From Neobacillus sp. YX16 (GTDB lineage: Bacteria > Bacillota > Bacilli > Bacillales > Cytobacillaceae), in NCBI RefSeq assembly GCF_030123505.1, contig NZ_CP126115.1:5098001-5162000 (forward strand): a stretch of 64,000 nucleotides of DNA. Direction: 5' to 3'. Positions 1 to 64,000 of this stretch are shown piece by piece. The notes beneath the pieces were generated by a model. That model made no database searches and was not told where the DNA came from. It saw only the letters and a list, made by a program, of their open reading frames with translations. Every line of letters begins with the position of its first letter. Position 1 is the first letter of the stretch. Both the position numbers and the translations under genes were made by a program.

Positions 1-324
1 TATTTCATTGGTGATCTCTGATAACTTCTGATTTATCACTTCCGTTTTTAAACTTGCACTTGGCTGAGCACCATTTTGACCGGCCTCAACAGCAATAACA
101 TCTCCAACTTCTACTGTTTTTTTGTTAATTGCCTTATTAATTACTTGGGAGGCAATTTGTTTAGTCTTGGATTCCGCATATCTCATTAAGGAAGGTTCAA
201 TTCCTTTGTTTACCAGCCATATTCCAAGTGCAGTAGACAATAGAAAGAAAACAAATGATAGTAGCATGACATATCTGAAAGGTAACGGTCCTCGTTTCCG
301 GGCACGTACACGAAACTTAGCCAA
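1..324 (-). CDS. yunB: Sporulation protein YunB, partial (N-terminal part)
   Basis: This is the first 108 codons of a gene running off the left edge. The start is TTG at 324, with a GGGGGGAT Shine-Dalgarno just upstream. The product begins MAKFRVRARKRG, then has one hydrophobic segment at about residues 20-40 (RYVMLLSFVFFLLSTALGIWL), followed by a soluble part containing IEPSLMRYAESKTKQIA. This matches the layout of YunB, a membrane-anchored protein needed for efficient sporulation in B. subtilis and expressed in the mother cell. The neighbouring yunC-yunF order supports the call. Its biochemical role is not known to me. The C-terminal part lies outside the window. Confidence 0.85.
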   Translation of the reverse strand, partial: MAKFRVRARKRGPLPFRYVMLLSFVFFLLSTALGIWLVNKGIEPSLMRYAESKTKQIASQVINKAINKKTVEVGDVIAVEAGQNGAQPSASLKTEVINQKLSEITNEI

Positions 325-389
325 AAAAAATCCCCCCTTACATGCTATATGTATGCTTCTTAAAGGGGAACTAGCCTATAAAATTAAAG

Positions 390-420
390 AAAAGCCTGCA
401 CAAGGCTGTGCAAGCTTTTT
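390..420 (-). terminator. Intrinsic terminator after yunC
   Basis: Directly after the yunC stop codon, a hairpin pairs AAAAGC/TGCACA with TGTGCA/GCTTTT around a short AGGC loop. Read on the minus strand it is followed by a T-rich run. It separates the yun unit from yunB. Confidence 0.7.
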
Positions 421-721
421 AAACCATTTTTAACAAAGCATCTTTCCCAAGCATTCCTTTTGTTATTCCTATGCTTTCTGCCTCGGTTGTTACTGACTCC
501 ATTGGTGCATTAAGGAGCTGTTCAATGGTTTTTACTCCTACCGCTCTAGCGGCTATAATTTTTCGGTCCTTCAGCTTTTCGTTCAATAATCCAACATCTA
601 AGGCACCGCACATTATATATCCCTTATCATTGCTTACAGTAAGCAATGTTGTTTTTGGTAGTAAGACAGTAACAGCCAAGAACGTGTGACCATTAATCTC
701 TACCGGTGATAGCTCAATCAA
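419..721 (-). CDS. yunC: YunC family protein (DUF1805)
   Basis: A 100-residue protein with the conserved YIMCGALDVGLLNEKL and GRAVGV-type (AARAVGVKTI) stretches of the YunC/DUF1805 family. The function is unknown; the B. subtilis protein is almost the same length. I chose the TTG at 721 because AGGAAAGGAG lies 6-7 bases upstream; an upstream TTG at 748 in the same frame has no ribosome-binding site and would include that motif in the coding part. It is first after the yunD end and is followed by a terminator, so it may be transcribed alone or from read-through of yunD-yunE. Confidence 0.85.
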   Translation of the reverse strand: MIELSPVEINGHTFLAVTVLLPKTTLLTVSNDKGYIMCGALDVGLLNEKLKDRKIIAARAVGVKTIEQLLNAPMESVTTEAESIGITKGMLGKDALLKMV

Positions 722-788
722 TTTACACACTCCTTTCCTCACTAACAATTTATGAAAGAGAGAGAAAAAGCGTGTATCTCCTTTAGGA

Positions 789-2135
789 CTACTTTTGTAA
801 TTTCCATTTTAATATGTCTCGTAAAAATTCAGGAAGGAAGTATTCCTTTTCCTTATTCGGAAAAACGTTTTTAAAAAAATGTCCAAAAGTAAACATATCT
901 GGAATGGCAAGAGAGTAGATCTGATTTAGATCCAGTTCATGACCATTTATATAAATCTCATTGTTTTCTTTAAAAGTAATCCGATCGTAAACACTTGCCC
1001 CCATTACTGTGCCTCTAAAACCAAGCCCAATAACCTGCCGATTGGCCCAGTCATCTGAATTTGTTTCATTTATTACTTCTTTTAATTCACTGCCGGTAAG
1101 TTGAATTTTACAGGGATTGATTGGATGAGGACAAATCGACAGCAAATCATAGGAGGTTACCTTCCCAGATAATGGACCCAAAATAAGACCTGCATTAATA
1201 AAGGCACAATCTGCATCGCACCATTCCCTTAATGCTTGGCATAAAATCTGAGACAGCTCAGTGGCTTGAAAGGGATCATGGATGTATTCCTTAGGCAAGA
1301 TAGTAACTTTTTGATTTAGCAGCTTCTTCCCTCTTCGGTAAATCTCCTTAGAAATTGCTCTCTCATCTTGTATAGTTGGGAGTTCCATAACATTATACAA
1401 TTTCGCCTGTTTACTACAAATATTTTTATCAGCTATCTGGAGCGTTACATGTCCAACAAATCTGCCATGCTTACCAGCTCCAGCAAGCAATGTCTGTCCC
1501 ACCTGCTTCCCTTCAGGAAGGGTATGGTGGGTATGACCGCCAAGAATGACATCTATTTCTGGATATTCGATTGCAATTCTTTCATCGTGGGTAAGTCCAA
1601 GATGGGAGAGCAGAATAATGACATCCGATTGATCCTTTAATGTTTGTATCCACTTCCCCAACTCCTCAAACGGCTCAGCCAGATGCCAGCCTAACAGGTC
1701 ATAAAGAAGCGAAAAATAGGCAGTTAATCCAATTACACCAATCCGTGTTCCCCGTTTTGTCTGATAAATTTTATATGGTTTAAGCCATGTAGGATGCTGA
1801 CCAGTCTTGTCATAGAGATTAGCCACTACAACATCAAATTCACTTTTTTCATACAGATGATTAAGCACTTCATAAGGAAAATTGATTCCTTCATTGTTAC
1901 CAATTGTCACCGCATTATACCCACTCTCATTCAACAGTTCAATATTTCCCTGTCCTCCGGTCCCCTCTGAGAGTGGGTGCCAGCGATCAATAAAGTCACC
2001 TATGTCAAAAAGGAAAAAATCTTCTCCACTCTCTGCATGATGTGTTCTTCTGCTTTTTAAAAAATGCTGAATTCGCGGCCACCTTTTTAAATGGCTGTGA
2101 AGATCATTTGTATGATAGATATGGATCATTTCCAT
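789..2135 (-). CDS. yunD: YunD, 5'-nucleotidase/cyclic phosphodiesterase-type metallophosphoesterase
   Basis: A 448-residue protein of the bifunctional UDP-sugar hydrolase/5'-nucleotidase family. The N-terminal calcineurin-like domain shows the metal ligands in order: HTNDLHSH (residues 7-14), FDIGDFID, GNNE, LSHLG and GGHTHH. The C-terminal part (about 270-440) matches the 5'-nucleotidase substrate-binding domain, with FINAGLILG, LLSICPHPN-like LSICPHPIN, and TGSELK motifs. No signal peptide is visible, so it probably acts in the cytoplasm. That fits YunD rather than secreted nucleotidases. It lies 18 bases downstream of yunE's stop in the same direction, suggesting co-transcription with it. 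The exact substrate is not determined by the sequence. Confidence 0.85.
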   Translation of the reverse strand: MEMIHIYHTNDLHSHLKRWPRIQHFLKSRRTHHAESGEDFFLFDIGDFIDRWHPLSEGTGGQGNIELLNESGYNAVTIGNNEGINFPYEVLNHLYEKSEFDVVVANLYDKTGQHPTWLKPYKIYQTKRGTRIGVIGLTAYFSLLYDLLGWHLAEPFEELGKWIQTLKDQSDVIILLSHLGLTHDERIAIEYPEIDVILGGHTHHTLPEGKQVGQTLLAGAGKHGRFVGHVTLQIADKNICSKQAKLYNVMELPTIQDERAISKEIYRRGKKLLNQKVTILPKEYIHDPFQATELSQILCQALREWCDADCAFINAGLILGPLSGKVTSYDLLSICPHPINPCKIQLTGSELKEVINETNSDDWANRQVIGLGFRGTVMGASVYDRITFKENNEIYINGHELDLNQIYSLAIPDMFTFGHFFKNVFPNKEKEYFLPEFLRDILKWKLQK

Positions 2136-2153
2136 GGATGTTTCGCTTCCTTT

Positions 2154-2978
2154 TTAGCCAATAATGCCTTGATAAATTAATCGTATGCCAACGATGATTA
2201 AGATGGTGCGTAATAATAAAACAATTGTTTTGCTTCTTAGTTTGATGTTTAAATAGACGCCAACCTTTGCACCAATCCATGCTCCTGGAACTAAAGCCAA
2301 TGCAAGCAGCCAGTCCACATTTCCAAGAGTGATATGGGTAATGGAGCTAAGAATTGATGTTGGTAAGATCATAAACATGGATGTAGCTGTTGCTACATGG
2401 GGTGGAAAGAAGAATAGCAAAATCATGGTCGGAACCATTAATGACCCGCCGCCAACACCTAGAATCCCTGATAAAAATCCAACAATAAATGCAATAACGA
2501 CTCCTATTACAGGGTTAAAGCCATACTCAAAGATTTTTCCTGAGTTATCCGTAAAACTTCTGAAAATCCCCTTATCTCTCCGGTATGGAATCGGTTTTAG
2601 TTTATCTTTTAATAATAGAATACACGAAACAAAAAGAATAAAAATGCCAAAAAACAAATTGAATGATTTTAAATTTAATATTTCAGTAACCCATGCTCCT
2701 AGAATACTGCCTGGTCCACTGCCAATCAGAAAGATTAACCCGCTTTTGTAGTCTACCGTTTTATGTTTCATATAAGCTAACGTAGAAGAAAGCCCGGTAA
2801 AAATCATCGTGAAAAGTGAGGTACCCACAGCAGTCTGAGGAGAAATATAACCAAATGCAGATAGAGTGCCTAAAAAGAGTAAAGATGGAACAATGACGAT
2901 ACCTCCGCCTAATCCAATTAAGCTCCCTAAGGAACTACCTGCAATTCCTATTAATATTAATACAATCCATTCCATCAT
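2154..2978 (-). CDS. yunE: Sulfite exporter TauE/SafE family membrane protein
   Basis: A 274-residue integral membrane protein with about eight hydrophobic segments. It carries the two internally repeated signature halves of the TauE/SafE family: GSLIGLGGGIVIVP near residue 20 and GILGVGGGSLMVP near residue 170. Members move sulfur-containing anions or organic sulfonates, but the substrate here is not known. Two adjacent ATG codons (2978 and 2975) follow AAGGAGA, and either could be used. Position between yunF and yunD matches B. subtilis yunE. Confidence 0.85.
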   Translation of the reverse strand: MMEWIVLILIGIAGSSLGSLIGLGGGIVIVPSLLFLGTLSAFGYISPQTAVGTSLFTMIFTGLSSTLAYMKHKTVDYKSGLIFLIGSGPGSILGAWVTEILNLKSFNLFFGIFILFVSCILLLKDKLKPIPYRRDKGIFRSFTDNSGKIFEYGFNPVIGVVIAFIVGFLSGILGVGGGSLMVPTMILLFFFPPHVATATSMFMILPTSILSSITHITLGNVDWLLALALVPGAWIGAKVGVYLNIKLRSKTIVLLLRTILIIVGIRLIYQGIIG

Positions 2979-2992
2979 CTTCTCCTTTATTT

Positions 2993-3270
2993 AGGCTCTG
3001 TTAAAACTGAATGTTGATTTGACTGTGTTTGGAAATAAGCGGAGTTTTTCCGTTTATTTTAGGAAATACAATTAATTCCTTAAAAATAAGCGGAGTTTTT
3101 TCGCTTATTGTATCCAAATCCTTGGATTTTGTCTTATTTAAAGTAGGTAACCGGAATATCTCCGCATATATCTGCTTCCTACGCTTCCTCTATATACAAT
3201 AGCCGGAAATTATCCGCCTATGAATTCTCAACCCTACACGAAAATCAACAGTGAATAATAACAGAGCCTT
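2993..3270. repeat. MITE-like element with terminal inverted repeats
   Basis: A stretch of about 278 bp between yunF and yunE has imperfect inverted ends. The left end begins AGGCTCTGTTA and contains TGTTGATTT; the right end ends AAATCAACA...TAACAGAGCCT. Inside are short palindromes around the phrase AATAAGCGGAG (3034-3060 and 3084-3109), each folding back with a (T)CGCTTATT-like arm. No open reading frame of note lies inside. The GGCTCTGTTA ends resemble those of some insertion sequences, so this may be a non-autonomous remnant. I see no clear target duplication. Confidence 0.55.
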
Positions 3271-3273
3271 AAT

Positions 3274-4119
3274 TTAAAATAAATCCAGTTGTCTAGGAGC
3301 AAGGTCCTCATATTTTAAATCTAAAAGGGTAATCATTTCTTTCGCGTTATCTGCCGCATCTCCTCCGGAATTGTTGTTAAAAAGAACATAGACGTTTTGG
3401 GATTCCTTGGATAATCTCCTGATTATGTCTGCCCATTCTTGAAGTTCTTGTTGATTGTAGCGATAGAGATACCTGACTTCACGCCAATCCGTATCTTGAC
3501 GTTTTTGCCAGCCATGGACGTTTCGTCCGTGAAATCGAATGAGGAGTTTTTCTGGATCGATAGCCTCTAGTATCGCTGGTATGGAACCCTCACCTGATTG
3601 CGGTTCATCACAAATACTATGTATCCACTTTTCCTCTTTCATAAAATCAAGCGTATGCTGGCGAAACCGAGGTGTAAACCAAGACTGGTGCCTGAACTCA
3701 AGCGCACAGGGTATATCTCCCATTTGCGCTTTACACCATCTTAAATATTCAACATTTTCCCGTTTACAATCAAACCATGGCGGAAATTGAAAAAGCACCA
3801 TGGCTAATTTATTTTCTTCTATGTATGGTTCTAGCGATTCCTTAAAGGCTTGAAACATTTCTTTGTTTGTCGCAAATGGGATCTCTCCGCGTTGATGACC
3901 GGTCATACCTTGGTAGGCTTTAACAATGAACTGAAACGATGCAGGGGTATCATTAACCCATTTTGCTGCATTCCTCTTGGGCTGGATGGCGTAGAAAGCG
4001 GCATCCACTTCTACTGTTGGAAAATGGCCAGCATATTCTTTTAACTTATCACGGGGCGGGGTTTGATCTGGATATAAACTGTCATGATCTCCCCACCCTG
4101 TAACACCAATATAAATCAA
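3274..4119 (-). CDS. yunF: DUF72 family protein YunF
   Basis: A 281-residue soluble protein of the DUF72 family, which has a TIM-barrel-like fold. Diagnostic parts are IYIGVTGWGD at the N-terminus, FQFPPWF near residue 110, LEFRHQSWF and YVLFNNNSGGDAADNA near the C-terminus. The last of these matches the NN..gG.A..nA signature of the family. No biochemical function is established. It sits at the downstream end of the yun cluster, as in B. subtilis, and is separated from yunE by an inverted-repeat element. Confidence 0.85.
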   Translation of the reverse strand: MIYIGVTGWGDHDSLYPDQTPPRDKLKEYAGHFPTVEVDAAFYAIQPKRNAAKWVNDTPASFQFIVKAYQGMTGHQRGEIPFATNKEMFQAFKESLEPYIEENKLAMVLFQFPPWFDCKRENVEYLRWCKAQMGDIPCALEFRHQSWFTPRFRQHTLDFMKEEKWIHSICDEPQSGEGSIPAILEAIDPEKLLIRFHGRNVHGWQKRQDTDWREVRYLYRYNQQELQEWADIIRRLSKESQNVYVLFNNNSGGDAADNAKEMITLLDLKYEDLAPRQLDLF

Positions 4120-4177
4120 CCTGAATCACCTCCACTACTAATAATAGCATACCCTTAGTTTTGATTTTCTGTTATCT

Positions 4178-4532
4178 GAGAGTAAATCCTCGTCATCCGA
4201 GAGTAATTCTCGCCATCTGAGAGTAAATTTCGGTATCCGCCAGTATTTCTCGCCTTCCGCCAGTATTTCTCGCTATCCGCCAGTATTTCTCGCCTTCCGC
4301 CAGTATTTCTCGCCTTCCGCCAGTATTTCTCGCCATCCGCCAGTATTTCTCGCCTTCCGCCAGTATTTCTCGCCTTCCGCCAGTATTTCTCGCCTTCCGC
4401 CAGTATTTCTCGCTATCCGCCAGTATTTCTCGCTATCCGCCAGTATTTCTCGCCTTCCGCCAGTATTTCTCGCTATCCGCCAGTATTTCTCACCTTCCAC
4501 CAGTATTTCTCGCTATCCGCCAGTATTTCTCC
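4178..4532. repeat. 20-bp tandem repeat array (about 17 units)
   Basis: Between yunF and sufB the unit GCCAGTATTTCTCGCCTTCC recurs with an exact 20-bp period from 4239 to about 4532. There are 14 full copies plus a partial one. The variation is almost only at the GCCTTCC/GCTATCC/GCCATCC part. Three more degenerate units (GAGAGTAAATTTCGGTATCC type) lead in from 4178. There are no spacers, so it is not a CRISPR array. The 20-bp period is not a multiple of three, so the open frames through it are probably incidental. It lies just past the sufB stop codon, on the downstream side of the suf operon. Confidence 0.9.
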
Positions 4533-4580
4533 AAAACGCAAAGAACCGCCTGCCAATATGGCAAGCGGACCAAGATCTTA

Positions 4581-5978
4581 TTAACCGATAGAACCTTCCA
4601 TCTCGAACTTTATGAGACGATTCATTTCAACGGCATATTCCATTGGTAATTCCTTTGTAAATGGCTCAATGAAGCCCATAACAATCATTTCAGTAGCTTC
4701 TTGTTGTGAAATACCACGGCTCATCAAGTAGAAGAGCTGCTCTTCTGACACTTTAGAAACCTTAGCTTCATGTTCAAGAGAAATGTTGTCGTTTAAGATT
4801 TCATTGTATGGAATGGTATCAGAAGTTGACTGATTATCCATAATCAATGTATCACATTCGATATTCGCACGTGCACCATCGGCTTTACGTCCGAAGTGAA
4901 CGACACCGCGATAGGTTACTTTACCGCCATGCTTAGAAATCGATTTTGAAACAATGGTTGAAGATGTGTTAGGAGCTAAGTGAATCATCTTTGCTCCAGC
5001 ATCCTGGTGTTGACCTTTACCAGCAATGGCAATGGATAACGTCATTCCACGTGCGCCTTCGCCTTTAAGAATAACAGCAGGATATTTCATCGTTAATTTA
5101 GAACCGATGTTACCATCAATCCATTCCATTGTCGCATTCGCATCACAAACAGCACGCTTTGTAACAAGATTGAAGACATTGTTTGCCCAGTTTTGAATCG
5201 TTGTATAACGGCAATAAGCATCTTTTTTAATAACAATCTCAACAACTGCACTGTGAAGTGAGTTTGTTGTATAAACAGGTGCCGTACAGCCTTCTACATA
5301 ATGAACATGCGCGCCTTCATCCACAATGATTAACGTACGCTCAAATTGTCCCATATTTTCAGAGTTAATACGGAAATAAGCCTGTAACGGAGTATCTACT
5401 TTAACTCCTTTTGGAACATAAATAAATGAACCACCTGACCATACTGCGGAGTTTAGTGCAGCAAACTTGTTATCTGTCGGAGGAATCGTTTTTCCAAAAT
5501 GCTCACGGAAGATATCTTCATTCTCTCTTAAAGCAGAATCAGTATCTTTAAAAACAATACCCAAATCTTCAAGTTCTACCTTCATGTTATGGTATACAAC
5601 CTCAGATTCGTACTGAGCAGATACACCTGCAAGGTACTTTTGCTCTGCTTCAGGAATACCAAGCTTATCAAACGTTGCTTTAATCTCTTCAGGGACTTCA
5701 TCCCATGATTTTTCAGATTTCTCAGATGGTTTTACATAATAAGTGATTTCGTCAAAGTTTAACGGAGCTAAATCTCCGCCCCATTGCGGCATCGGCATTT
5801 TGTAAAAGTGCTCAAGTGATTTCAAACGGAAGTCAAGCATCCACTGCGGTTCGTTTTTTAATTTTGAAATCTCTTTTACAATATCACTTGTCAAACCACG
5901 CTTTGAACGAAATATGGAAACATCCTTATCGGCAAAACCGTATTTATAATCACCGATTTCCGGCATTTTTTTCGCCAT
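4581..5978 (-). CDS. sufB: Fe-S cluster assembly scaffold SufB
   Basis: A 465-residue SufB, the usual length. It pairs with SufC (ATPase) and SufD to form the cytoplasmic SufBC(D) scaffold on which [Fe-S] clusters are built. The C-terminal SufBD core has [19 protein letters not shown], the beta-helix region, and the family ending [19 protein letters not shown]. The start at 5978 ([15 protein letters not shown]) is chosen over an upstream in-frame ATG because GGAGG lies nine bases before it and homologues begin here. It is the last gene of the suf operon, 24 bases or so after sufU. The stop codon is followed by a tandem repeat array rather than an obvious terminator. Confidence 0.95.
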
Positions 5979-6029
5979 CGACCTGTTCCTCCATTTCATA
6001 AACAAAAAGGGAATCTCTCCCTTTTTATT

Positions 6030-8996
<2,967 letters not shown>

Positions 8997-9019
8997 GATT
9001 ATCCTCCTAACGCAAACTC

Positions 9020-9805
9020 TTACGCTTCTTGCCCAACTGTTTCATCTTCGATTCCGAGCTCTTGCTTGATCCAGTCATATCCTTCTGCTTCTAAGCGTTG
9101 TGCTAGTTCAGGTCCGCCTGATTTCACAATACGTCCCTGCATCATAACGTGCACATAGTCAGGAGTGATATAATTTAAAAGTCGTTGATAGTGAGTAATA
9201 ACTAAACAGCCAAATTCTTCTCCACGCATTTGATTGATTCCTTTTGAAACAACCTTAAGGGCATCAATATCTAATCCAGAGTCAATTTCGTCTAAAATGG
9301 CGATTTTTGGCTCAAGCATCATTAATTGGAGAATTTCATTACGCTTCTTCTCTCCACCTGAAAATCCTTCATTTAAATAGCGTTGTGCCATATCAAGATC
9401 CATTTCAAGGTATTCCATCTGCTTATCCATTTTGCGAATAAATTTCATTAATGAAATTTCATTACCTTCTCCAAGACGGCTGTTAAGGGCAGAACGTAAG
9501 AAATCCGCATTTGTGACTCCGTTAATTTCACTTGGGTATTGCATCGCTAAAAATAGGCCAGCACGAGCTCGCTCGTCTACTTCCATTTCAAGAACGTTTT
9601 GATCGTCTAGAGTAATATTTCCGCTCGTTACTTCATATTTCGGGTGACCCATAATAGCAGAAGATAAAGTAGATTTACCAGTACCATTCGGTCCCATGAT
9701 TGCGTGAATTTCTCCACCTTTTATTTCAAGGTTTACACCTTTTAAAATTTCTTTCCCATCAATTTCTACATGTAAATCTTTGATCGTTAATGTTGATCCA
9801 GCCAT
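9020..9805 (-). CDS. sufC: Fe-S cluster assembly ATPase SufC
   Basis: A 261-residue ABC-type ATPase without membrane partners. Walker A is GPNGTGKST (residues 38-46), the signature is FSGGEKKR, and Walker B is IAILDEIDSGLD, the form typical of SufC. It powers structural changes in the SufBCD complex. It is the first gene of the suf operon; the long AT-rich stretch upstream (9806-10172) must hold the promoter. A GGAGGT ribosome-binding site precedes the ATG at 9805. Confidence 0.95.
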   Translation of the reverse strand: MAGSTLTIKDLHVEIDGKEILKGVNLEIKGGEIHAIMGPNGTGKSTLSSAIMGHPKYEVTSGNITLDDQNVLEMEVDERARAGLFLAMQYPSEINGVTNADFLRSALNSRLGEGNEISLMKFIRKMDKQMEYLEMDLDMAQRYLNEGFSGGEKKRNEILQLMMLEPKIAILDEIDSGLDIDALKVVSKGINQMRGEEFGCLVITHYQRLLNYITPDYVHVMMQGRIVKSGGPELAQRLEAEGYDWIKQELGIEDETVGQEA

Positions 9806-10172
9806 ATATATACCTCCGCAAAGATAATTTTGTATCTTGTAGCCTCTAACACCGGCCCCAAAATTCTATTCTCACTTTATTCTCATTACAATCTTATAAC
9901 AAATCGTATGTGTTAGCAACTTATAAACAGTATTAACATTTATAAAAAACTAAGAAAATTTATTTTCACTAAACACAAACCAATTGAGAATGAATAAGTA
10001 TACAAGATATGTTTGTAATATAATAAATTCAGAATTTTTAAACTTGTGACCGCTTTATGTATCCACATACGAATAAAATCATAACGTATTTATCTCTATT
10101 TTGCCAAGACTTCCTCATTATTATTTCCTACCTATTTTTACCTATCCAATCGTATTCATGTATTTATACAAA
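9806..10172. other. AT-rich intergenic region upstream of the suf operon
   Basis: About 370 bp with no credible gene. It should carry the suf promoter, reading leftward. One weak candidate is TTGTTA, 17 bases, TAAAGT around 9883-9911. I see no conserved RNA structure and no clear IscR-like or Fur-like box. Confidence 0.4.
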
Positions 10173-10205
10173 GAAAAGCCAGTGAATCATGATCACCGGC
10201 TTCCT
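10173..10205 (-). terminator. Intrinsic terminator after metQ
   Basis: On the minus strand a hairpin pairs AAGCCGGTGA with TCACTGGCTT around a short loop and runs into TTTCTTTG. It lies about 50 bases past the metQ stop and ends the metNPQ unit. Confidence 0.8.
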
Positions 10206-10255
10206 GCTTTCTTCCTATTTATTAGTACCTTTTAGACTAATTTTCCATAATGAGA

Positions 10256-11092
10256 TTATTCTCCTGGTATAACAGCACCTTGGTACTTTTCTTGCAGGAA
10301 TTTATTAATCTCCTCTGATTGTAAAACCTCTACAAGTGTTTTAATTTCTTCGCGGTCTTTGTCCTCAGAGCGAACGACAACAAGGTTTGCGGGCACAACA
10401 TCATCGCCTTCAAATGCGATGCCATACTTTCCAATGTCAATACCGCCTTCTAATGCGTAGTTCGTATTAATAACGACCGCATCGCCTTCACCGCTATCGA
10501 AAGAAGAAGCTAATAGTTTTGCTTCAATTAGAGTTGAGAAATCAAGGTCCTTTGGATTTTCGACAATATCCTCAACTCTTGCACTCGCTCCAACGCCTTC
10601 TTTAAGCTTAATTAATCCTTCTTTTTCAAAAATAGGTAAAATACGTCCATGGTCACTTAGTGAATCACTCATAATAATTTTTGCACCTTTTGGAAGATCA
10701 TTTAAGCTTTTGTATTTTTTTGAATAAATTCCGATTGGTTCCTTATGAATTCCACCAACACTTACAAAATCAAAATCTTTATTTTCTTCCATTTGCAGTT
10801 CTAAATACCCTGGTGTTTGAAAATAGTTTGCGTCGAGTTCTTTATCCCTTAACGCTACGTTTGGCAGGATATAATCTTGAAAAACTTGCACTTCTAGATC
10901 AATGCCTTTTTCCTTTAATAAAGGTTTTGCCGCTTCTAACACTTCCGCATGCGGTACAGCAGATGCTCCAACAACTAACTTTTTGTTTCCTTCTTCTCCT
11001 GCGTTATCTGCAGTATCGTTTTTAGCACCACCGCAAGCTGTGAGGGCAAGTGCTACTAACGCAATGATAATTAAACTAAATGCTTTTTTCAT
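10256..11092 (-). CDS. metQ: Methionine ABC transporter substrate-binding lipoprotein MetQ
   Basis: A 278-residue NlpA-family lipoprotein. The signal peptide ends in the lipobox LTAC, with C20 as the lipid-anchored residue. The mature part shows the family hallmarks VVGASAVPHAEVLE and DANYFQTPGYLE. It binds methionine (D- or L-, or methionine derivatives) outside the cell and delivers it to MetP/MetN. It lies 16 bases after metP, last in an operon behind an S-box riboswitch, which independently supports methionine as the substrate. Confidence 0.93.
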   Translation of the reverse strand: MKKAFSLIIIALVALALTACGGAKNDTADNAGEEGNKKLVVGASAVPHAEVLEAAKPLLKEKGIDLEVQVFQDYILPNVALRDKELDANYFQTPGYLELQMEENKDFDFVSVGGIHKEPIGIYSKKYKSLNDLPKGAKIIMSDSLSDHGRILPIFEKEGLIKLKEGVGASARVEDIVENPKDLDFSTLIEAKLLASSFDSGEGDAVVINTNYALEGGIDIGKYGIAFEGDDVVPANLVVVRSEDKDREEIKTLVEVLQSEEINKFLQEKYQGAVIPGE

Positions 11093-11108
11093 AATCTAAC
11101 TCCTCCTG

Positions 11109-11774
11109 TTATCGTTTATCTGTTTTTTTTGTAAAATAATCTCCAATAAATTGGATGATAAAAACCAAAATTAAAATGGCAATCGTTGCAACTAACGTAA
11201 CAATAGGTCTATTGCGCTGAAAACCTTCAAGGTAGGCAAAATGACCAAGTCCCCCTGCTCCAATTACCCCAGCCATTGCTGTAAAGCCTACTAGTGAAAT
11301 AGCTGTAACCGTAAGCCCTGAAATTAATGCTGGCAAAGATTCCGGTATTAATACTTTAAAAATAATATGACCATGTGTTGCTCCCATTGATTGTGATGCC
11401 TCAATAACACCTTTATCGATTTCCCTAAGAGCAATCTCCACCATTCTTGCATAAAAAGGAGCTGCGCCAATAATTAAGGCAGGCAGCGCTGCATTTGCAC
11501 CAAGCATAGTTCCAACCAATAATTTTGTAAAAGGAATTAATAATACAATTAAGATAATAAAGGGTATGGACCTGAAAATATTAACAAATCCAGCAATAAT
11601 AACATTTACACCTCTATTTTCCCACATATTACCTTTACCTGTTAGAAATAATAGCAGACCAAGCACCAATCCCAAAATAAATGTAGTAAGGACTGAAATG
11701 GAAGTCATATAAAGGGTTTCACGTGTGGCTTCTAATAATTGAGTCCACTTTACCATTTCCGTAAAGTTAGCCAT
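11109..11774 (-). CDS. metP: Methionine ABC transporter permease MetP (MetI)
   Basis: A 221-residue permease with five predicted membrane segments and the permease EAA-like loop, here EASQSMGATHGHIIFKVLIP. The length and the N-terminal start TEMVKWTQLL match methionine permeases of the D-/L-methionine uptake family. Its ATG overlaps the end of metN by 8 bases, showing tight coupling. Two copies presumably form the channel with two MetN subunits. Confidence 0.93.
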   Translation of the reverse strand: MANFTEMVKWTQLLEATRETLYMTSISVLTTFILGLVLGLLLFLTGKGNMWENRGVNVIIAGFVNIFRSIPFIILIVLLIPFTKLLVGTMLGANAALPALIIGAAPFYARMVEIALREIDKGVIEASQSMGATHGHIIFKVLIPESLPALISGLTVTAISLVGFTAMAGVIGAGGLGHFAYLEGFQRNRPIVTLVATIAILILVFIIQFIGDYFTKKTDKR

Positions 11775-12792
11775 TACTAATCACCTCCACGCCGACTTGC
11801 TGAGAGCGAATGTAGTCTACTGCCTTGTTAACTTCTAGTTCGTCGCCATCAAGATGTATAAAAAGCGTCCCATAGGAACCACTTTGCGTTTGTGAAATTT
11901 TCCCCTGCAAAATATTGACTGTAACATTATTTTGACGGATTAAATTGGTGATTAACGGTTGCTCGACTGAATCGCCGATAAAGGATAATTGAACGACCTG
12001 ACCTGATTGATAGCGTTCTAGCAAATGTTCAGCTGTCTCTTTTGTTTCTTCAGGCTCTGTAACCTGCTGAACAAAACGCTTCGTAATTGGCTGCTGCGGA
12101 TTTTTAAATACATCTAACACATGGCCAAGCTCTACGATTCTCCCACTTTCCATAACTGCTACTCGATGACAGATCTTACGAATAACATGCATTTCATGTG
12201 TAATTAACACAATGGTTAATCCCAGCCTTTTATTGATATCGACTAACAAATCCAGGATGGAATCAGTAGTCTGTGGATCTAGCGCTGACGTTGCTTCATC
12301 ACAAAGCAGTACTTTGGGATTATTAGCGAGCGCACGGGCAATTCCTACACGCTGTTTTTGACCGCCGCTAAGCTGTGATGGATAAGCATTTTCTCTTCCT
12401 TCAAGACCAACTAATTTGATTAGTTCATTTACCCGCTTTTTCCTTTCTGGTCCATTAACACCAGCAATTTCTAATGGAAAGGCGATATTCTCACTTACTG
12501 TCCTTGACCAAAGCAAGTTAAAATGCTGAAAAATCATACTAATTTCCTGACGTGCTTTTCTGAGCTCTCTGCCCCTAATTTTTGATATAACCCGTCCAGC
12601 TACCGTAACAGTCCCTGCTGTCGGAAGCTCTAGTCCATTAAGCATTCGTATTAAGGTACTTTTACCAGCACCGCTATATCCGATTACACCAAAAATTTCT
12701 CCTTCTTTTATTTCTAAATTTACTTCATCGACTGCTTTAAGCTGTCCCTGTTTAGAAGGAAACACTTTTTGGACATCTTTTATCGAAATCAT
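11767..12792 (-). CDS. metN: Methionine ABC transporter ATP-binding protein MetN
   Basis: A 341-residue ATPase, exactly the length of B. subtilis MetN. Walker A is GYSGAGKST, the signature is LSGGQKQR, and Walker B is VLLCDEATSALD. The C-terminal 90 residues form the ACT-like NIL domain, which in MetN senses methionine and inhibits transport. The start MISIKDVQKVF at 12792 is preferred: AGGTGAT precedes it, while an upstream in-frame ATG at 12840 has no such site. It is the first gene behind the S-box leader. Confidence 0.93.
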   Translation of the reverse strand: MISIKDVQKVFPSKQGQLKAVDEVNLEIKEGEIFGVIGYSGAGKSTLIRMLNGLELPTAGTVTVAGRVISKIRGRELRKARQEISMIFQHFNLLWSRTVSENIAFPLEIAGVNGPERKKRVNELIKLVGLEGRENAYPSQLSGGQKQRVGIARALANNPKVLLCDEATSALDPQTTDSILDLLVDINKRLGLTIVLITHEMHVIRKICHRVAVMESGRIVELGHVLDVFKNPQQPITKRFVQQVTEPEETKETAEHLLERYQSGQVVQLSFIGDSVEQPLITNLIRQNNVTVNILQGKISQTQSGSYGTLFIHLDGDELEVNKAVDYIRSQQVGVEVISNG

Positions 12793-12904
12793 TCCATCAC
12801 CTACTTTTATCCAATTAAAAATGAATTGCAAAAACTCCAACCAGATTGTACCGCTTAAATATAGGGTTTGATTGTTTTCAGAAAAACATTCTTATATTAG
12901 AAAT

Positions 12905-13066
12905 TAAAAAGCCTTTCTGCAGAGGGCAGAAAGGCATCATAAATAAAAACCTTTCTCCCATCTTCCAAAGCAATCGCTTTGTGTGAATTGGCACCATTTC
13001 AATATTAATATTGACGGTTGCCGGGCTTCATCGGGCACATCCCTCCACCTCTCTTGATAAGAGCTA
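12905..13066 (-). promoter_or_regulatory. SAM riboswitch (S-box) leader of metNPQ
   Basis: Read on the minus strand, the leader contains the S-box core. It runs from CTTATCAAGAGAGGTGGAGG (about 13064) through GATGAAGCCCGGCAACC to the closing GGAAGATGGGAG (about 12954). A terminator follows at 12911-12934: GCCTTTCTGC pairs with GCAGAAAGGC, then a T run. This fits transcription attenuation when S-adenosylmethionine is abundant. It lies 110-280 bases upstream of metN. Confidence 0.95.
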
Positions 13067-13196
13067 TAGCATTCTATATTTAATTAACACGTTCACGGAT
13101 TAAAGCAATCATTTTAGTACGAAAGTAATCTTAACACGGATAAAAAGTGGTGTCAAACAAATTATCTTCTTATTTTGAATAAACTTTAATCTTACT

Positions 13197-14513
13197 TTAC
13201 GCTTTTGCTTTTATGGAAGAAATACCTGTGGCGGACTCAATTGCTGATTCAAGATCCTCGATTAGATCTTCCACATTCTCAATGCCTATGGAAAGTCGAA
13301 TTAAGTCCTCAGAAACACCAGCTGCCTTTAGTCCTTCTGCATCTAACTGCTGGTGAGTAGTGCTGGCAGGATGGATAATTAAGCTTTTCGCATCCCCAAC
13401 ATTCGCTACATGGGCGAAAAGTGTAATCGAATCAATTAATTTTGCTCCTGCATCTCTTCCACCTTTTATACCAAAAACAACCATAGATCCTGCACCCTTA
13501 GGTAAATACTTACTTGCCAATTCATTATCAGGATGTGAAGTGTGGCCAGGATAGGATACCCACTCTACTGCAGGATGCTTTAATAAATAATCCACTACTT
13601 CCTTAGTATTAGCAACATGTTCCTTCATTCGGACATGCAGGGTTTCAAGACCAAGAGTGAATTGAAAGGCATTTTGCGGACTTAAAGAAGGTCCTAAGTC
13701 ACGTAATAATTGTACACGAGCTTTGATAATATAAGCTACAGCACCTAATGCTTCAGCGTAAACAAGATCATGATAACTAGGATCCGGGGTGGTAAAGCCT
13801 GGGAATTTAGGTGAATTCCAGTCGAACTTGCCACCGTCTACAATAACACCTCCAGTTGATGTCCCATTCCCTAAAAGCCATTTCGTTGCTGAATGTATAA
13901 CAATATCTGCCCCATATTCTATGGGTCTGCATAGATAAGGTGTGGCAAAGGTATTATCAATAATTAATGGAACTCCTGCTTCATGGGCAATTTCTGCTAC
14001 TTTTTCAATATCAAGAACTCGTAAAGACGGATTACCAATCGTCTCAGCAAATACAGCTTTTGTTTTTTCATTGATTGCAGCGCGGAAATTTTCTGGATCT
14101 TCAGGGTCAACAAACTTAACCTTGATTCCGTACTTCGGAAGTGTAACAGCAAATAAATTGTACGTTCCACCATATAAAGTCGATGCCGAAACGATTTCAT
14201 CACCTGCTTCTGCAATATTTAAGATTGACAAGGTAATGGCAGCCATTCCGCTTGCTACTGCTAAAGCCCCGACTCCACCCTCCAACAGTGTAACTCTTTC
14301 TTCGAAAACAGTAGTTGTTGGATTATGGATTCGAGTATATATGTATCCAGTCTCTTTCAACGCAAAAAGATTTGCTGCATGTTCCGTATTTTTGAATTGG
14401 TAGGCATTATTTTGGTAAATCGGTACGGCCCGTGCACCTGTTACTGGGTCTGGTGCCAATCCGCCATGAACACTCAAAGTTTCAAATCGATAATTTTTTT
14501 GATTTTCCCCCAT
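13197..14513 (-). CDS. metY: O-acetylhomoserine sulfhydrylase (homocysteine synthase) MetY
   Basis: A 438-residue PLP enzyme of the Cys/Met metabolism family. It makes homocysteine from O-acetyl-L-homoserine and sulfide. The PLP lysine is K211 in [12 protein letters not shown], and the longer length with [16 protein letters not shown] at the N-terminus is typical of MetY rather than MetB/MetC. VASGMAA and [11 protein letters not shown] are also family motifs. The gene has its own S-box leader, so it is a single SAM-controlled unit. B. subtilis lacks it at this site, so the locus differs from that reference. Confidence 0.92.
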
Positions 14514-14540
14514 ACTAACACTCCTCCATTTTTTAAACTT

Positions 14541-14675
14541 AAAAACCCCCTCCTTAAGAAGAGGGGGTCTCTCTCCTTATCTGCCAGAGTAGTTACTCTG
14601 CTGGAATTAGCACCGTGTTGTCAAACCGGTTGCCGGGCATCGCAGGGCCAGTCCCTCCGCCTCTCTGGATAAGAA
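14541..14675 (-). promoter_or_regulatory. SAM riboswitch (S-box) leader of metY
   Basis: On the minus strand the leader starts TTCTTATCCAGAGAGGCGGA (about 14675). It contains GATGCCCGGCAACCGG and closes near CAGATAAGGAGAG at about 14571. It is followed by the terminator hairpin ACCCCCTC/GAGGGGGT (14546-14567) and a T run. The ribosome-binding site and ATG of metY come right after. This is the second S-box within 1.8 kb. Confidence 0.95.
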
Positions 14676-14787
14676 ATTATTGAATTGTAGAATTAATCGA
14701 ATATTTTAAAAGAATAATACACCAAATCATGGAAATCTTCAATAGATTTAGAAATTTTTCTTAGTAAACTGTCTTTCTGGGTTAGAG

Positions 14788-14822
14788 AAAAAACGAAAGT
14801 GAATAATCCACTCTCGTTTTTC
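14788..14822 (-). terminator. Intrinsic terminator after the subtilase gene
   Basis: On the minus strand AAAAACGAGAGTGGA pairs with TCCACTTTCGTTTTTT-like sequence (ACTTTCGTTTTTT) and ends in a T run, ten bases past the protease stop. Confidence 0.8.
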
Positions 14823-14831
14823 TCAATCATT

Positions 14832-17800
14832 CTACTTTTGTGTAGGACTAATTTTAGAAACTAGAGATTCTGAAACAACACCAACTCCGCCTAATACATT
14901 TACCTGAACTAGGTTCAATGAGGCCAAGTAAGCTTTAGTAGCTTCTGGTAAGGCTTCAGTTACTAAAACAATACCTGTTTGGTCTTTAGCAGCTAATGCA
15001 GCTCCCGCTAAGCTATCTGGGAAGTTGTCACCAGTTGCTACGTAAACAAAGTTTGCATCTAAGTCAAAATGTTTAGCAACTGCCACATTTGTATCATATC
15101 TTGTTTGTCCGCTAACACGAGTAGCACTTGGTAATTTTTTAGCAACATCATCCGATACAACTCCGTTACCGCCAATTACTAATGTTTTAGTTGCGCCTAA
15201 GTCTTTAACAGCTGTTTTTGTTTCAGCTGGGAGGTTTTTGGAATCATTTACCAATAAGATTGGTAATCCTTTTGCTCCTGCAAATGATGCAACTGATAAA
15301 GCGTCTGGGAAGTTAAAGCCATTTACTACTACAACCTCTTCGGAACCTTCTGGAGCAACTACTTGCGCAACTGCTGCTGCAGTTTCAAAACGGTTATCAC
15401 CAGCTAATCTTTCAACTTCAATTCCAAGTTTAGTTAATTGGTTTTCTACTGCTGATGAAATTGCACCAGTTCCACCAAGGATATATACCTTTTTAGCTCC
15501 TAGTCTTTCAATCTCAGCTTGGGTAGACTTGTTTAATTCATTGCTAGAAGTTAAAAGAAGTGGAGAGTCATACTTAGCTGCTAATGGAACACCCGCTAAG
15601 GCGTCAGCGTACACATCACCACGAGCAAGTACAACTACATCAGATTGCTCCCAACCCTTTTTACTTACTTCTACAGAAGTATCATATCGAGATGCACCAG
15701 CTATACGTTCAACAGCTGATTCGCGGTAAATATTTACTTCTTTCGTTGTTTTGTTACCTGCAACGTCTTCAAGCTCAAGTGTAAATGTATTGTTACCTGG
15801 CTCTAATGTTAATTCTGTTGATACTTCTTTTTCAATACCCTTCATTACGAAGTTTTCAAAAGCAAATTGGTGGTTAAATTCTTCATTTCCATCCACTTTG
15901 TATTGAAGCTCTTCGAAATTATCAGAGATGGTAGCTTTTAATGTTACTTTATCAACATTTGGTTTTACACTTGTAGGAACGTCAAGCTCAAGCTTCGGTG
16001 CAGTTGTATCAACAACAAGATCTCGAACTAGGTAATCAATCTCATTACCGGCAACGTCTTTACCAGAAATTCTAACTTCTTGGACACCATCTTCTTCAAA
16101 AGTAACGGTTGTGCTGAACTCATAACGAGATTTTTCATCATTCCAAACTAGCTCAACTGATTTACCAGCTACTTTGAAATCAGTAACCTTTGAATTATCT
16201 GTTAGATAACCAGCAACAGGCAGTTCATGAGAAGTGTAAACATTTGTAGCTCCAATTGAAGTTACATGGATGAATGGAATAGTAGAGTCGTTAGCACCTT
16301 CTACAACTACATTAGAAGAGTTTCCAGCGAAGTCATATGCAACAACTTCTACAGTACCGCCTACTGGAGCTTTAGCAAATGTATAATCAGTTGCAGTTCC
16401 AGCTAATGGCAGATCATCCTCACCAAACACTGATTCACCGTTTACAAGGATATCATAGTAAGCTACTCCTGATCCATTTTCATCAGATGAACTTAATGTT
16501 AGCTTGTCCCCTTTAACACTTGCAGTCAATTCTGGTGCTGCAGTATCAACTACAACAGGGAAGGTAACCTTTTGTGGTTCTTTTCCTTCAAAATCAATAG
16601 TAGATGAGATTTCATAGAAATATTCACCATCTGCTACTAATTTGTTTTTCACTGTTCCATCCCATGCTGCAGCGGTCTTAATATAATATTGAGCTCCTCT
16701 GCCGCCATCGTTGAAGTTTTTACGAACTAATTCTTCAGAATTTAATTTACGAAGAACATTTCCTTCTTTATCAACAATCTTGTATTCTACTGATTTAGCA
16801 TTTCTTAAGAAAGATAGAATTGGCATCGCATCATCACTTACACCGTCACCATTTGGAGAGAATGCAATGTTTTCATCTTTAAATGAATCATCAGCAGGGT
16901 TAAATCCTAAGTAATTGTAATTGTCATCTCCAGCAGATGTCACCATTCCTGTATGGCCATAGAAATATTTTTCTTCAAAGTTTTCATCATATCTGCTTGT
17001 GTCAATGATAGGTGCTTTATTCCAATCACCATTAAAGCCAACATATGGTACATTAACTGTCGGATTCTCGTCATTAACATCTGTTAATGTTACGAAACCT
17101 TCTACAAAATAGCCATTTTCAAATAATTCGTCTAGTGGAGCATTGTAACCCCATTCAACAGTATTTGTTAAGTCAACTGTTACAGTAACTGAAGCACTTC
17201 CATTTGCAGGAACTGTCAGCTCTTTTGTACTAAAGGAGATTGGGAATTCTCCAACCCATGGCGCAGCTTCAGAGATTGTGCCTGCTTTGTAGATACCTTG
17301 AGATTCTAATCGGTCTACTCCGTCAATGTTTAAATCTGTTAGAACATTACCACTTACATTATAAGTTACTGCTTTGTCTGAGAAGTTTTCAGCCTTTAAT
17401 GCAAAAGTTGCTTTATTATCTTTAATTTCCTTCAAGGCAACTTTTGCTTCATTTGTAGCAGTGTTTGTAACCACTACTGGAGTGCTTAATGCTGAATGAA
17501 GCTGCATTAAACCTGCACCTTGGCGGCGTGGAGAATAAGGATTATGCATATATGCTGCATTATATGTTCCTTTATCCTCTACTACCTTACTTGTGTTCAT
17601 CAAGATATTTTTAGCCATATTTACTTTTGCTGCACCTGTGAGATTAGGGAAATCTTTTTCTACTCGCTCAAGGACAAGGGCAGAACCACCTGATACGTGA
17701 GGAGCAGCCATTGATGTACCACTCATTGTTCCGTACTTGTCATTATTAAGTGTAGAAAGAATATTCCCACCTGGTGCTGTAATTTCAGGCTTAAAGTCTA

Positions 17801-19475
17801 GGTTTGGAGTTACACCCCAAGATGTAAAGCTTGACATTTGATTAGCAGTAGGGTTTGCAGCAGTAACTTGGTCCCCTTGGAATTGAACTGTTACTGGTGT
17901 ACCAGCCGCTAATTGAGCTTTTAATAAATCTCCATCTGTTTTCAGCATAAATAGCTGTGGAATCTTAATATCTGGAGATGTTGCCATGCTGACATAACCA
18001 TCAGAATGGTTATAAATAATAACCCCAGCAGCACCTGCAGCTTGTGCATTTAGCGCTTTAACAACGAAATCAAGAGTTCCACGTTGGATTAATGCATATT
18101 TCCCTGTAAAATCCTTACCTGCAAATTGTTCAGGAAGACCAATACCAGCGTCTAGGATTTCGTATGATTGACCTTGAGCAGGTTCTACAGCACTTGCAGA
18201 TAAGAATGGAGCTTTTCCTGTTGTTTCGCCAAATGAATAAGTTGCTGCAAATAAGTCAATAAAACTATTTTCAAGTGAAGCAACCTGTAAGGAATTAGTA
18301 GATAAACCTGGTGAACCTACAACACCTTTATCAGGATTTGCTGCTAGCGGATTAAAGTATCCATCACCAAAATGATTGGAGTTACCTGCAGAAATAGACA
18401 TTAACACACCATTATCTATTCCTCTTTGAACAGCCATTTGCTCAGGATCATCAGGTAGTACAAATGCACCAGTTGAACCTAAACTCATGTTAACAACATC
18501 AGCATCAAGCTGGATTGCATCATCAATCGCTTTGATGATAATGTCACTCCATGTTGAAGGCATCTCTGGGTCATTTCCGAATACTTTCATTGCAAGTAAT
18601 TGAGCTTCAGGTGCAACCCCTTTTATGCCGCCTTCTGCTTCGTTACCATTGGCCCCAACAGTACCTGCAACGTGCATTCCATGCATAGAAGCGTCTGGGC
18701 CGATGTCAAGAATTTCGTTATTTTCATCATAATAGTTATAACCGTAAGGGACCTTCTCAGTAAAGAATTGTCCAAGAACTTCTTTATCTTTAACTGCAGC
18801 TTCAACTTCTGCTTTAGTTAAATCTGCTTTGGAAGCATCAGTTAAAACCATATCTTTATGGCTAGGATCGATACCGGTATCAACAACAGCAACTACCATT
18901 CCTTCGCCTTTTACTCCATAATCATCCCAAGTGGCTTGAGCTTGGACGATGTCTTTACTATATTTCATTTCCGGAGTAGTTTCCGGACGCTGATATTCAT
19001 TTGCAATTGTTACCTTTGTTACTCCTTCAACACTTCTAAGTGCAGCAACTTGACCGTATTCGACAATTCCACTAAATCCGTTAACAGCTGTAGTGAAATT
19101 TTGCTTGTATTGCATCTTTACTGCCTTAGCAGCAATTTTTGATTTAACAGCATTTTGTTCTTTCAAAATATCATTTTGAAGCTTTTCTTTAACAGATGCA
19201 GATAATTCATTATATTTCTTGCCTTGCTTTGTTGCATATGTAATCGCCGGTTCACCTTCGACTTCAACAATTACACGAACCTTATCACGCTTTTTGTATC
19301 CTGCTTCTTTTTCAAAATTTTGACCCTTTGGCATGTTAATTGACTTTGCAAAATCCCTTTGTGGTTTTACGGTTTCTGACTTTAATACCGGCTTACTAAC
19401 AGTAGCAGCCATTGCTGAGTTAGAGAACATAAGCAATGATGCAAGTGCTAGTGATACACTACCTTTAATTTTCAA
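14832..19475 (-). CDS. Secreted cell-wall-associated subtilisin-family (S8) protease
   Basis: A 1547-residue exported serine protease. In order: signal peptide with likely cleavage after AMA (residue 23); an inhibitor-I9-type propeptide (about 65-160); and the S8 catalytic domain with D199 (VVDTGID), H265 (MHGMHVAGT), oxyanion N365 (SAGN) and S588 (GTSMAAP). A protease-associated domain is inserted at about 430-535. A long fibronectin/Ig-like region with CalX/FlgD-like stretches reaches about 1250. Three cell-wall-binding repeats (CWB2; RIAGASRYDT, RLAGDNRFET, RVSGQTRYDT) span 1255-1547. The catalytic triad is complete. It probably cleaves extracellular proteins while held non-covalently on the wall. 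It resembles the Vpr/lactocepin group, but I do not assign a gene name. A terminator follows. Confidence 0.9.
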   Translation of the reverse strand: MKIKGSVSLALASLLMFSNSAMAATVSKPVLKSETVKPQRDFAKSINMPKGQNFEKEAGYKKRDKVRVIVEVEGEPAITYATKQGKKYNELSASVKEKLQNDILKEQNAVKSKIAAKAVKMQYKQNFTTAVNGFSGIVEYGQVAALRSVEGVTKVTIANEYQRPETTPEMKYSKDIVQAQATWDDYGVKGEGMVVAVVDTGIDPSHKDMVLTDASKADLTKAEVEAAVKDKEVLGQFFTEKVPYGYNYYDENNEILDIGPDASMHGMHVAGTVGANGNEAEGGIKGVAPEAQLLAMKVFGNDPEMPSTWSDIIIKAIDDAIQLDADVVNMSLGSTGAFVLPDDPEQMAVQRGIDNGVLMSISAGNSNHFGDGYFNPLAANPDKGVVGSPGLSTNSLQVASLENSFIDLFAATYSFGETTGKAPFLSASAVEPAQGQSYEILDAGIGLPEQFAGKDFTGKYALIQRGTLDFVVKALNAQAAGAAGVIIYNHSDGYVSMATSPDIKIPQLFMLKTDGDLLKAQLAAGTPVTVQFQGDQVTAANPTANQMSSFTSWGVTPNLDFKPEITAPGGNILSTLNNDKYGTMSGTSMAAPHVSGGSALVLERVEKDFPNLTGAAKVNMAKNILMNTSKVVEDKGTYNAAYMHNPYSPRRQGAGLMQLHSALSTPVVVTNTATNEAKVALKEIKDNKATFALKAENFSDKAVTYNVSGNVLTDLNIDGVDRLESQGIYKAGTISEAAPWVGEFPISFSTKELTVPANGSASVTVTVDLTNTVEWGYNAPLDELFENGYFVEGFVTLTDVNDENPTVNVPYVGFNGDWNKAPIIDTSRYDENFEEKYFYGHTGMVTSAGDDNYNYLGFNPADDSFKDENIAFSPNGDGVSDDAMPILSFLRNAKSVEYKIVDKEGNVLRKLNSEELVRKNFNDGGRGAQYYIKTAAAWDGTVKNKLVADGEYFYEISSTIDFEGKEPQKVTFPVVVDTAAPELTASVKGDKLTLSSSDENGSGVAYYDILVNGESVFGEDDLPLAGTATDYTFAKAPVGGTVEVVAYDFAGNSSNVVVEGANDSTIPFIHVTSIGATNVYTSHELPVAGYLTDNSKVTDFKVAGKSVELVWNDEKSRYEFSTTVTFEEDGVQEVRISGKDVAGNEIDYLVRDLVVDTTAPKLELDVPTSVKPNVDKVTLKATISDNFEELQYKVDGNEEFNHQFAFENFVMKGIEKEVSTELTLEPGNNTFTLELEDVAGNKTTKEVNIYRESAVERIAGASRYDTSVEVSKKGWEQSDVVVLARGDVYADALAGVPLAAKYDSPLLLTSSNELNKSTQAEIERLGAKKVYILGGTGAISSAVENQLTKLGIEVERLAGDNRFETAAAVAQVVAPEGSEEVVVVNGFNFPDALSVASFAGAKGLPILLVNDSKNLPAETKTAVKDLGATKTLVIGGNGVVSDDVAKKLPSATRVSGQTRYDTNVAVAKHFDLDANFVYVATGDNFPDSLAGAALAAKDQTGIVLVTEALPEATKAYLASLNLVQVNVLGGVGVVSESLVSKISPTQK

Positions 19476-19696
19476 ACCCTTTCCCCCCTAATGAGATAAA
19501 TAAAAACCAAATCAAATAGTTTGTCTCATAATAAGAATACGATATATAAAAATATCACTCCCTCTCCCATATTCAGAATTGTTGTACTATTTTAGTTTAG
19601 TAATAATTTTACAAATAGTCAAATAATATTTTAGAAAAATTAGGATAAGTTTCCTATTAATTGTAAAGATAAAATACCTACTGTTTAGACAAAAAA

Positions 19697-19722
19697 AAAC
19701 AGATACCTAAGTATCTGTTTTA
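19697..19722 (-). terminator. Intrinsic terminator overlapping the yusE stop
   Basis: ACAGATAC and GTATCTGT form a perfect stem around the loop CTAA. On the minus strand it is followed by TTTTTTTTT. It overlaps the stop codon of the thioredoxin-like gene. Confidence 0.8.
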
Positions 19723-20028
19723 GTTAAAATGATGTTTTAATCTTTCATATAAAAACGGAACGGATTGAAAAGCATAGATTGTATCAACAATCTCACCATT
19801 TTTTATAAAAATAAGGCAGGGAACACTTTCAATTTCAAACTGTTTCGCCAGTTCTGAGTTATAATTTAAATTAATCTTTCCCATTTCGACGTCAACCATT
19901 TTCTCAATAATTTGCAGCATTCTCGATGCTACCTGACAAGTTCCACATAAAGGGGTATAGAAGTAAATGAGTCCGGATGAATGATTTTTTAAGAATGATG
20001 ATACTTCATCAAGGTTCCAATCGTTCAT
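19720..20028 (-). CDS. yusE: Thioredoxin-family protein YusE
   Basis: A 102-residue thioredoxin fold protein with the active-site motif C28-G-T-C31 (YTPLCGTCQ). A cis-proline region VPCLIFIKNGE follows at about residue 75. The CGTC motif differs from the CGPC of classical thioredoxin, so it may serve as a specialised thiol-disulfide oxidoreductase. It lies four bases after yusF and shares its operon. The order yusE-yusF-yusG-gcvH is as in B. subtilis. Confidence 0.88.
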   Translation of the reverse strand: MNDWNLDEVSSFLKNHSSGLIYFYTPLCGTCQVASRMLQIIEKMVDVEMGKINLNYNSELAKQFEIESVPCLIFIKNGEIVDTIYAFQSVPFLYERLKHHFN

Positions 20029-20032
20029 TTTT

Positions 20033-20392
20033 TTAACCCATCTCTAAAAATTCAGAATGAACATCGATATTAGCGCCTAAAAGAACGGTAGCTAGATGGT
20101 ACACTGGAGCAGTGGCTACTTCGCGGTACATTCTGTCTATATAGATATGCTCCGCTTTAGGGAACTCCCTCTTCAATTGTTTGCGCAGCTTTTCACCAGC
20201 ATCATCAGCATCAACAAGGATATAGACCTCTTTATCTTCGAGAGAATCAATTAATTCATCCAATTTAGACATACTAATGGTACCATTTGTACAAACAATA
20301 TCCATCGGTTCCTTCAGGATACTTTTTACCTTTTTCTTATCTGATTTTCCTTCAACAATCAGAACTTTATCACCATACGTGTCATTCATCAT
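20033..20392 (-). CDS. yusF: Toprim domain protein YusF
   Basis: A 119-residue stand-alone Toprim domain. The conserved glutamate motif is KVLIVEGKSDKKKV near residue 10, and the acidic DxD motif is ILVDADDAGEKLR near residue 60. This matches the metal-binding core of topoisomerase/primase/OLD-type proteins and small ribonuclease M5-like proteins. The function of YusF itself is unknown. It is followed almost directly by yusE. Confidence 0.88.
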   Translation of the reverse strand: MMNDTYGDKVLIVEGKSDKKKVKSILKEPMDIVCTNGTISMSKLDELIDSLEDKEVYILVDADDAGEKLRKQLKREFPKAEHIYIDRMYREVATAPVYHLATVLLGANIDVHSEFLEMG

Positions 20393-20520
20393 TCATCACC
20401 TATACGAAAGAAAGTTATTTGTTGATGTTAACATATTCAATAAATTTAATAACGTGTCTATATGTTAACTATACCACGATAGACCTTTTAATAATAGGTG
20501 TTTGCTTATAGGTACATGTA

Positions 20521-20760
20521 CTAGCACCATCCACCATCATCACAATCGGTATATTTTGCATCTGGCTGTTCTGTCACTGTCACATTCTGAAATATTTTTC
20601 TTTGTTCTACTTCAAATCGCTGATCTAACTGGAAAGTCATGTCTCCCGGCAGCTGAATCTTTCCAATTGAAGTATTATCAAGAAATAATTCCATTTCACC
20701 ATTTTTCATTTTACCAACTACTCGATCTGTCACATCAATTTTCTGTTGTTTCAATGTCAT
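20521..20760 (-). CDS. yusG: YusG family protein (DUF2553)
   Basis: A 79-residue protein with no membrane segment and no recognised catalytic motif. It contains GKMKNGEMELFLDNTSIGKIQLP and ends in DDGGWC. The length and position between gcvH and yusF match B. subtilis YusG (DUF2553), of unknown function. Confidence 0.82.
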   Translation of the reverse strand: MTLKQQKIDVTDRVVGKMKNGEMELFLDNTSIGKIQLPGDMTFQLDQRFEVEQRKIFQNVTVTEQPDAKYTDCDDGGWC

Positions 20761-20841
20761 TCCAAGATCCCCTTTTGTAAAAGTTTATTATAGTATCCCC
20801 TAGTTTTAGAATATACAAGGTGCGAATTTTTCCCATAAAAA

Positions 20842-20866
20842 AAACACCTTAGGAACAAGGTGTTTA
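20842..20866 (-). terminator. Intrinsic terminator after gcvH
   Basis: AAACACCTT pairs with AAGGTGTTT around GGAAC-type loop, followed on the minus strand by TTTTTTTATGG. It lies a few bases past the gcvH stop. Confidence 0.8.
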
Positions 20867-20873
20867 GGTACTA

Positions 20874-21257
20874 TTAGTCTTCTTTAATCATTGCTTCATA
20901 TTGTTCTGCAGTCATTAGGTTGTCCAATTCACTGCTATTAGAAGGCTCAATGACAATCATCCATGCTTTTTCATATGGAGATTCGTTTACGAATTCAGGG
21001 CTGTCACTTAAATCTTCGTTAACTTCAACAACCTTACCACTTAGCGGCGCATATAATTCAGAAACTGTTTTTACAGATTCAACACTGCCAAATGGTTCAT
21101 CTGCAGTCACTTCATCGCCGACTTCAGGAAGTTCAACAAAAACGATGTCGCCTAACTCAGATTGTGCAAAGTGAGTGATCCCTACACGGACTGTTTCTCC
21201 TTCAAGCTTTACCCACTCATGTTCCTCAGAATAACGCAATTCCTTTGGTGTAGTCAT
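20874..21257 (-). CDS. gcvH: Glycine cleavage system H protein
   Basis: A 127-residue lipoyl-carrier protein. The lipoylated lysine is K63 in [16 protein letters not shown], the canonical H-protein motif, and the fold ends in AWMIVIEP. It shuttles the aminomethyl group between the P, T and L proteins. In Bacilli it also acts as the lipoyl donor for LipL-dependent lipoylation of 2-oxoacid dehydrogenases. The P and T genes are not in the window, so it is an isolated gcvH, as in B. subtilis. Confidence 0.95.
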
Positions 21258-21344
21258 TACAAAATCCCTCCATTATTTTCTAAAATTCTATCATCGACAT
21301 ATATCGATTTTACCTTAATAACTTTTTGAAAAGTATTGATATGC

Positions 21345-21701
21345 TTATAACCACATTTTCTCATACTCTTCTTCTTTAAAGCCTACTGTTACTTTTTCCC
21401 CATCCGTTACTAATGGTCTTTTGATTAGCATCCCATCCGAGGCTAACAAATCTAGCAGCTCATCTTCTGAAGCAGTGGATATTTTATCCTTAATACCCAG
21501 TTCACGATACTTTTGCCCGCTTGTATTAAAGAACTTCTTTAATTCAAGGTTGCTTTTTTCGTAATAATCCTGAAGTTCTGCCTTAGTCGGTGGGTGTTCA
21601 ACAATATGTATTTCTTTGTAGGAAAGATGATGTGCATCCAGCCATTTCTTTGCATTTCGACATGTACCACATTTCGGATACCAGTAAAAAGTAAGAGACA
21701 T
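21345..21701 (-). CDS. yusI: ArsC/Spx family protein YusI
   Basis: A 118-residue member of the arsenate reductase/Spx-like thioredoxin-fold family. It has the redox pair C11-G-T-C14 (YPKCGTCRNAKKWL) and the RPLV (KRPLVTDG) motif. The start at 21701 follows GGAGGTGGAAGG; a longer in-frame extension upstream has no support. Its function is unknown. Position between gcvH and fadE matches B. subtilis yusI. Confidence 0.87.
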   Translation of the reverse strand: MSLTFYWYPKCGTCRNAKKWLDAHHLSYKEIHIVEHPPTKAELQDYYEKSNLELKKFFNTSGQKYRELGIKDKISTASEDELLDLLASDGMLIKRPLVTDGEKVTVGFKEEEYEKMWL

Positions 21702-21840
21702 CCCTTCCACCTCCTCTGCACAAAACATCTAATGACGTCATCGTCACTTGAATAGTAACATAACGAGAAAAAAAGTAAAAATGCTTCCCTTACAAAAATT
21801 CGACTAATTCTGCGTATTTCCTGCTAAACTAACAGAAAAA

Positions 21841-21873
21841 TTTAGACTCCCAACAAACGCCAGGAGCCTAAAG
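21841..21873 (-). terminator. Intrinsic terminator after fadE
   Basis: TTTAGACTCC pairs imperfectly with GGAGCCTAAA around a 12-base loop, ten bases past the fadE stop codon. The minus-strand T run is short. Confidence 0.6.
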
Positions 21874-21881
21874 TTTATCCA

Positions 21882-23666
21882 TTATACGATATAGCGTTCA
21901 GCTTCAATCAGAACATCAGCAGCTTCACGTTTCTTACCAATCACATTGATTGGGGTATGGCGTGTAAGTTTACGAAGGGCAGATACAAGCATGCGGAGAG
22001 TATCACCTTGTTCAGTTGCAACTAAGGTTTCTTTAGCATGCTGCTCGATTTCGTTAAAAGCTTCTTGACAGAAGATTTGTGTATAAAGAAGCTTTTGTTT
22101 ATTTTTCTCTAGACCTGTCTTCGCGATTGCCTTTTCTGTACGTAGAACGACAGATTCCATTGCATAAGCATTAGAAACAATATCTGCAATATTTGATAAG
22201 ATTTCTTGCTCTTTATCTAGAGCTTTACCAAATTTTTGTGCAGCTAAACCAGCAGCTAACAAGCCGATTTTCTTGGCATTGCTAACTAAATGTTTTTCTT
22301 GTGCAAGCGGCTCATCACCTGGCTCTTCAGGCATTAACATCATAATTTCTTCTTGAAGCGCCATCGCTTTTTGGAATAATGGGAGTTCTCCTTTAAAAGC
22401 CTTTTTAATATAAGTTCCTGGTACAAGCAAACGGTTAATTTCATTTGTACCTTCGAAAATCCGGTTAATACGGGAATCACGGTACGCTCTTTCGATTGTA
22501 TACTCCTGCATGAAGCCGTATCCGCCGTGAATTTGAACACCCTCGTCTACAACGTAATCTAATACTTCACTGGCAAAGAATTTATTAACAGAACATTCAA
22601 TTGCATATTCAGCAATAGAATTAGCTACTAATTTAATATCCTTCTGCTCTTCAGTTGTAAGCTTTCCTTGATTATCTTCATAAAGTCCAATCGTACGGTA
22701 GACAGAGCTTTCTGCTGCATAGATTTTAGAAGCCATTGTACCGAACTTTTCTTTTGTTAAATTGAACTGAGAAATTGCTGTGTTAAATTGCTTACGGCCA
22801 TTTGCATATTTAACGGCTAACTCAAATGCATTTTTAGAGCCGCCAACACCGCCAACTGCTAATTTATAGCGCCCGATATTTAGGATATTAAATGCAATGA
22901 TGTGTCCTTTACCATATTCACCCAGAAGGTTTTCTACAGGAACCGGTACATCTTCTAAAATAAGGGTACGTGTGGAAGAACTCTTGATTCCCATTTTCTT
23001 TTCTTCCGCCCCAGTAGAAACTCCAGGGAAATCTCTTTCAACAATGAATGCTGTAAAATGTTCACCATCAATTTTTGTATAGACAACAAATACATCGGCA
23101 AAACCAGCATTGGTAATCCATTGCTTTTCACCGTTAAGAATATAGTGAGTACCTTCTGCATTTAGTTTTGCTGTTGTTCTTGCACCTAAAGCGTCAGATC
23201 CTGAACCTGGCTCAGTTAAGGCATAGGCTGCAATTTTTTCACCTGAAGCAAGGGCAGGTAAATATTTCTTCTTTTGCTCTTCATTTCCGAATAAAACGAT
23301 TGGCAGTGACCCGATACCAACATGGGCCCCGTAAGATAGCGAGAAGCCGCCAGCCTTTGACATTTTCTCCGTTACAAGTGAAGAAGTTACTTTATCTAAT
23401 CCTAACCCTTCATACTCTTCAGGAACATCCGCTGCCAACAGGCCAAGGTCACCTGCTTGCTTCAAAAGTTTGACTGTGCGGTCAAATTCATGGTTTTCAA
23501 GATGTTCTAACTGTGGAAGAACTTCTTTTTCGATGAAGTCTTCGGCTGTTTTGGCAATCATTAGTTGTTCTTCGTTAAAATCCTCTGGTGTTAAAATGCG
23601 GTCATAGGAAATATCGTCGAGTAAAAAGCTTCCGCCTTTAATCATTTTTTCAGTTTGTTGTGTCAT
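21882..23666 (-). CDS. fadE: Acyl-CoA dehydrogenase FadE
   Basis: A 594-residue flavoprotein that introduces the first double bond of fatty acyl-CoA in beta-oxidation. The acyl-CoA dehydrogenase core shows YALTEPGSGSDA, NGEKQWITNAG and, near residue 380, HGGYGFMQEYTIERAYRDSRI. A C-terminal extension of about 180 residues is typical of this FadE/YusJ group. It is the last gene of the fadN-fadA-fadE cluster. A GC-rich dispersed repeat lies between it and fadA, so part of its expression may come from elsewhere. Confidence 0.93.
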   Translation of the reverse strand: MTQQTEKMIKGGSFLLDDISYDRILTPEDFNEEQLMIAKTAEDFIEKEVLPQLEHLENHEFDRTVKLLKQAGDLGLLAADVPEEYEGLGLDKVTSSLVTEKMSKAGGFSLSYGAHVGIGSLPIVLFGNEEQKKKYLPALASGEKIAAYALTEPGSGSDALGARTTAKLNAEGTHYILNGEKQWITNAGFADVFVVYTKIDGEHFTAFIVERDFPGVSTGAEEKKMGIKSSSTRTLILEDVPVPVENLLGEYGKGHIIAFNILNIGRYKLAVGGVGGSKNAFELAVKYANGRKQFNTAISQFNLTKEKFGTMASKIYAAESSVYRTIGLYEDNQGKLTTEEQKDIKLVANSIAEYAIECSVNKFFASEVLDYVVDEGVQIHGGYGFMQEYTIERAYRDSRINRIFEGTNEINRLLVPGTYIKKAFKGELPLFQKAMALQEEIMMLMPEEPGDEPLAQEKHLVSNAKKIGLLAAGLAAQKFGKALDKEQEILSNIADIVSNAYAMESVVLRTEKAIAKTGLEKNKQKLLYTQIFCQEAFNEIEQHAKETLVATEQGDTLRMLVSALRKLTRHTPINVIGKKREAADVLIEAERYIV

Positions 23667-23689
23667 TATATTTTCCTCCTAATCTTTTT

Positions 23690-23935
23690 GTCGCAATGAT
23701 TTCCGCTCCACTAAGGAAAGCTTCTTCGAATAATCACCGCAGGGACAGGCGGTTTCTGCCTGTCGCGAGGTGCTTCGCTTTCCGCGGGCGGTCCGGGGAG
23801 CCTCCTCGGCACTGAAGCGCCTGTGGGGTCTCCCCAGCCCCGTCCTCCCGCAGGACATTGATTTACATCCTCGAATCTGCCCACGCACGAAGAAAATGCG
23901 ATAGCATTTTCGAGGAGTCTCGTGCCTTACACTCC
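23690..23935. repeat. GC-rich dispersed intergenic repeat, copy 1
   Basis: About 245 bp between fadE and fadA, much richer in GC than its surroundings. It shares long near-identical stretches, in the same orientation, with 44625-44878: GATTTCCGCTCCAC, GAGGTGCTTCGCTTTCCGC, GGTCCGGGGAGCCTCCTCG, GCAGGACATTGATTTAC and GCCCACGCACGAAGAAAATG. It contains GGGGAG/CTCCCC and GAAAATGC-GAT-AGCATTTTC stems, so a structured RNA or DNA element is possible. An open frame through it is not a gene. Confidence 0.85.
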
Positions 23936-23979
23936 AATTAACAGAGTCCTAATATCATCAATGAAATTTAAAAGCCTCT

Positions 23980-25155
23980 TTATAAAAGTTCGAATACTCC
24001 GGCTGCGCCCATTCCGCCGCCTATACACATGGTTACTACTCCGAATTGTTGGTTTCGGCGTTTTAATTCATGGATTAGGGTTAAGGTTAGCTTTGCACCT
24101 GTACATCCAAGCGGATGGCCTAGGGCTATCGCACCGCCATTTACATTTACCTTTTCTTCGTCTAGCCCAAGCTCACGGATTACCTGTAGGGATTGTGAGG
24201 CAAATGCTTCGTTCAATTCAAAAAGATTGATATCGGACAACTCTAATCCAGCCAGCTTAACCGCCTTTGGCACCGCAACAACAGGACCAACTCCCATAAT
24301 TTCCGGCGGGACGCCGCCTACTGCAAATGATCTAAATTTTGCTAATGGCTTTAATCCGAGTGCTTCTGCTTTTTCACGATCCATAATCATTAAAGCCGCT
24401 GCACCATCACTTGTTTGCGAAGCATTACCAGCCGTAACCGAACCAGTCACAGAGAAGGCAGGTCGAAGTTTGGCTAATGATTGCACATTTGTATCAGGGC
24501 GGACTCCTTCATCCTGGGAAAACTGAACCGTTCTTTCTACTAACTTATTGTCATTACCTACTGTACGTTGGGTAACCTCAACAGGGACGATTTCGTCTAC
24601 GAATTTCCCGTCTTGAATCGCCTTGGCAGCCTTTTGATGGCTGCGAACGGCAAAGGCATCTTGATCCTCACGAGAAATACCATATTTCTTAGCTACTTCT
24701 TCGGCGGTATGACCCATTCCCATATAATACTGTGGAGCTGTTTCTGCCAATTTGACATTTGGACGAACCACATGCCCCATCATTGGAATTAGGCTCATGG
24801 ATTCTGCCCCGCCAGCAATCGCTGTATCGGTGTGTCCGAGCATAATTCCCTGTGCTGCATAGGCAATCGCCTGCAGTCCAGATGAACAAAAACGATTAAT
24901 GGTTATAGCTGGTACGGTGTGTGGCAGACCTGCTAAGGCTCCAATATTACGAGCCATGTTATTCCCCTGCTCAGCTTCCGGCATGGCACAGCCAATAATC
25001 AAATCATCAATATTTCCTTCATAATTTCCCGCACGCTTTAATGTTTCTCTTACAACCAATGCTCCCAAATCATCAGGGCGAACATGGGCAAGCGTACCTT
25101 TCTTCGCTTTACCTACCGGGGTCCGAGCTCCGGCTACGATTACCGCTTCTCTCAT
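23980..25155 (-). CDS. fadA: Acetyl-CoA C-acyltransferase (3-ketoacyl-CoA thiolase) FadA
   Basis: A 391-residue degradative thiolase that cleaves 3-ketoacyl-CoA to acetyl-CoA and a shortened acyl-CoA. The acyl-accepting cysteine is C90 in [11 protein letters not shown]. The catalytic H347 (GHPLGCTGA) and C377 (CIGGGMGAA) complete the active site. It forms the beta-oxidation complex with FadN, encoded 77 bases upstream. The spacing and direction suggest one operon with fadN. Confidence 0.94.
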
Positions 25156-25232
25156 TTTGTTCCCTCTCTTTCCTCTTATATTAGCAATCTATTTGTATAG
25201 CTTCCTGCGCATAGGCGCATCCGCTTTTCTTA

Positions 25233-27620
25233 TTAGTTTCTTAAAGGCTTTCCTTTTACAAGCATGTGCTGCATACGCTGCTGTGTTTTTTGTTCTCTTA
25301 TTAAGCTTAGAAACGCTTCTTTTTCTATATCCAATAAATATTGCTCATCTACTTCCGTACCAAATGGAACTTTTCCGCCAGCAATCACATAGGCAACTTT
25401 TTTGGCGATTTTCAAATCATGCTCTGAAATATATCCAGATAAGTACATTGATTCTGCCCCAAGTAACAGTGTAGCGTAGCCTGTTTCACCCACTACCGGT
25501 ACCTTTTTGCGCGCTTTTTGTACATAACCCTGCTCATGTAATGCGAGAACAGCCTGCTTGGCATCGTACAATTGGTGATCTCCGTTGACACTAATGCCAT
25601 CAGCTAATCCTAAGAAATTATTCTCACGTGCTTCCGCACCAGAGGTTGATACTTTTGCCATAGCAATGGTTTCAAACACTTTATTCGCAACAGCCTGAAG
25701 GTCAAATGGAACACCATTTGGCAAACCTTCCAAATGCTTAATATAGAGCTCTTTATTACCTCCGCCGCCAGGAAGTAAGCCTACGCCGACTTCAACAAGC
25801 CCCATATACGTTTCAGCAGATGCTTGAATGTGCGCTGCAGGTAGACATACTTCTGCTCCACCTCCAAGGGTCATTGCAAAAGGTGCTGCGACAACTGGTT
25901 TTGCACTGTACTTAATCTTCATCATCGCATTTTGGAATTGCCGGATAACCATATCAAGCTCATAGATATTGTCATCCTGTGCTTCCATTAACATCATCGC
26001 AAGATTCGCACCAACACAGAAGTTCTTTCCTTGGTTACCGATGACAAGTCCTTTATAATTTTTTTCAACTTCATCAACAGCAAAGTTAATCATTTGGATA
26101 ATATCAAGACCAATGGCATTACTCTGAGAATGGAATTCTAGGAGCGCTACTCCATCTCCTAAATCAATTAAGCTTGCTCCGCCATTCTTTTTAATAACAC
26201 CTTTTTGCTTTTTTAACTTTTTCAAATCAATTGCTTTTGGATTACTTTCTACGAGGCGGTATTCACCATTGTTGTAGAAGAAACGTTCACCATTTTCTTC
26301 TAAGTAGAAAGAATTATGTCCCTTTGCAAGCATATCTGTCACCCAGGCAGGAATTTCTTGGCCATCATTCTTCAACTTCTCTATAGACTTCTCTAAACCA
26401 ATGGCATCCCAGGTTTCAAACGGACCCATTTCCCAGCCAAAGCCCCATTTCATGGCACGGTCGATATCAACAATTGTCTCCGCAATTTCACCTAAGAGCT
26501 GTGCTGAGTATACAAGAACCGGACTAAAGATATTCCATAAAAGCTCACCAGCACGGTCTTGTGCATATACAAGCGCTTTCAATTTATTCACTGTTCCTTT
26601 TTCCTGCTTACTCATTTCTGTTGCTGCAGTTTTCAGCTTTTTACGTGGAATATATTCTAATGTGGCAGGGTCAAGTTCAAGAATCTCTTTTCCTTTTTTC
26701 AGGAAGAAACCTTGACCTGATTTGCTTCCCAGCCAGCCTTTTTCTAGCATGGTTTTCATAAATGCAGGAACTTCAAAAACTTCCTTTTCTTTTCCGGTTA
26801 CTTTTTCATAAACATTACCGGCAACATGTGCGAATGTATCTAAACCGACAACATCGAGTGTACGGAAGGTTGCACTTGAAGGACGACCGACTAATGGTCC
26901 TGTTACAGAATCAACTTCCCCAACACTATAACCGCCCTTAAGCATTTCTTGTACAGTTATTAGGAGACCATAGGTTCCAATTCGATTTGCAATAAAGTTT
27001 GGTGTGTCTTTTGCAAGAACAACACCTTTTCCTAATACATCTTCACCAAAAGTTTTCATGAATGAAATGACATCTGGGCTAGTATATTTAGTAGGAATCA
27101 CTTCAAGTAATTTTAAGTATCTTGGCGGGTTAAAGAAGTGGGTGCCAAGGAAATGTTTTTTGAAATCCTCTGATCTTCCTTCTGCCATCGCTTCAACCGA
27201 AATTCCAGATGTGTTAGAGCTAATAATGCTTCCTGGTTTCCGATATTGGTCAACCTTTTCAAATACCTGTTTCTTTACATTTAGATTTTCAACGACAACC
27301 TCGATTACCCAGTCCACATCTTTTAATTTAACGAGGTCATCCTCTAGGTTACCTGCTTCAATAAGTGCCAAGTTCTTTTTTACTGCTAGTGGAGCGGGTT
27401 TTTGTTTCAATAATTTTTGGATAGATTGGCTGCTAATTCGATTACGGACTTGTTTACTTTCTAGCGTGAGCCCTTTTGCCTTTTCATCCTCATTTAACTC
27501 CCGAGGTACAATATCCAATAATAATGTTGGTATACCGATGTTTGCTAGGTGGGCTGCAATCCCTGATCCCATTACTCCTGATCCTATAACAGCTGCTTTT
27601 TTAATTAGTTGGTTCAACAT
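25233..27620 (-). CDS. fadN: 3-hydroxyacyl-CoA dehydrogenase/enoyl-CoA hydratase FadN
   Basis: A 795-residue bifunctional beta-oxidation enzyme. The N-terminal half is the NAD-dependent 3-hydroxyacyl-CoA dehydrogenase with the Rossmann motif GSGVMGSGIAAHLA and HFFNPPRYLKLLEV. The C-terminal third carries an enoyl-CoA hydratase fold (GNQGKNFCVGANLAM, GGGAEVCLP). This dehydrogenase-first order is opposite to E. coli FadB and typical of Bacillus FadN. The start at 27620 (MLNQLIKKAAVIG) follows AAGGGGGAG; an upstream in-frame start would lie inside the FadR operator. It is the first gene of the operon. Confidence 0.94.
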   Translation of the reverse strand: MLNQLIKKAAVIGSGVMGSGIAAHLANIGIPTLLLDIVPRELNEDEKAKGLTLESKQVRNRISSQSIQKLLKQKPAPLAVKKNLALIEAGNLEDDLVKLKDVDWVIEVVVENLNVKKQVFEKVDQYRKPGSIISSNTSGISVEAMAEGRSEDFKKHFLGTHFFNPPRYLKLLEVIPTKYTSPDVISFMKTFGEDVLGKGVVLAKDTPNFIANRIGTYGLLITVQEMLKGGYSVGEVDSVTGPLVGRPSSATFRTLDVVGLDTFAHVAGNVYEKVTGKEKEVFEVPAFMKTMLEKGWLGSKSGQGFFLKKGKEILELDPATLEYIPRKKLKTAATEMSKQEKGTVNKLKALVYAQDRAGELLWNIFSPVLVYSAQLLGEIAETIVDIDRAMKWGFGWEMGPFETWDAIGLEKSIEKLKNDGQEIPAWVTDMLAKGHNSFYLEENGERFFYNNGEYRLVESNPKAIDLKKLKKQKGVIKKNGGASLIDLGDGVALLEFHSQSNAIGLDIIQMINFAVDEVEKNYKGLVIGNQGKNFCVGANLAMMLMEAQDDNIYELDMVIRQFQNAMMKIKYSAKPVVAAPFAMTLGGGAEVCLPAAHIQASAETYMGLVEVGVGLLPGGGGNKELYIKHLEGLPNGVPFDLQAVANKVFETIAMAKVSTSGAEARENNFLGLADGISVNGDHQLYDAKQAVLALHEQGYVQKARKKVPVVGETGYATLLLGAESMYLSGYISEHDLKIAKKVAYVIAGGKVPFGTEVDEQYLLDIEKEAFLSLIREQKTQQRMQHMLVKGKPLRN

Positions 27621-27640
27621 TGTCTCCCCCTTCAAGGCTT

Positions 27641-27658
27641 TGAATGAACACTCATTCA
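27641..27658. promoter_or_regulatory. FadR-type operator upstream of fadN
   Basis: The palindrome TGAATGAACACTCATTCA fits the B. subtilis FadR consensus TGAATGAMTANTCATTCA with one mismatch. It lies 20 bases upstream of the fadN start. A TTGACA hexamer on the minus strand lies just upstream at 27670-27665, so bound FadR would overlap the promoter. Long-chain acyl-CoA releases FadR in Bacillus. Confidence 0.9.
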
Positions 27659-27827
27659 TTTTTTTGTCAAAAAAAATTCACAAATGTATGAGTTCTGCTA
27701 ATTATTACTATAGAATATTTCAAAAATTTGCGCAATAAATAAACGCGGAAAATTTATATTTTTTTTTGAAAATGTTTTTTCAAATAAAAAAGTGGAATTG
27801 GGCACCCTATAATCGAGGTGATGAAGT

Positions 27828-27959
27828 ATGGGAAAAATGAAGAAGGACCCATCTAAAAGAGGCGTAAGCGCCGCTAGCGTTCAAGGAAATGCTGGTCCTG
27901 GCGGAGAACAAGCCGACAAAAACAAAGTAAACAGCCAAAACAATCAGTATAAAAGATAG
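27828..27959 (+). CDS. yuzL: YuzL family small protein
   Basis: A 43-residue basic, hydrophilic protein: KKDPSKRGVSAASVQGNAGP, then a Gln/Asn/Lys-rich tail ending NQYKR. A strong GAGGTGATG ribosome-binding site precedes the ATG. Its makeup resembles small acid-soluble spore proteins, and the sequence matches the YuzL family found next to the fad genes in Bacillus. The function is unknown. It points away from fadN and shares a terminator with the converging glutamine synthetase gene. Confidence 0.8.
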   Translation: MGKMKKDPSKRGVSAASVQGNAGPGGEQADKNKVNSQNNQYKR

Positions 27960-27986
27960 GCATTCTCCGATAAGAGCCCACATCAA

Positions 27987-28014
27987 AAAAGCAGGCTGAC
28001 AATCAGCCTGCTTT
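27987..28014. terminator. Bidirectional terminator between yuzL and the glutamine synthetase gene
   Basis: AAAGCAGGCTGA pairs with CAGCCTGCTTT around CAAT, with A-runs to the left and T/A on the right. It can end both converging genes, most strongly the minus-strand one. Confidence 0.8.
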
Positions 28015-28018
28015 GCAT

Positions 28019-29383
28019 TTAAAACTTCGCTTGGTAATTCTCAATTTCCCAAGCATGAACAGCTGTACGATAACTATCCCATTCAGCCTTTTTCAAAGAA
28101 ATAAATTCATCATATACATGGTCACCCAATGTTTTACGTCCAATCTCTCCATCCTCTAACAGCTGTACCGCTGCTGCTAAACTTCCAGGAAGGCTTTCAA
28201 TACCTAATTCTCCGCGGCGTTCTTCCGTCATATGGAAAATATCTTCATTGATTGGAAACGGAACTTGTAATCCTTGTTCGATCCCATCTAAACCTGCGGA
28301 AGCAATAACTGAAAAGGTTAAGTATGGATTTGCTGACGGATCTGGACAGCGTAATTCAACACGAGTAGCCATTCCTTTTTTTGCAGGAATTCGAATCAAT
28401 GCAGAACGGTTTGAAGCACTCCAAGCAATATAACAAGGTGCCTCATATCCAGGTACTAATCGTTTATAAGAGTTTATAAGCGGATTCGTCACAGCTGTGA
28501 AACTCTTAACGTTTTCAATTAAACCAGCAATAAATTGATACGCTTTATTTGATAGTTGTAAGTCATCAGTCGGATCAAAAAAGGCATTTTCACTTCCTTC
28601 AAAAAACGACATGTTAACATGCATTCCAGAACCATTAATACCAAAAACAGGTTTTGGCATAAACGTAGAATGTAGTCCATATTTCTTTGCAACTGTTTTG
28701 ACAACCCATTTGTATGTAGTCGCAAGGTCGGCTGCGCCTAACGCATCTGCATATTTAAAGTTAATTTCATGCTGACCCTCAGCAACTTCATGATGAGACG
28801 CTTCAACCGTGAAGCCCATTGCTTTTAACGCACGATAGATTTCTAAACGAACTCTCTCACCAAGATCCTTTGGTGACGGCTCAAAATATCCTGCTTTGTC
28901 ACTTAGCTCCTGTGTCGGATATCCATTTTCGTCCGTTTTAAACAGGAAAAACTCAAGCTCCGGTCCTACTGAAATAGTAAAACCTTTATCAGCTGCGCGT
29001 TCAACTGTTTTCTTTAGGACATTTCTTGTATCGCCTTCAAACCATGTTCCATCCGGATTTTTAACGGAGCATAGAAAACGAGCTTCAGAATATCCGTCTT
29101 CTACCGTCCAGGGTAAAACAGCGAAGGTCGTTAAATCCGGCAGTAAATATAAATCAGATTTATTGATTGGCGAAAATCCTTTAATAGAGGATCCATCAAA
29201 CATGATTTTCCCATCAACAACATCTTCCAACTGCTCACTCGTTACCGTTACGTGTTTTAAGATTCCTTCAATATCTACAAATTGTAAGTGAAGAAGTTCG
29301 ACACATTTATTATTTATTACTTCTTTAATTTCTTGAACCAGTTCAGATTGATCTTTAACATTTGTAAGAATAGCTTCTGTCAT
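28019..29383 (-). CDS. Type I glutamine synthetase, orphan paralogue
   Basis: A 454-residue type I glutamine synthetase (glutamate + ammonia + ATP to glutamine). All core motifs are present: FDGSSIKGF (63-70), GPELEFFLF, EASHHEVAEGQHEI, FGINGSGMHVN, SYKRLVPGYEAP and RVELRCPDPSANPYL. It is not beside glnR, so it is a second, stand-alone copy. At the site where B. subtilis GlnA has R62 (GFVRIEESD), this protein reads GFSPINKSD. That arginine is important for feedback inhibition in GlnA, so this enzyme may respond differently to glutamine. A GlnR/TnrA box in the promoter suggests nitrogen control. Confidence 0.9.
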   Translation of the reverse strand: MTEAILTNVKDQSELVQEIKEVINNKCVELLHLQFVDIEGILKHVTVTSEQLEDVVDGKIMFDGSSIKGFSPINKSDLYLLPDLTTFAVLPWTVEDGYSEARFLCSVKNPDGTWFEGDTRNVLKKTVERAADKGFTISVGPELEFFLFKTDENGYPTQELSDKAGYFEPSPKDLGERVRLEIYRALKAMGFTVEASHHEVAEGQHEINFKYADALGAADLATTYKWVVKTVAKKYGLHSTFMPKPVFGINGSGMHVNMSFFEGSENAFFDPTDDLQLSNKAYQFIAGLIENVKSFTAVTNPLINSYKRLVPGYEAPCYIAWSASNRSALIRIPAKKGMATRVELRCPDPSANPYLTFSVIASAGLDGIEQGLQVPFPINEDIFHMTEERRGELGIESLPGSLAAAVQLLEDGEIGRKTLGDHVYDEFISLKKAEWDSYRTAVHAWEIENYQAKF

Positions 29384-29405
29384 GTTATTTCTCCTCCCAT
29401 ATCCA

Positions 29406-29422
29406 TGTTATGTTTCCTAACA
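29406..29422. promoter_or_regulatory. GlnR/TnrA box
   Basis: TGTTATGTTTCCTAACA matches the 17-bp consensus TGTNAN7TNACA without mismatch. It lies at about the transcription start predicted from the promoter just upstream, a position expected to give repression. It therefore supports nitrogen-dependent repression of the glutamine synthetase gene. Confidence 0.9.
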
Positions 29423-29430
29423 TTGAAATT

Positions 29431-29459
29431 ATTATAGGATGAAAAATAATTTTTGACAA
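29431..29459 (-). promoter_or_regulatory. Sigma-A promoter of the glutamine synthetase gene
   Basis: On the minus strand TTGTCA (29459-29454) is followed after 17 bases by a perfect TATAAT (29436-29431). The start would fall near 29424, next to the GlnR/TnrA box. Confidence 0.85.
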
Positions 29460-29532
29460 CAATTTTTATTAACTTTTTCGAATATTTATTTATATTAAAA
29501 AGAAAGCGTTTTCTAAAGTTGTGTAATAGAAA

Positions 29533-29560
29533 AGGCCACCTTCTTAATAAAAGGTGACCT
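29533..29560 (-). terminator. Intrinsic terminator after yusU
   Basis: On the minus strand AGGTCACCTT pairs with AAGGTGGCCT around TTATTAAG and is followed by TTTTC. It ends the yusV-fhuF-yusU unit. Confidence 0.7.
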
Positions 29561-29591
29561 GTTTTTTTATAAATATTCATTTTATTGCATG

Positions 29592-29840
29592 CTACCTTGA
29601 CTCTCTATACTGTTCATTAAGTAGTTTAATTTCATTAATCATTTCTCTCATTTCTTCTTTTGCTTCAGGATAGAGTTCATTCCAGTGCTTCGCCAAGGCT
29701 GGCATTGACTTTGCTATATGGGTATATAAAGCCCAGACCTTTACTTTTTCCTTCGTTTGCTCACTAGACTCCCCCACAAGCAGGTCACTATATTTTTCAA
29801 GTAACGCTTCGAACTGTTCCGCAAATATTTTCTCCATCAT
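29592..29840 (-). CDS. yusU: YusU family protein (DUF2573)
   Basis: An 82-residue, charged, all-helical protein (EQFEALLEKYSDLLVGESSEQ, then WALYTHIAKSMPALAKHW). It matches YusU/DUF2573, of unknown function, found downstream of yusV in Bacillus. The start at 29840 (or the next ATG at 29837) follows GGATGGAG. This makes the gene overlap the end of the preceding reductase by 44 bases. A longer in-frame extension upstream has no ribosome-binding site. Confidence 0.8.
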   Translation of the reverse strand: MMEKIFAEQFEALLEKYSDLLVGESSEQTKEKVKVWALYTHIAKSMPALAKHWNELYPEAKEEMREMINEIKLLNEQYRESR

Positions 29841-30576
29841 AACACACTCCATCCTTTGCAATATGCGTACATGGACATGTTTTACAGCGTTTCGACCCAA
29901 GCTGATACGTAAAACAGCATGTTTTTCTTATCCTTACCTCATCTTGATTATTCTTTTCGGAATAATACTTCTGTATCGGATTTAGGTGATAGCTGCCAAA
30001 CAAGTTACCTTCTGCTTCCATGATTAAGAAACGGAAATCACTTTGTGCATTTGGATTTTCGCTATCCTTTAACTCTGTCTCATACAGCCAAAATAGATAG
30101 ACAGCGATATTTTCCCACAGTATCAGTTTCGAAACCTTAAACGTTTTTTCAAAATGCTCGATAATTGGATAGATGTTGTTTGCAAAAAGGTCACGATAAA
30201 CACTTTTCCGCCATTCATCCCGGTCTTCCCCATTCCATTCCTCGATGGAAGTATCCTTTAATGAAATCATTGGCAGCCAGTCTTTTCCACGTTCCGCTTC
30301 TTCCATTTCAATATTTTCCAAAGTCAATTTCAATTTCTTATTAGCTGTCGTCATCGCAAAAAGGGAAATAACCGCAATAAATGCATAACGCTTAATAAAA
30401 ATGGAGGCTGCTGTTCTTTCTGAAGGCGCACCCATTGATAAAGCTAAATTTTTCATAAAATCAATCGCATATGTCTTTTCTAATAAATTTCCAACGTTAA
30501 ATGATTTACCTGTCTTAGTTCTGAGCCTATATTTCTGTAATGTACTCAGATCATTCTCTATCAGTATATTACCCAT
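29797..30576 (-). CDS. FhuF-like [2Fe-2S] ferric siderophore reductase
   Basis: A 259-residue protein of the siderophore-iron reductase (FhuF) type. The C-terminal cysteine cluster TCCFTYQLGSKRCKTC has the CC-x9-C-x2-C spacing that holds the [2Fe-2S] centre in FhuF. Such enzymes reduce Fe3+-siderophore in the cytoplasm to release iron. The gene overlaps the end of the siderophore ATPase gene by 8 bases and is followed by yusU, all on one transcript. The N-terminal 200 residues are weakly conserved in this family. Confidence 0.85.
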   Translation of the reverse strand: MGNILIENDLSTLQKYRLRTKTGKSFNVGNLLEKTYAIDFMKNLALSMGAPSERTAASIFIKRYAFIAVISLFAMTTANKKLKLTLENIEMEEAERGKDWLPMISLKDTSIEEWNGEDRDEWRKSVYRDLFANNIYPIIEHFEKTFKVSKLILWENIAVYLFWLYETELKDSENPNAQSDFRFLIMEAEGNLFGSYHLNPIQKYYSEKNNQDEVRIRKTCCFTYQLGSKRCKTCPCTHIAKDGVCYDGENICGTVRSVT

Positions 30577-31390
30577 TGGACACGGCCGCCTTTTGAAGGA
30601 TACTTCTTCCTTTTCCGTAAGGAATACAAAGCGGCGTTCCGAATAATGGATCCATTGTTACTTCACAATCCATGCCAAATACATTTTTGACAAGGCTGCG
30701 ATTGATAACATACTCTGGCTTACCTTGGTCATACACCGTCTGATCCTTAAGGGCAACGATATTATGTGCATAGCGGCAAGCCAAATTAAGATCATGAAGT
30801 ACCATTACAACCGTTCTTTTTCTCTTTTCATTAAGCTCGAATAGAAGATCAAGAATTTCAATTTGGTGTGTCATATCTAAATAGGTTGTTGGCTCATCTA
30901 AGAGAATAACATCGGTATCCTGTGCCAAGGTCATAGCAATCCATGCGCGCTGCCTCTGACCCCCTGAAAGAGAATCAACCGTTCGTTCTTTTAAGTCTTC
31001 TAGGCGGGTAGCTTTTAGCGCCGCATTAACCTTTTTCTCATCTTCCTCCGACCATTGTTTTAGCCATGATTGATGTGGATAACGGCCCTGTTTAACGAGT
31101 TGAAGCACCGTCAGCCCTTCAGGAGCAACCGGTGATTGAGGAAGTATCGCCATTTTTTTCGCTACTTCTTTCGTCGAAAGCTTAGCAATGGCTTCGCCAT
31201 CCAAAGTAATGACACCGGATTTTGGCTTAAGAAGACGGGCGATTGAACGAAGGAGGGTTGATTTTCCGCAGCCATTAGCTCCAATAAAAACGGAAATTTC
31301 ACCTTTAGGAATTATTAAATTTAATTCATCAATGATGAGTGTATCCCCGTATGAAAGTGATAAATTTTTCGTTTCAACCGCATTCATCAT
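30569..31390 (-). CDS. yusV: Siderophore ABC transporter ATP-binding protein (YusV-like)
   Basis: A 273-residue ATPase of the iron-siderophore (FecE/FhuC) group. Walker A is GANGCGKST, the signature is LSGGQRQRAW, and Walker B is VILLDEPTTYLD. In B. subtilis YusV is a shared ATPase for several siderophore permeases (Feu, Yfi). Here it is likewise in a separate unit from the permease genes but next to them. The start at 31390 (first of two ATGs) follows AAAGGAGTG. Two Fur boxes lie 140-175 bases upstream. Confidence 0.88.
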   Translation of the reverse strand: MMNAVETKNLSLSYGDTLIIDELNLIIPKGEISVFIGANGCGKSTLLRSIARLLKPKSGVITLDGEAIAKLSTKEVAKKMAILPQSPVAPEGLTVLQLVKQGRYPHQSWLKQWSEEDEKKVNAALKATRLEDLKERTVDSLSGGQRQRAWIAMTLAQDTDVILLDEPTTYLDMTHQIEILDLLFELNEKRKRTVVMVLHDLNLACRYAHNIVALKDQTVYDQGKPEYVINRSLVKNVFGMDCEVTMDPLFGTPLCIPYGKGRSILQKAAVSNG

Positions 31391-31527
31391 CTGCCCACTC
31401 CTTTTGTAATCAATCAAGTATATTGTTAATAAGGCTTGTTTATAGTTTATGATTTACAACCATTTAGTGGCTGTATTTATGTCTTATATAGTATTAATAT
31501 TCTCTACAGTTCTAAGTTTATAATTAA

Positions 31528-31565
31528 TTGATAATGATTGTCAATGAGTATGAAAATCATTTTCA
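31528..31565. promoter_or_regulatory. Two Fur boxes upstream of yusV
   Basis: TGATAATGATTGTCA (31529-31543) has one mismatch to the 7-1-7 Fur core TGATAATNATTATCA. TGAAAATCATTTTCA (31551-31565) is a perfect palindrome with two symmetric changes. They lie in the promoter region of the yusV-fhuF-yusU unit and predict iron repression. Confidence 0.85.
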
Positions 31566-31611
31566 TTTGTATTTACTATTTTGTACACAAAATGTACTTT
31601 CGTTAAAAAAA

Positions 31612-31640
31612 AGAGAAGCCATTTCAAGGGAAATGACTTC
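31612..31640 (-). terminator. Intrinsic terminator after the permease genes
   Basis: On the minus strand GAAGTCATTTCC pairs with GAAATGGCTTC around a short loop, followed by TCTTTTTTTTAACG. It ends the two-permease transcript before the separate yusV unit. Confidence 0.85.
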
Positions 31641-31653
31641 TTTCTTGTGAAAA

Positions 31654-32709
31654 CTAAGTGTTTCTAGTCTTAAATAATAGGTAGATAAAGTATGGTGCCC
31701 CAATACTTGCCGTAAAGACACCCGCCGGAATTTCTAATGGTGAAAATAGTGTTCGCCCAACTAAATCTGCAAGCATGACTAAAATTCCTCCCAGAAGTGC
31801 TGACACAGGCAGTAAAGCTCCAAAGGCAGAACCCACTAATCTCCTAGCCATGTGCGGTGCCATTAAGCCAACAAAACCGATACCGCCAGCGAAAGCTACC
31901 GAACCCCCAACCAAACCGGTACTTAGCAGCATTAATACAAAGCGTTGTTTTTGCACCCGTCCGCCAAGGCCAGTTGCTACTTCATCACCAAGTTCCTGAA
32001 TGTTGATATTTCTTGCATAGATGAATGAAATGAAAACCAGTATGGTTATCCACGGTACAAGGGCACCAACATTTTTCCATGTTGACCCGTAGACTGTGCC
32101 CGTAATCCATATGTTTGCTTGGCTTGCTTGGTAAATAGGACCTAAAACCATCATAAAGGTGGTCAAAGCCTTCGTTAAGCTCATCAAACCAATACCAATC
32201 AAAATAAGTCTAATAGGCGAAACCCCATTTTTCCATGCCAAAATATAAACTAGAAAGGCTACGACAGCCGCACCGATAAAGGCCGCTAAGGGCAACCAAT
32301 GAATACTAACGGTTAATACATGATTTTTATCACTAAAAATTGCCAAGAAACCTACAACCGCAACAGATGCTCCTCCAGTAATCCCTAAGATATCAGGAGA
32401 TGCAAGCGGGTTTCGAATCATTCCTTGTAAAATCCCCCCTGCTACTGCCAGTCCCATCCCTGCCATTAATGCAACAATGATTCTTGGTAATCGGAAGGAT
32501 TGAATGACAAGGGCCTCCATTTCAGATCCACCGCCGAAAAACACCTGCAGGACATTTATAGGGCTGATTTTCATTTCTCCTAATCCCGTACTAATAACAA
32601 AAACAGCTGCGGTTCCAAGTAACAATCCTATAAACACAAATAATGCTTTTTTATCTATTAAATAAGAAACTTTCCCTTGTTTGATTCTAAAGATTTTGTA
32701 TTTACTCAT
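31654..32709 (-). CDS. Iron-siderophore ABC transporter permease (FecCD family, YfhA-like)
   Basis: A 351-residue FecCD/BtuC-type permease with about ten membrane segments. Conserved pieces are RLPRIIVALMAGMGLAVAGG, NPLASPDILGITGGA and GFVGLMAPHMARRL-type (GFVGLMAPHMAR). It forms the channel with the preceding permease. Its start overlaps the upstream permease gene by four bases. The best match by layout is YfhA of the B. subtilis YfiYZ-YfhA hydroxamate siderophore system, but the substrate cannot be read from sequence. Confidence 0.87.
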   Translation of the reverse strand: MSKYKIFRIKQGKVSYLIDKKALFVFIGLLLGTAAVFVISTGLGEMKISPINVLQVFFGGGSEMEALVIQSFRLPRIIVALMAGMGLAVAGGILQGMIRNPLASPDILGITGGASVAVVGFLAIFSDKNHVLTVSIHWLPLAAFIGAAVVAFLVYILAWKNGVSPIRLILIGIGLMSLTKALTTFMMVLGPIYQASQANIWITGTVYGSTWKNVGALVPWITILVFISFIYARNINIQELGDEVATGLGGRVQKQRFVLMLLSTGLVGGSVAFAGGIGFVGLMAPHMARRLVGSAFGALLPVSALLGGILVMLADLVGRTLFSPLEIPAGVFTASIGAPYFIYLLFKTRNT

Positions 32710-33710
32710 CGCCCATTGAACCCCTTTCTAGCAATATAAATGAAAAATGGGGTTCCAATAATCGCCGTCATGACGCCAACTGGGACTTCTTGAGGCATTA
32801 AAATATATCGGGAGGCGATATCTGCAGCGAGTAAAAGCACTCCACCAAGAAGGCCGGAAAAAGGAATGACCCAGCGATGGTCAATTCCCACAATGGAACG
32901 GGTAAGATGTGGTACGACTATTCCAATAAATCCAATTGGTCCTGCAACAGCAACTGCCCCTCCTGATAGCAGGATGACAACGATCCCGATGATTATTTTT
33001 AACAGTGCTGTGTTTAATCCAAGACCTTTGGCAACATCCTCCCCCAAAGATAGGACATTCATTTTTGTTGCTATGACTAAAGAAGATACCCAGCCTACTA
33101 CTAAATAGGGAAGGACAGCAATTAGATTCTCAAGGTTCCTTCCTGCTACTGAACCAGCAAGCCAAAATAATACTTGCTCCAAGGCTGCTTCATTTAAGAC
33201 GAGTATTCCTTGTGTAAAGGAGGCAAATAATGCTGTCATTGCGGCTCCGGCAAGTGTTAGCTTCATGGGTGTTAACCCTTCCCTACCGACCGAGCCTATT
33301 GCATAGACACTTATTGCAGCTACAGCTGCACCAGCAAAGGATAACCAAGTAAATAGTTGAAGACTTCCTACACTAAAGACCGTAACGGCAATGACGACTG
33401 CAACTCCGGCCCCTGCATTGACCCCAAAAATATCAGGGGATGCGAGGGGATTTTTCGTTACTGTCTGCATTAAGACACCTGAAATAGCTAAACTTGCACC
33501 CACCGCAGCAGCAATAAACGCACGCGGGATTCTGACAGATTGAATAACTATATGTTCATTTGAACCATTGAAATTCGTTAAAGCTTCTATAGCCATTTTC
33601 CAAGTAGTATCTGTATACCCGTAGACAATACTTGCTGACATTAAGAAAAGCAATATAATAATAGCAATTAAAAGTCCTGCCCACCTTTGGCCTGTGTGTT
33701 TTAGCAGCAT
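32706..33710 (-). CDS. Iron-siderophore ABC transporter permease (FecCD family, YfiZ-like)
   Basis: A 334-residue FecCD-family permease with about nine or ten membrane segments and the family motifs SVRIPRAFIAAAVGASLA, NPLASPDIFGVNAGAG and GFIGIVVPHLTRS. It is first in the leftward two-permease operon, directly opposite the lipoprotein gene. The Fur boxes at 33809 and 33862 lie before it, so iron repression is expected. Confidence 0.87.
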   Translation of the reverse strand: MLLKHTGQRWAGLLIAIIILLFLMSASIVYGYTDTTWKMAIEALTNFNGSNEHIVIQSVRIPRAFIAAAVGASLAISGVLMQTVTKNPLASPDIFGVNAGAGVAVVIAVTVFSVGSLQLFTWLSFAGAAVAAISVYAIGSVGREGLTPMKLTLAGAAMTALFASFTQGILVLNEAALEQVLFWLAGSVAGRNLENLIAVLPYLVVGWVSSLVIATKMNVLSLGEDVAKGLGLNTALLKIIIGIVVILLSGGAVAVAGPIGFIGIVVPHLTRSIVGIDHRWVIPFSGLLGGVLLLAADIASRYILMPQEVPVGVMTAIIGTPFFIYIARKGFNGR

Positions 33711-33808
33711 AACCTAATTCCCTTCTACCCTAATATATAAAATGCGTCTTTATGTATCTGTATTTTCATGTATCAGTCTATTGGAATAGTGGAAAGCTGT
33801 CAATGAGT

Positions 33809-33823
33809 TGATAATCATTTTCA
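33809..33823. promoter_or_regulatory. Fur box (permease side)
   Basis: TGATAATCATTTTCA, one mismatch from the 7-1-7 Fur core. It lies about 100 bases before the permease start, in the leftward promoter region. Confidence 0.85.
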
Positions 33824-33861
33824 TTTGTAAAAATAAAGCTTCAAAAAATTGTTATTGATTT

Positions 33862-33876
33862 TGATAATCATTTTCA
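33862..33876. promoter_or_regulatory. Fur box (central)
   Basis: A second copy of TGATAATCATTTTCA, ten bases upstream of the -35 element of the rightward promoter. It could serve both divergent promoters. Confidence 0.85.
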
Positions 33877-33885
33877 ATTTCATGA

Positions 33886-33914
33886 TTGACACGCTTGTGA
33901 AATCGTTTTATTAT
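33886..33914 (+). promoter_or_regulatory. Sigma-A promoter of the siderophore lipoprotein gene
   Basis: A consensus TTGACA (33886-33891), a 17-base spacer and TATTAT (33909-33914). The predicted start is near 33921, just before a Fur box. Confidence 0.85.
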
Positions 33915-33925
33915 TAGTTTGTAAA

Positions 33926-33940
33926 TGAAAATGATTATCA
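33926..33940. promoter_or_regulatory. Fur box (lipoprotein side)
   Basis: TGAAAATGATTATCA, one mismatch to the Fur core, placed just downstream of the predicted transcription start. Fur bound here would block the promoter. Confidence 0.87.
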
Positions 33941-33974
33941 TTAACAACAACATTTATTTGGAGGGTTACATAAG

Positions 33975-34967
33975 ATGAAGGGTTTTAAAAATTTATTTGC
34001 AGTCATTTCATTAATTGCTCTTTTCCTTCTTGCTGCCTGTGGTAACACGGAAGAAAAACCGGCCACACAAAAAGAAAATGAGACCAAAACAGAAGACACT
34101 AGCTATACGGTAGAACATGCAATGGGGTCAACGACATTAGAAAAAACGCCTAAAAAGGTCGTTATATTAACAAATGAAGGAACAGAAGCCTTACTTGCAC
34201 TAGGAGTAAAACCAGTTGGTGCCGTTCAATCTTGGCTTGGCGATCCGTGGTATGATCACATCACAAAGGATATGGACGGTGTCGAAGTTGTTGGGGTTGA
34301 GAGTGAAGTAAATTTAGAGAAAATCGCAACTCTTAAACCTGATTTAATTATCGGAAACAAGCTACGTCAAGAAGCTGTCTACAGCCAATTAAGCGCAATA
34401 GCTCCTACTGTTTTTTCCGAAACCCTGAGAGGTGATTGGAAAGAAAACTTTAAACTATACGCAAAAGCATTAAACCTGGAGGAAAAAGGGAATGAGGTAC
34501 TTAGTGATTTTGATGACCACGTTGCGGACGTGAAAGCGAAACTTGGTGATAAAGTAAATCAAGAAGTATCCGTTGTCCGTTTTATGGCCGGAAAATCTCG
34601 TATTTATTATACCGATTCCTTCTCTGGTATTATTTTTGATCAAGTTGGTCTAAAACGAGCTTCGCAACAGGCAGAGCTGTTTACTCCTGATAATAAGCTG
34701 GGTAACCTTGCTATCGAAGTTGGAAAAGAAGTTATTCCGAAAATGGACGGTGACATCCTTTTCTATTTCACATATGCTCCAAAAGGTGATCAAGCAGCCC
34801 TTGATACAGCGAAAGAATGGACAAATGATCCACTTTGGAAAAATTTAAATGCCGTGAAAAATGGAAAAGCCTATGAGGTTAGTGATGCTACTTGGAATAC
34901 AGCTGGCGGCGTTCTTGCTGCAAACATCATGCTGGATGATCTTGAAAAAATCATGCTCGAAAAATAA
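33975..34967 (+). CDS. Iron-siderophore ABC transporter substrate-binding lipoprotein (YfiY-like)
   Basis: A 330-residue class III (FhuD/BtuF-type) binding lipoprotein. The signal peptide ends in the lipobox LLAAC, with C22. The mature domain has EKTPKKVVILTNEGTEALLALG, then the long connecting helix and FDQVGLKRASQ. It catches ferric siderophore outside the cell for the divergent permeases and YusV. GGAGGG lies nine bases before the ATG. Three Fur boxes and a clear promoter precede it. The layout resembles the B. subtilis YfiY hydroxamate system; this is an inference. Confidence 0.88.
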   Translation: MKGFKNLFAVISLIALFLLAACGNTEEKPATQKENETKTEDTSYTVEHAMGSTTLEKTPKKVVILTNEGTEALLALGVKPVGAVQSWLGDPWYDHITKDMDGVEVVGVESEVNLEKIATLKPDLIIGNKLRQEAVYSQLSAIAPTVFSETLRGDWKENFKLYAKALNLEEKGNEVLSDFDDHVADVKAKLGDKVNQEVSVVRFMAGKSRIYYTDSFSGIIFDQVGLKRASQQAELFTPDNKLGNLAIEVGKEVIPKMDGDILFYFTYAPKGDQAALDTAKEWTNDPLWKNLNAVKNGKAYEVSDATWNTAGGVLAANIMLDDLEKIMLEK

Positions 34968-34985
34968 AATCATAAAAATGATATT

Positions 34986-35020
34986 AAAAAGAACGAGGCT
35001 GCCATGACCTCGTTCTTTTT
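34986..35020. terminator. Bidirectional terminator
   Basis: AAAGAACGAGG pairs with CCTCGTTCTTT around a ten-base loop, with A-run left and T-run right. It ends the lipoprotein gene and the converging RodA-like gene. Confidence 0.85.
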
Positions 35021-35025
35021 TATGC

Positions 35026-36195
35026 TTATGCTGTTGTAGAAAACATGTATTTTTTATAGTGATAGCGGATGGAGAAAATCAAACCTAGACCAAGCATATT
35101 CCCCATTAACGAGCTGCCTCCATAGCTGATGAAAGGTAAGGGAATACCGGTGATTGGTAAAACACCAATCGTCATCCCAATGTTTTGGAAGACGTGGAAG
35201 GTAATCATACTGATGACTCCAACACAAATGTACGTGTAAAAATTATTTTTTGTTTCCATACCAACCTTTGTAATATGATAAATCAACAAGAAAAATAAAC
35301 TTACGAGCACACTTGCACCTATAAAACCATACTCTTCTCCGACGACACTAAAGATAAAATCGGTATGGCTTTCAGGTAAATAGACCTCTCTATTCCCATA
35401 TCCCTTACCACCCGTTTGTCCTGAACCAATAGCTAAGAGCGACCGTGTCAATTGGTATCCTGCTGAGCTTTGAAAGTTATAGGGATCCAGCCAAGAATAG
35501 ATACGGCTAAATTGATACTGCTTCACACCTAAATATTTTTCAAGAATCTCAGGCTTTAACAATACAAAATAAAAAATGACCGAAATAAGGGCAGTTCCAA
35601 TTGAAAATATTGGTACTAGTAACTTCCATGTTATACCGGAAATAAAAATCATTCCTAAAAGGATGGCTAAAAATACGAGCGAAGTCCCTAAGTCCTGCTT
35701 AATAATAAGTATTAAGGGAACCATTGTGACGACCCCAAGTTTTATTAGCAGCCAAAAATCAGTAGCAATCGTTTTAACTGGGTTCTTTTGGTGATGATCC
35801 TCAATTACTTTTGCTAACGCTAAAATAATAAAGATTTTGACAAACTCAGAGGGCTGGAGTGAACCAATCCCAGGTACCTTAAACCAGTTTTTTGCTCCAT
35901 TGATCACCGGGGCAATGCTTTCTGGCGCTATGATTAAAAGAATAAGTAGAAATATTCCTACTCCGTAAGCATACCAAGTTAACTTTTTTAACTGGTCCGA
36001 GTCGAGCCTAATAACTGCGGCAATAATTCCACACCCAATTCCATAAAAGATAATTTGCTTTATAAGGAAGTTACTGTCATATTGACCGCTTGCCTGAGCA
36101 CTATAAATTGATGTACAGCTAGCTAGAAATAATAAAATTAATATAAAAACAAGACTATAATCAAGTTTTGAAGTTGTATTATTAGATGATGTCAT
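35026..36195 (-). CDS. FtsW/RodA/SpoVE family peptidoglycan glycosyltransferase (RodA-like)
   Basis: A 389-residue SEDS-family membrane protein with about ten transmembrane segments. These enzymes polymerise lipid II glycan strands together with a partner class B PBP. Conserved parts are NGAKNWF, LQPSEFVKI, KQDLGTS, the ESHTDFIFSVVGEEYGF loop with the catalytic aspartate, and GIPLPFISYGGSS. The length and sequence fit the RodA branch (elongation) better than FtsW. No cell-division or mreBCD genes are near, so it is probably an additional RodA paralogue. Confidence 0.85.
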   Translation of the reverse strand: MTSSNNTTSKLDYSLVFILILLFLASCTSIYSAQASGQYDSNFLIKQIIFYGIGCGIIAAVIRLDSDQLKKLTWYAYGVGIFLLILLIIAPESIAPVINGAKNWFKVPGIGSLQPSEFVKIFIILALAKVIEDHHQKNPVKTIATDFWLLIKLGVVTMVPLILIIKQDLGTSLVFLAILLGMIFISGITWKLLVPIFSIGTALISVIFYFVLLKPEILEKYLGVKQYQFSRIYSWLDPYNFQSSAGYQLTRSLLAIGSGQTGGKGYGNREVYLPESHTDFIFSVVGEEYGFIGASVLVSLFFLLIYHITKVGMETKNNFYTYICVGVISMITFHVFQNIGMTIGVLPITGIPLPFISYGGSSLMGNMLGLGLIFSIRYHYKKYMFSTTA

Positions 36196-36314
36196 CTTTC
36201 ACACTCCTTTATGTTTCAGCCTCAAAAGGAACTTGTACATTATTTTATTATATTTTTTATAAGGGCAAAGCACAACTTCTAAGGGTGGAATGGATTTATT
36301 TACATATGTAAAAA

Positions 36315-36343
36315 GTGGAGGCGCCTAGGTTAGGCACTTCCAC
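36315..36343 (-). terminator. Intrinsic terminator after the DUF4931 gene
   Basis: On the minus strand GTGGAAGTGCCT pairs with AGGCGCCTCCAC around AACCT, followed by TTTTT. It includes the stop codon of the gene. Confidence 0.8.
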
Positions 36344-37106
36344 TGTCAGAGAAATATTTACTTTTAATATCATCTGCCATCCAATGTAAATTATTAGGTA
36401 CCTGTGGAATCCCGTAGCCGATATAAAGCGGAGTCGTGACAAACCTGGGGACAATTTTAACATAAATTCTTCTATTATAATGATGAAAGAAGAGATTATA
36501 GCTGCTGGCTTTAAATGGGAAGTTATTTAGAATATAATGTACCGATTTTTGAAGCTGGACTCCAAAGGTTTCATTGTAGCTGGAATCTTCCATATCGATA
36601 TTAAACTCATAAAAGCCTACCTTCGGCTTTGTCGATAAAGTTAACCTTACCCCATTTTTTTCCTTTATAACAATACCCTCAAACACTTCCTCCGCGATAC
36701 CTTCCTTATAGTTAATATCATTTAACCCTATTATTTGCATATGGGGATGTGCGATGGTCCCCCCTGACAATGGACCATAATTTTTAAATAAAATCACGGA
36801 TTCATATTTTCCCGTTCTATCTAATTCAAGCCAATTTCTTAAGGCAAATTGGAGCAATTTATGTAGATATGGAAGTTCATAGGTAGATAATTCGCCATGA
36901 CAATCATCTGTTTCAATTAATACCGTTTGATAGGCATTCTCCAAAACAGGATATTTATTTTTCAAAAGAATGATAGGTCCATCTACTTCAATCAGATCTG
37001 TTAACTCCTCGCGCGCACAAAAAGGGCATGCCTGCTGTTTATTTCTTATACTTTCTGGTTTCTTAACTCCGATGGAAGTATCAAAATGTAGATGGCTATT
37101 TTTCAA
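36330..37106 (-). CDS. DUF4931 protein, galactose-1-phosphate uridylyltransferase-like
   Basis: A 258-residue soluble protein of the DUF4931 family. A CPFC pair near residue 30 and the HPHMQI motif near residue 120 (TIAHPHMQIIGLND) resemble the zinc site and catalytic HxH-Q of GalT/HIT nucleotidyltransferases. It may therefore transfer or hydrolyse a nucleoside monophosphate group; the substrate is unknown. It stands alone, divergent from uppP. Confidence 0.75.
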   Translation of the reverse strand: MKNSHLHFDTSIGVKKPESIRNKQQACPFCAREELTDLIEVDGPIILLKNKYPVLENAYQTVLIETDDCHGELSTYELPYLHKLLQFALRNWLELDRTGKYESVILFKNYGPLSGGTIAHPHMQIIGLNDINYKEGIAEEVFEGIVIKEKNGVRLTLSTKPKVGFYEFNIDMEDSSYNETFGVQLQKSVHYILNNFPFKASSYNLFFHHYNRRIYVKIVPRFVTTPLYIGYGIPQVPNNLHWMADDIKSKYFSDSGSA

Positions 37107-37271
37107 GTTTGCAGCTCCTCTCCAAAGTACTTAAATCTATTTTATGGGAGATTCCGCTCCTTTTGCACTAATTTTGACTTGGTAATATATAAAAATTTTA
37201 TTGGCTATTTGTTGGTAGTCATGCATATCTTTACAATGTACAGGCTTATGCTGCGGAAAGAGAGGATGGCT

Positions 37272-38054
37272 ATGTTAAGTAAATTAGAAGCATTCATATT
37301 AGGGATTATCCAAGGGTTAACTGAATTTTTACCAATTAGCAGTACGGGACATTTATATTTAGGCCGGAATTTATTTGGATTACAAGAAGCCGGCCTATTA
37401 CTTGATACGATGCTGCACGTTGGTACCTTGCTGGCTGTTTTTGTCTTCTATAAGGACGAGTTTGTTAAGATTATTAAAAATCCCTTTAGTAAGCTTACCT
37501 TCCTGTTAATCGTTGGAACCATTCCAGCTGTTGTGATTGGTTTACTTTTTAAGGATTACTTTGAGGAGATTTCGAAGACGGGAGTTACCATTGGATGGGA
37601 GTTTTTAGTTACCGGTTTGTTTCTTTGGATTGCCGATTCAGCAAAAAATGGCTATAAAAAGATGGATGATATTAGTTATACAGATGCTTTAATTATTGGT
37701 TCCTTTCAAGCTGCTGCAATATTCCCCGCGATATCACGCTCTGGCTTCACGATTGTGGCTGCCTTATGGAGAAAGTTAGACCGTGAAAGTGCTGCCTATT
37801 TCTCCTTTCTGTTATCTACACCTGCCATTGCAGGAGCGGTCGTTCTTCAATCAATGGATTTATTTGGCGGTGCAGGAGAAGAAATCTCATTATCTGCGTT
37901 AATTGTTGGTATTCTATCCTCTGCTCTTTTCGGTTATTTTGCAGTAAAGTGGATGATTGGTTATCTAAAGAAGCACTCATTAAAGCCGTTTGCCATTTAT
38001 GTCTGGGTATTAGGCTTTGCGGTATTATTTTTCCAGTTTACAGGGAAATTCTAA
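37272..38054 (+). CDS. uppP: Undecaprenyl-diphosphatase UppP
   Basis: A 260-residue membrane phosphatase (BacA family). It turns undecaprenyl diphosphate into the monophosphate, recycling the carrier for cell-wall synthesis; high activity gives bacitracin tolerance. The motifs GLTEFLPISSTGHL near the N-terminus and FPAISRSGFTI near residue 150 are present, with about eight membrane segments. The start at 37272 is chosen because AGAGAGG lies six bases upstream; a much longer frame running back to 37092 overlaps the divergent gene and has no ribosome-binding site. Confidence 0.93.
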   Translation: MLSKLEAFILGIIQGLTEFLPISSTGHLYLGRNLFGLQEAGLLLDTMLHVGTLLAVFVFYKDEFVKIIKNPFSKLTFLLIVGTIPAVVIGLLFKDYFEEISKTGVTIGWEFLVTGLFLWIADSAKNGYKKMDDISYTDALIIGSFQAAAIFPAISRSGFTIVAALWRKLDRESAAYFSFLLSTPAIAGAVVLQSMDLFGGAGEEISLSALIVGILSSALFGYFAVKWMIGYLKKHSLKPFAIYVWVLGFAVLFFQFTGKF

Positions 38055-38087
38055 AAAATGCGGCTCGATTTCTCGAGTCGCATTTTT
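38055..38087. terminator. Bidirectional terminator between uppP and azoR
   Basis: AAAATGCGGCTCGA pairs with TCGAGTCGCATTTT around TTTC. The T run on the plus strand is strong. Confidence 0.85.
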
Positions 38088-38093
38088 GTTGTA

Positions 38094-38756
38094 TTAAACG
38101 GTAACGGTTTCTTTCGCCATTTCTTTTGCCGCTTCAATAGCTTTTTCTTTAGCCTTTGCCATAATTTCAGGTACTTCTTTCGGGAAGTGGTCCATTCCTT
38201 CAGCGAATACGGTTGGCATGACTTCCATTCCTAAGAATCCAAGTACTTTCGTTAAGAAACGATCGCCGAATTCAAATTCAACCATTGGGCCGGTCGAGTA
38301 AACTCCGCCGCGTGTTTGAATATGAAGTGCTTTCCGATTTGTAAGTAAACCTTTTGCACCTTCATGTGTATTAACAAAGGTCTTGTTCACGATAAATAAA
38401 TTATCAAGGAATGCTTTTAAAATGGCAGGTGAGCCAAAGTTCCAGATTGGTGTAACAAATACATAATAATCAGCTGCAATGAAGCGGTCTGCTAATGCAT
38501 GCATAGCTGTAATTTGTTTTTGTTCTCCCTCTGTAAGTTCATCAAACGTTTTGCCCATGAAGGATAATTTAGCGCGGGCATATAACAAATCCATATCAAT
38601 TTGCGGGATATCCATATCATATAAATGCATATGTTCAATTTCTACTTCTGGAATTTGTTTTTTAAATTCTTCAAGAAATGCTTCGCCAAGCTGCATCCCT
38701 TTCGAAAGCTTTATATCATTTTTCGGGTTAACGGTAATGTATAGAAGTTTAGACAT
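38094..38756 (-). CDS. azoR: FMN-dependent NADH-azoreductase
   Basis: A 220-residue flavodoxin-fold quinone/azo reductase. It starts with KLLYITVNPK, has FVTPIWNFGSPAILKAFLDN near residue 100 (the FMN- and substrate-binding PxWNF motif), and HIQTRGGVYS. These enzymes reduce quinones and azo compounds with NADH and protect against thiol stress. The gene stands alone between terminators. The Lys/Glu/Ala-rich C-terminal helix makes it slightly longer than the usual 208-211 residues. Confidence 0.9.
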   Translation of the reverse strand: MSKLLYITVNPKNDIKLSKGMQLGEAFLEEFKKQIPEVEIEHMHLYDMDIPQIDMDLLYARAKLSFMGKTFDELTEGEQKQITAMHALADRFIAADYYVFVTPIWNFGSPAILKAFLDNLFIVNKTFVNTHEGAKGLLTNRKALHIQTRGGVYSTGPMVEFEFGDRFLTKVLGFLGMEVMPTVFAEGMDHFPKEVPEIMAKAKEKAIEAAKEMAKETVTV

Positions 38757-38997
38757 CTAATCCCCATCCCTTTTAATATTTTTTCATCTATCCATATAGT
38801 ACAACAAACTTCCTTGTTCACTAATGAACAATGAGTGAAGTTTATGAAAAAAGTGTGAACTTTTTCTGGTGAAAATGAACAATAAGTGACAATTCTAAAT
38901 AAAACTAAACGAAACTTAACAAAACTTAACAATAATCACAGTCTCCATTATATAATTGCCTTATATTAAAACTGCAATTAGGAGGGTGGTACGAAGA

Positions 38998-39936
38998 ATG
39001 GAAGGAAAAGCATTTACACCGGACGAGGTAGCCCAGTTGTTCCAAATCTCAAAACATACCGTATATGAACTGATAAAGCGAGGTGAATTACAAGCATTTA
39101 AAGTCGGAAACAAAATGAGAATCGAACACTCAGAGATTGAAAGATATAAGGAAAGAACGAAAGCTCCCGCCAAAAAAACGCAGGTGGATTTGCCTAATAC
39201 ACAGACCTCCCAACCTGTCCGACTATCTGGAAGCCATGACTTTCTTGTCGAGCATTTAGTAAAACAAACGGCTCAAGATCTGCTGCTGCAAATTCAGCCA
39301 ACATACATAGGCAGCCTTGAAGGGTTAATGATGCTTTATCGTGGTCAATCCGACATCGCGGCCATCCATCTATTAGATCCAGCATCTCAGGAATATAATC
39401 TACCATTTATTCATCAACTCTTTGTTTATGAATCCATTGCTGTCGTTCGCTTTGTTTCTAGAGAGCAAGGCTTTATAGTCGCAAAGAGTAATCCAAAAGG
39501 AATTGAAAGCTTTAACGATCTCACTAGAAGAGATGTGCAGTTCGTTAATCGGCAGAAAGGTGCTGGGACAAGATTTCTTTTAGATTCCATGCTCTCTAGT
39601 AATGGAATTGACCCAACAAAAATAAATGGTTACTCCAATGAAGAATGGAACCACCTTTCTACTGCTTCTTATATTAGCCGAGGGATGGCGGATGTGGCTT
39701 TTGGAATTCAATCAGCTGCAAGCCATCTTGGACTCGATTTCATTCCAATTGCAAAGGAACAATTTGACCTTGTGTTCCGGTTTACAAATGAAAACAAGCA
39801 AAATCATACTAACTTGATTAACTACCTGCAGTCACCTGAATTCAAAAGAAGTTTAACTGATTTAGATGGCTATGATATCGAAGATTTAGGCACTATAATC
39901 TATCAAACTAGTAAAATGGAGGAAACATCATGTTAA
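38998..39936 (+). CDS. HTH regulator with periplasmic-binding-protein-like sensor domain (tup operon)
   Basis: A 312-residue cytoplasmic regulator. Residues 1-55 are a MerR/excisionase-type helix-turn-helix (FTPDEVAQLFQISKHTVYEL). Residues about 80-310 form a PBP-like domain (LVEHLVKQTAQDLLLQIQPT, GQSDIAAIHLLDP, RQKGAGTRFLLDSML). This pattern is known from molybdate/tungstate-type regulators. Start ATG at 38998 follows GGAGGG. The gene overlaps tupA by seven bases, so it is in the same operon, and probably senses the oxyanion to control it. The exact ligand is inferred from the neighbours. Confidence 0.85.
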   Translation: MEGKAFTPDEVAQLFQISKHTVYELIKRGELQAFKVGNKMRIEHSEIERYKERTKAPAKKTQVDLPNTQTSQPVRLSGSHDFLVEHLVKQTAQDLLLQIQPTYIGSLEGLMMLYRGQSDIAAIHLLDPASQEYNLPFIHQLFVYESIAVVRFVSREQGFIVAKSNPKGIESFNDLTRRDVQFVNRQKGAGTRFLLDSMLSSNGIDPTKINGYSNEEWNHLSTASYISRGMADVAFGIQSAASHLGLDFIPIAKEQFDLVFRFTNENKQNHTNLINYLQSPEFKRSLTDLDGYDIEDLGTIIYQTSKMEETSC

Positions 39937-40796
39937 AAAATCGCTTTTTTGCTACACTATTTGTATTCATGCTTCTTTTCCTAGCAGCTTGCGGCAACAC
40001 AGAAAGTGACCAAGCTGGCGAAAAAGAGAAAAAGACAGAACCAAAGGAAGAACCAACTGAATTAATCCTAGCAACAACCACTAGCACTCAGGACAGCGGC
40101 TTATTAGATGTTTTACTGCCAATCTTTGAAGAAGAAGACAATGTAAAAGTAAAAACCATTGCAGTCGGTACAGGACAAGCATTAGAAATGGGTACAAAAG
40201 GTGAGGCAGATGTCCTTCTAGTTCATGCTCCTAAATCAGAGGAAGAACTCGTAACTAGCGGTGATGCTGTCAATCGTAAGCGGGTAATGTACAATGATTT
40301 CATTTTAGTAGGCCCAAAAGATAATCCTGCAAATGTTAGCGGTGAGGACATTAACGCTGCATTCAAAACAATTTCAGAGGTAAAAGCTAATTTTGTAACT
40401 CGCGGCGACGACTCTGGTACTCATAAAAAAGAACTAGGCATTTGGACAGCAGTAAATATCCAGCCTGCTGGCGATACGTATATCTCGACTGGTCAAGGTA
40501 TGGGTGCTTCTTTACAAATTGCTAACGAAAAAAATGGTTATATTTTAACAGACCGTGCGACATGGTTAGCTCAAGAGAAAAACTTAACAAACCTGCAAAT
40601 TGTCGTTGAAGGCGGCAAGGACTTAATGAATATTTACCATGTCATGCAGGTTAATCCAGAAAAACACGACAGGGTTAACAGTTCAGATGCAGAAAAATTC
40701 GTAGAATTTATGATTGATAGTGAGACACAAGATGTAATTGAAAGCTTTGGTAAGGAAGATTACGGCCAATCTTTATTCTTTAAATACACAGAATAA
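39930..40796 (+). CDS. tupA: Tungstate ABC transporter substrate-binding lipoprotein TupA
   Basis: A 288-residue lipoprotein with lipobox LAAC (C21). The mature protein begins the TupA motif LATTTSTQDSGLLDVLLPIF, which forms the oxyanion pocket, and continues with GTGQALEMGTKGEADVLLVH and TRGDDSGTHKKE. TupA proteins bind tungstate with very high affinity and prefer it over molybdate. It starts inside the regulator gene and is followed 25 bases later by tupB. Confidence 0.92.
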   Translation: MLKNRFFATLFVFMLLFLAACGNTESDQAGEKEKKTEPKEEPTELILATTTSTQDSGLLDVLLPIFEEEDNVKVKTIAVGTGQALEMGTKGEADVLLVHAPKSEEELVTSGDAVNRKRVMYNDFILVGPKDNPANVSGEDINAAFKTISEVKANFVTRGDDSGTHKKELGIWTAVNIQPAGDTYISTGQGMGASLQIANEKNGYILTDRATWLAQEKNLTNLQIVVEGGKDLMNIYHVMQVNPEKHDRVNSSDAEKFVEFMIDSETQDVIESFGKEDYGQSLFFKYTE

Positions 40797-40821
40797 GCAA
40801 AGCGGAAGGATGTAAGTCAGG

Positions 40822-41520
40822 ATGGAACTAATTATTGATGGATTGAGGAAAGCAATTGAGATGATTCTCACGGGCGATAGAGAAATTCTCGAAATAACGT
40901 GGCTGACTCTTAGAGTTTGCTTTATGGCCATCCTGATTAGTTCCCTGATTGGCTTGCCGCTGGGAATGCTGCTTGGTCTTACCAGGTTTAAAGGAAGAAA
41001 AGTAATCCTAGTGTTCATAAATATCGGCATGGGCCTACCCCCGGTTGTTGCGGGATTATGGATCACAATGCTACTGTGGCGCTCTGGCCCACTAGGACAT
41101 TTACAATTGCTTTATTCTCCAACGGCGATTGTCATGGCACAAGTGCTAGTTTCCCTGCCAATCGTTACAGGCTTAACAAGCTCTGCCTTTCAACAAATTA
41201 ACGATAAAATGCTTTTACAAATCAAAGCACTTGGTGCAACCAAAATTCAAACGATTGCAATCCTTCTAAAACAAACAAAGATTGCCATTTTTGCTGCGAT
41301 AATGGCCGGCTTTGGCCGTGTTATCGCTGAGGTTGGTGCTGCAATGATGGTAGGCGGAAATATTCAAGGAGATACACGAATTTTAACTACTTCTATTGTC
41401 ATGGAAGTATCAAAAGGTAACTTTGATGTTGCCCTAGCGATTTCCTTTATTTTATTAACGGTTGCTTTATTGATCACTGCAGCCTTAACACTGTTACAGC
41501 AAAGGAGGCGAGTATCATGA
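40822..41520 (+). CDS. tupB: Tungstate ABC transporter permease TupB
   Basis: A 232-residue permease with five to six membrane segments. The cytoplasmic EAA-like loop reads ALGATKIQTIAILLKQTK, and GFGRVIAEVGAAMMVGGN is conserved in TupB/ModB-type permeases. It forms the channel for TupA-delivered tungstate. The stop overlaps the tupC start (ATGA). Confidence 0.92.
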   Translation: MELIIDGLRKAIEMILTGDREILEITWLTLRVCFMAILISSLIGLPLGMLLGLTRFKGRKVILVFINIGMGLPPVVAGLWITMLLWRSGPLGHLQLLYSPTAIVMAQVLVSLPIVTGLTSSAFQQINDKMLLQIKALGATKIQTIAILLKQTKIAIFAAIMAGFGRVIAEVGAAMMVGGNIQGDTRILTTSIVMEVSKGNFDVALAISFILLTVALLITAALTLLQQRRRVS

Positions 41521-42290
41521 ATCCATTGATTGAGCTGAGAAAAATTAGCTATCAGGCAAATTCAAAAACTATTCTTGCCATCCCTCATTTTCAGATTCAA
41601 GAAGGTGAATTTCTCGGAATCATGGGCCCCAATGGTGCTGGTAAAAGTACCATGCTTAAAGTAATGGCCATGCTTGACAGTTTTAGTGGCGGTGAGATTT
41701 TATACCGCGGGCAAGCCGTTCCAAATGGAACCCCCTCACTTGAACTGCGGAGGAAATTCTCCGTCGCCTTACAGCAATCGTTACTATTAGAGGGCTCTGT
41801 TTTTCAAAACATTGCAATTGGACTAAAGCTTAGAAAGGTTCCAAAAGCAATTATTAAAGAAAAGGTAAATTTGTGGATGGAGCAGTTTCAAATCAGTCAT
41901 TTGGCAAAAAAAAACGCCCACTTCCTTTCAGGCGGTGAGGCACAGCGTGTAAACCTTGCAAGAGCTATGATTGTCGAGCCAGAAATACTTTTTCTTGATG
42001 AACCTTTTTCAGCATTGGATTTCCCAACAAAAATCAAATTAATGGATGACTTTAAAGGAATTATTGAAGGTTCAAGAACGACAACTGCCTTCGTCAGCCA
42101 TGATTTGATGGAAATCAATTATCTTACGAATACTCTTGCCATTATCGTAAATGGAGAAATCAAGCAATATGGACCTACCCAGAGAGTCCTTGAACACCCC
42201 AATTCAGCGACTACTCCTTTCCTAAATGAATGGAAGAAATTCTATCCCTTACACTTTAACAACCAAAAGCCGCTATCCCTATTGAGATAG
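41517..42290 (+). CDS. tupC: Tungstate ABC transporter ATP-binding protein TupC
   Basis: A 257-residue ABC ATPase. Walker A is GPNGAGKST, the signature is LSGGEAQRVNLAR, Walker B is ILFLDEPFSALD. It lacks the regulatory C-terminal domain of ModC. Tightly coupled to tupB by a 4-base overlap. Tungstate uptake suggests a tungsten enzyme such as an aldehyde oxidoreductase or formate dehydrogenase elsewhere in the genome. Confidence 0.92.
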   Translation: MNPLIELRKISYQANSKTILAIPHFQIQEGEFLGIMGPNGAGKSTMLKVMAMLDSFSGGEILYRGQAVPNGTPSLELRRKFSVALQQSLLLEGSVFQNIAIGLKLRKVPKAIIKEKVNLWMEQFQISHLAKKNAHFLSGGEAQRVNLARAMIVEPEILFLDEPFSALDFPTKIKLMDDFKGIIEGSRTTTAFVSHDLMEINYLTNTLAIIVNGEIKQYGPTQRVLEHPNSATTPFLNEWKKFYPLHFNNQKPLSLLR

Positions 42291-42295
42291 CGGCT
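42268..42295. terminator. Bidirectional terminator between tupC and the histidine kinase gene
   Basis: AGCCGCTATC pairs with GATAGCGGCT around CCTATTGA; the T run follows on the plus strand and A's precede it. It includes the tupC stop. Confidence 0.85.
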
Positions 42296-42300
42296 ATTTT

Positions 42301-43677
42301 TTATTCATCTTCTACCGGAAACCATAGAATGATGCTTGTTCCTTTATTTATACGGCTTTTTACCTTAATGAATCCTTTATGAGCTTCCATTAATGCTTTT
42401 ACAATTGAAAGGCCAATTCCAGCTCCGCCTGTTTTTCGATCACGTGATTTGTCGCCTCGATAAAAGCGTTCAAAGATATGCGGAATATCATCCTCTGCTA
42501 TGCCTGACCCTTCATCTTCTACCTTGAACCCCACATACCCTTCCTTTTCCATTAATACGGAAATGGTCACGTTCTTTCCTTCTGGCGTGTATTTTAGAGC
42601 GTTATTCAACACATTGGAGAGAATTTGCATTAATCGATCCTTGTCAGCAGGGAAAAGCAGTTCCTTATCGGGCTCTTCAATATGAAGCAGTACACCTTTT
42701 TGTTTAAACAAGGGTACAAACATTTCCCATAAAGCCAAAAGAACATTTCCCGCCTCTACCTCTACTTTTTCCAATCTAATTTGTGAATTCTCGGCTGCGA
42801 GCAGTTTTTCAAGCTCATTCACCAGCCTTACTAATCGCATGAGCTCTTCATGGCTTGATTGCAAACGGGCCGGTGTTGGCTCCCAGATTCCATCCTGGTA
42901 GGCCTCGATTTGACTTCTTAACGTAGCAAGCGGCGTACGAAGTTCATGAGCTAAATCGCCAGTAAATTGTTTTCTTAACATTTCACCCTTTGCCAATGAT
43001 TCTGCTAGATTATTAAATGAAATCGCAAGCTGTTTAACCTCTGTGGGTAATCCCGTTAACGGAATCCGAATCGATAGATTATGCTGCTGCAGTTCATTTG
43101 CTGCAAAAGATACTTTATTTAATCCTGAGGTTAGTTTTTTAGAAAATAACATACTAAATAGAATCGATAACAATATCGTTAAACAAACAGCAGCATAAAT
43201 GTATAACTGAATCGTTTGTAAAAAATTATACTCATCATCAATTAAGCCTATTGGGTAAATAGCCTCAAGTTTACCAATCACTTTATTGTCTACTCTAAGA
43301 GTATAGGAGGCAGAATGCCACTCCTCTTCATTTGGCTCGGGTTCGGTCAACCCTAGGCTATTCAAGTAACCAACAATATTAGAGGTCCCCATTTGCAACT
43401 GACCGCGGTTATCATACAAATCGAAATAAAGCTGATCGGTCATCGCATGCTCATGGAGGAAACCAAATACCGGATCCCTAGTAAAATGTCCATTTTTCTG
43501 ATAACCCTTTTCAATCTCTGTAATAATTCTGTCAATCTTCTTTTCTCGGTTACGATCTAGATAATTCTTAAAGCTTTCTTCAAATCCCCACTGCATAAAA
43601 AAGCTGACAAAGAGTATTCCAATCATCGAGCTGAGTAAAAGATAAAAGAGAATTTTAGACCGGAGTGTTTGAAACAT
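42301..43677 (-). CDS. Sensor histidine kinase (HAMP, HisKA, HATPase)
   Basis: A 458-residue membrane kinase. Transmembrane segments lie at about residues 9-29 and 157-178, flanking an extracellular sensor of about 125 residues. HAMP follows (about 180-232), then the HisKA domain with H244 in DLAHELRTPLATLRS. The ATPase core has the N-box NVLNNALKYTPEG (355-367), DEGSGIAEDDIPHIFERFYRGDK and GGAGIGLSIV. It overlaps the response regulator gene by 23 bases. The signal sensed is unknown; the architecture resembles BaeS-type kinases. Confidence 0.9.
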   Translation of the reverse strand: MFQTLRSKILFYLLLSSMIGILFVSFFMQWGFEESFKNYLDRNREKKIDRIITEIEKGYQKNGHFTRDPVFGFLHEHAMTDQLYFDLYDNRGQLQMGTSNIVGYLNSLGLTEPEPNEEEWHSASYTLRVDNKVIGKLEAIYPIGLIDDEYNFLQTIQLYIYAAVCLTILLSILFSMLFSKKLTSGLNKVSFAANELQQHNLSIRIPLTGLPTEVKQLAISFNNLAESLAKGEMLRKQFTGDLAHELRTPLATLRSQIEAYQDGIWEPTPARLQSSHEELMRLVRLVNELEKLLAAENSQIRLEKVEVEAGNVLLALWEMFVPLFKQKGVLLHIEEPDKELLFPADKDRLMQILSNVLNNALKYTPEGKNVTISVLMEKEGYVGFKVEDEGSGIAEDDIPHIFERFYRGDKSRDRKTGGAGIGLSIVKALMEAHKGFIKVKSRINKGTSIILWFPVEDE

Positions 43678-44365
43678 CTAGCACCCCTCCAAATTTATAC
43701 CCCATCCCAAATACGGTCAGGATAAACAGCGGCTGCCTAGAATCCAACTCAATCTTTTTCCGAAGGTTTTTAATATGGGTATCGACACTTCGCTCATAGC
43801 CTTCGTAATACATTCCTTCATCCTGGATTTTTTCAAGTAAATCCATTCGACTGTATACTCTTCCCGGATTAAGTGCCATATTGGTGAGCAGTTTATATTC
43901 AATCGGTGTCAAAATAACATCCTGACCTTTAACCGTTACTTCTTTTTTACTGAGGTCAATTGCCAGTTGTCTTTTATTGAATTCAATTCGTTCTACTTTC
44001 TCTGTTTTCTTTACTCTTCTTAGGATCGCTTGTACCCTTACCACTACTTCCCTCGGGCTAAATGGCTTTGTTAGGTAATCATCTGCCCCCATGACAATCC
44101 CGTTTATACGGTCATCTTCCGCAGACTTAGCCGTCAGCATCAGAATAGGGACATCTGATTCTTTTCTTACTAAACGGCATACCTCTTCACCGGAGATATC
44201 CGGCAGCATTAAATCTAGTACAATTAAATCTGGATTTATTGTTTTAGCCTTTTTTAAGGCGTCTATTCCATTATCAGCACAATGAATTTCATAGCCTTCT
44301 CTTTCGAGGTAGGCTTCGAGAACTTCTAGTATTCTTTTTTCATCATCTACTAGTAATATTTTCAT
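43655..44365 (-). CDS. OmpR-family response regulator
   Basis: A 236-residue regulator. The receiver domain has acidic residues at D7-D8, phosphoacceptor D51 (LIVLDLMLPD), T78 and K100 (DYLTKPF). The C-terminal winged helix (about 135-230) includes EYKLLTNMALNPGRVYSR and VDTHIKNLRKK. The start at 44365 (MKILLVDDEK) follows AAGGGAGTG. A tandem 11-bp repeat 63-85 bases upstream may be its own binding site. Confidence 0.92.
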   Translation of the reverse strand: MKILLVDDEKRILEVLEAYLEREGYEIHCADNGIDALKKAKTINPDLIVLDLMLPDISGEEVCRLVRKESDVPILMLTAKSAEDDRINGIVMGADDYLTKPFSPREVVVRVQAILRRVKKTEKVERIEFNKRQLAIDLSKKEVTVKGQDVILTPIEYKLLTNMALNPGRVYSRMDLLEKIQDEGMYYEGYERSVDTHIKNLRKKIELDSRQPLFILTVFGMGYKFGGVLDVSNTPV

Positions 44366-44427
44366 CGTTCTCACTCCCTTAACTATAATATATCATGTTG
44401 GGGAATGGCTTTTTTCATCTTCACAAA

Positions 44428-44449
44428 TTCATCACAACTTCTTCATAAC
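44428..44449. promoter_or_regulatory. Tandem 11-bp direct repeat, candidate response-regulator binding site
   Basis: TTCATCACAAC is followed directly by TTCTTCATAAC (9 of 11 bases the same). OmpR-family regulators bind such one-turn direct repeats. It lies 63-85 bases upstream of the regulator gene, so autoregulation is plausible. Inference only. Confidence 0.45.
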
Positions 44450-44569
44450 ATCTACAATATTTCTCGATAAGATGTACCTGTAGCAATGAAAGAGCTCTTA
44501 ATTCTCTAAGGTTTATACATGGTATTAACCAACTTGCTCCTCCCTTTTTTATCTCTCTTTTTTACATAT

Positions 44570-44600
44570 GGGTTCCCCCCGTGGGAGCCCTTATTTTTTT
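44570..44600 (+). terminator. Unassigned intrinsic terminator
   Basis: GGGTTCCC pairs with GGGAGCCC around CCCGT, followed by TTATTTTTTT on the plus strand. No protein gene precedes it on that strand, so it may end a small RNA or an untranslated transcript. Confidence 0.6.
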
Positions 44601-44624
44601 GCATAACTGTATCAAAGTTGCCGC

Positions 44625-44878
44625 ATGATTTCCGCTCCACAAAGGGAAGCTTCTTTGAATAATCACCGCAGTGCAGCCCGTCTCTGCCTGTCACGAGGTG
44701 CTTCGCTTTCCGCAGGAGGTCCGGGGAGCCTCCTCGCCGCTTAAGCGACTGCGGGGTCTCCCCGGACCCTTACTCCTGCAGGACATTGATTTACTCCTTG
44801 ATTCTGCCCACGCACGAAGAAAATGCGATAGCATTTTCGAGGAGTCTCGCACCTTCCGCTCCAATCAATAAAGTCCTA
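44625..44878. repeat. GC-rich dispersed intergenic repeat, copy 2
   Basis: Same orientation and overall structure as 23690-23935. Shared blocks include GATTTCCGCTCCAC, ACGAGGTGCTTCGCTTTCCGC-like sequence, GGTCCGGGGAGCCTCCTCG, GGGGTCTCCCC, GCAGGACATTGATTTAC, and the GAAAATGC-GAT-AGCATTTTC palindrome followed by GAGGAGTCTCG. The two copies differ mostly in loop-like parts. There is no gene in it. Confidence 0.85.
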
Positions 44879-44899
44879 TAGCAGCATTGCATAAAAAAA

Positions 44900-44926
44900 G
44901 GCCATTATCATTTTATGATAATGGCC
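44900..44926 (-). terminator. Intrinsic terminator after floT
   Basis: GGCCATTATCAT pairs perfectly with ATGATAATGGCC around TTT, followed on the minus strand by TTTTTTTATGC. It ends the yuaF-floT unit. Confidence 0.9.
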
Positions 44927-44934
44927 AGTACTGT

Positions 44935-46449
44935 TTAGTTGTCGGTCTTTTTGATTGTGTCTGTGAGTTCTTCGATGCTTCGTTTTACATTTCCTTTTCC
45001 TGAGTAGTTCTCGATTAGTTCTTTCACATCAATTCCACTTGAAGCTTTTAGAGACTCCTGAAGAGTGGCCATAAGGTTTGTTGCATAACCAGTAATCTTA
45101 TTGGCTCCGCCATTTTCTCCAGAACTGCCAGTGTCTACCACCGTAATTTTATCAATATTAGCAAGCGGGCTTGCGACCTGCTTCGCATATTCTGGAAGCA
45201 TTTTAATAATCATGTCTAAGATAGCCGCTTGACCGAATTGCTCGAATGCCTCTGCAATCTTTTCCTTTGCTTCTGCTTCTGCCAAACCTTTCAGACGAAT
45301 AATTTCTGCCTCTGCCGTCCCCTGTGCCTTTTGGGCCTCTGCTTTGGATAAACCATCTAGTCGAACACGTTCTGCTTCCGCTTTTGCCATCGCTTCAATT
45401 CGATACTTATTGGCTTCAGCATCTGCGATTTGTTTTGCCTTATTCGCAGCAGCAGCCTGCTCAACGGAGTATCGATCCGCATCCGCTTTTTTCTTTACTT
45501 CGGAATCATATTGACGCTCACGGCGCAGAATTTCTTTTTCTTCTAATTCAATTTGCTTTTGCCTTTCGATAATTTTAACTTGCATTTCCTGCTCTGTTAC
45601 TTCCTGCTTCGACCTTGCACTTTCCAATTCATATGCCATGTCAGCCCGTGCTTTAGCACTATCTTGTTCACGGCGAAACTCTGCAACTTTTAACTGATTA
45701 ATTTTTTCTGCCTCCGCAATTTCAGTAGCACGCTCTAATTCAGAACGCTTTGCTTCCTTTGCAGCTTCTGCTCTTTTAATCCTAGTTTCTTTATCAGCTT
45801 CAGCCGTTGCAATATCAGCGTCACGTTTAACTTGGGCAATTCTAGGTTTACCAAGGGAATCCAGGTATCCGTTTTTATCGCGGACATCCCTAATGGTAAA
45901 GGAAACGATGACTAATCCCATTTTCGCCAGGTCCTGAGAGGCAACTCTTTGAACCTCTTGTGAGAATTTATCACGGTTTTTATATATTTCTTCTACCGTC
46001 ATAGAACCAAGGATAGAACGTAAGTGGCCCTCAAGAACTTCTTTGGCTTCATTTTCTCGGTCTTCCTTTGCCTTACCAAGGAATTGTTCGGCAGCCGTGG
46101 CAATTTCACTTATCGAGCCGCCAATTTTTATGATTGCGACACCATCTGCCATAACGGGTACGCCTTGCTCTGTATACACTTCAGGCGTTGTTACCTCAAG
46201 CTTGCTTGAAAGCAGGCTAAGTGGTTTTGCCTGTTGAAACACCGGTAAAATGAAGCTACCACCGCCGCGAATGATTTTGATTTTATTGCCTGATTCATCC
46301 ACATGTACACTGCCATTTCCTAAGAAACTTCCGGTAACAATCAGTGCCTCATCCGGCCCAGCTGTCCGATACTTCGTGACAAAAACACCGACTAAAGCGA
46401 TTAATATAAATGCAACAATCCCAATAACAATCCAAAAACTTAATTCCAT
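44935..46449 (-). CDS. floT: Flotillin FloT (YuaG)
   Basis: A 504-residue flotillin of membrane microdomains. A hydrophobic N-terminal segment (about residues 5-25) anchors it. It is followed by the SPFH domain (to about 200) and a long coiled coil rich in EA/AEA repeats (about 200-400, e.g. KAEAERVRLDGLSKAEAQKA) that drives oligomerisation. FloT organises signalling and secretion proteins and affects membrane fluidity in B. subtilis. It lies 13 bases after the NfeD gene, as in the B. subtilis yuaF-yuaG operon. Confidence 0.94.
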   Translation of the reverse strand: MELSFWIVIGIVAFILIALVGVFVTKYRTAGPDEALIVTGSFLGNGSVHVDESGNKIKIIRGGGSFILPVFQQAKPLSLLSSKLEVTTPEVYTEQGVPVMADGVAIIKIGGSISEIATAAEQFLGKAKEDRENEAKEVLEGHLRSILGSMTVEEIYKNRDKFSQEVQRVASQDLAKMGLVIVSFTIRDVRDKNGYLDSLGKPRIAQVKRDADIATAEADKETRIKRAEAAKEAKRSELERATEIAEAEKINQLKVAEFRREQDSAKARADMAYELESARSKQEVTEQEMQVKIIERQKQIELEEKEILRRERQYDSEVKKKADADRYSVEQAAAANKAKQIADAEANKYRIEAMAKAEAERVRLDGLSKAEAQKAQGTAEAEIIRLKGLAEAEAKEKIAEAFEQFGQAAILDMIIKMLPEYAKQVASPLANIDKITVVDTGSSGENGGANKITGYATNLMATLQESLKASSGIDVKELIENYSGKGNVKRSIEELTDTIKKTDN

Positions 46450-46462
46450 CTAATAACCTCCC

Positions 46463-46996
46463 CTAAAGTAAATATTTCTCTATTTCTTGATGAGAGCTAA
46501 CTTGGAGCACCCCATCTTTTATATCAACCACAAGCACATTCGTGCCGTTATCAATCTGAACACGATCAAAGCTTGTTGCTGGTTTTGCAATTCTTCCGCT
46601 AATACTTTCTATCATTACTTCCCCATAACCATCTGCCGGAATCGCTGTAATCACAGTTCCAATTCTGCCTCTTAAATCACTTTCCTTGTATACAAGTGAT
46701 TCTTCAGCATTCGACAATGGAATTAGAATAAAAACATTTAAGATAGTAACAAGAATTGAGGCAATAATGGCTGATACCCCTAAGATTGCTAGATAATGTA
46801 GTAAGGTAAGCTTCTCAAATAAATACCCGCTTGCCGAAAAAATAGTAACAAATGCAAAGATAATCACGGGATTAAGAAAATCTGGTCCATCAAAATGAAC
46901 AACGTCTGCAAAGAAAACATACAAAATGGTTAAAATACCTGAACCAATTAATCCATATAAATAAAGCGTTTCTAATGGCAGATTGAATACTTCCAT
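46463..46996 (-). CDS. yuaF: NfeD-family membrane protein YuaF
   Basis: A 177-residue protein with three to four membrane segments in the first 110 residues and a C-terminal OB-fold NfeD domain (DLRGRIGTVITAIPADGYGEV). NfeD partners act with flotillins; the two genes are adjacent and co-directional here. The start at 46996 (MEVFNLPLETL) follows GGGAGTG; a GTG nine bases earlier is less well placed. Confidence 0.9.
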   Translation of the reverse strand: MEVFNLPLETLYLYGLIGSGILTILYVFFADVVHFDGPDFLNPVIIFAFVTIFSASGYLFEKLTLLHYLAILGVSAIIASILVTILNVFILIPLSNAEESLVYKESDLRGRIGTVITAIPADGYGEVMIESISGRIAKPATSFDRVQIDNGTNVLVVDIKDGVLQVSSHQEIEKYLL

Positions 46997-47092
46997 TGGC
47001 ACCACTCCCTTCCTTATGTATGCAACTTTAATACGATTCCATTATGGAAAAGTTTCACATTTTATAATAAAATTTTACCTAAATAATAAAAA

Positions 47093-47119
47093 GAGTGCTA
47101 TGACTTTTGCCATAGCACT
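47093..47119 (-). terminator. Intrinsic terminator after the amino-acid ABC transporter operon
   Basis: On the minus strand AAGTGCTATGG pairs with CATAGCACT around a seven-base loop and runs into CTTTTTATT. Confidence 0.85.
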
Positions 47120-47853
47120 TACTGAATCATATTTAAAAATTTTCTCGTTCGCTCCTCTTTGGGATTGGTGAAGATTTCTTCTGGCTTGTTCCTTTCAACC
47201 ACAACACCTTGATCCATGAAGATAACCTCATCTGCTGCCTCCCTTGCGAAGCGCATTTCATGTGTTACGACAATCATCGTCATCCCTTCGTTCGCAAGGT
47301 CCTTCATGACTTTTAACACTTCACCCACAAGCTCAGGGTCAAGAGCGGAAGTTGGTTCATCAAACAACATAACCTTTGGCTCCATTGCTAATGCTCTAGC
47401 AATTCCAACCCTTTGCTGCTGTCCGCCTGAAAGCTGGGCAGGATAAAAATCCATTTTATCCCCTAGACCGACCTTTTCAAGTAATGCTTGCGCTTTTTTT
47501 CGTGCAGCACTTCTGTTCTCTTTTTTAACAATGATTGGACCCTCCATCACATTCTCAAGAGCTGTTTTATGCGGAAAGAGGTTGTAACTTTGAAACACCA
47601 TACCTGTTAAACGGCGAAATTCTGCAATGTTTTTTGCCGGTACAGCACCTGAGAAATTAAGGATATTTCCCTCTATCGAAATGACACCTTTAGTCGGTGT
47701 TTCTAATACATTCAAACAGCGGAGCATGGTCGTTTTCCCAGAACCGGAAGGTCCAATAACCACTACTACATTGCCTTTTTCTACTTCTAAGTCAATCCCT
47801 TTTAGAACCTCTAATTTCCCAAATTGCTTATATAATCCTTTAATCGAAATCAT
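47119..47853 (-). CDS. Polar amino-acid (cystine-type) ABC transporter ATP-binding protein
   Basis: A 244-residue ATPase of the GlnQ/TcyC group. Walker A is GPSGSGKTT, the signature is [13 protein letters not shown], Walker B is [12 protein letters not shown]. The start at 47853 follows AAGGGAGAGGGG; an in-frame ATG at 47892 lies inside the permease gene and has no ribosome-binding site. It is the last gene of a three-gene importer whose binding protein is closest to TcyA, so cystine is the likely cargo. Confidence 0.88.
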
Positions 47854-47875
47854 CGTAACTACCCCTCTCCCTTTC

Positions 47876-48571
47876 TTACACGTAACGGTCAAGTTTCTTT
47901 TCCATCACCTGTTGTATGACGGATAGAATAAAGCAAATAACCCAATAGATAAGGGCAGCTTCAGAATAGACCAATAAAAATTCATAATTGCTGGCAGCAA
48001 TTTCTTGGGCTTTACGGAACATCTCAGAAACCAGCACCAGGGATGCAAGGGAAGTATCTTTCACGAGACTAATAAACGAATTCGATAATGGCGGAATAGA
48101 AACTCGAGCTGCCTGGGGCAGTATAATTCTTATTAACACTTGGGAATAACTCATTCCAATCGAATAGCCGGCTTCCCATTGCCCTTTCGGGGTTGAAAGA
48201 ATCGCTGCGCGTATAATCTCAGAAGCATATGCTCCTACACTAAGGGAAAAGCCTATGACTGCAGCTATATAGGAATCAATTATAATCCCAAGAGTGGGCA
48301 GGCCATAAAAAATGATAAATAACTGTACCAATAAGGGAGTTCCACGAATCACAGAAACATAAACTCTTGCTATTATTTGGAAAACCTTCACATTAGAAAT
48401 ACGAGCCAGGGCTGTTAATATAGCTAAGATCAATCCAATGGCAAACGATATCAGTGTTAAAGGAATGGTATTAAAAATAGCCCCTTTCAGAAGGGGCAGA
48501 AAGGAACTTTGAGCAATGTCAATCAATCGGGCCGTTCTCTCTGGGTCGGTAAAAATACTATTTAAGTACAT
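47876..48571 (-). CDS. Polar amino-acid (cystine-type) ABC transporter permease
   Basis: A 231-residue HisM/TcyB-type permease. It has five membrane segments and the cytoplasmic loop [20 protein letters not shown] with [14 protein letters not shown], which are family hallmarks. The start at 48571 ([16 protein letters not shown]) is chosen: it overlaps the end of the binding-protein gene by 14 bases. The longer in-frame start at 48619 would extend further into that gene without reason. Confidence 0.87.
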
Positions 48572-49391
48572 CTTCACCAAACCATTTTTCAGAGATTTTT
48601 GTATATGTGCCGTCTTCAATCATTTCCTTTAAAGCCTTGTTAACTTCCGCTACAAGCGTATCACTGTCTTTTCTAAACATAAGCCCGCTGGCAGATGCCT
48701 CTTCACTGGTTGCAGCAACTTTTATTGGCGCATCAGGTCTTTGCTTTGTATAATCTAAAAACGAAATGCGATCGTTTATTGTTACATCAACACGTTTGGA
48801 TGCAAGAAGTTCTACTGCTTGAGTAAAGCCTTCAACACCGACTAGATTTGCCCCATATTTTTTGGCCATATCTCCATAGTTACTTGTTAAGGACTGTGCT
48901 GAATTTAAGCCTTTAATGTCTTCAAAAGCTTTTACTTCATTATTATCCTTGTGTGTGATCAAAACAGCCGCTGACTTAATATATGGATCAGAAAAATCAT
49001 ATTTTTCCTGACGGTCAGGACGAATTCCAACCTGGTTCGCAATCATATCAAATCGCTTTGCATCAAGCCCAGCAAATATGGCATCCCATTGAGTTTCTTT
49101 AAACTCAGGTTCTACGCCAATACGTTTTGCCACTTCAGTTGCAATCTCAACATCAAATCCAGTCAGATTTCCACTTTCATCATGAAAAGTAAATGGAGCA
49201 TATGTACCTTCAGTCCCAATTAAGAGTTTGCCATCTTCCTTAATCTTCGCTAATAAATCTTGATCATCAGCCTTATCTGCTGCCTTGTTGTCTTCCTTTT
49301 TATCCTCATTTGCCTTATCATCTTTTCCACATGCTGACAAAATCAACATAAAGCTGACTAAAAGTGCAAAAACAATAGTTAATTTCTTCAT
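48558..49391 (-). CDS. Amino-acid (cystine-type) ABC transporter substrate-binding lipoprotein
   Basis: A 277-residue class II binding lipoprotein. Lipobox LSAC places the anchor at C21, followed by a Lys/Asp/Glu-rich linker. The mature domain shows LIGTEGTYAPFTFHDESGNL, FDVEIATEVAKRIG and the ending [11 protein letters not shown]. These match TcyA (YckK), the L-cystine binder of B. subtilis. It is first in the operon. Nothing sure can be said of a CymR site upstream. Confidence 0.88.
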   Translation of the reverse strand: MKKLTIVFALLVSFMLILSACGKDDKANEDKKEDNKAADKADDQDLLAKIKEDGKLLIGTEGTYAPFTFHDESGNLTGFDVEIATEVAKRIGVEPEFKETQWDAIFAGLDAKRFDMIANQVGIRPDRQEKYDFSDPYIKSAAVLITHKDNNEVKAFEDIKGLNSAQSLTSNYGDMAKKYGANLVGVEGFTQAVELLASKRVDVTINDRISFLDYTKQRPDAPIKVAATSEEASASGLMFRKDSDTLVAEVNKALKEMIEDGTYTKISEKWFGEDVLK

Positions 49392-49523
49392 TTCTACTTA
49401 TCCTCCTAATTCTGATTGTTTTTCTCGGATTAAACCATCTTAATATAATCTGTTATGGCTGTAAAGGTATAATGTAAAATGTACACAATTTTATTATTCC
49501 CTATTTTCTTAACTATAATGTAA

Positions 49524-49551
49524 AACACCTGCTAGAATCCCAGCAGGTGTT
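49524..49551 (-). terminator. Intrinsic terminator after the amino-acid antiporter gene
   Basis: AACACCTGCT pairs perfectly with AGCAGGTGTT around AGAATCCC, followed on the minus strand by TTACATT. It lies ten bases after the antiporter stop. Confidence 0.8.
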
Positions 49552-49561
49552 ACATTATTTA

Positions 49562-50989
49562 TTATGCTGATAATAATTCTTTTGCTGTTTGATCATTAGC
49601 AAGCTTTTTCTTAAGCGGACCGTAAAAGAATATACCACTTGTTAAAAGGACAATCCCTAATATAAAGGTCTTTAAATCTGAAGTTCCTGATATAATGACC
49701 CATACTGAATAAATGGTTGCCACTATTGCAATAACTCCATCTATCATTCTTGACTTTGAATTATTGTAGGTCTCACCCTTAATCACTAATTTTAATTGAT
49801 AAACTGAAGCAATAAAATAAGGAACTAAATAGGCTAAAGTTGCAATGGTAATAATAAAATCAAAAGCACCTGAAATCGATTTAGAAACCGTTGAGAAAAT
49901 AAAAATCTGAGCAATTCCGTTTGTTAATACAAGTGAAAATATCGGCAGGCCTTTTTTATTTTCTTTTAAGAAGGCAGGAAGGAATAATCCTTGCTTTGCC
50001 GCTTGATAAGGCACTTCTGCACTTAACATAACCCAGCCAATCGTAGAACCAAATAAGCTGACTAATCCAATAGCAGCTAATACTTTTCCACCCACCGGTC
50101 CTAGTACGGTTTGAATCGCATCAATCAATGGCTTTTCCGAGTTAATAAGTGTATTTTGGTCTAACATCCCCATGACCAGTGTGCTTATCCCAATATAAAT
50201 ACCAAGAGCGATAAAAAGTCCAACAATCGTTGCTCTTTTTACATCGATTTTCCTTTTCGCACGTGATGCAAATACTACAGCTGACTCCAAACCACAGAAA
50301 GCCCATAAAGTTACTAATGCCGCATTGTTAACTTGTGACATTAAACCAAACGTTTGTCCTGAATCACCTAATCTAGTTTCAACCATTGGTAAAATATTTG
50401 TTTTATCGAAGGTATAAAGGCCGACAATGATAAATAGTAAAAATCCTGTTACCTTTGCTGCTGTAGCGGCAAAATTTAATTTCCCAGCACTTTCTAAGCC
50501 GCGTAAAATGATAAAATGCGTACCCCATAAGAGAAGGGTGCAAACAATAAACGTTAACCCATTACCAACTTTCAATGTATATCCGCCAATCGTAAACCAG
50601 TCAGCTTGACTCGTTAAGACAGGAAAGAAGGTTGATAAATATCCAGCAAACGTGGTAATAATTGCAACATTTCCAGCTACATTTCCAATCCAGTAACCCC
50701 AAGAAGCCATAAATCCAGATAGTATAGAGCTCTCCGATCCGGGTTTAAAAAGTTCTTTTGCATATATTTGTGGACCACCTGTCAGATTCGGTTTTCGGAT
50801 TGCTAGGTTTCCGAATACAAGTGCTATCATTAACACACCTATTCCAGTTAATAGCCACGCTAACATAACCCCAGCAGGGCTGGCAGCCTCTGATAAAGAC
50901 CGTGGAAGCATGAATATACCTGATCCAACCATGTTACCAACAACGAGTGCGGTTAAAACCCAAAAGCCTAACTTATTTGAATTCCCCAA
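49562..50989 (-). CDS. APC-superfamily basic amino acid/polyamine antiporter
   Basis: A 475-residue transporter with about 12-13 membrane segments. It begins KLGFWVLTALVVGNMVGSGIFMLP, where the GSGIF stretch is the substrate backbone-binding turn of APC transporters. FWAFCGLESAVVFASRAK-like sequence (LWAFCGLESAVVFASRAK) is conserved in the ArcD/YvsH basic-amino-acid antiporter branch. The likely start is TTG at 50989, five bases after AGGGGGGT. Another TTG at 51007 in frame would include the ribosome-binding site in the coding part. The substrate (arginine/ornithine, lysine or polyamine) is unknown. Confidence 0.82.
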   Translation of the reverse strand: MGNSNKLGFWVLTALVVGNMVGSGIFMLPRSLSEAASPAGVMLAWLLTGIGVLMIALVFGNLAIRKPNLTGGPQIYAKELFKPGSESSILSGFMASWGYWIGNVAGNVAIITTFAGYLSTFFPVLTSQADWFTIGGYTLKVGNGLTFIVCTLLLWGTHFIILRGLESAGKLNFAATAAKVTGFLLFIIVGLYTFDKTNILPMVETRLGDSGQTFGLMSQVNNAALVTLWAFCGLESAVVFASRAKRKIDVKRATIVGLFIALGIYIGISTLVMGMLDQNTLINSEKPLIDAIQTVLGPVGGKVLAAIGLVSLFGSTIGWVMLSAEVPYQAAKQGLFLPAFLKENKKGLPIFSLVLTNGIAQIFIFSTVSKSISGAFDFIITIATLAYLVPYFIASVYQLKLVIKGETYNNSKSRMIDGVIAIVATIYSVWVIISGTSDLKTFILGIVLLTSGIFFYGPLKKKLANDQTAKELLSA

Positions 50990-51270
50990 GATGTACCCCC
51001 CTATCAAGCTTTAAGGTGCATAATTTATAGTCAACTTCCAAAAGTGAATAATTATTATATTAACGTAATAATAATATGAGTCTCCATCACTATAGTCAAT
51101 GGAAAATATATCACACAGAATACTTAAAAAAATAAAAAAATAGCAAGGTAATCCTTTGATACGATTACATTACTATTTTTACATTTTTATTTTCTTCTTG
51201 CCTGATTTGTTCTGAATTGAACCTCCGGGGAAATACTCCCGACATGTTAATCATTAACATAGCCAAATCA
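50990..51270. other. AT-rich intergenic region
   Basis: About 280 bp between nadE and the antiporter gene. It must contain the antiporter promoter. I see no gene, no repeat and no convincing structured leader. Confidence 0.4.
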
Positions 51271-51293
51271 AAAAAGGGGGTAATCCCCTTTTT
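51271..51293 (-). terminator. Intrinsic terminator after nadE
   Basis: AAAAAGGGG pairs with CCCCTTTTT around GTAAT, two bases beyond the nadE stop. Confidence 0.85.
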
Positions 51294-51294
51294 C

Positions 51295-52110
51295 TCATTT
51301 CCACCATTGGTCAAACATTGATGCTGGAAGATGCCGCTTATGTTCGGTTACGAGATAGCGTTTTTCAATTTTTTCTGCGATTTCTTGTGAAACTGATTTT
51401 CCTTCTAGGTAATCATCGATGTCATCGTATGAAATCCCTAGTTCTGTTTCATCAGCTTGACCTGGCTTTTGATCAAGCAAATCAGCAGTTGGCACTTTCA
51501 GATAGAGACTTTCTTCTGCACCTAGCTCTTTTAGCAGAGCTTTGCCCTGGCGCTTTGTTAATCCGCTTAAAGGCAGCACATCCGCTCCACCGTCACCGTG
51601 TTTTGTGAAGAAACCTGTAACCGCTTCTGCCGCGTGGTCCGTGCCAATGACGAGCAGACCTTCCATCCCTCCAAAAGCATATTGAGCAATCATTCTCATT
51701 CTTGCCTTCACATTGCCTTTATGATAATCACTTAATGGTTCTGCTGGATTACCAGCATTATACTCAGCTTGAACTGCATCCACTGCAACTTGAATATTAA
51801 ACGTGCACTCACGGTCTGGGCGGATGAATTTCATTGCACGTGCTGCATCGTCTTCATCCCGCTGTACCCCATAAGGCAGACGAATAGCAATAAATAAAGC
51901 ATCATTAGCTTCTTGGCGTAGTTCTTCAACCGCGAGCTGAACAAGCCGTCCCGCAAGCGTTGAATCCTGGCCGCCGCTGATTCCTAATACGTACCCCTTC
52001 GCCTTAGTTTTTAACAAATAGCTTTTTAAGAAATCAATTCGATTTCTTATCTCCTCCTTAGGATTAATCTCAGGTTTCACATTCAATGTCTGAATAATTT
52101 CTTTTTGCAT
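51295..52110 (-). CDS. nadE: Ammonia-dependent NAD synthetase NadE
   Basis: A 271-residue enzyme that makes NAD from deamido-NAD, ATP and ammonia. The ATP-pyrophosphatase P-loop is [14 protein letters not shown] near residue 45. [33 protein letters not shown] motifs ([23 protein letters not shown]) and KVPTADLLD follow. There is no glutaminase domain, so it uses free ammonia. It stands alone between terminators. Confidence 0.94.
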
Positions 52111-52271
52111 GGTTTCTATTTAAACCTCCATTCATTATGTATGCTAATAAGTAATTTATCATAATTGTTTAATATTTACCTAAAATCTTACTCCTTAGCT
52201 CAACAAATGATATGATTATAGAATTGGTTTTCAGATAAAAATAAGTTATCACAGATTATGGAGGGAATAAA

Positions 52272-52784
52272 ATGAATCCAAAAACTTGTAATGAATCTAG
52301 AGTAGTCAGGACGGGCAGAATTTTTCCGAATGATGTAAACAATCATAATACCTTATTTGGAGGCAGATTAATGAGTGACATGGACATGATTGCCTCCATT
52401 TCAGCTGTACGACATGCAAGAAAAGAAGTTGTTACCGCCTCAACAGACTCTGTTGATTTCTTAAGTCCGATTACTCAACAGGACTCTGTTTGTATTGAAT
52501 CTTTCGTAACCTGGACTGGAACCAGTTCAATGGAGGTTTTCGTCAAGGTGATTGCAGAGAATTTAATGACAGGTAATCGAAAAATTGCTGCTACTGCTTT
52601 TTTAACCTTTGTTGCTTTGGATGAAGATGGAAAACCAACAAAAGTTCCTGAGATTATTCCCGAAACGAAAGAAGAAAAAAAGCTGTTTGAAACAGGAAAA
52701 GATAGAGCTGAAAAACGGAAAGAACATCGTAAAAACAGTAAGGAACTCGCAAGTTATTTTACAACTGAAAAACCTTGGGAATGA
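52272..52784 (+). CDS. Acyl-CoA thioesterase (hotdog fold)
   Basis: A 170-residue single-hotdog thioesterase of the BFIT/YciA/YkhA group. NHNTLFGGRLMSDMDMIASI near residues 24-43 is the conserved active-site stretch, and TASTDSVDFLSPI is the second family motif. It hydrolyses acyl-CoA; chain preference is unknown. The charged C-terminal tail (KEEKKLFETGKDRAEKRKEH) is typical. GGAGGG precedes the ATG. Confidence 0.88.
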   Translation: MNPKTCNESRVVRTGRIFPNDVNNHNTLFGGRLMSDMDMIASISAVRHARKEVVTASTDSVDFLSPITQQDSVCIESFVTWTGTSSMEVFVKVIAENLMTGNRKIAATAFLTFVALDEDGKPTKVPEIIPETKEEKKLFETGKDRAEKRKEHRKNSKELASYFTTEKPWE

Positions 52785-52811
52785 AGATAGGCTGATAGCT
52801 TGCCTATCTTC
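52783..52811. terminator. Bidirectional terminator
   Basis: GAAGATAGGC pairs with GCCTATCTTC around a nine-base loop, followed by ATTTTTTC on the plus strand. It overlaps both converging stop codons. Confidence 0.85.
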
Positions 52812-53784
52812 ATTTTTTCTCTGTAGACTCACTTTTCCACGTCGTAACCCCATCTTCTTCATCAAACTCAATCGTGACATCGACGACGCCTTTTTCTGCC
52901 ATGATTTTCTCCTGCAAACGGTCTTTAATGTCATCTGCAGCTGCAATCGTTAGATGAGGGTCAATCTCAATTTCCAATTCCACATGTAAATCTTCCCCTT
53001 CTTTAATGACAGCAAGGTCTTGGATATCTTTAACATCCGGGTCAGACATCACTAATTGACCAATCTTCTCTTCCATTTCCTCATCTGCCCTGCCAAGAAC
53101 ACCTGCAGCATTATCCAAAAAGACTCGGCCGACAACAAAAAACATCATTAAACCGATGAGAATCGAAGCAGCTCCCTCAATCCAAAGGACACCAGTGAAA
53201 TGGGATATGATTACTGCAAGAATCGCCAGCAGGCCCCCGCTTGTCGCCACTAAATCTTCCATGAAAACAAGCTTTGTTGCCGGCTTGGCTCTCCCTAAAT
53301 GGGAAAAACTTCTTATTACGACACTTAGACCGTTTGCTTCTTCTCCGACCTCATGCATGACCTCCTTCATTGCCTTATAGAGAACGTACACCTCAAGAAT
53401 GAGAGCAAATGCCAGTACACCTACATTTATTAAGAATCCTTCCGATTTGGCTGGATGTAGAATATGATGATAACCTTCTTGGATGGTTTCAAACGCCATA
53501 ATTCCAACGATTAATACGGCTCCTAATAAGACTAAGTTAACCAATCGGCCAAAGCCATTTGGAAAACGATCAGTTGGCGACTTCTTGCTTAAGGCAGATC
53601 CAATAAACACAAAAAACTGGTTAGCCGCATCTCCTAGACTATGCATCGTTTCCGCAAACATCGCAACGTTTCCCGTAAACATATAGGCAACACCTTTAGC
53701 GATGGAAATGATTGTGTTAACGATTGCTGCAATCAATGCAGATTTATTCCCTTTTCTTAATAATATAAATAATTCTCCCATCAT
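52810..53784 (-). CDS. Cation diffusion facilitator family transporter
   Basis: A 324-residue CDF protein with six membrane segments and a C-terminal ferredoxin-like cytoplasmic domain (about 225-305, ending VVDVTIEFDEED). The TM2 metal site reads ETMHSLGDAANQ. The TM5 site reads FMEDLVATSGG, with E-D in place of the usual H/D-x3-D. This is the ZNT9-like branch also found in other Bacilli. Likely exported ions are divalent metals such as zinc, cobalt or manganese; the altered site leaves this open. Confidence 0.85.
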   Translation of the reverse strand: MMGELFILLRKGNKSALIAAIVNTIISIAKGVAYMFTGNVAMFAETMHSLGDAANQFFVFIGSALSKKSPTDRFPNGFGRLVNLVLLGAVLIVGIMAFETIQEGYHHILHPAKSEGFLINVGVLAFALILEVYVLYKAMKEVMHEVGEEANGLSVVIRSFSHLGRAKPATKLVFMEDLVATSGGLLAILAVIISHFTGVLWIEGAASILIGLMMFFVVGRVFLDNAAGVLGRADEEMEEKIGQLVMSDPDVKDIQDLAVIKEGEDLHVELEIEIDPHLTIAAADDIKDRLQEKIMAEKGVVDVTIEFDEEDGVTTWKSESTEKK

Positions 53785-53946
53785 ACCCCTACTTTCTCGT
53801 GCTTTTAGATATCCTTACTATTTTCAAAAAAAGCTATTTTCATGAAAATAGCCGACTTCCTATTTAGTGAATTTATTCCAATTGGTAAAAATGCTGGTAG
53901 AATAAGTAATACAAAGGGATATACTGATTCTGGAGGAGGAATGGGA

Positions 53947-54654
53947 ATGAAATTAGAAGAAGTGATGAGTAAGCTTGAGGAATTTGGGTCAGAGCAAACG
54001 AAAAAAATCTATATGAACCACGGGGTAAAGGAACCGTTCTTTGGAGTTAAAGTAGGTGACTTAAAGAAACTCATAAAGTATGTGAAAAAGGACCATCAAC
54101 TTGCATTGGCACTTTATGATACGGGGAATCATGATGCGATGTACTTAGCTGGACTATCTGTGGACCCGAAATTGATTTCAAAAGAAACGCTGCAGGATTG
54201 GGTTAAAAAAGCATATTGGTATATGCTTGCCGAATATACGGTTGCAGGGGTTACATCAGAAAGTGAATATGCACTTGAACTTGCACGTGAATGGATGAAT
54301 TCACCTGAAGAAATGACAGCTGTATGCGGCTGGAATACATATACAAACTATCTTTCCATTCATCCAGATGAAGAGTTGGATATTGAAGAAATTCGAAGCA
54401 GGCTAAATCAAATAGAATCAAGTATTCATGAAGAGCGAAACCGTGTTCGTTATGCAATGAATACCTTTGTTATTGGTGTAGGAGCATATGTGAAAGAATT
54501 GCATGAAGAAGCCATTTTAGTTGCTGACAAAATTGGAAAGGTCCATGTGAATGTCGGTAACACCGCATGTAAAGTACCAGTAGCAACACAATATATAAAT
54601 AAAATTGCTCAAAAAGATAAAATAGGTATAAAGAAGAAAAGTGCCATTTGCTAA
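53947..54654 (+). CDS. DNA alkylation repair enzyme (AlkD-like HEAT-repeat protein)
   Basis: A 235-residue all-helical protein of the AlkC/AlkD DNA glycosylase superfamily. It contains KIYMNHGVKEPFFGVKVGDL and the helix-pair repeats (WVKKAYWYMLAEYTVAGV, ERNRVRYAMNTFVIGVGAYV). AlkD-type enzymes remove alkylated bases without flipping them; this subfamily is diverged and catalysis is unproven. The start at 53947 follows GGAGGAGG; an ATG at 53941 is also possible. A 33-codon extension upstream has no ribosome-binding site. Confidence 0.8.
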   Translation: MKLEEVMSKLEEFGSEQTKKIYMNHGVKEPFFGVKVGDLKKLIKYVKKDHQLALALYDTGNHDAMYLAGLSVDPKLISKETLQDWVKKAYWYMLAEYTVAGVTSESEYALELAREWMNSPEEMTAVCGWNTYTNYLSIHPDEELDIEEIRSRLNQIESSIHEERNRVRYAMNTFVIGVGAYVKELHEEAILVADKIGKVHVNVGNTACKVPVATQYINKIAQKDKIGIKKKSAIC

Positions 54655-54658
54655 ATAG

Positions 54659-54684
54659 AAAACCCCCATTGAATTGGGGGTTTT
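54659..54684. terminator. Bidirectional terminator
   Basis: AAAACCCCCAT pairs with ATGGGGG-like ATTGGGGGTTTT around a tiny loop; it separates the converging alkylation-repair and small hypothetical genes. Confidence 0.85.
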
Positions 54685-54691
54685 CACTATT

Positions 54692-54925
54692 TTATACGTT
54701 TTTCAATACTAAGAGTAGTCGGTTATTTCTTGCATTTCTTTCTTCTTCTGAAGCTAAATCATATTTTTTCAACAGATGAAACACTTCATTTAATAGGTCC
54801 TGGGTATGCTCCTCGGAAAAAAATCGAGTAAATAAAGGCTTCATGTCTTCTGGAAGAAATGCTGCTTGTGATTCATATTTATTTCTTACATCTTCCTTTG
54901 TATGGTCCAGTTTGCATTCGCTCAT
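54692..54925 (-). CDS. Small hypothetical protein
   Basis: A 77-residue, charged, mostly helical soluble protein (MSECKLDHTKEDVRNKYESQ at the start, LLNEVFHLLKKYDLASEEER in the middle). I do not recognise a family. The start at 54925 follows AAGGTG by six bases; a GTG nine bases earlier would overlap that site. It lies 12 bases after the AI-2E-type transporter gene and is probably co-transcribed. Confidence 0.65.
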   Translation of the reverse strand: MSECKLDHTKEDVRNKYESQAAFLPEDMKPLFTRFFSEEHTQDLLNEVFHLLKKYDLASEEERNARNNRLLLVLKNV

Positions 54926-54937
54926 AAGGATCACCTT

Positions 54938-55939
54938 CTATACTTTCTTATTATCTGTTACTTCTAATACATCCAAGATGAAAACAAAGACCGGAATACC
55001 TATTATTAAGCCCCAAACTCCAAAAAAGTGTTCAGAAAAAATTAATACTAGGAAGGTATAGAAAACAGGCAAATTGGTTTTTGAAGACATTAAATTTGGA
55101 TTTAATATATATGCTTCGATGGCATGGATAATCATGATTGCAATAAAGACATAAAGTACTGTCATGATTCCGCCAATACTATATCCTATGATGACCAGTG
55201 GAATTAGAGAAATAATTACCCCAGCAACTGGAATCAATCCTAAGAAGAAAATCATAATGGAAAGTCCACCTAACTGTGGAAATCCAAATATCCAAAGTGC
55301 AATTGTTGTAAGTACACAGTTAACAACTGCAATGATTAATTGTGCTTCAATTACTTTTCCGAAAGTACTAACAAATTTTCCAGAGAAAAATTCTATTTCA
55401 GCGTAAATAGATGCAATCTTACTCGTTTTAAATTTTTTTGTAAATTCTATTAAACGAGGTTTTTCTAGTAAGAAGAAAAGGCTCATTAAAAGAGCAATTA
55501 ATATTTGCAGGCTAAATGTACTAATATCTGTAAAATAGGAAATTACAAAGGTAAAACCTCTCTCCAAATAACTTGATATTTGTATTTCCTCAAGACGGCT
55601 AACTAAATAATTTAAGATGATATTGTCATGCTTCGAGGTATAAAATGCCGTAATCTGTTTGATTAAGGCTGTTATTTCTCCAATTATCATTGGCAGATAC
55701 TTCACAAGGCCATACGAGAGAAGACCTACAATCGTGGAATAGGAAGCAACAACTAGTATTTTTCGATTAAGAGGTATCTTTCTCGACAAGAAGATTACCA
55801 ATCGATCCATTAGAAAGGTGAAGATAAACGTAAATAAAATCAAATTGATCATATCTTTTAGTCCATAAAGAACAAGTGCAAGTAAGACAAAAATAGAAAT
55901 TCTTTTAAAACCGCTGCTTTTAAGTAGATTATTTATCAT
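54938..55939 (-). CDS. AI-2E family transporter (membrane protein)
   Basis: A 333-residue membrane protein with seven to eight hydrophobic segments. It has the family C-terminal pattern GFPQLGGLSIMIFFLGLIPVAG and EAYILNPNLMSSKTNLPVF, then FGVWGLIIGIPVFVF. The family name comes from one AI-2 exporter, but many members do other things (for instance sodium/proton exchange), so no substrate is assigned. Confidence 0.82.
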   Translation of the reverse strand: MINNLLKSSGFKRISIFVLLALVLYGLKDMINLILFTFIFTFLMDRLVIFLSRKIPLNRKILVVASYSTIVGLLSYGLVKYLPMIIGEITALIKQITAFYTSKHDNIILNYLVSRLEEIQISSYLERGFTFVISYFTDISTFSLQILIALLMSLFFLLEKPRLIEFTKKFKTSKIASIYAEIEFFSGKFVSTFGKVIEAQLIIAVVNCVLTTIALWIFGFPQLGGLSIMIFFLGLIPVAGVIISLIPLVIIGYSIGGIMTVLYVFIAIMIIHAIEAYILNPNLMSSKTNLPVFYTFLVLIFSEHFFGVWGLIIGIPVFVFILDVLEVTDNKKV

Positions 55940-56165
55940 ATTAATTTACCAAACCCCATTTTTTATGTCCTAGTAACTATGTATTAACTTTATTATAACA
56001 AATAAGTATCTGATTGTTACTTTTAAGTCTGAATCTTTTTTAAAAAAGATTCATTCTAAAGACCCAGAGGAAATTTCTAATAGCTAGACAGGCAAATTTT
56101 CCAATCCCTTCTCATACATATTCAAAGAGCGTGATTTATCTCGTTATTAATTGGAGGGATTGAAG

Positions 56166-56384
56166 TTGTCAGGAGGCCAAAAAGCACTCTTATACATCTT
56201 GTCTTTTTTCATACCTGTAGTTGGAATCATTCTAGGGATTGTTTGGATGAATGATCAAGATATTGACAAAAAAGCAGTCGGAAAAACTTGTTTAATTATC
56301 GGTATTGTTGCCATTGTCCTTAGTTGTATTTGCTGGTTTGCCGCTTCTGCATTGTCCATTATTCCGGCCTTTATGACGTATTAA
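56166..56384 (+). CDS. Small two-segment membrane protein
   Basis: A 72-residue hydrophobic protein with two membrane segments (residues about 8-28, YILSFFIPVVGIILGIVW, and 40-65, LIIGIVAIVLSCICWF). A short DQDIDKK loop lies between them. The start is taken as TTG at 56166, seven bases after GGAGGG. The family is not recognised. A terminator follows at once. Confidence 0.6.
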   Translation: MSGGQKALLYILSFFIPVVGIILGIVWMNDQDIDKKAVGKTCLIIGIVAIVLSCICWFAASALSIIPAFMTY

Positions 56385-56395
56385 TTTCTAGATAA

Positions 56396-56428
56396 AAACC
56401 CAATTCTTTGGATTGAATTGGGTTTTTT
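56396..56428 (+). terminator. Intrinsic terminator
   Basis: AACCCAATTC pairs with GAATTGGGTT around TTTGGATT, followed by TTTTTT. It ends the small membrane protein gene. Confidence 0.85.
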
Positions 56429-56447
56429 TTGAGTATAGGAGTGATAA

Positions 56448-57092
56448 ATGTTGCTTCATGAAATTCTCCATTTTTTTGGTCGAGCGATATGTCATCAATT
56501 AGAAGATCGATCGCTGCAAGTGTCCGGTAATGCCCTGACAGTTTGCGCAAGAGATACTGGCATTTATATAGGTGTTTTTTCTACACTCATTTATTTACAA
56601 TTTACAAAACGAAAACAAAGTATCACGATTCCCTCTATTAAAGTAAGCTTTGTACTTTTGATGTTCCTTTTTCCATTAATGATAGACGGTCTAGGTTCCT
56701 ATACACATCTATTTGATTCGAATAATCCTCGGAGATTAGTGACGGGAATTGCCTTTGGATTCATTTTGCCTTATTTTATTTACCCTCTCCTCTCGAAAAA
56801 AAATTTTAATCATGAGAGTGTAGCTGTATTAAGCAAAAGTAAGGATTTATTCATTCCACTAATGATAAGTGCATTTTTGGGCGGACTATTTTATTTAGGA
56901 CAACCATCGCATATCGTACTTGACAGCTTTATTATCTTTTCAGTCATCGGATGGTTCAGCCTGTTGTCTTCCTTCCTTTTTCCTTTTATTCGTAAAGCAG
57001 GTTTAAAGTGTGCTCTTTCGATTATGGTCAGTTTAACTTTTCTTTCACTACTTTCTATGGCGCATGCATGGGTTTTATCTTTACCTATATAA
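56448..57092 (+). CDS. DUF2085 membrane protein
   Basis: A 214-residue membrane protein with about six membrane segments. It carries the DUF2085 signature CHQLEDRSL (residues 16-24) followed by CARDTGIYIG, whose two cysteines and histidine suggest a metal or thiol site. PLMIDGLGSYTHLFDSNNPRRLVTG matches the second conserved block. The function is unknown. The ribosome-binding site AGGAGTG precedes the ATG at 56448. Confidence 0.8.
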   Translation: MLLHEILHFFGRAICHQLEDRSLQVSGNALTVCARDTGIYIGVFSTLIYLQFTKRKQSITIPSIKVSFVLLMFLFPLMIDGLGSYTHLFDSNNPRRLVTGIAFGFILPYFIYPLLSKKNFNHESVAVLSKSKDLFIPLMISAFLGGLFYLGQPSHIVLDSFIIFSVIGWFSLLSSFLFPFIRKAGLKCALSIMVSLTFLSLLSMAHAWVLSLPI

Positions 57093-57161
57093 ATTAAAAT
57101 ATTGGTTTGATTTCCCAGTGGGTAAATTCATATAAACGTCAAAATTAGACATTATACTCCA

Positions 57162-57190
57162 TTGACAATGATTCTCATTATCTATAGAAT
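57162..57190 (+). promoter_or_regulatory. Promoter overlapped by a Fur-box-like sequence
   Basis: TTGACA (57162-57167), 17 bases, TAGAAT (57185-57190). The spacer reads ATGATTCTCATTATC, so TGACAATGATTCTCA (57163-57177) matches the Fur core TGATAATNATTATCA with two symmetric changes, and a further ATTATC half-site follows. Fur bound here would cover the promoter. Confidence 0.65.
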
Positions 57191-57229
57191 CAACAATATA
57201 AACAACTTCGGAAATGGGGGATCATCAAT

Positions 57230-57694
57230 ATGTTTAACATGCTATTTGGGTTAAAGGATATTCACACGGTTATTGCCAATCAACGTAAAATCGGTGGTGC
57301 AGCAGAAGCAGACTCTATCCGTCTTTCGTCCGGTGAAACCTATTTAAACCCTGTGTTTACTAATGTTGATTTCTCAAAAGGACAGTATGTATCTGTTGGT
57401 TTTATCGATGAAGAGGGACAAAATATTATTGCCCATGTGGATCAAATTGCGGTTATTAAAGGATTAGAGCATAAATTAATTTGCCAGCTAAATAACGCTT
57501 ATATTAAACAAATGCTAGTTCGTGATACATTACAATATTTACAAAAATTATGTGAAGTAAATGCTGGTTTTGTTACAAAGACCTTCAAAAAAGAAGCATT
57601 AAGACTTGTTCAGGATATTAGTGTGAATGAATTAAATAAGCACAATATCTCACTTCCATTCCCTGTTGAAGATAAAATTGTCAAATTAGCATAA
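57230..57694 (+). CDS. Hypothetical protein, probably iron-regulated
   Basis: A 154-residue soluble protein with no signal peptide and no membrane segment. The first half looks beta-rich (RLSSGETYLNPVFTNVDFSK, ending in IAHVDQIAVI), the second half helical (NNAYIKQMLVRDTLQYLQKL). I do not recognise the family. It has a good ribosome-binding site (GGGGGAT) and lies behind a Fur-box-like promoter, which points to expression under iron limitation. It converges on the encapsulin operon and shares a terminator with it. A link to iron is an inference from context only. Confidence 0.7.
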   Translation: MFNMLFGLKDIHTVIANQRKIGGAAEADSIRLSSGETYLNPVFTNVDFSKGQYVSVGFIDEEGQNIIAHVDQIAVIKGLEHKLICQLNNAYIKQMLVRDTLQYLQKLCEVNAGFVTKTFKKEALRLVQDISVNELNKHNISLPFPVEDKIVKLA

Positions 57695-57696
57695 AC

Positions 57697-57728
57697 AAAA
57701 CGAGGTCCTGGGAAATGGACCTCGTTTT
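57697..57728. terminator. Bidirectional terminator
   Basis: AAAACGAGGTCC pairs perfectly with GGACCTCGTTTT around TGGGAAAT, with T's on the plus strand and A's giving T's on the minus strand. It ends both the unknown gene and the encapsulin operon. Confidence 0.85.
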
Positions 57729-57752
57729 TTTGTTGGCTGTTATTTAGTATTC

Positions 57753-58100
57753 TTAAAGAATTTCTGTCTGGCAAGCCAATCTATATCCGGCAGTGAGTGC
57801 ATTCTTCAGCTTTTTCTGCTCCAGCTCGTTCGGAGCTGATAGCCCAGGACCTTTTATTACTTTGACTGTACACTGTCCGCATGTTCCTTTACGGCATTTA
57901 TAATTGATTTGCTTCCCTTGATCCAGGGCTGCATCCAAAAGTTTTCCTTTTACATGGTGAATTTCGATTTTACTGCCGTTTTGCTCTACGATGATTTCTT
58001 CTATTTTGTTTTTTTTGTTATCGGTCGGTTCTGAAGTCTGCGGTTTTACTATCAGCCTTCCTGGTATTAGTGAACCTACTGTGAATACGCGACTATTCAT
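57753..58100 (-). CDS. Encapsulin-associated [2Fe-2S] ferredoxin with N-terminal targeting peptide
   Basis: A 115-residue plant-type ferredoxin. Cluster ligands are C69, C74, C77 (CRKGTCGQC) and C110 (LACQ), with C-x4-C-x2-C spacing. Before the domain is a tail, MNSRVFTVGSLIPGRL, holding FTVGSLI, the same peptide that ends the IMEF cargo. The ferredoxin is thus probably encapsulated or docked inside the shell, perhaps to feed electrons that release stored iron. The start at 58100 shares one base with the encapsulin stop (TAATG), so translation is coupled. An upstream in-frame start lies inside the encapsulin gene and is unlikely. Confidence 0.88.
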   Translation of the reverse strand: MNSRVFTVGSLIPGRLIVKPQTSEPTDNKKNKIEEIIVEQNGSKIEIHHVKGKLLDAALDQGKQINYKCRKGTCGQCTVKVIKGPGLSAPNELEQKKLKNALTAGYRLACQTEIL

Positions 58101-58948
58101 TAGTCCCCCATTGACTCCAACGTACAAATGGCTGAAGGACGTTTAATTCGTAAAACGATTGTTTCATAAACACGGAAAGGATGATTCATCCCTTCTACCC
58201 CCAAGTAAGCAGTATCAAAATCCTCTGATATAGCAAGATCTAAATTATTTTTCCCTGTATTAACAAGCACACCTGATTTTCCTTTTAAAACAGGAGATTG
58301 GAACACACCATCAGTAACTAATTCACGAATATGTTCAATTTCTAATACATTTGTATCACGGTGGACACGATGGATAAGTGAATATAATTGTGGTGAAAGT
58401 ACAAGTGCAAATGGTCCATTGTGATTCATCTCAAGCAGCTTATTCCTTGCATCAACAATATCCTGAAAGGCATTTCCAGATTCAAACCATTCACCAATTA
58501 AGTGTGTTAATCGGCCAGGTACATTCATTAAACCAGGAATATCAAATTCCCTGGTACCATGGAAGATCATTTGGTCTTCTAGTATCGCCACATCACGTGC
58601 TGCATTGGCTGCGGCTGAAAAATCTATAGGGATATCTAATACCTTTGCCTGATCTATATCACGCCAATATAATACGAAGTCTTTATAAAGCATAGGAATG
58701 GTATAGTTAACCCTTTTACTATTCTCAATATCCGTATCAAAGGACCCCTGAAAATCCATTTTTGCTTCTAAATTTTCTGCAAAGATATCATTAAAGATAC
58801 TTTGGACTCCTCTTCCAAGCGGACCGTATAGTTCAATAAAACGGCGCCCGACCAATTGCCTTCTTGCTGCATCAATAACGGTTTGATCCAACTGAGTAAA
58901 TTCTTGGTTTGATAATGGTGAATCCGGGTATAATTGTATTTTATTCAT
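58100..58948 (-). CDS. Encapsulin shell protein (family 1, HK97 fold)
   Basis: A 282-residue encapsulin (older name: linocin-M18 bacteriocin family). It has DAARRQLVGRRFIELYGPLG near residue 25, the E-loop/P-domain regions, and the conserved ending NHPFRVYETIVLRIKRPSAI. Subunits self-assemble to an icosahedral protein shell around cargo carrying targeting peptides. IMEF-linked encapsulins of this length form large T=4 shells (about 42 nm) in Quasibacillus thermotolerans; a T=4 shell here is inferred. It lies 20 bases after the cargo gene and overlaps the ferredoxin gene. Confidence 0.93.
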   Translation of the reverse strand: MNKIQLYPDSPLSNQEFTQLDQTVIDAARRQLVGRRFIELYGPLGRGVQSIFNDIFAENLEAKMDFQGSFDTDIENSKRVNYTIPMLYKDFVLYWRDIDQAKVLDIPIDFSAAANAARDVAILEDQMIFHGTREFDIPGLMNVPGRLTHLIGEWFESGNAFQDIVDARNKLLEMNHNGPFALVLSPQLYSLIHRVHRDTNVLEIEHIRELVTDGVFQSPVLKGKSGVLVNTGKNNLDLAISEDFDTAYLGVEGMNHPFRVYETIVLRIKRPSAICTLESMGD

Positions 58949-58968
58949 TGGTTTATCCTCTCTTTTCC

Positions 58969-59541
58969 TTAGATTAAGCTTCCCACCGTAAAGCCCCTTC
59001 TCTGTATAGTTTGAGGAGCAGCTTGTCTAACTACTGTTTCAGTTCCTGATCGGTCTAAATGGTCATGTTCCTCATCGTGATGGGCATGTGGGTCTACATA
59101 ATTGGTATCAAATCGACTGTTAATTTCAATTAACATTTGTTTTACCTGCTGATAATCCTTATACGAAACTTCCCTTAAGCTATTTAACAAGCTGCTCCGC
59201 TCTTCATCTGTAAAGCGAAAGAGTGCTAAATCTAAGTGTTCGACGAAATTATGTAATCCGAATTTTTCGAGGTTAAGTTCCTGTAAAAGCCGGTTAAATT
59301 CATTGTTGGTTGGTGAAAACTCTGCCTCATTCTTCACTTGTTGAAATTTACTAATAAGCGGAATCAAGACAACTAATCGAGAAAGCCGCTGTTCTTCCTC
59401 TTCGTAAATATGGTGATAATATAGTCTCTCGTGTTCATCTTCAGCATTTTGAATGACCGGGTCGAGCATATTCATAAATTTTTCAATTGCATCTTTGGTG
59501 GTTGTAAATATTTGATAAAATATCTTTAATTCTTCTTGCAC
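58969..59541 (-). CDS. IMEF-type encapsulated iron-mineralising cargo protein
   Basis: A 190-residue ferritin-like cargo protein of the iron-mineralizing encapsulin-associated Firmicute (IMEF) type. A helical bundle spans about 1-145. Candidate metal ligands include the dense ERLYYHHIYEEEEQRL (38-53), and a His/Asp-rich linker lies at 150-163 (DPHAHHDEEHDHLD). The last seven residues, FTVGSLI, are the encapsulin-targeting peptide. IMEF oxidises ferrous iron so it is stored as mineral in the shell. The start is GTG at 59541 after AGGAGGTG. It is the first gene of the operon. Confidence 0.9.
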   Translation of the reverse strand: MQEELKIFYQIFTTTKDAIEKFMNMLDPVIQNAEDEHERLYYHHIYEEEEQRLSRLVVLIPLISKFQQVKNEAEFSPTNNEFNRLLQELNLEKFGLHNFVEHLDLALFRFTDEERSSLLNSLREVSYKDYQQVKQMLIEINSRFDTNYVDPHAHHDEEHDHLDRSGTETVVRQAAPQTIQRRGFTVGSLI

Positions 59542-59585
59542 TGCCGCACCTCCTAATACTCATTACCTGTCATTATTGACGTGGA

Positions 59586-59614
59586 ATTCTATTTCTAAAA
59601 CCTTTACGTTACAA
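59586..59614 (-). promoter_or_regulatory. Candidate sigma-A promoter of the encapsulin operon
   Basis: On the minus strand TTGTAA (59614-59609), a 17-base spacer and TAGAAT (59591-59586), 45 bases before the cargo start. No Fur or PerR box is evident near it. Confidence 0.6.
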
Positions 59615-59703
59615 TCTTTTGAAGAAATTGTTATTGTGAATAACTCCGGTTAATTGATACATAATAACTATGGCTAATATCAATCACTTAGGAGGAGAAG
59701 AAT

Positions 59704-60396
59704 ATGATGCAAAACCAGCAAGGACAGCAAGGGCAAATGCACCAAAATATGCATACGGGTAATGTCCCTCCGCAACTGAATCATGGGGGCCACGAGGTAA
59801 TTGACTTAAATGAGGTTTTAGGAGCAGCTATTGGCACAATGAATTCATACATGTTATTACGCCAGCATGTAAAGGATCCAGAATTACTGGATATTCTGGA
59901 TCGCCAATATAAATTTATGCAGGACGAATACAACATCACTGTGGAGTGTTTCAAAACCGGACAAAATCCTTCCCATCCTACTTCAAGATATATGATGAAC
60001 CAAGGGAATGACTTTATCTATGGGATGAAGCAAACTCAGCCAAAGAAACCTTGGCAATCCGTATCCGAAATTAATGATGAATACATTTCAAGCTGTTTGT
60101 TAGCTTCCTGTAAATCTGGTGCTTCGATGAAAACGATGGCAGCGCTAGAAACAACCAACCCAGTTGTTCGCCGTGTATTGGCTGATTCCATTCCAAACTG
60201 TATTGAAATGGGTTATGAACTCTCTATTTATCAAAATAAACATCATTACTACCAAGTACCGCAGCTTGCTGAGCAGGATATGAATACTTACAGAAATTCT
60301 TTTACCACAACACAGGGGTCATCAATGGGACAAAATATGGGCCAAACACAAATGCCTAATAACAATATGAATATGAACAATAATATGCCGCATTAA
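59704..60396 (+). CDS. Spore coat protein, CotF-like
   Basis: A 230-residue protein with a Coat_F-type helical domain (about 35-115: DLNEVLGAAIGTMNSYMLLR, EYNITVECFKTG). A second related helical block follows (125-190, NDEYISSCLLASCKSGASMK). Both ends are rich in Gln, Asn and Met (N-terminal QQGQQGQMHQNMH, C-terminal NNNMNMNNNMPH), as in coat proteins. It is probably made in the mother cell and laid on the spore. AGGAGGAG precedes two adjacent ATGs. It is divergent from the encapsulin operon. Confidence 0.82.
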   Translation: MMQNQQGQQGQMHQNMHTGNVPPQLNHGGHEVIDLNEVLGAAIGTMNSYMLLRQHVKDPELLDILDRQYKFMQDEYNITVECFKTGQNPSHPTSRYMMNQGNDFIYGMKQTQPKKPWQSVSEINDEYISSCLLASCKSGASMKTMAALETTNPVVRRVLADSIPNCIEMGYELSIYQNKHHYYQVPQLAEQDMNTYRNSFTTTQGSSMGQNMGQTQMPNNNMNMNNNMPH

Positions 60397-60408
60397 ATTT
60401 TAAGAAAG

Positions 60409-60437
60409 CTATCCTTTCATTCATATATGAAGGATAG
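60409..60437 (+). terminator. Intrinsic terminator after the coat gene
   Basis: CTATCCTT pairs with AAGGATAG around a 13-base loop, followed by TTTTTTTG. Confidence 0.8.
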
Positions 60438-60540
60438 TTTTTTTGTTCATATTTGAAAAATATTACATTAAATAATGCAATAGAAACAGAACGTGCGTTC
60501 TTGTTTAATTAAGATAGGGATTTTATGAGGAGTGATTCAA

Positions 60541-60834
60541 ATGGAAAGTTGGGAAGCTGCATATATTGCAGGAATTATTGATGGGGAGGGATCCATTTCA
60601 TTAACTAGAATGCATGAATGCGAACATCGACGTCCTTGCATATCCATTGCTTCAACAGATAAAGAACTATTAATTTACATTCAGTCCCTATCAGGAGGAA
60701 CAATCAATAATAAAAAGAATTACAATCCTGATAAACATAAGGATTCATTTACATTAAATATAAAGAATAAAATATTATACAACCTACTTCGTTCTATTGC
60801 TACTTCATCAAGATTTAGGAAATTGTTTAAGTGA
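60541..60834 (+). CDS. LAGLIDADG-type homing endonuclease, truncated
   Basis: A 97-residue product. AAYIAGIIDGEGSISLTR (residues 5-22) is a single LAGLIDADG motif (AGIIDGEGS). The core continues RRPCISIASTDKELLIYIQSL and stops shortly after FTLNIKNKILYNLL. Typical single-motif members run to 120-170 residues, so the C-terminal part appears lost. The start at 60541 follows GAGGAG by eight bases. It is not inside an obvious intron or intein, so it is probably a stray remnant. Confidence 0.7.
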   Translation: MESWEAAYIAGIIDGEGSISLTRMHECEHRRPCISIASTDKELLIYIQSLSGGTINNKKNYNPDKHKDSFTLNIKNKILYNLLRSIATSSRFRKLFK

Positions 60835-60892
60835 TCCAATTTCTCAATAGTATTCATTCAATCACCATTCTATCTTTTTTAGAAGGATTTTT

Positions 60893-61662
60893 TTAAAGAT
60901 CTGTCCCTGTTTTATCCCTCTTTGGCTTTCTTTCTCCTGGACGATTATTAGTAGTCCTTTTACTATCTTCCTTTTCCTCTGCCTCGTCTAACTTTAACCA
61001 ACTATTTAGCATTTGCTCCTTTTCTTCTGTTTTTTGATTAAGCTGGGTTTCTCCTCTAGTAATTTCTTCAGCCATAATATATGCTTGGTCAATTGTTGGT
61101 TCATACTTTTTAAAATCGTTCAAGACCAGTGTTTTTGTTTCCTCATTTCTCCTCATTTTAGTATTAAAAGTGTTATTCAACCACTCCTTAAGAGTACCGA
61201 CACATCCAATAGTGTGTAAATAGAAATATTTCCATTCACTTACAAGATCAGGTTCTTCATGTAAGGGAAAAGCTTTTTGAAAATACCAAAGGGCATATTT
61301 GAAAGCTTTAATATCATCCTGTTCGTCGGAGTCATATCTAGAAAAATGAACCTCTGTAGTTCTCCTTCCCAATTGCCCGTTTATATTTCTAAAGCTTAAT
61401 AACTCATAAGTTCCAAATAATATTATTGGACCCCGAATTTTGAGGCTAATGATTTTATAGAATCCATATGGTTTCTTAATCCCTTTGAACTTCCAACTTT
61501 AGTCATATGCTGTGCTTCATCAAGTAATATAACTTTAACCTTTCGACCTTTAATTGCACTTTCCAAAGCATTCCGTAATTTTCGTTTTGTTTTTTCATTA
61601 GAATTATTTGGAACATTTACACCTACCTCATCTAATGAAAATCTTTTTTCTTTTAATGGCAA
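60893..61662 (-). pseudogene. Frameshifted TnsC/TniB-type transposition ATPase remnant
   Basis: Two minus-strand fragments join into one protein. The first (61662-61423) contains the Walker B stretch KVKVILLDEAQHMTKVGSSK and SIKSLASKFG. The second, in another frame, continues with GPIILFGTYELLSFRNINGQ and RRTTEVHFSRYDSDE. This LFGTYELL...RNxxGQL.RR...HF.RY pattern is that of TnsC/TniB AAA+ ATPases of Tn7-like transposons. The reading frame is broken near 61420. The N-terminal Walker A part is missing. No transposase genes are nearby. Confidence 0.75.
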
Positions 61663-61775
61663 TTAACTGGGAGTCTAATAGGACCTACTAAATAAATGGC
61701 ACCTTTATCCGTTTTAATTAACTTAATCTTGTCCTCCAAAACCTCTAAAACTTTAGAATCAAAAGTTTTTTTCAT
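61653..61775 (-). pseudogene. Possible 5' fragment of the same ATPase
   Basis: A 40-codon frame (MKKTFDSKVLEVLEDKIKLI, then TDKGAIYLVGPIRLP) ends just before the ATPase remnant. GAIYLVGP resembles the approach to a Walker A P-loop (xxLVGPxGxGKT). An internal deletion may have removed the rest. This is a weak reading. Confidence 0.35.
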
Positions 61776-62009
61776 TTTCGAACCCCTTTTTTAGAATAGT
61801 TTTTACTACATTTACAAATAAACTCATGGAAATGATTTTCACCCATAATTTTCATCATGATTATTAAAATATCCCTTATAAAGTTTCCTAAGAGAAACTT
61901 TTTTTCATCTCTTTTATATTGTTAGATGGTAGACAAAAGGTTTTTCTAGACCCACTAGATATTTTTGTTCCATAATATATAAGGCAGTCTAAGTAACTGG
62001 AGGTAAAGA
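61776..62009. other. Intergenic region with a hairpin
   Basis: AT-rich. AAAGTTTC and GAAACTTT (61881-61902) form a hairpin followed by TTTTTTC, a terminator-like element on the plus strand with no obvious gene before it. The CDF gene's ribosome-binding site (GGAGGT) is at the right end. Confidence 0.5.
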
Positions 62010-62879
62010 ATGGAAGAACAAGCATATTTGGATTTAAAAAGAGGAGAACGAGGTGCATTTATAAGTATTATTGCTTATCTTTGTTTGTCCTCATTAAAAA
62101 TAATTGTAGGGTTTATCGCAGGTTCTGAAGCATTAAAAGCGGATGGATTGAATAATGCCACTGATATTGTAGCCTCAGTTGCTGTATTAATTGGACTAAA
62201 ATTATCTCAGCGACCACCAGATGATGACCATCCTTACGGACACTGGAAGGCTGAAACCGTTGCTTCTATGGTAGCTTCGTTTATCATGATGGGTGTGGGA
62301 ATTCAGGTTACTTATCAAGCCATCACTAGTGTTTTTAATAGAATAGAAGAATCTCCAGATTTAATCGCAGCGTGGACAGGACTCTTCTGTGCACTTGTTA
62401 TGTATTTTGTCTATCGTTATAATAAAAAACTTGCAAGAGAAATAAATAGCCAATCTGTAATGGCTGCTGCAAAGGATAATCTTTCAGATGCATGGGTCAG
62501 TATTGGTACATTCATTGGAATTGTCGCTGCTCAAATTGGTCTTCCCTGGTTAGATCCGATCACCGCTATCATCGTCGGCTTAATTATTTGTAAGACAGCT
62601 TGGGAAATTTTTCGTGATGCCTCCCACCATCTTACAGATGGGTTTGATCAGAAAGAATTAGAGGGATATAAAGCTACTATCACCAATTGTTATGGTGTAA
62701 AAGGTGTAAAGGACATAAAAGCACGAAATTACGGTAATAATGTGGTCGTGGATGTTGTTATCCTTGTTAATTCGAAACTAGATGTTAAAAATGCTCATGA
62801 TATTGCGTCAATGGTTGAAGATAAATTAATCAAAGAGCACAGTGTCTACGATGTGATTGTCCACGTTGAGCCGAACTAA
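62010..62879 (+). CDS. Manganese-type CDF cation efflux protein (MneS-like)
   Basis: A 289-residue CDF transporter with six membrane segments. The sites are SEALKADGLNNATDIVAS (TM2) and AAKDNLSDAWVS (TM5, D-x3-D), as in Mn2+/Fe2+-type CDFs. HPYGHWKAE is conserved near residue 73. The C-terminal domain (about 205-285) ends VYDVIVHVEPN. Its sequence is closest, as far as I can recall, to B. subtilis MneS (YeaB), which exports manganese. GGAGGT precedes the ATG. Promoter elements are not clear, and no MntR box or manganese riboswitch was seen. Confidence 0.85.
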   Translation: MEEQAYLDLKRGERGAFISIIAYLCLSSLKIIVGFIAGSEALKADGLNNATDIVASVAVLIGLKLSQRPPDDDHPYGHWKAETVASMVASFIMMGVGIQVTYQAITSVFNRIEESPDLIAAWTGLFCALVMYFVYRYNKKLAREINSQSVMAAAKDNLSDAWVSIGTFIGIVAAQIGLPWLDPITAIIVGLIICKTAWEIFRDASHHLTDGFDQKELEGYKATITNCYGVKGVKDIKARNYGNNVVVDVVILVNSKLDVKNAHDIASMVEDKLIKEHSVYDVIVHVEPN

Positions 62880-63266
62880 TCTTATAGGATAGACACGTTT
62901 AGAACTTTGCTATATGTAATTTTTTGCAAATATCCCATTATGTTTGATGTCATCTGAACTATTCGTACCAGTTTACACCTTGCATTGACGGATAGGATTA
63001 ATTAAAGGGGTTACCTAGGCACCTTCGACCTTCAACTCATCTATCTTAATCACTCAAATCATTATGATGTTCTTTTTATTTTCTAGCATAGTCTAGAATG
63101 GGAAAATAGATATTAGTCATTTGAATGTGGGTTGAATTTTAGTGATTTATCCAAGAAAGCGACGCTCTTTACGGCATCGCTTTTTTGGCTTTTATGCTTG
63201 ATACAGCGAAACTAATATAAAGGAATACTCCATATTAAAAACAATCTAAAAAGGTGGTAAAGGAGT
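62880..63266. other. Intergenic region with terminator
   Basis: About 390 bp without a gene. The hairpin AAAGCGACGC/GGCATCGCTTT at 63156-63183, followed by TTTTTT, is a plus-strand terminator, 280 bases beyond the CDF stop. The rest shows nothing I can assign. Confidence 0.5.
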
Positions 63267-63432
63267 TTAAACATGAATAATAATACTAGATGTATTACGA
63301 ACGATTACACGATACAAAATTAATGCTATTCCTCCAACCAATCCCCAGTAATATGGGTTACCTCCTCTTAAATATAACCAAATATGATAGCCCAAGTCCT
63401 GCAAAAATAAATATTGTAATTGCATAAATCAT
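63267..63432 (-). pseudogene. Possible frameshifted small membrane protein gene
   Basis: A 24-codon frame beginning MIYAITIFIFAGLGLSYLVI is closed by a stop at 63358. A +1 shifted frame continues RGGNPYYWGLVGGIALILYR to the stop at 63267. Together they give a plausible protein of about 54 residues with two membrane segments. Either a small gene is broken here or the likeness is chance. Confidence 0.3.
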
Positions 63433-63483
63433 TTTATATACATCCTAAAATCCACTTAGTTATCTCCCATAAGCTTTTTTACT

Positions 63484-64000
63484 TTATTGAATCCATTCAT
63501 ACAATGAAATCTCGTGATAAACAGGATCATATATTGGGTTGGATTGAAACGTTTTTACCTTTTTGATTTTGCCTGAAAGATCGTTACCTTGGTTTGAGAA
63601 CCCTTCAATAACTTTACTCGTTAAATAAATTTTGTTGTTTTTATAGTAGGTCTTATCGTGTAAGAAAACCTCATATGTTAAAATTCTCTTATGTGGAACT
63701 GGAACATCGAGATATTGTAAAACCCTTGTTTCTTCCCATGTATAAATAATTGAATTTTTATCCATTGTTTTTGCGTATTCAGCCAATTGATAGCTTGCAG
63801 GCTGCTCGGAAGCTTGCGAATGGATCATATGAATTGAATTTATTATGTTGGACATTAGCAGGCACAGACAGATGGCAGCAGTAATGGGATGAGTATGTTT
63901 TTTCGCGATTGTAATCAGCAATATAAACAAAATAAACAAGACAATAGGAACAATATGCCGAGGCTTTTCTAGATTTTGTGCCAAAAGTGCCCAGATAAAG
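63484..64000 (-). CDS. Membrane protein, partial (C-terminal part), possible glycosyltransferase
   Basis: At least 172 residues; the frame is open to the window edge (FIWALLAQNLEKPRHIVPI near its left end). Two membrane segments (about IVPIVLFILFILLITIAKK and PITAAICLCLLMSNIINSIH) are followed by a 110-residue soluble tail. The WALLAQNLEKPRHIVP stretch recalls the K/DPRY..P loop before the last membrane helices of ArnT/PMT-like glycosyltransferases. The family is uncertain. The start lies outside the window. Confidence 0.55.
   Translation of the reverse strand, partial: FIWALLAQNLEKPRHIVPIVLFILFILLITIAKKHTHPITAAICLCLLMSNIINSIHMIHSQASEQPASYQLAEYAKTMDKNSIIYTWEETRVLQYLDVPVPHKRILTYEVFLHDKTYYKNNKIYLTSKVIEGFSNQGNDLSGKIKKVKTFQSNPIYDPVYHEISLYEWIQ

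Follow-up and report, generated by a model that had tools for sequence, protein, structure and literature searches.

A small protein gene of Neobacillus sp. YX16, which we label CN, is very probably a dedicated partner of the IMEF-type encapsulin iron store encoded beside it. CN lies at 57230-57694 on the plus strand of the window (the whole 64,000-nt stretch analyzed here) and is convergent with three minus-strand storage genes at 57753-59541. By themselves those genes are one more, unremarkable copy of a known system; CN is its apparently unreported part.

Gene families and gene order make it all but certain that 57753-59541 is an IMEF encapsulin operon, a new copy of the system known from Quasibacillus thermotolerans, as the original prediction had proposed. 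The three tightly packed minus-strand genes that it described are all in place. The first, at 58969-59541, encodes a 190-aa ferritin-like cargo that runs from a GTG at 59541, with AGGAGG 7 nt 5' of it, to a stop at 58969. Its C-terminus reads RRGFTVGSLI, in which the expected targeting peptide FTVGSLI occupies 58972-58992 (minus strand) and is identical to that of the Q. thermotolerans cargo. Comparison with IMEF proteins, suggested earlier as a check, assigned the cargo to IMEF by two curated models, both over cut-off (Pfam IMEF_Flp, PF24309, 1.4e-54; NCBIfam TIGR04536, 1.4e-74), and its sole solved-structure match up to E 1 was the Q. thermotolerans IMEF cargo 6n63 (1.8e-79). The segments HERLYYHHIYEEEEQRL and EKFGLHNF.EH, from the ferroxidase His/Glu region of helices 2 and 3, are common to both proteins, and H37, H43, H44, E47-E49, H97, E101 and H102 are invariant in 14 aligned relatives.

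The second gene (58100-58948, minus strand) encodes a family 1 encapsulin of 282 residues, again as predicted (NCBIfam encap_f1, NF041155, 5.5e-87). When the shell was compared with IMEF-system encapsulins, the T=4 shell 6nj8 was the second-best solved match (9.2e-167) after 9fy6 (5e-170), while non-T=4 shells, EncA included, reached 1e-85 or weaker among the PDB matches listed; the assignment to the T=4 kind is thus one of similarity, not of a tree. The shell shares 84-86% identity with its counterpart in the B. thermotolerans SGZ-8 genome, a whole-protein figure that takes in the peptide-binding groove of the inner face. It has one match in the whole 6.23-Mb genome, and the plasmid shell copies (45 records) each fall below 60% identity. 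The operon is a predicted iron store with a T=4-kind shell; like other IMEF shells, it would have 240 subunits, a width of 42 nm and an iron core. The three PF00210 proteins of the genome are Dps-like, their top NCBIfam models being Dps models, all below curated cut-offs; one of the three was compared with the PDB and matched Dlp-1 best, and Dps proteins as well. According to passages of PMC6668986, Dps-like proteins as the only ferritin-like proteins of the genome are usual in IMEF carriers. In some relatives, cargo and shell are separated by gaps of about 200-300 bp, where there is a candidate extra gene.

The third gene, at 57753-58100 (minus strand), encodes the foreseen [2Fe-2S] ferredoxin, a plant-type protein of 115 aa (Pfam Fer2, PF00111, 5e-14). 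Its ATG at 58100 has one base in common with the shell stop (TAATG); the 124-aa TTG form of the ORF list extends back into the shell gene. The protein starts with its own targeting peptide MNSRVFTVGSLI, with FTVGSLI at residues 6-12 (58065-58085, minus strand), and 75 of 78 ferredoxins (four of the 78 being loci fetched twice) have the pattern [TS][VI][GS]SL near their start, within 20 residues. This N-terminal motif of the IMEF ferredoxin is already in print, as passages of PMC8346489 and PMC11202242 show. The four cluster cysteines are invariant in 14/14 aligned relatives. The eLife paper, in the passages at hand, terms the IMEF ferredoxin Bfd-homologous (PMC6668986). We considered this identity and rejected it by family search: at E 0.01 in Pfam, the window ferredoxin and 13 relatives match Fer2 in 14/14 cases, six of them also weakly Fer2_3, and no other family; Fer2_BFD (PF04324) was matched in none, the latter family occurring in the genome only within three open frames of 795-812 aa. 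This argues against describing the IMEF ferredoxin, a plant-type Fer2 protein with no Fer2_BFD match, as homologous to Bfd.

CN encodes 154 aa, and a bidirectional terminator-like hairpin of 12 pairs lies between it and the ferredoxin gene (57697-57728). With 26 members searched in each case, no credible family match was found (Pfam to E 5; NCBIfam and PHROGs to E 1); in particular, no Hfq/LSm sequence family matched in Pfam, in NCBIfam or among the 25 PHROGs families listed, of 37. The AlphaFold2 model (pLDDT 90.4) predicts an N-terminal helix and a small beta-barrel at residues 6-83, C-terminal helices at 90-137 and a variable tail, so that the fold looks Hfq/LSm-like (a small Sm barrel), with modest support. 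The hydrophobic-Ala end is conserved ([IFLYH]A in 91/100) and the linker is variable; the C-terminal tail may be a targeting peptide or a degron. A PDB search with the CN profile returned mainly designed TPR proteins over residues 81-115, which we took as chance helix similarity and set aside.

Neighborhoods were compared in the best 80 of 90 confirmed IMEF loci, all with named sources and flanks of up to 4 kb. CN was found at most 4 kb from 77 of the 80. Among clusters of ORFs of at least 60 aa, cargo was present in 80 loci, shell in 79, CN in 77 and ferredoxin in 73; the next cluster reached 34 loci, and its example is antisense to shell. The three loci without CN are one with no shell nearby (L089), whose cargo has an in-frame stop in a second copy of the locus (G048), one in which CN lies about 6 kb off (L104; G065:C125) and one on a 13-kb metagenome contig (L145). 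In distant loci, CN identity is about 30-44% and the gene is often on the opposite strand between shell and ferredoxin; in Aneurinibacillus danicus (L151) it is upstream, on the same strand. The PB1 genome of Bacillus methanolicus (L087) likewise carries cargo, shell and CN.

Co-occurrence was then followed in three partly overlapping genome samples. Among 120 relatives, 32 had cargo and 30 had CN, and both looked intact in the same 29, one of which (G119) has a weak cargo match (E 1.2e-6). The cargo-only genomes were G014 and G030, with short fragments, and G048, with the in-frame stop; the CN-only genome, G001, holds a 72-residue fragment with two stops. In the order sample of 348, CN was found in 27 and cargo in 28, with 25 in common, after three cargo matches had been set aside that had E 3-5e-4 and lay in frames 382-583 aa long; in the CN-only genomes G119 and G290, a shell and a divergent cargo adjoin CN. 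In the class sample of 398, CN was found in 51 and cargo (TIGR04536) in 50, namely 47 over the curated cut-off and three weak, and all 50 have CN; the remaining genome, G426, has a shell and a VGSL-tailed ORF. Fisher tests that ignore ancestry gave p = 4e-36 (order, after exclusions) and 4e-63 (class). In G594, G736, G760 and G768, CN lies 6-10 kb from cargo, and in G536 the two occupy separate contigs; that of CN is 192 kb long, and the gene lies about 75 kb in from its closer end. Hence linkage alone does not explain the co-occurrence. Since CN is present or absent together with the IMEF-type store, and decays with it in the sampled genomes, we assign it to the IMEF system. The decayed cargo or CN remnants of G001, G014, G030 and G048 (L167, L071, L072 and L051/L089) all fall within one genus, which points to repeated loss of the system.

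CN has a promoter of its own that carries a Fur box. The promoter (57162-57190, plus strand; TTGACA, 17 bp, TAGAAT; 11/12) is the best of 11 promoter-like sites in 57000-59800, where shuffles gave 10.2, and inside it a site at 57164-57182 (minus strand) matches 17/19 of the Fur consensus as printed in a passage of PMC7762939. In the whole genome, five other loci also come within 2 mismatches of this consensus; with up to 3 allowed, the Fur pattern matched 13 times on one strand and 16 times on the other, and the reversed pattern, used as a control, 0 and 2 times. Beside four of the five, Pfam identifies an imelysin/M75 gene, an ABC ATPase gene whose divergent neighbor encodes a pyridine-nucleotide oxidoreductase, and two Peripla_BP_2 genes, which we read as iron uptake; the fifth has no assignment. 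At the ABC ATPase gene (L191, G000:C1:5358865), the box lies between it and the oxidoreductase gene, and the oxidoreductase resembles ferredoxin-NADP reductase by eye, a possible electron donor for the ferredoxin. Elsewhere in the window, 30569-34967 holds a Peripla_BP_2/FecCD/ABC ATPase transporter, siderophore-type by families, with Fur-like sites at 31529-31565 and 33809-33946.

Across loci, a Fur box of at least 15/19 was found upstream of CN in 89/100 (86/96 without four loci fetched twice), with 44/44 among near relatives and 45/56 among distant ones, as compared to 0.75% of dinucleotide shuffles of the same regions. The same threshold was reached upstream of cargo in 8/99 and of shell in 0/101, and in 15/260 other ORFs of at least 150 aa in these loci, where the region scanned may in some cases include the CN box itself. 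We therefore hold it highly likely that CN is under Fur control, as predicted from sequence. With its own Fur-boxed promoter, CN is expected to be silent when iron is plentiful and expressed in starvation, the opposite of the regulation expected for the storage genes. A sigma-B-like site with at most 1 mismatch was seen upstream of cargo in 24/99 loci (for example L127, L131 and L139) vs 3.7 expected from mononucleotide shuffles, and upstream of CN in 0/100 and of shell in 2/101; the site of a close relative, L081, has 2 mismatches. Storage may thus be under general stress control in some lineages.

The ferredoxin shares this arrangement in part of the loci. It is divergent from CN in 24 loci (three of them repeats), with the intergenic region in common, and there a Fur box of at least 15/19 was found in 19 and of at least 14/19 in 23. 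Overall, 19/78 ferredoxin upstream regions reach 15/19, all 19 in the divergent set. In 43 loci the ferredoxin is inside the operon, without a Fur box, and 23 loci have none at the store. A search for unlinked ferredoxins covered 14 CN genomes of the latter type: four have one with a targeting peptide and without a Fur box, and in the other ten none was found at E 1e-8 (one match, L226, is not readable through). We predict that CN, and in many lineages the ferredoxin too, is induced by iron starvation, and that the storage genes mostly are not.

From the observed gene content, co-occurrence, co-decay and Fur-type sequence, we infer Fur control, induction, action on the shell and release of iron. 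For a partner produced when iron runs short, withdrawal of iron from the store is the best explanation, and we see an even chance that CN makes the store release iron rather than having another starvation role. Cargo (ferroxidase) and ferredoxin would each be brought into the shell by a TVGSL targeting peptide; on starvation, the small, Sm-barrel-like CN would dock on the shell, gate it or take it apart, and the encapsulated ferredoxin, where present, would pass electrons in and reduce the ferric core. In its most specific form, which we put forward tentatively and as somewhat short of an even chance, CN would be the first protein dedicated to releasing iron from an encapsulin store, Sm-like, Fur-derepressed and possibly ring-forming, which docks on the T=4 shell in starvation and opens or dismantles it so that freed iron, reduced by the ferredoxin where there is one, goes back to the cell. 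That the search found no ferredoxin in ten of these 14 CN genomes, and in the other four an unlinked one without a Fur box, counts against a ferredoxin-dependent version of release. The cargoes of L164 and L166 are without H37, H43, H44, E47, E48, E50, H97 and E101, and CN persists beside them, so its action more likely concerns the shell.

L164, L165 and L166 (G119, G264 and G290) keep an IMEF-type shell and CN with its Fur box (16/19); their cargo (169 aa in L164 and L166), which ends FSVGSLL(E), keeps the targeting peptide and has lost most of the conserved His/Glu residues. These three may represent a store-like shell with a non-ferroxidase cargo. In L187 (G477) and L189 (G426), CN is kept with an IMEF-type shell, whose identity to that of the window is 54% and 51%, respectively, and the last ~100 residues of the ORF 5' of the shell look like a half-size cargo ending LTVGSLIQY or LSVGSLVIY.

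Other roles for CN have to be weighed against release. CN could instead stop storage, as a Fur-controlled, Sm-like RNA-binder of an iron-sparing type that turns off the storage operon when iron is short, or prevents assembly or loading, with no release; we regard this as rather unlikely. A structural or assembly component, such as a capsomer-bound ring or minor shell protein that fits or remodels shells in starvation, would agree with the tie of CN to the shell rather than to the type of cargo, and with its variable linker and conserved C-terminus. However, passages of PMC6668986 report that in E. coli the Q. thermotolerans system formed particles and mineralised iron when given just its cargo and shell genes; CN is thus dispensable for assembly in that case, and an assembly factor made during starvation is hard to justify; a structural role thus seems distinctly unlikely.

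CN could also be an iron-starvation gene that has nothing to do with the store and is carried along next to the operon, given that in most loci it is just convergent with the storage genes, with no co-transcription. The genome samples already largely contradict this, since CN is retained when unlinked (G536) or rearranged (L151), is missing or degraded in genomes that have lost the store, and is absent from the IMEF-less genomes of the three samples except for the remnant in G001; we consider it very improbable. A further reading concerns novelty and is compatible with any of the others: CN and its regulation may already have been described, for instance in figures or supplements on IMEF operons, as the operon chart of the eLife paper is a figure supplement (PMC6668986). 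Against this, passages of PMC6668986, PMC8346489, PMC11202242, PMC7762939 and PMC6934571 do not name CN and mention no additional genes of IMEF operons other than those for ferredoxin and ferrochelatase, and the CN relatives listed (89, then 120 of 256) are named hypothetical or uncharacterized proteins, with one exception, 'HKD family nuclease' (P0036). An earlier description is accordingly improbable.

On the other side of the operon, a CotF-domain gene (59704-60396, plus strand) is divergent from it. Such a gene occurs in 15/80 named IMEF loci, in all of which the cargo is at least 72% identical to that of the window, and it still adjoins the remnants in L071 and L072. A sporulation link through this gene was considered and dropped: present in 15/80 loci only, all near relatives by cargo, it is not part of the system. 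Between it and a cation-efflux-like gene, 60532-61662 holds a LAGLIDADG-type ORF fragment and short ORFs, transposon-like by eye, and looks like a degraded mobile element.

Encapsulins are the largest protein-based iron stores known, according to passages of PMC8346489; passages of a 2024 review state that iron release from them is yet to be shown (PMC11202242), and there and in PMC7762939 the recovery of iron from these stores is given as an open question. CN, which accompanies almost all intact IMEF systems in our samples, degenerates together with the store and is preceded by a Fur box, offers a single cheap target for this question and a testable candidate for the control or recovery of stored iron. 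With CN, the composition of the IMEF system goes from two or three genes to four.

Comparison with known systems places CN as follows. Its predicted N-terminal helix and small beta-barrel (residues 6-83) may correspond to those of Hfq/LSm small barrels, from which it differs by having no sequence-family match and by its C-terminal helices and variable tail. Like FsrA of the iron-sparing response of Bacillus subtilis, CN would be a Fur-repressed factor acting in iron shortage; unlike FsrA, it is a protein, confined to IMEF carriers in our samples, and 56000-61500 contains no RNA family at gathering level (Rfam). Bacterioferritin with Bfd offers a similar release logic, with a store and a [2Fe-2S] protein that are separately regulated in many lineages, but there the [2Fe-2S] protein is Bfd and not a Fer2 ferredoxin, and we know of no CN counterpart in that system. 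The closest system is the Q. thermotolerans IMEF store (PDB 6NJ8, 6N63), which agrees with ours in the families of all three proteins (cargo, shell and ferredoxin), in the order of the genes, in the targeting peptide and in having Dps-like proteins as the only ferritin-like proteins of the genome. It differs in that passages of its description mention no CN and no Fur box, and in that size and iron loading are predictions for ours; in B. thermotolerans SGZ-8 (L097), a CN gene of 69% identity does adjoin the operon.
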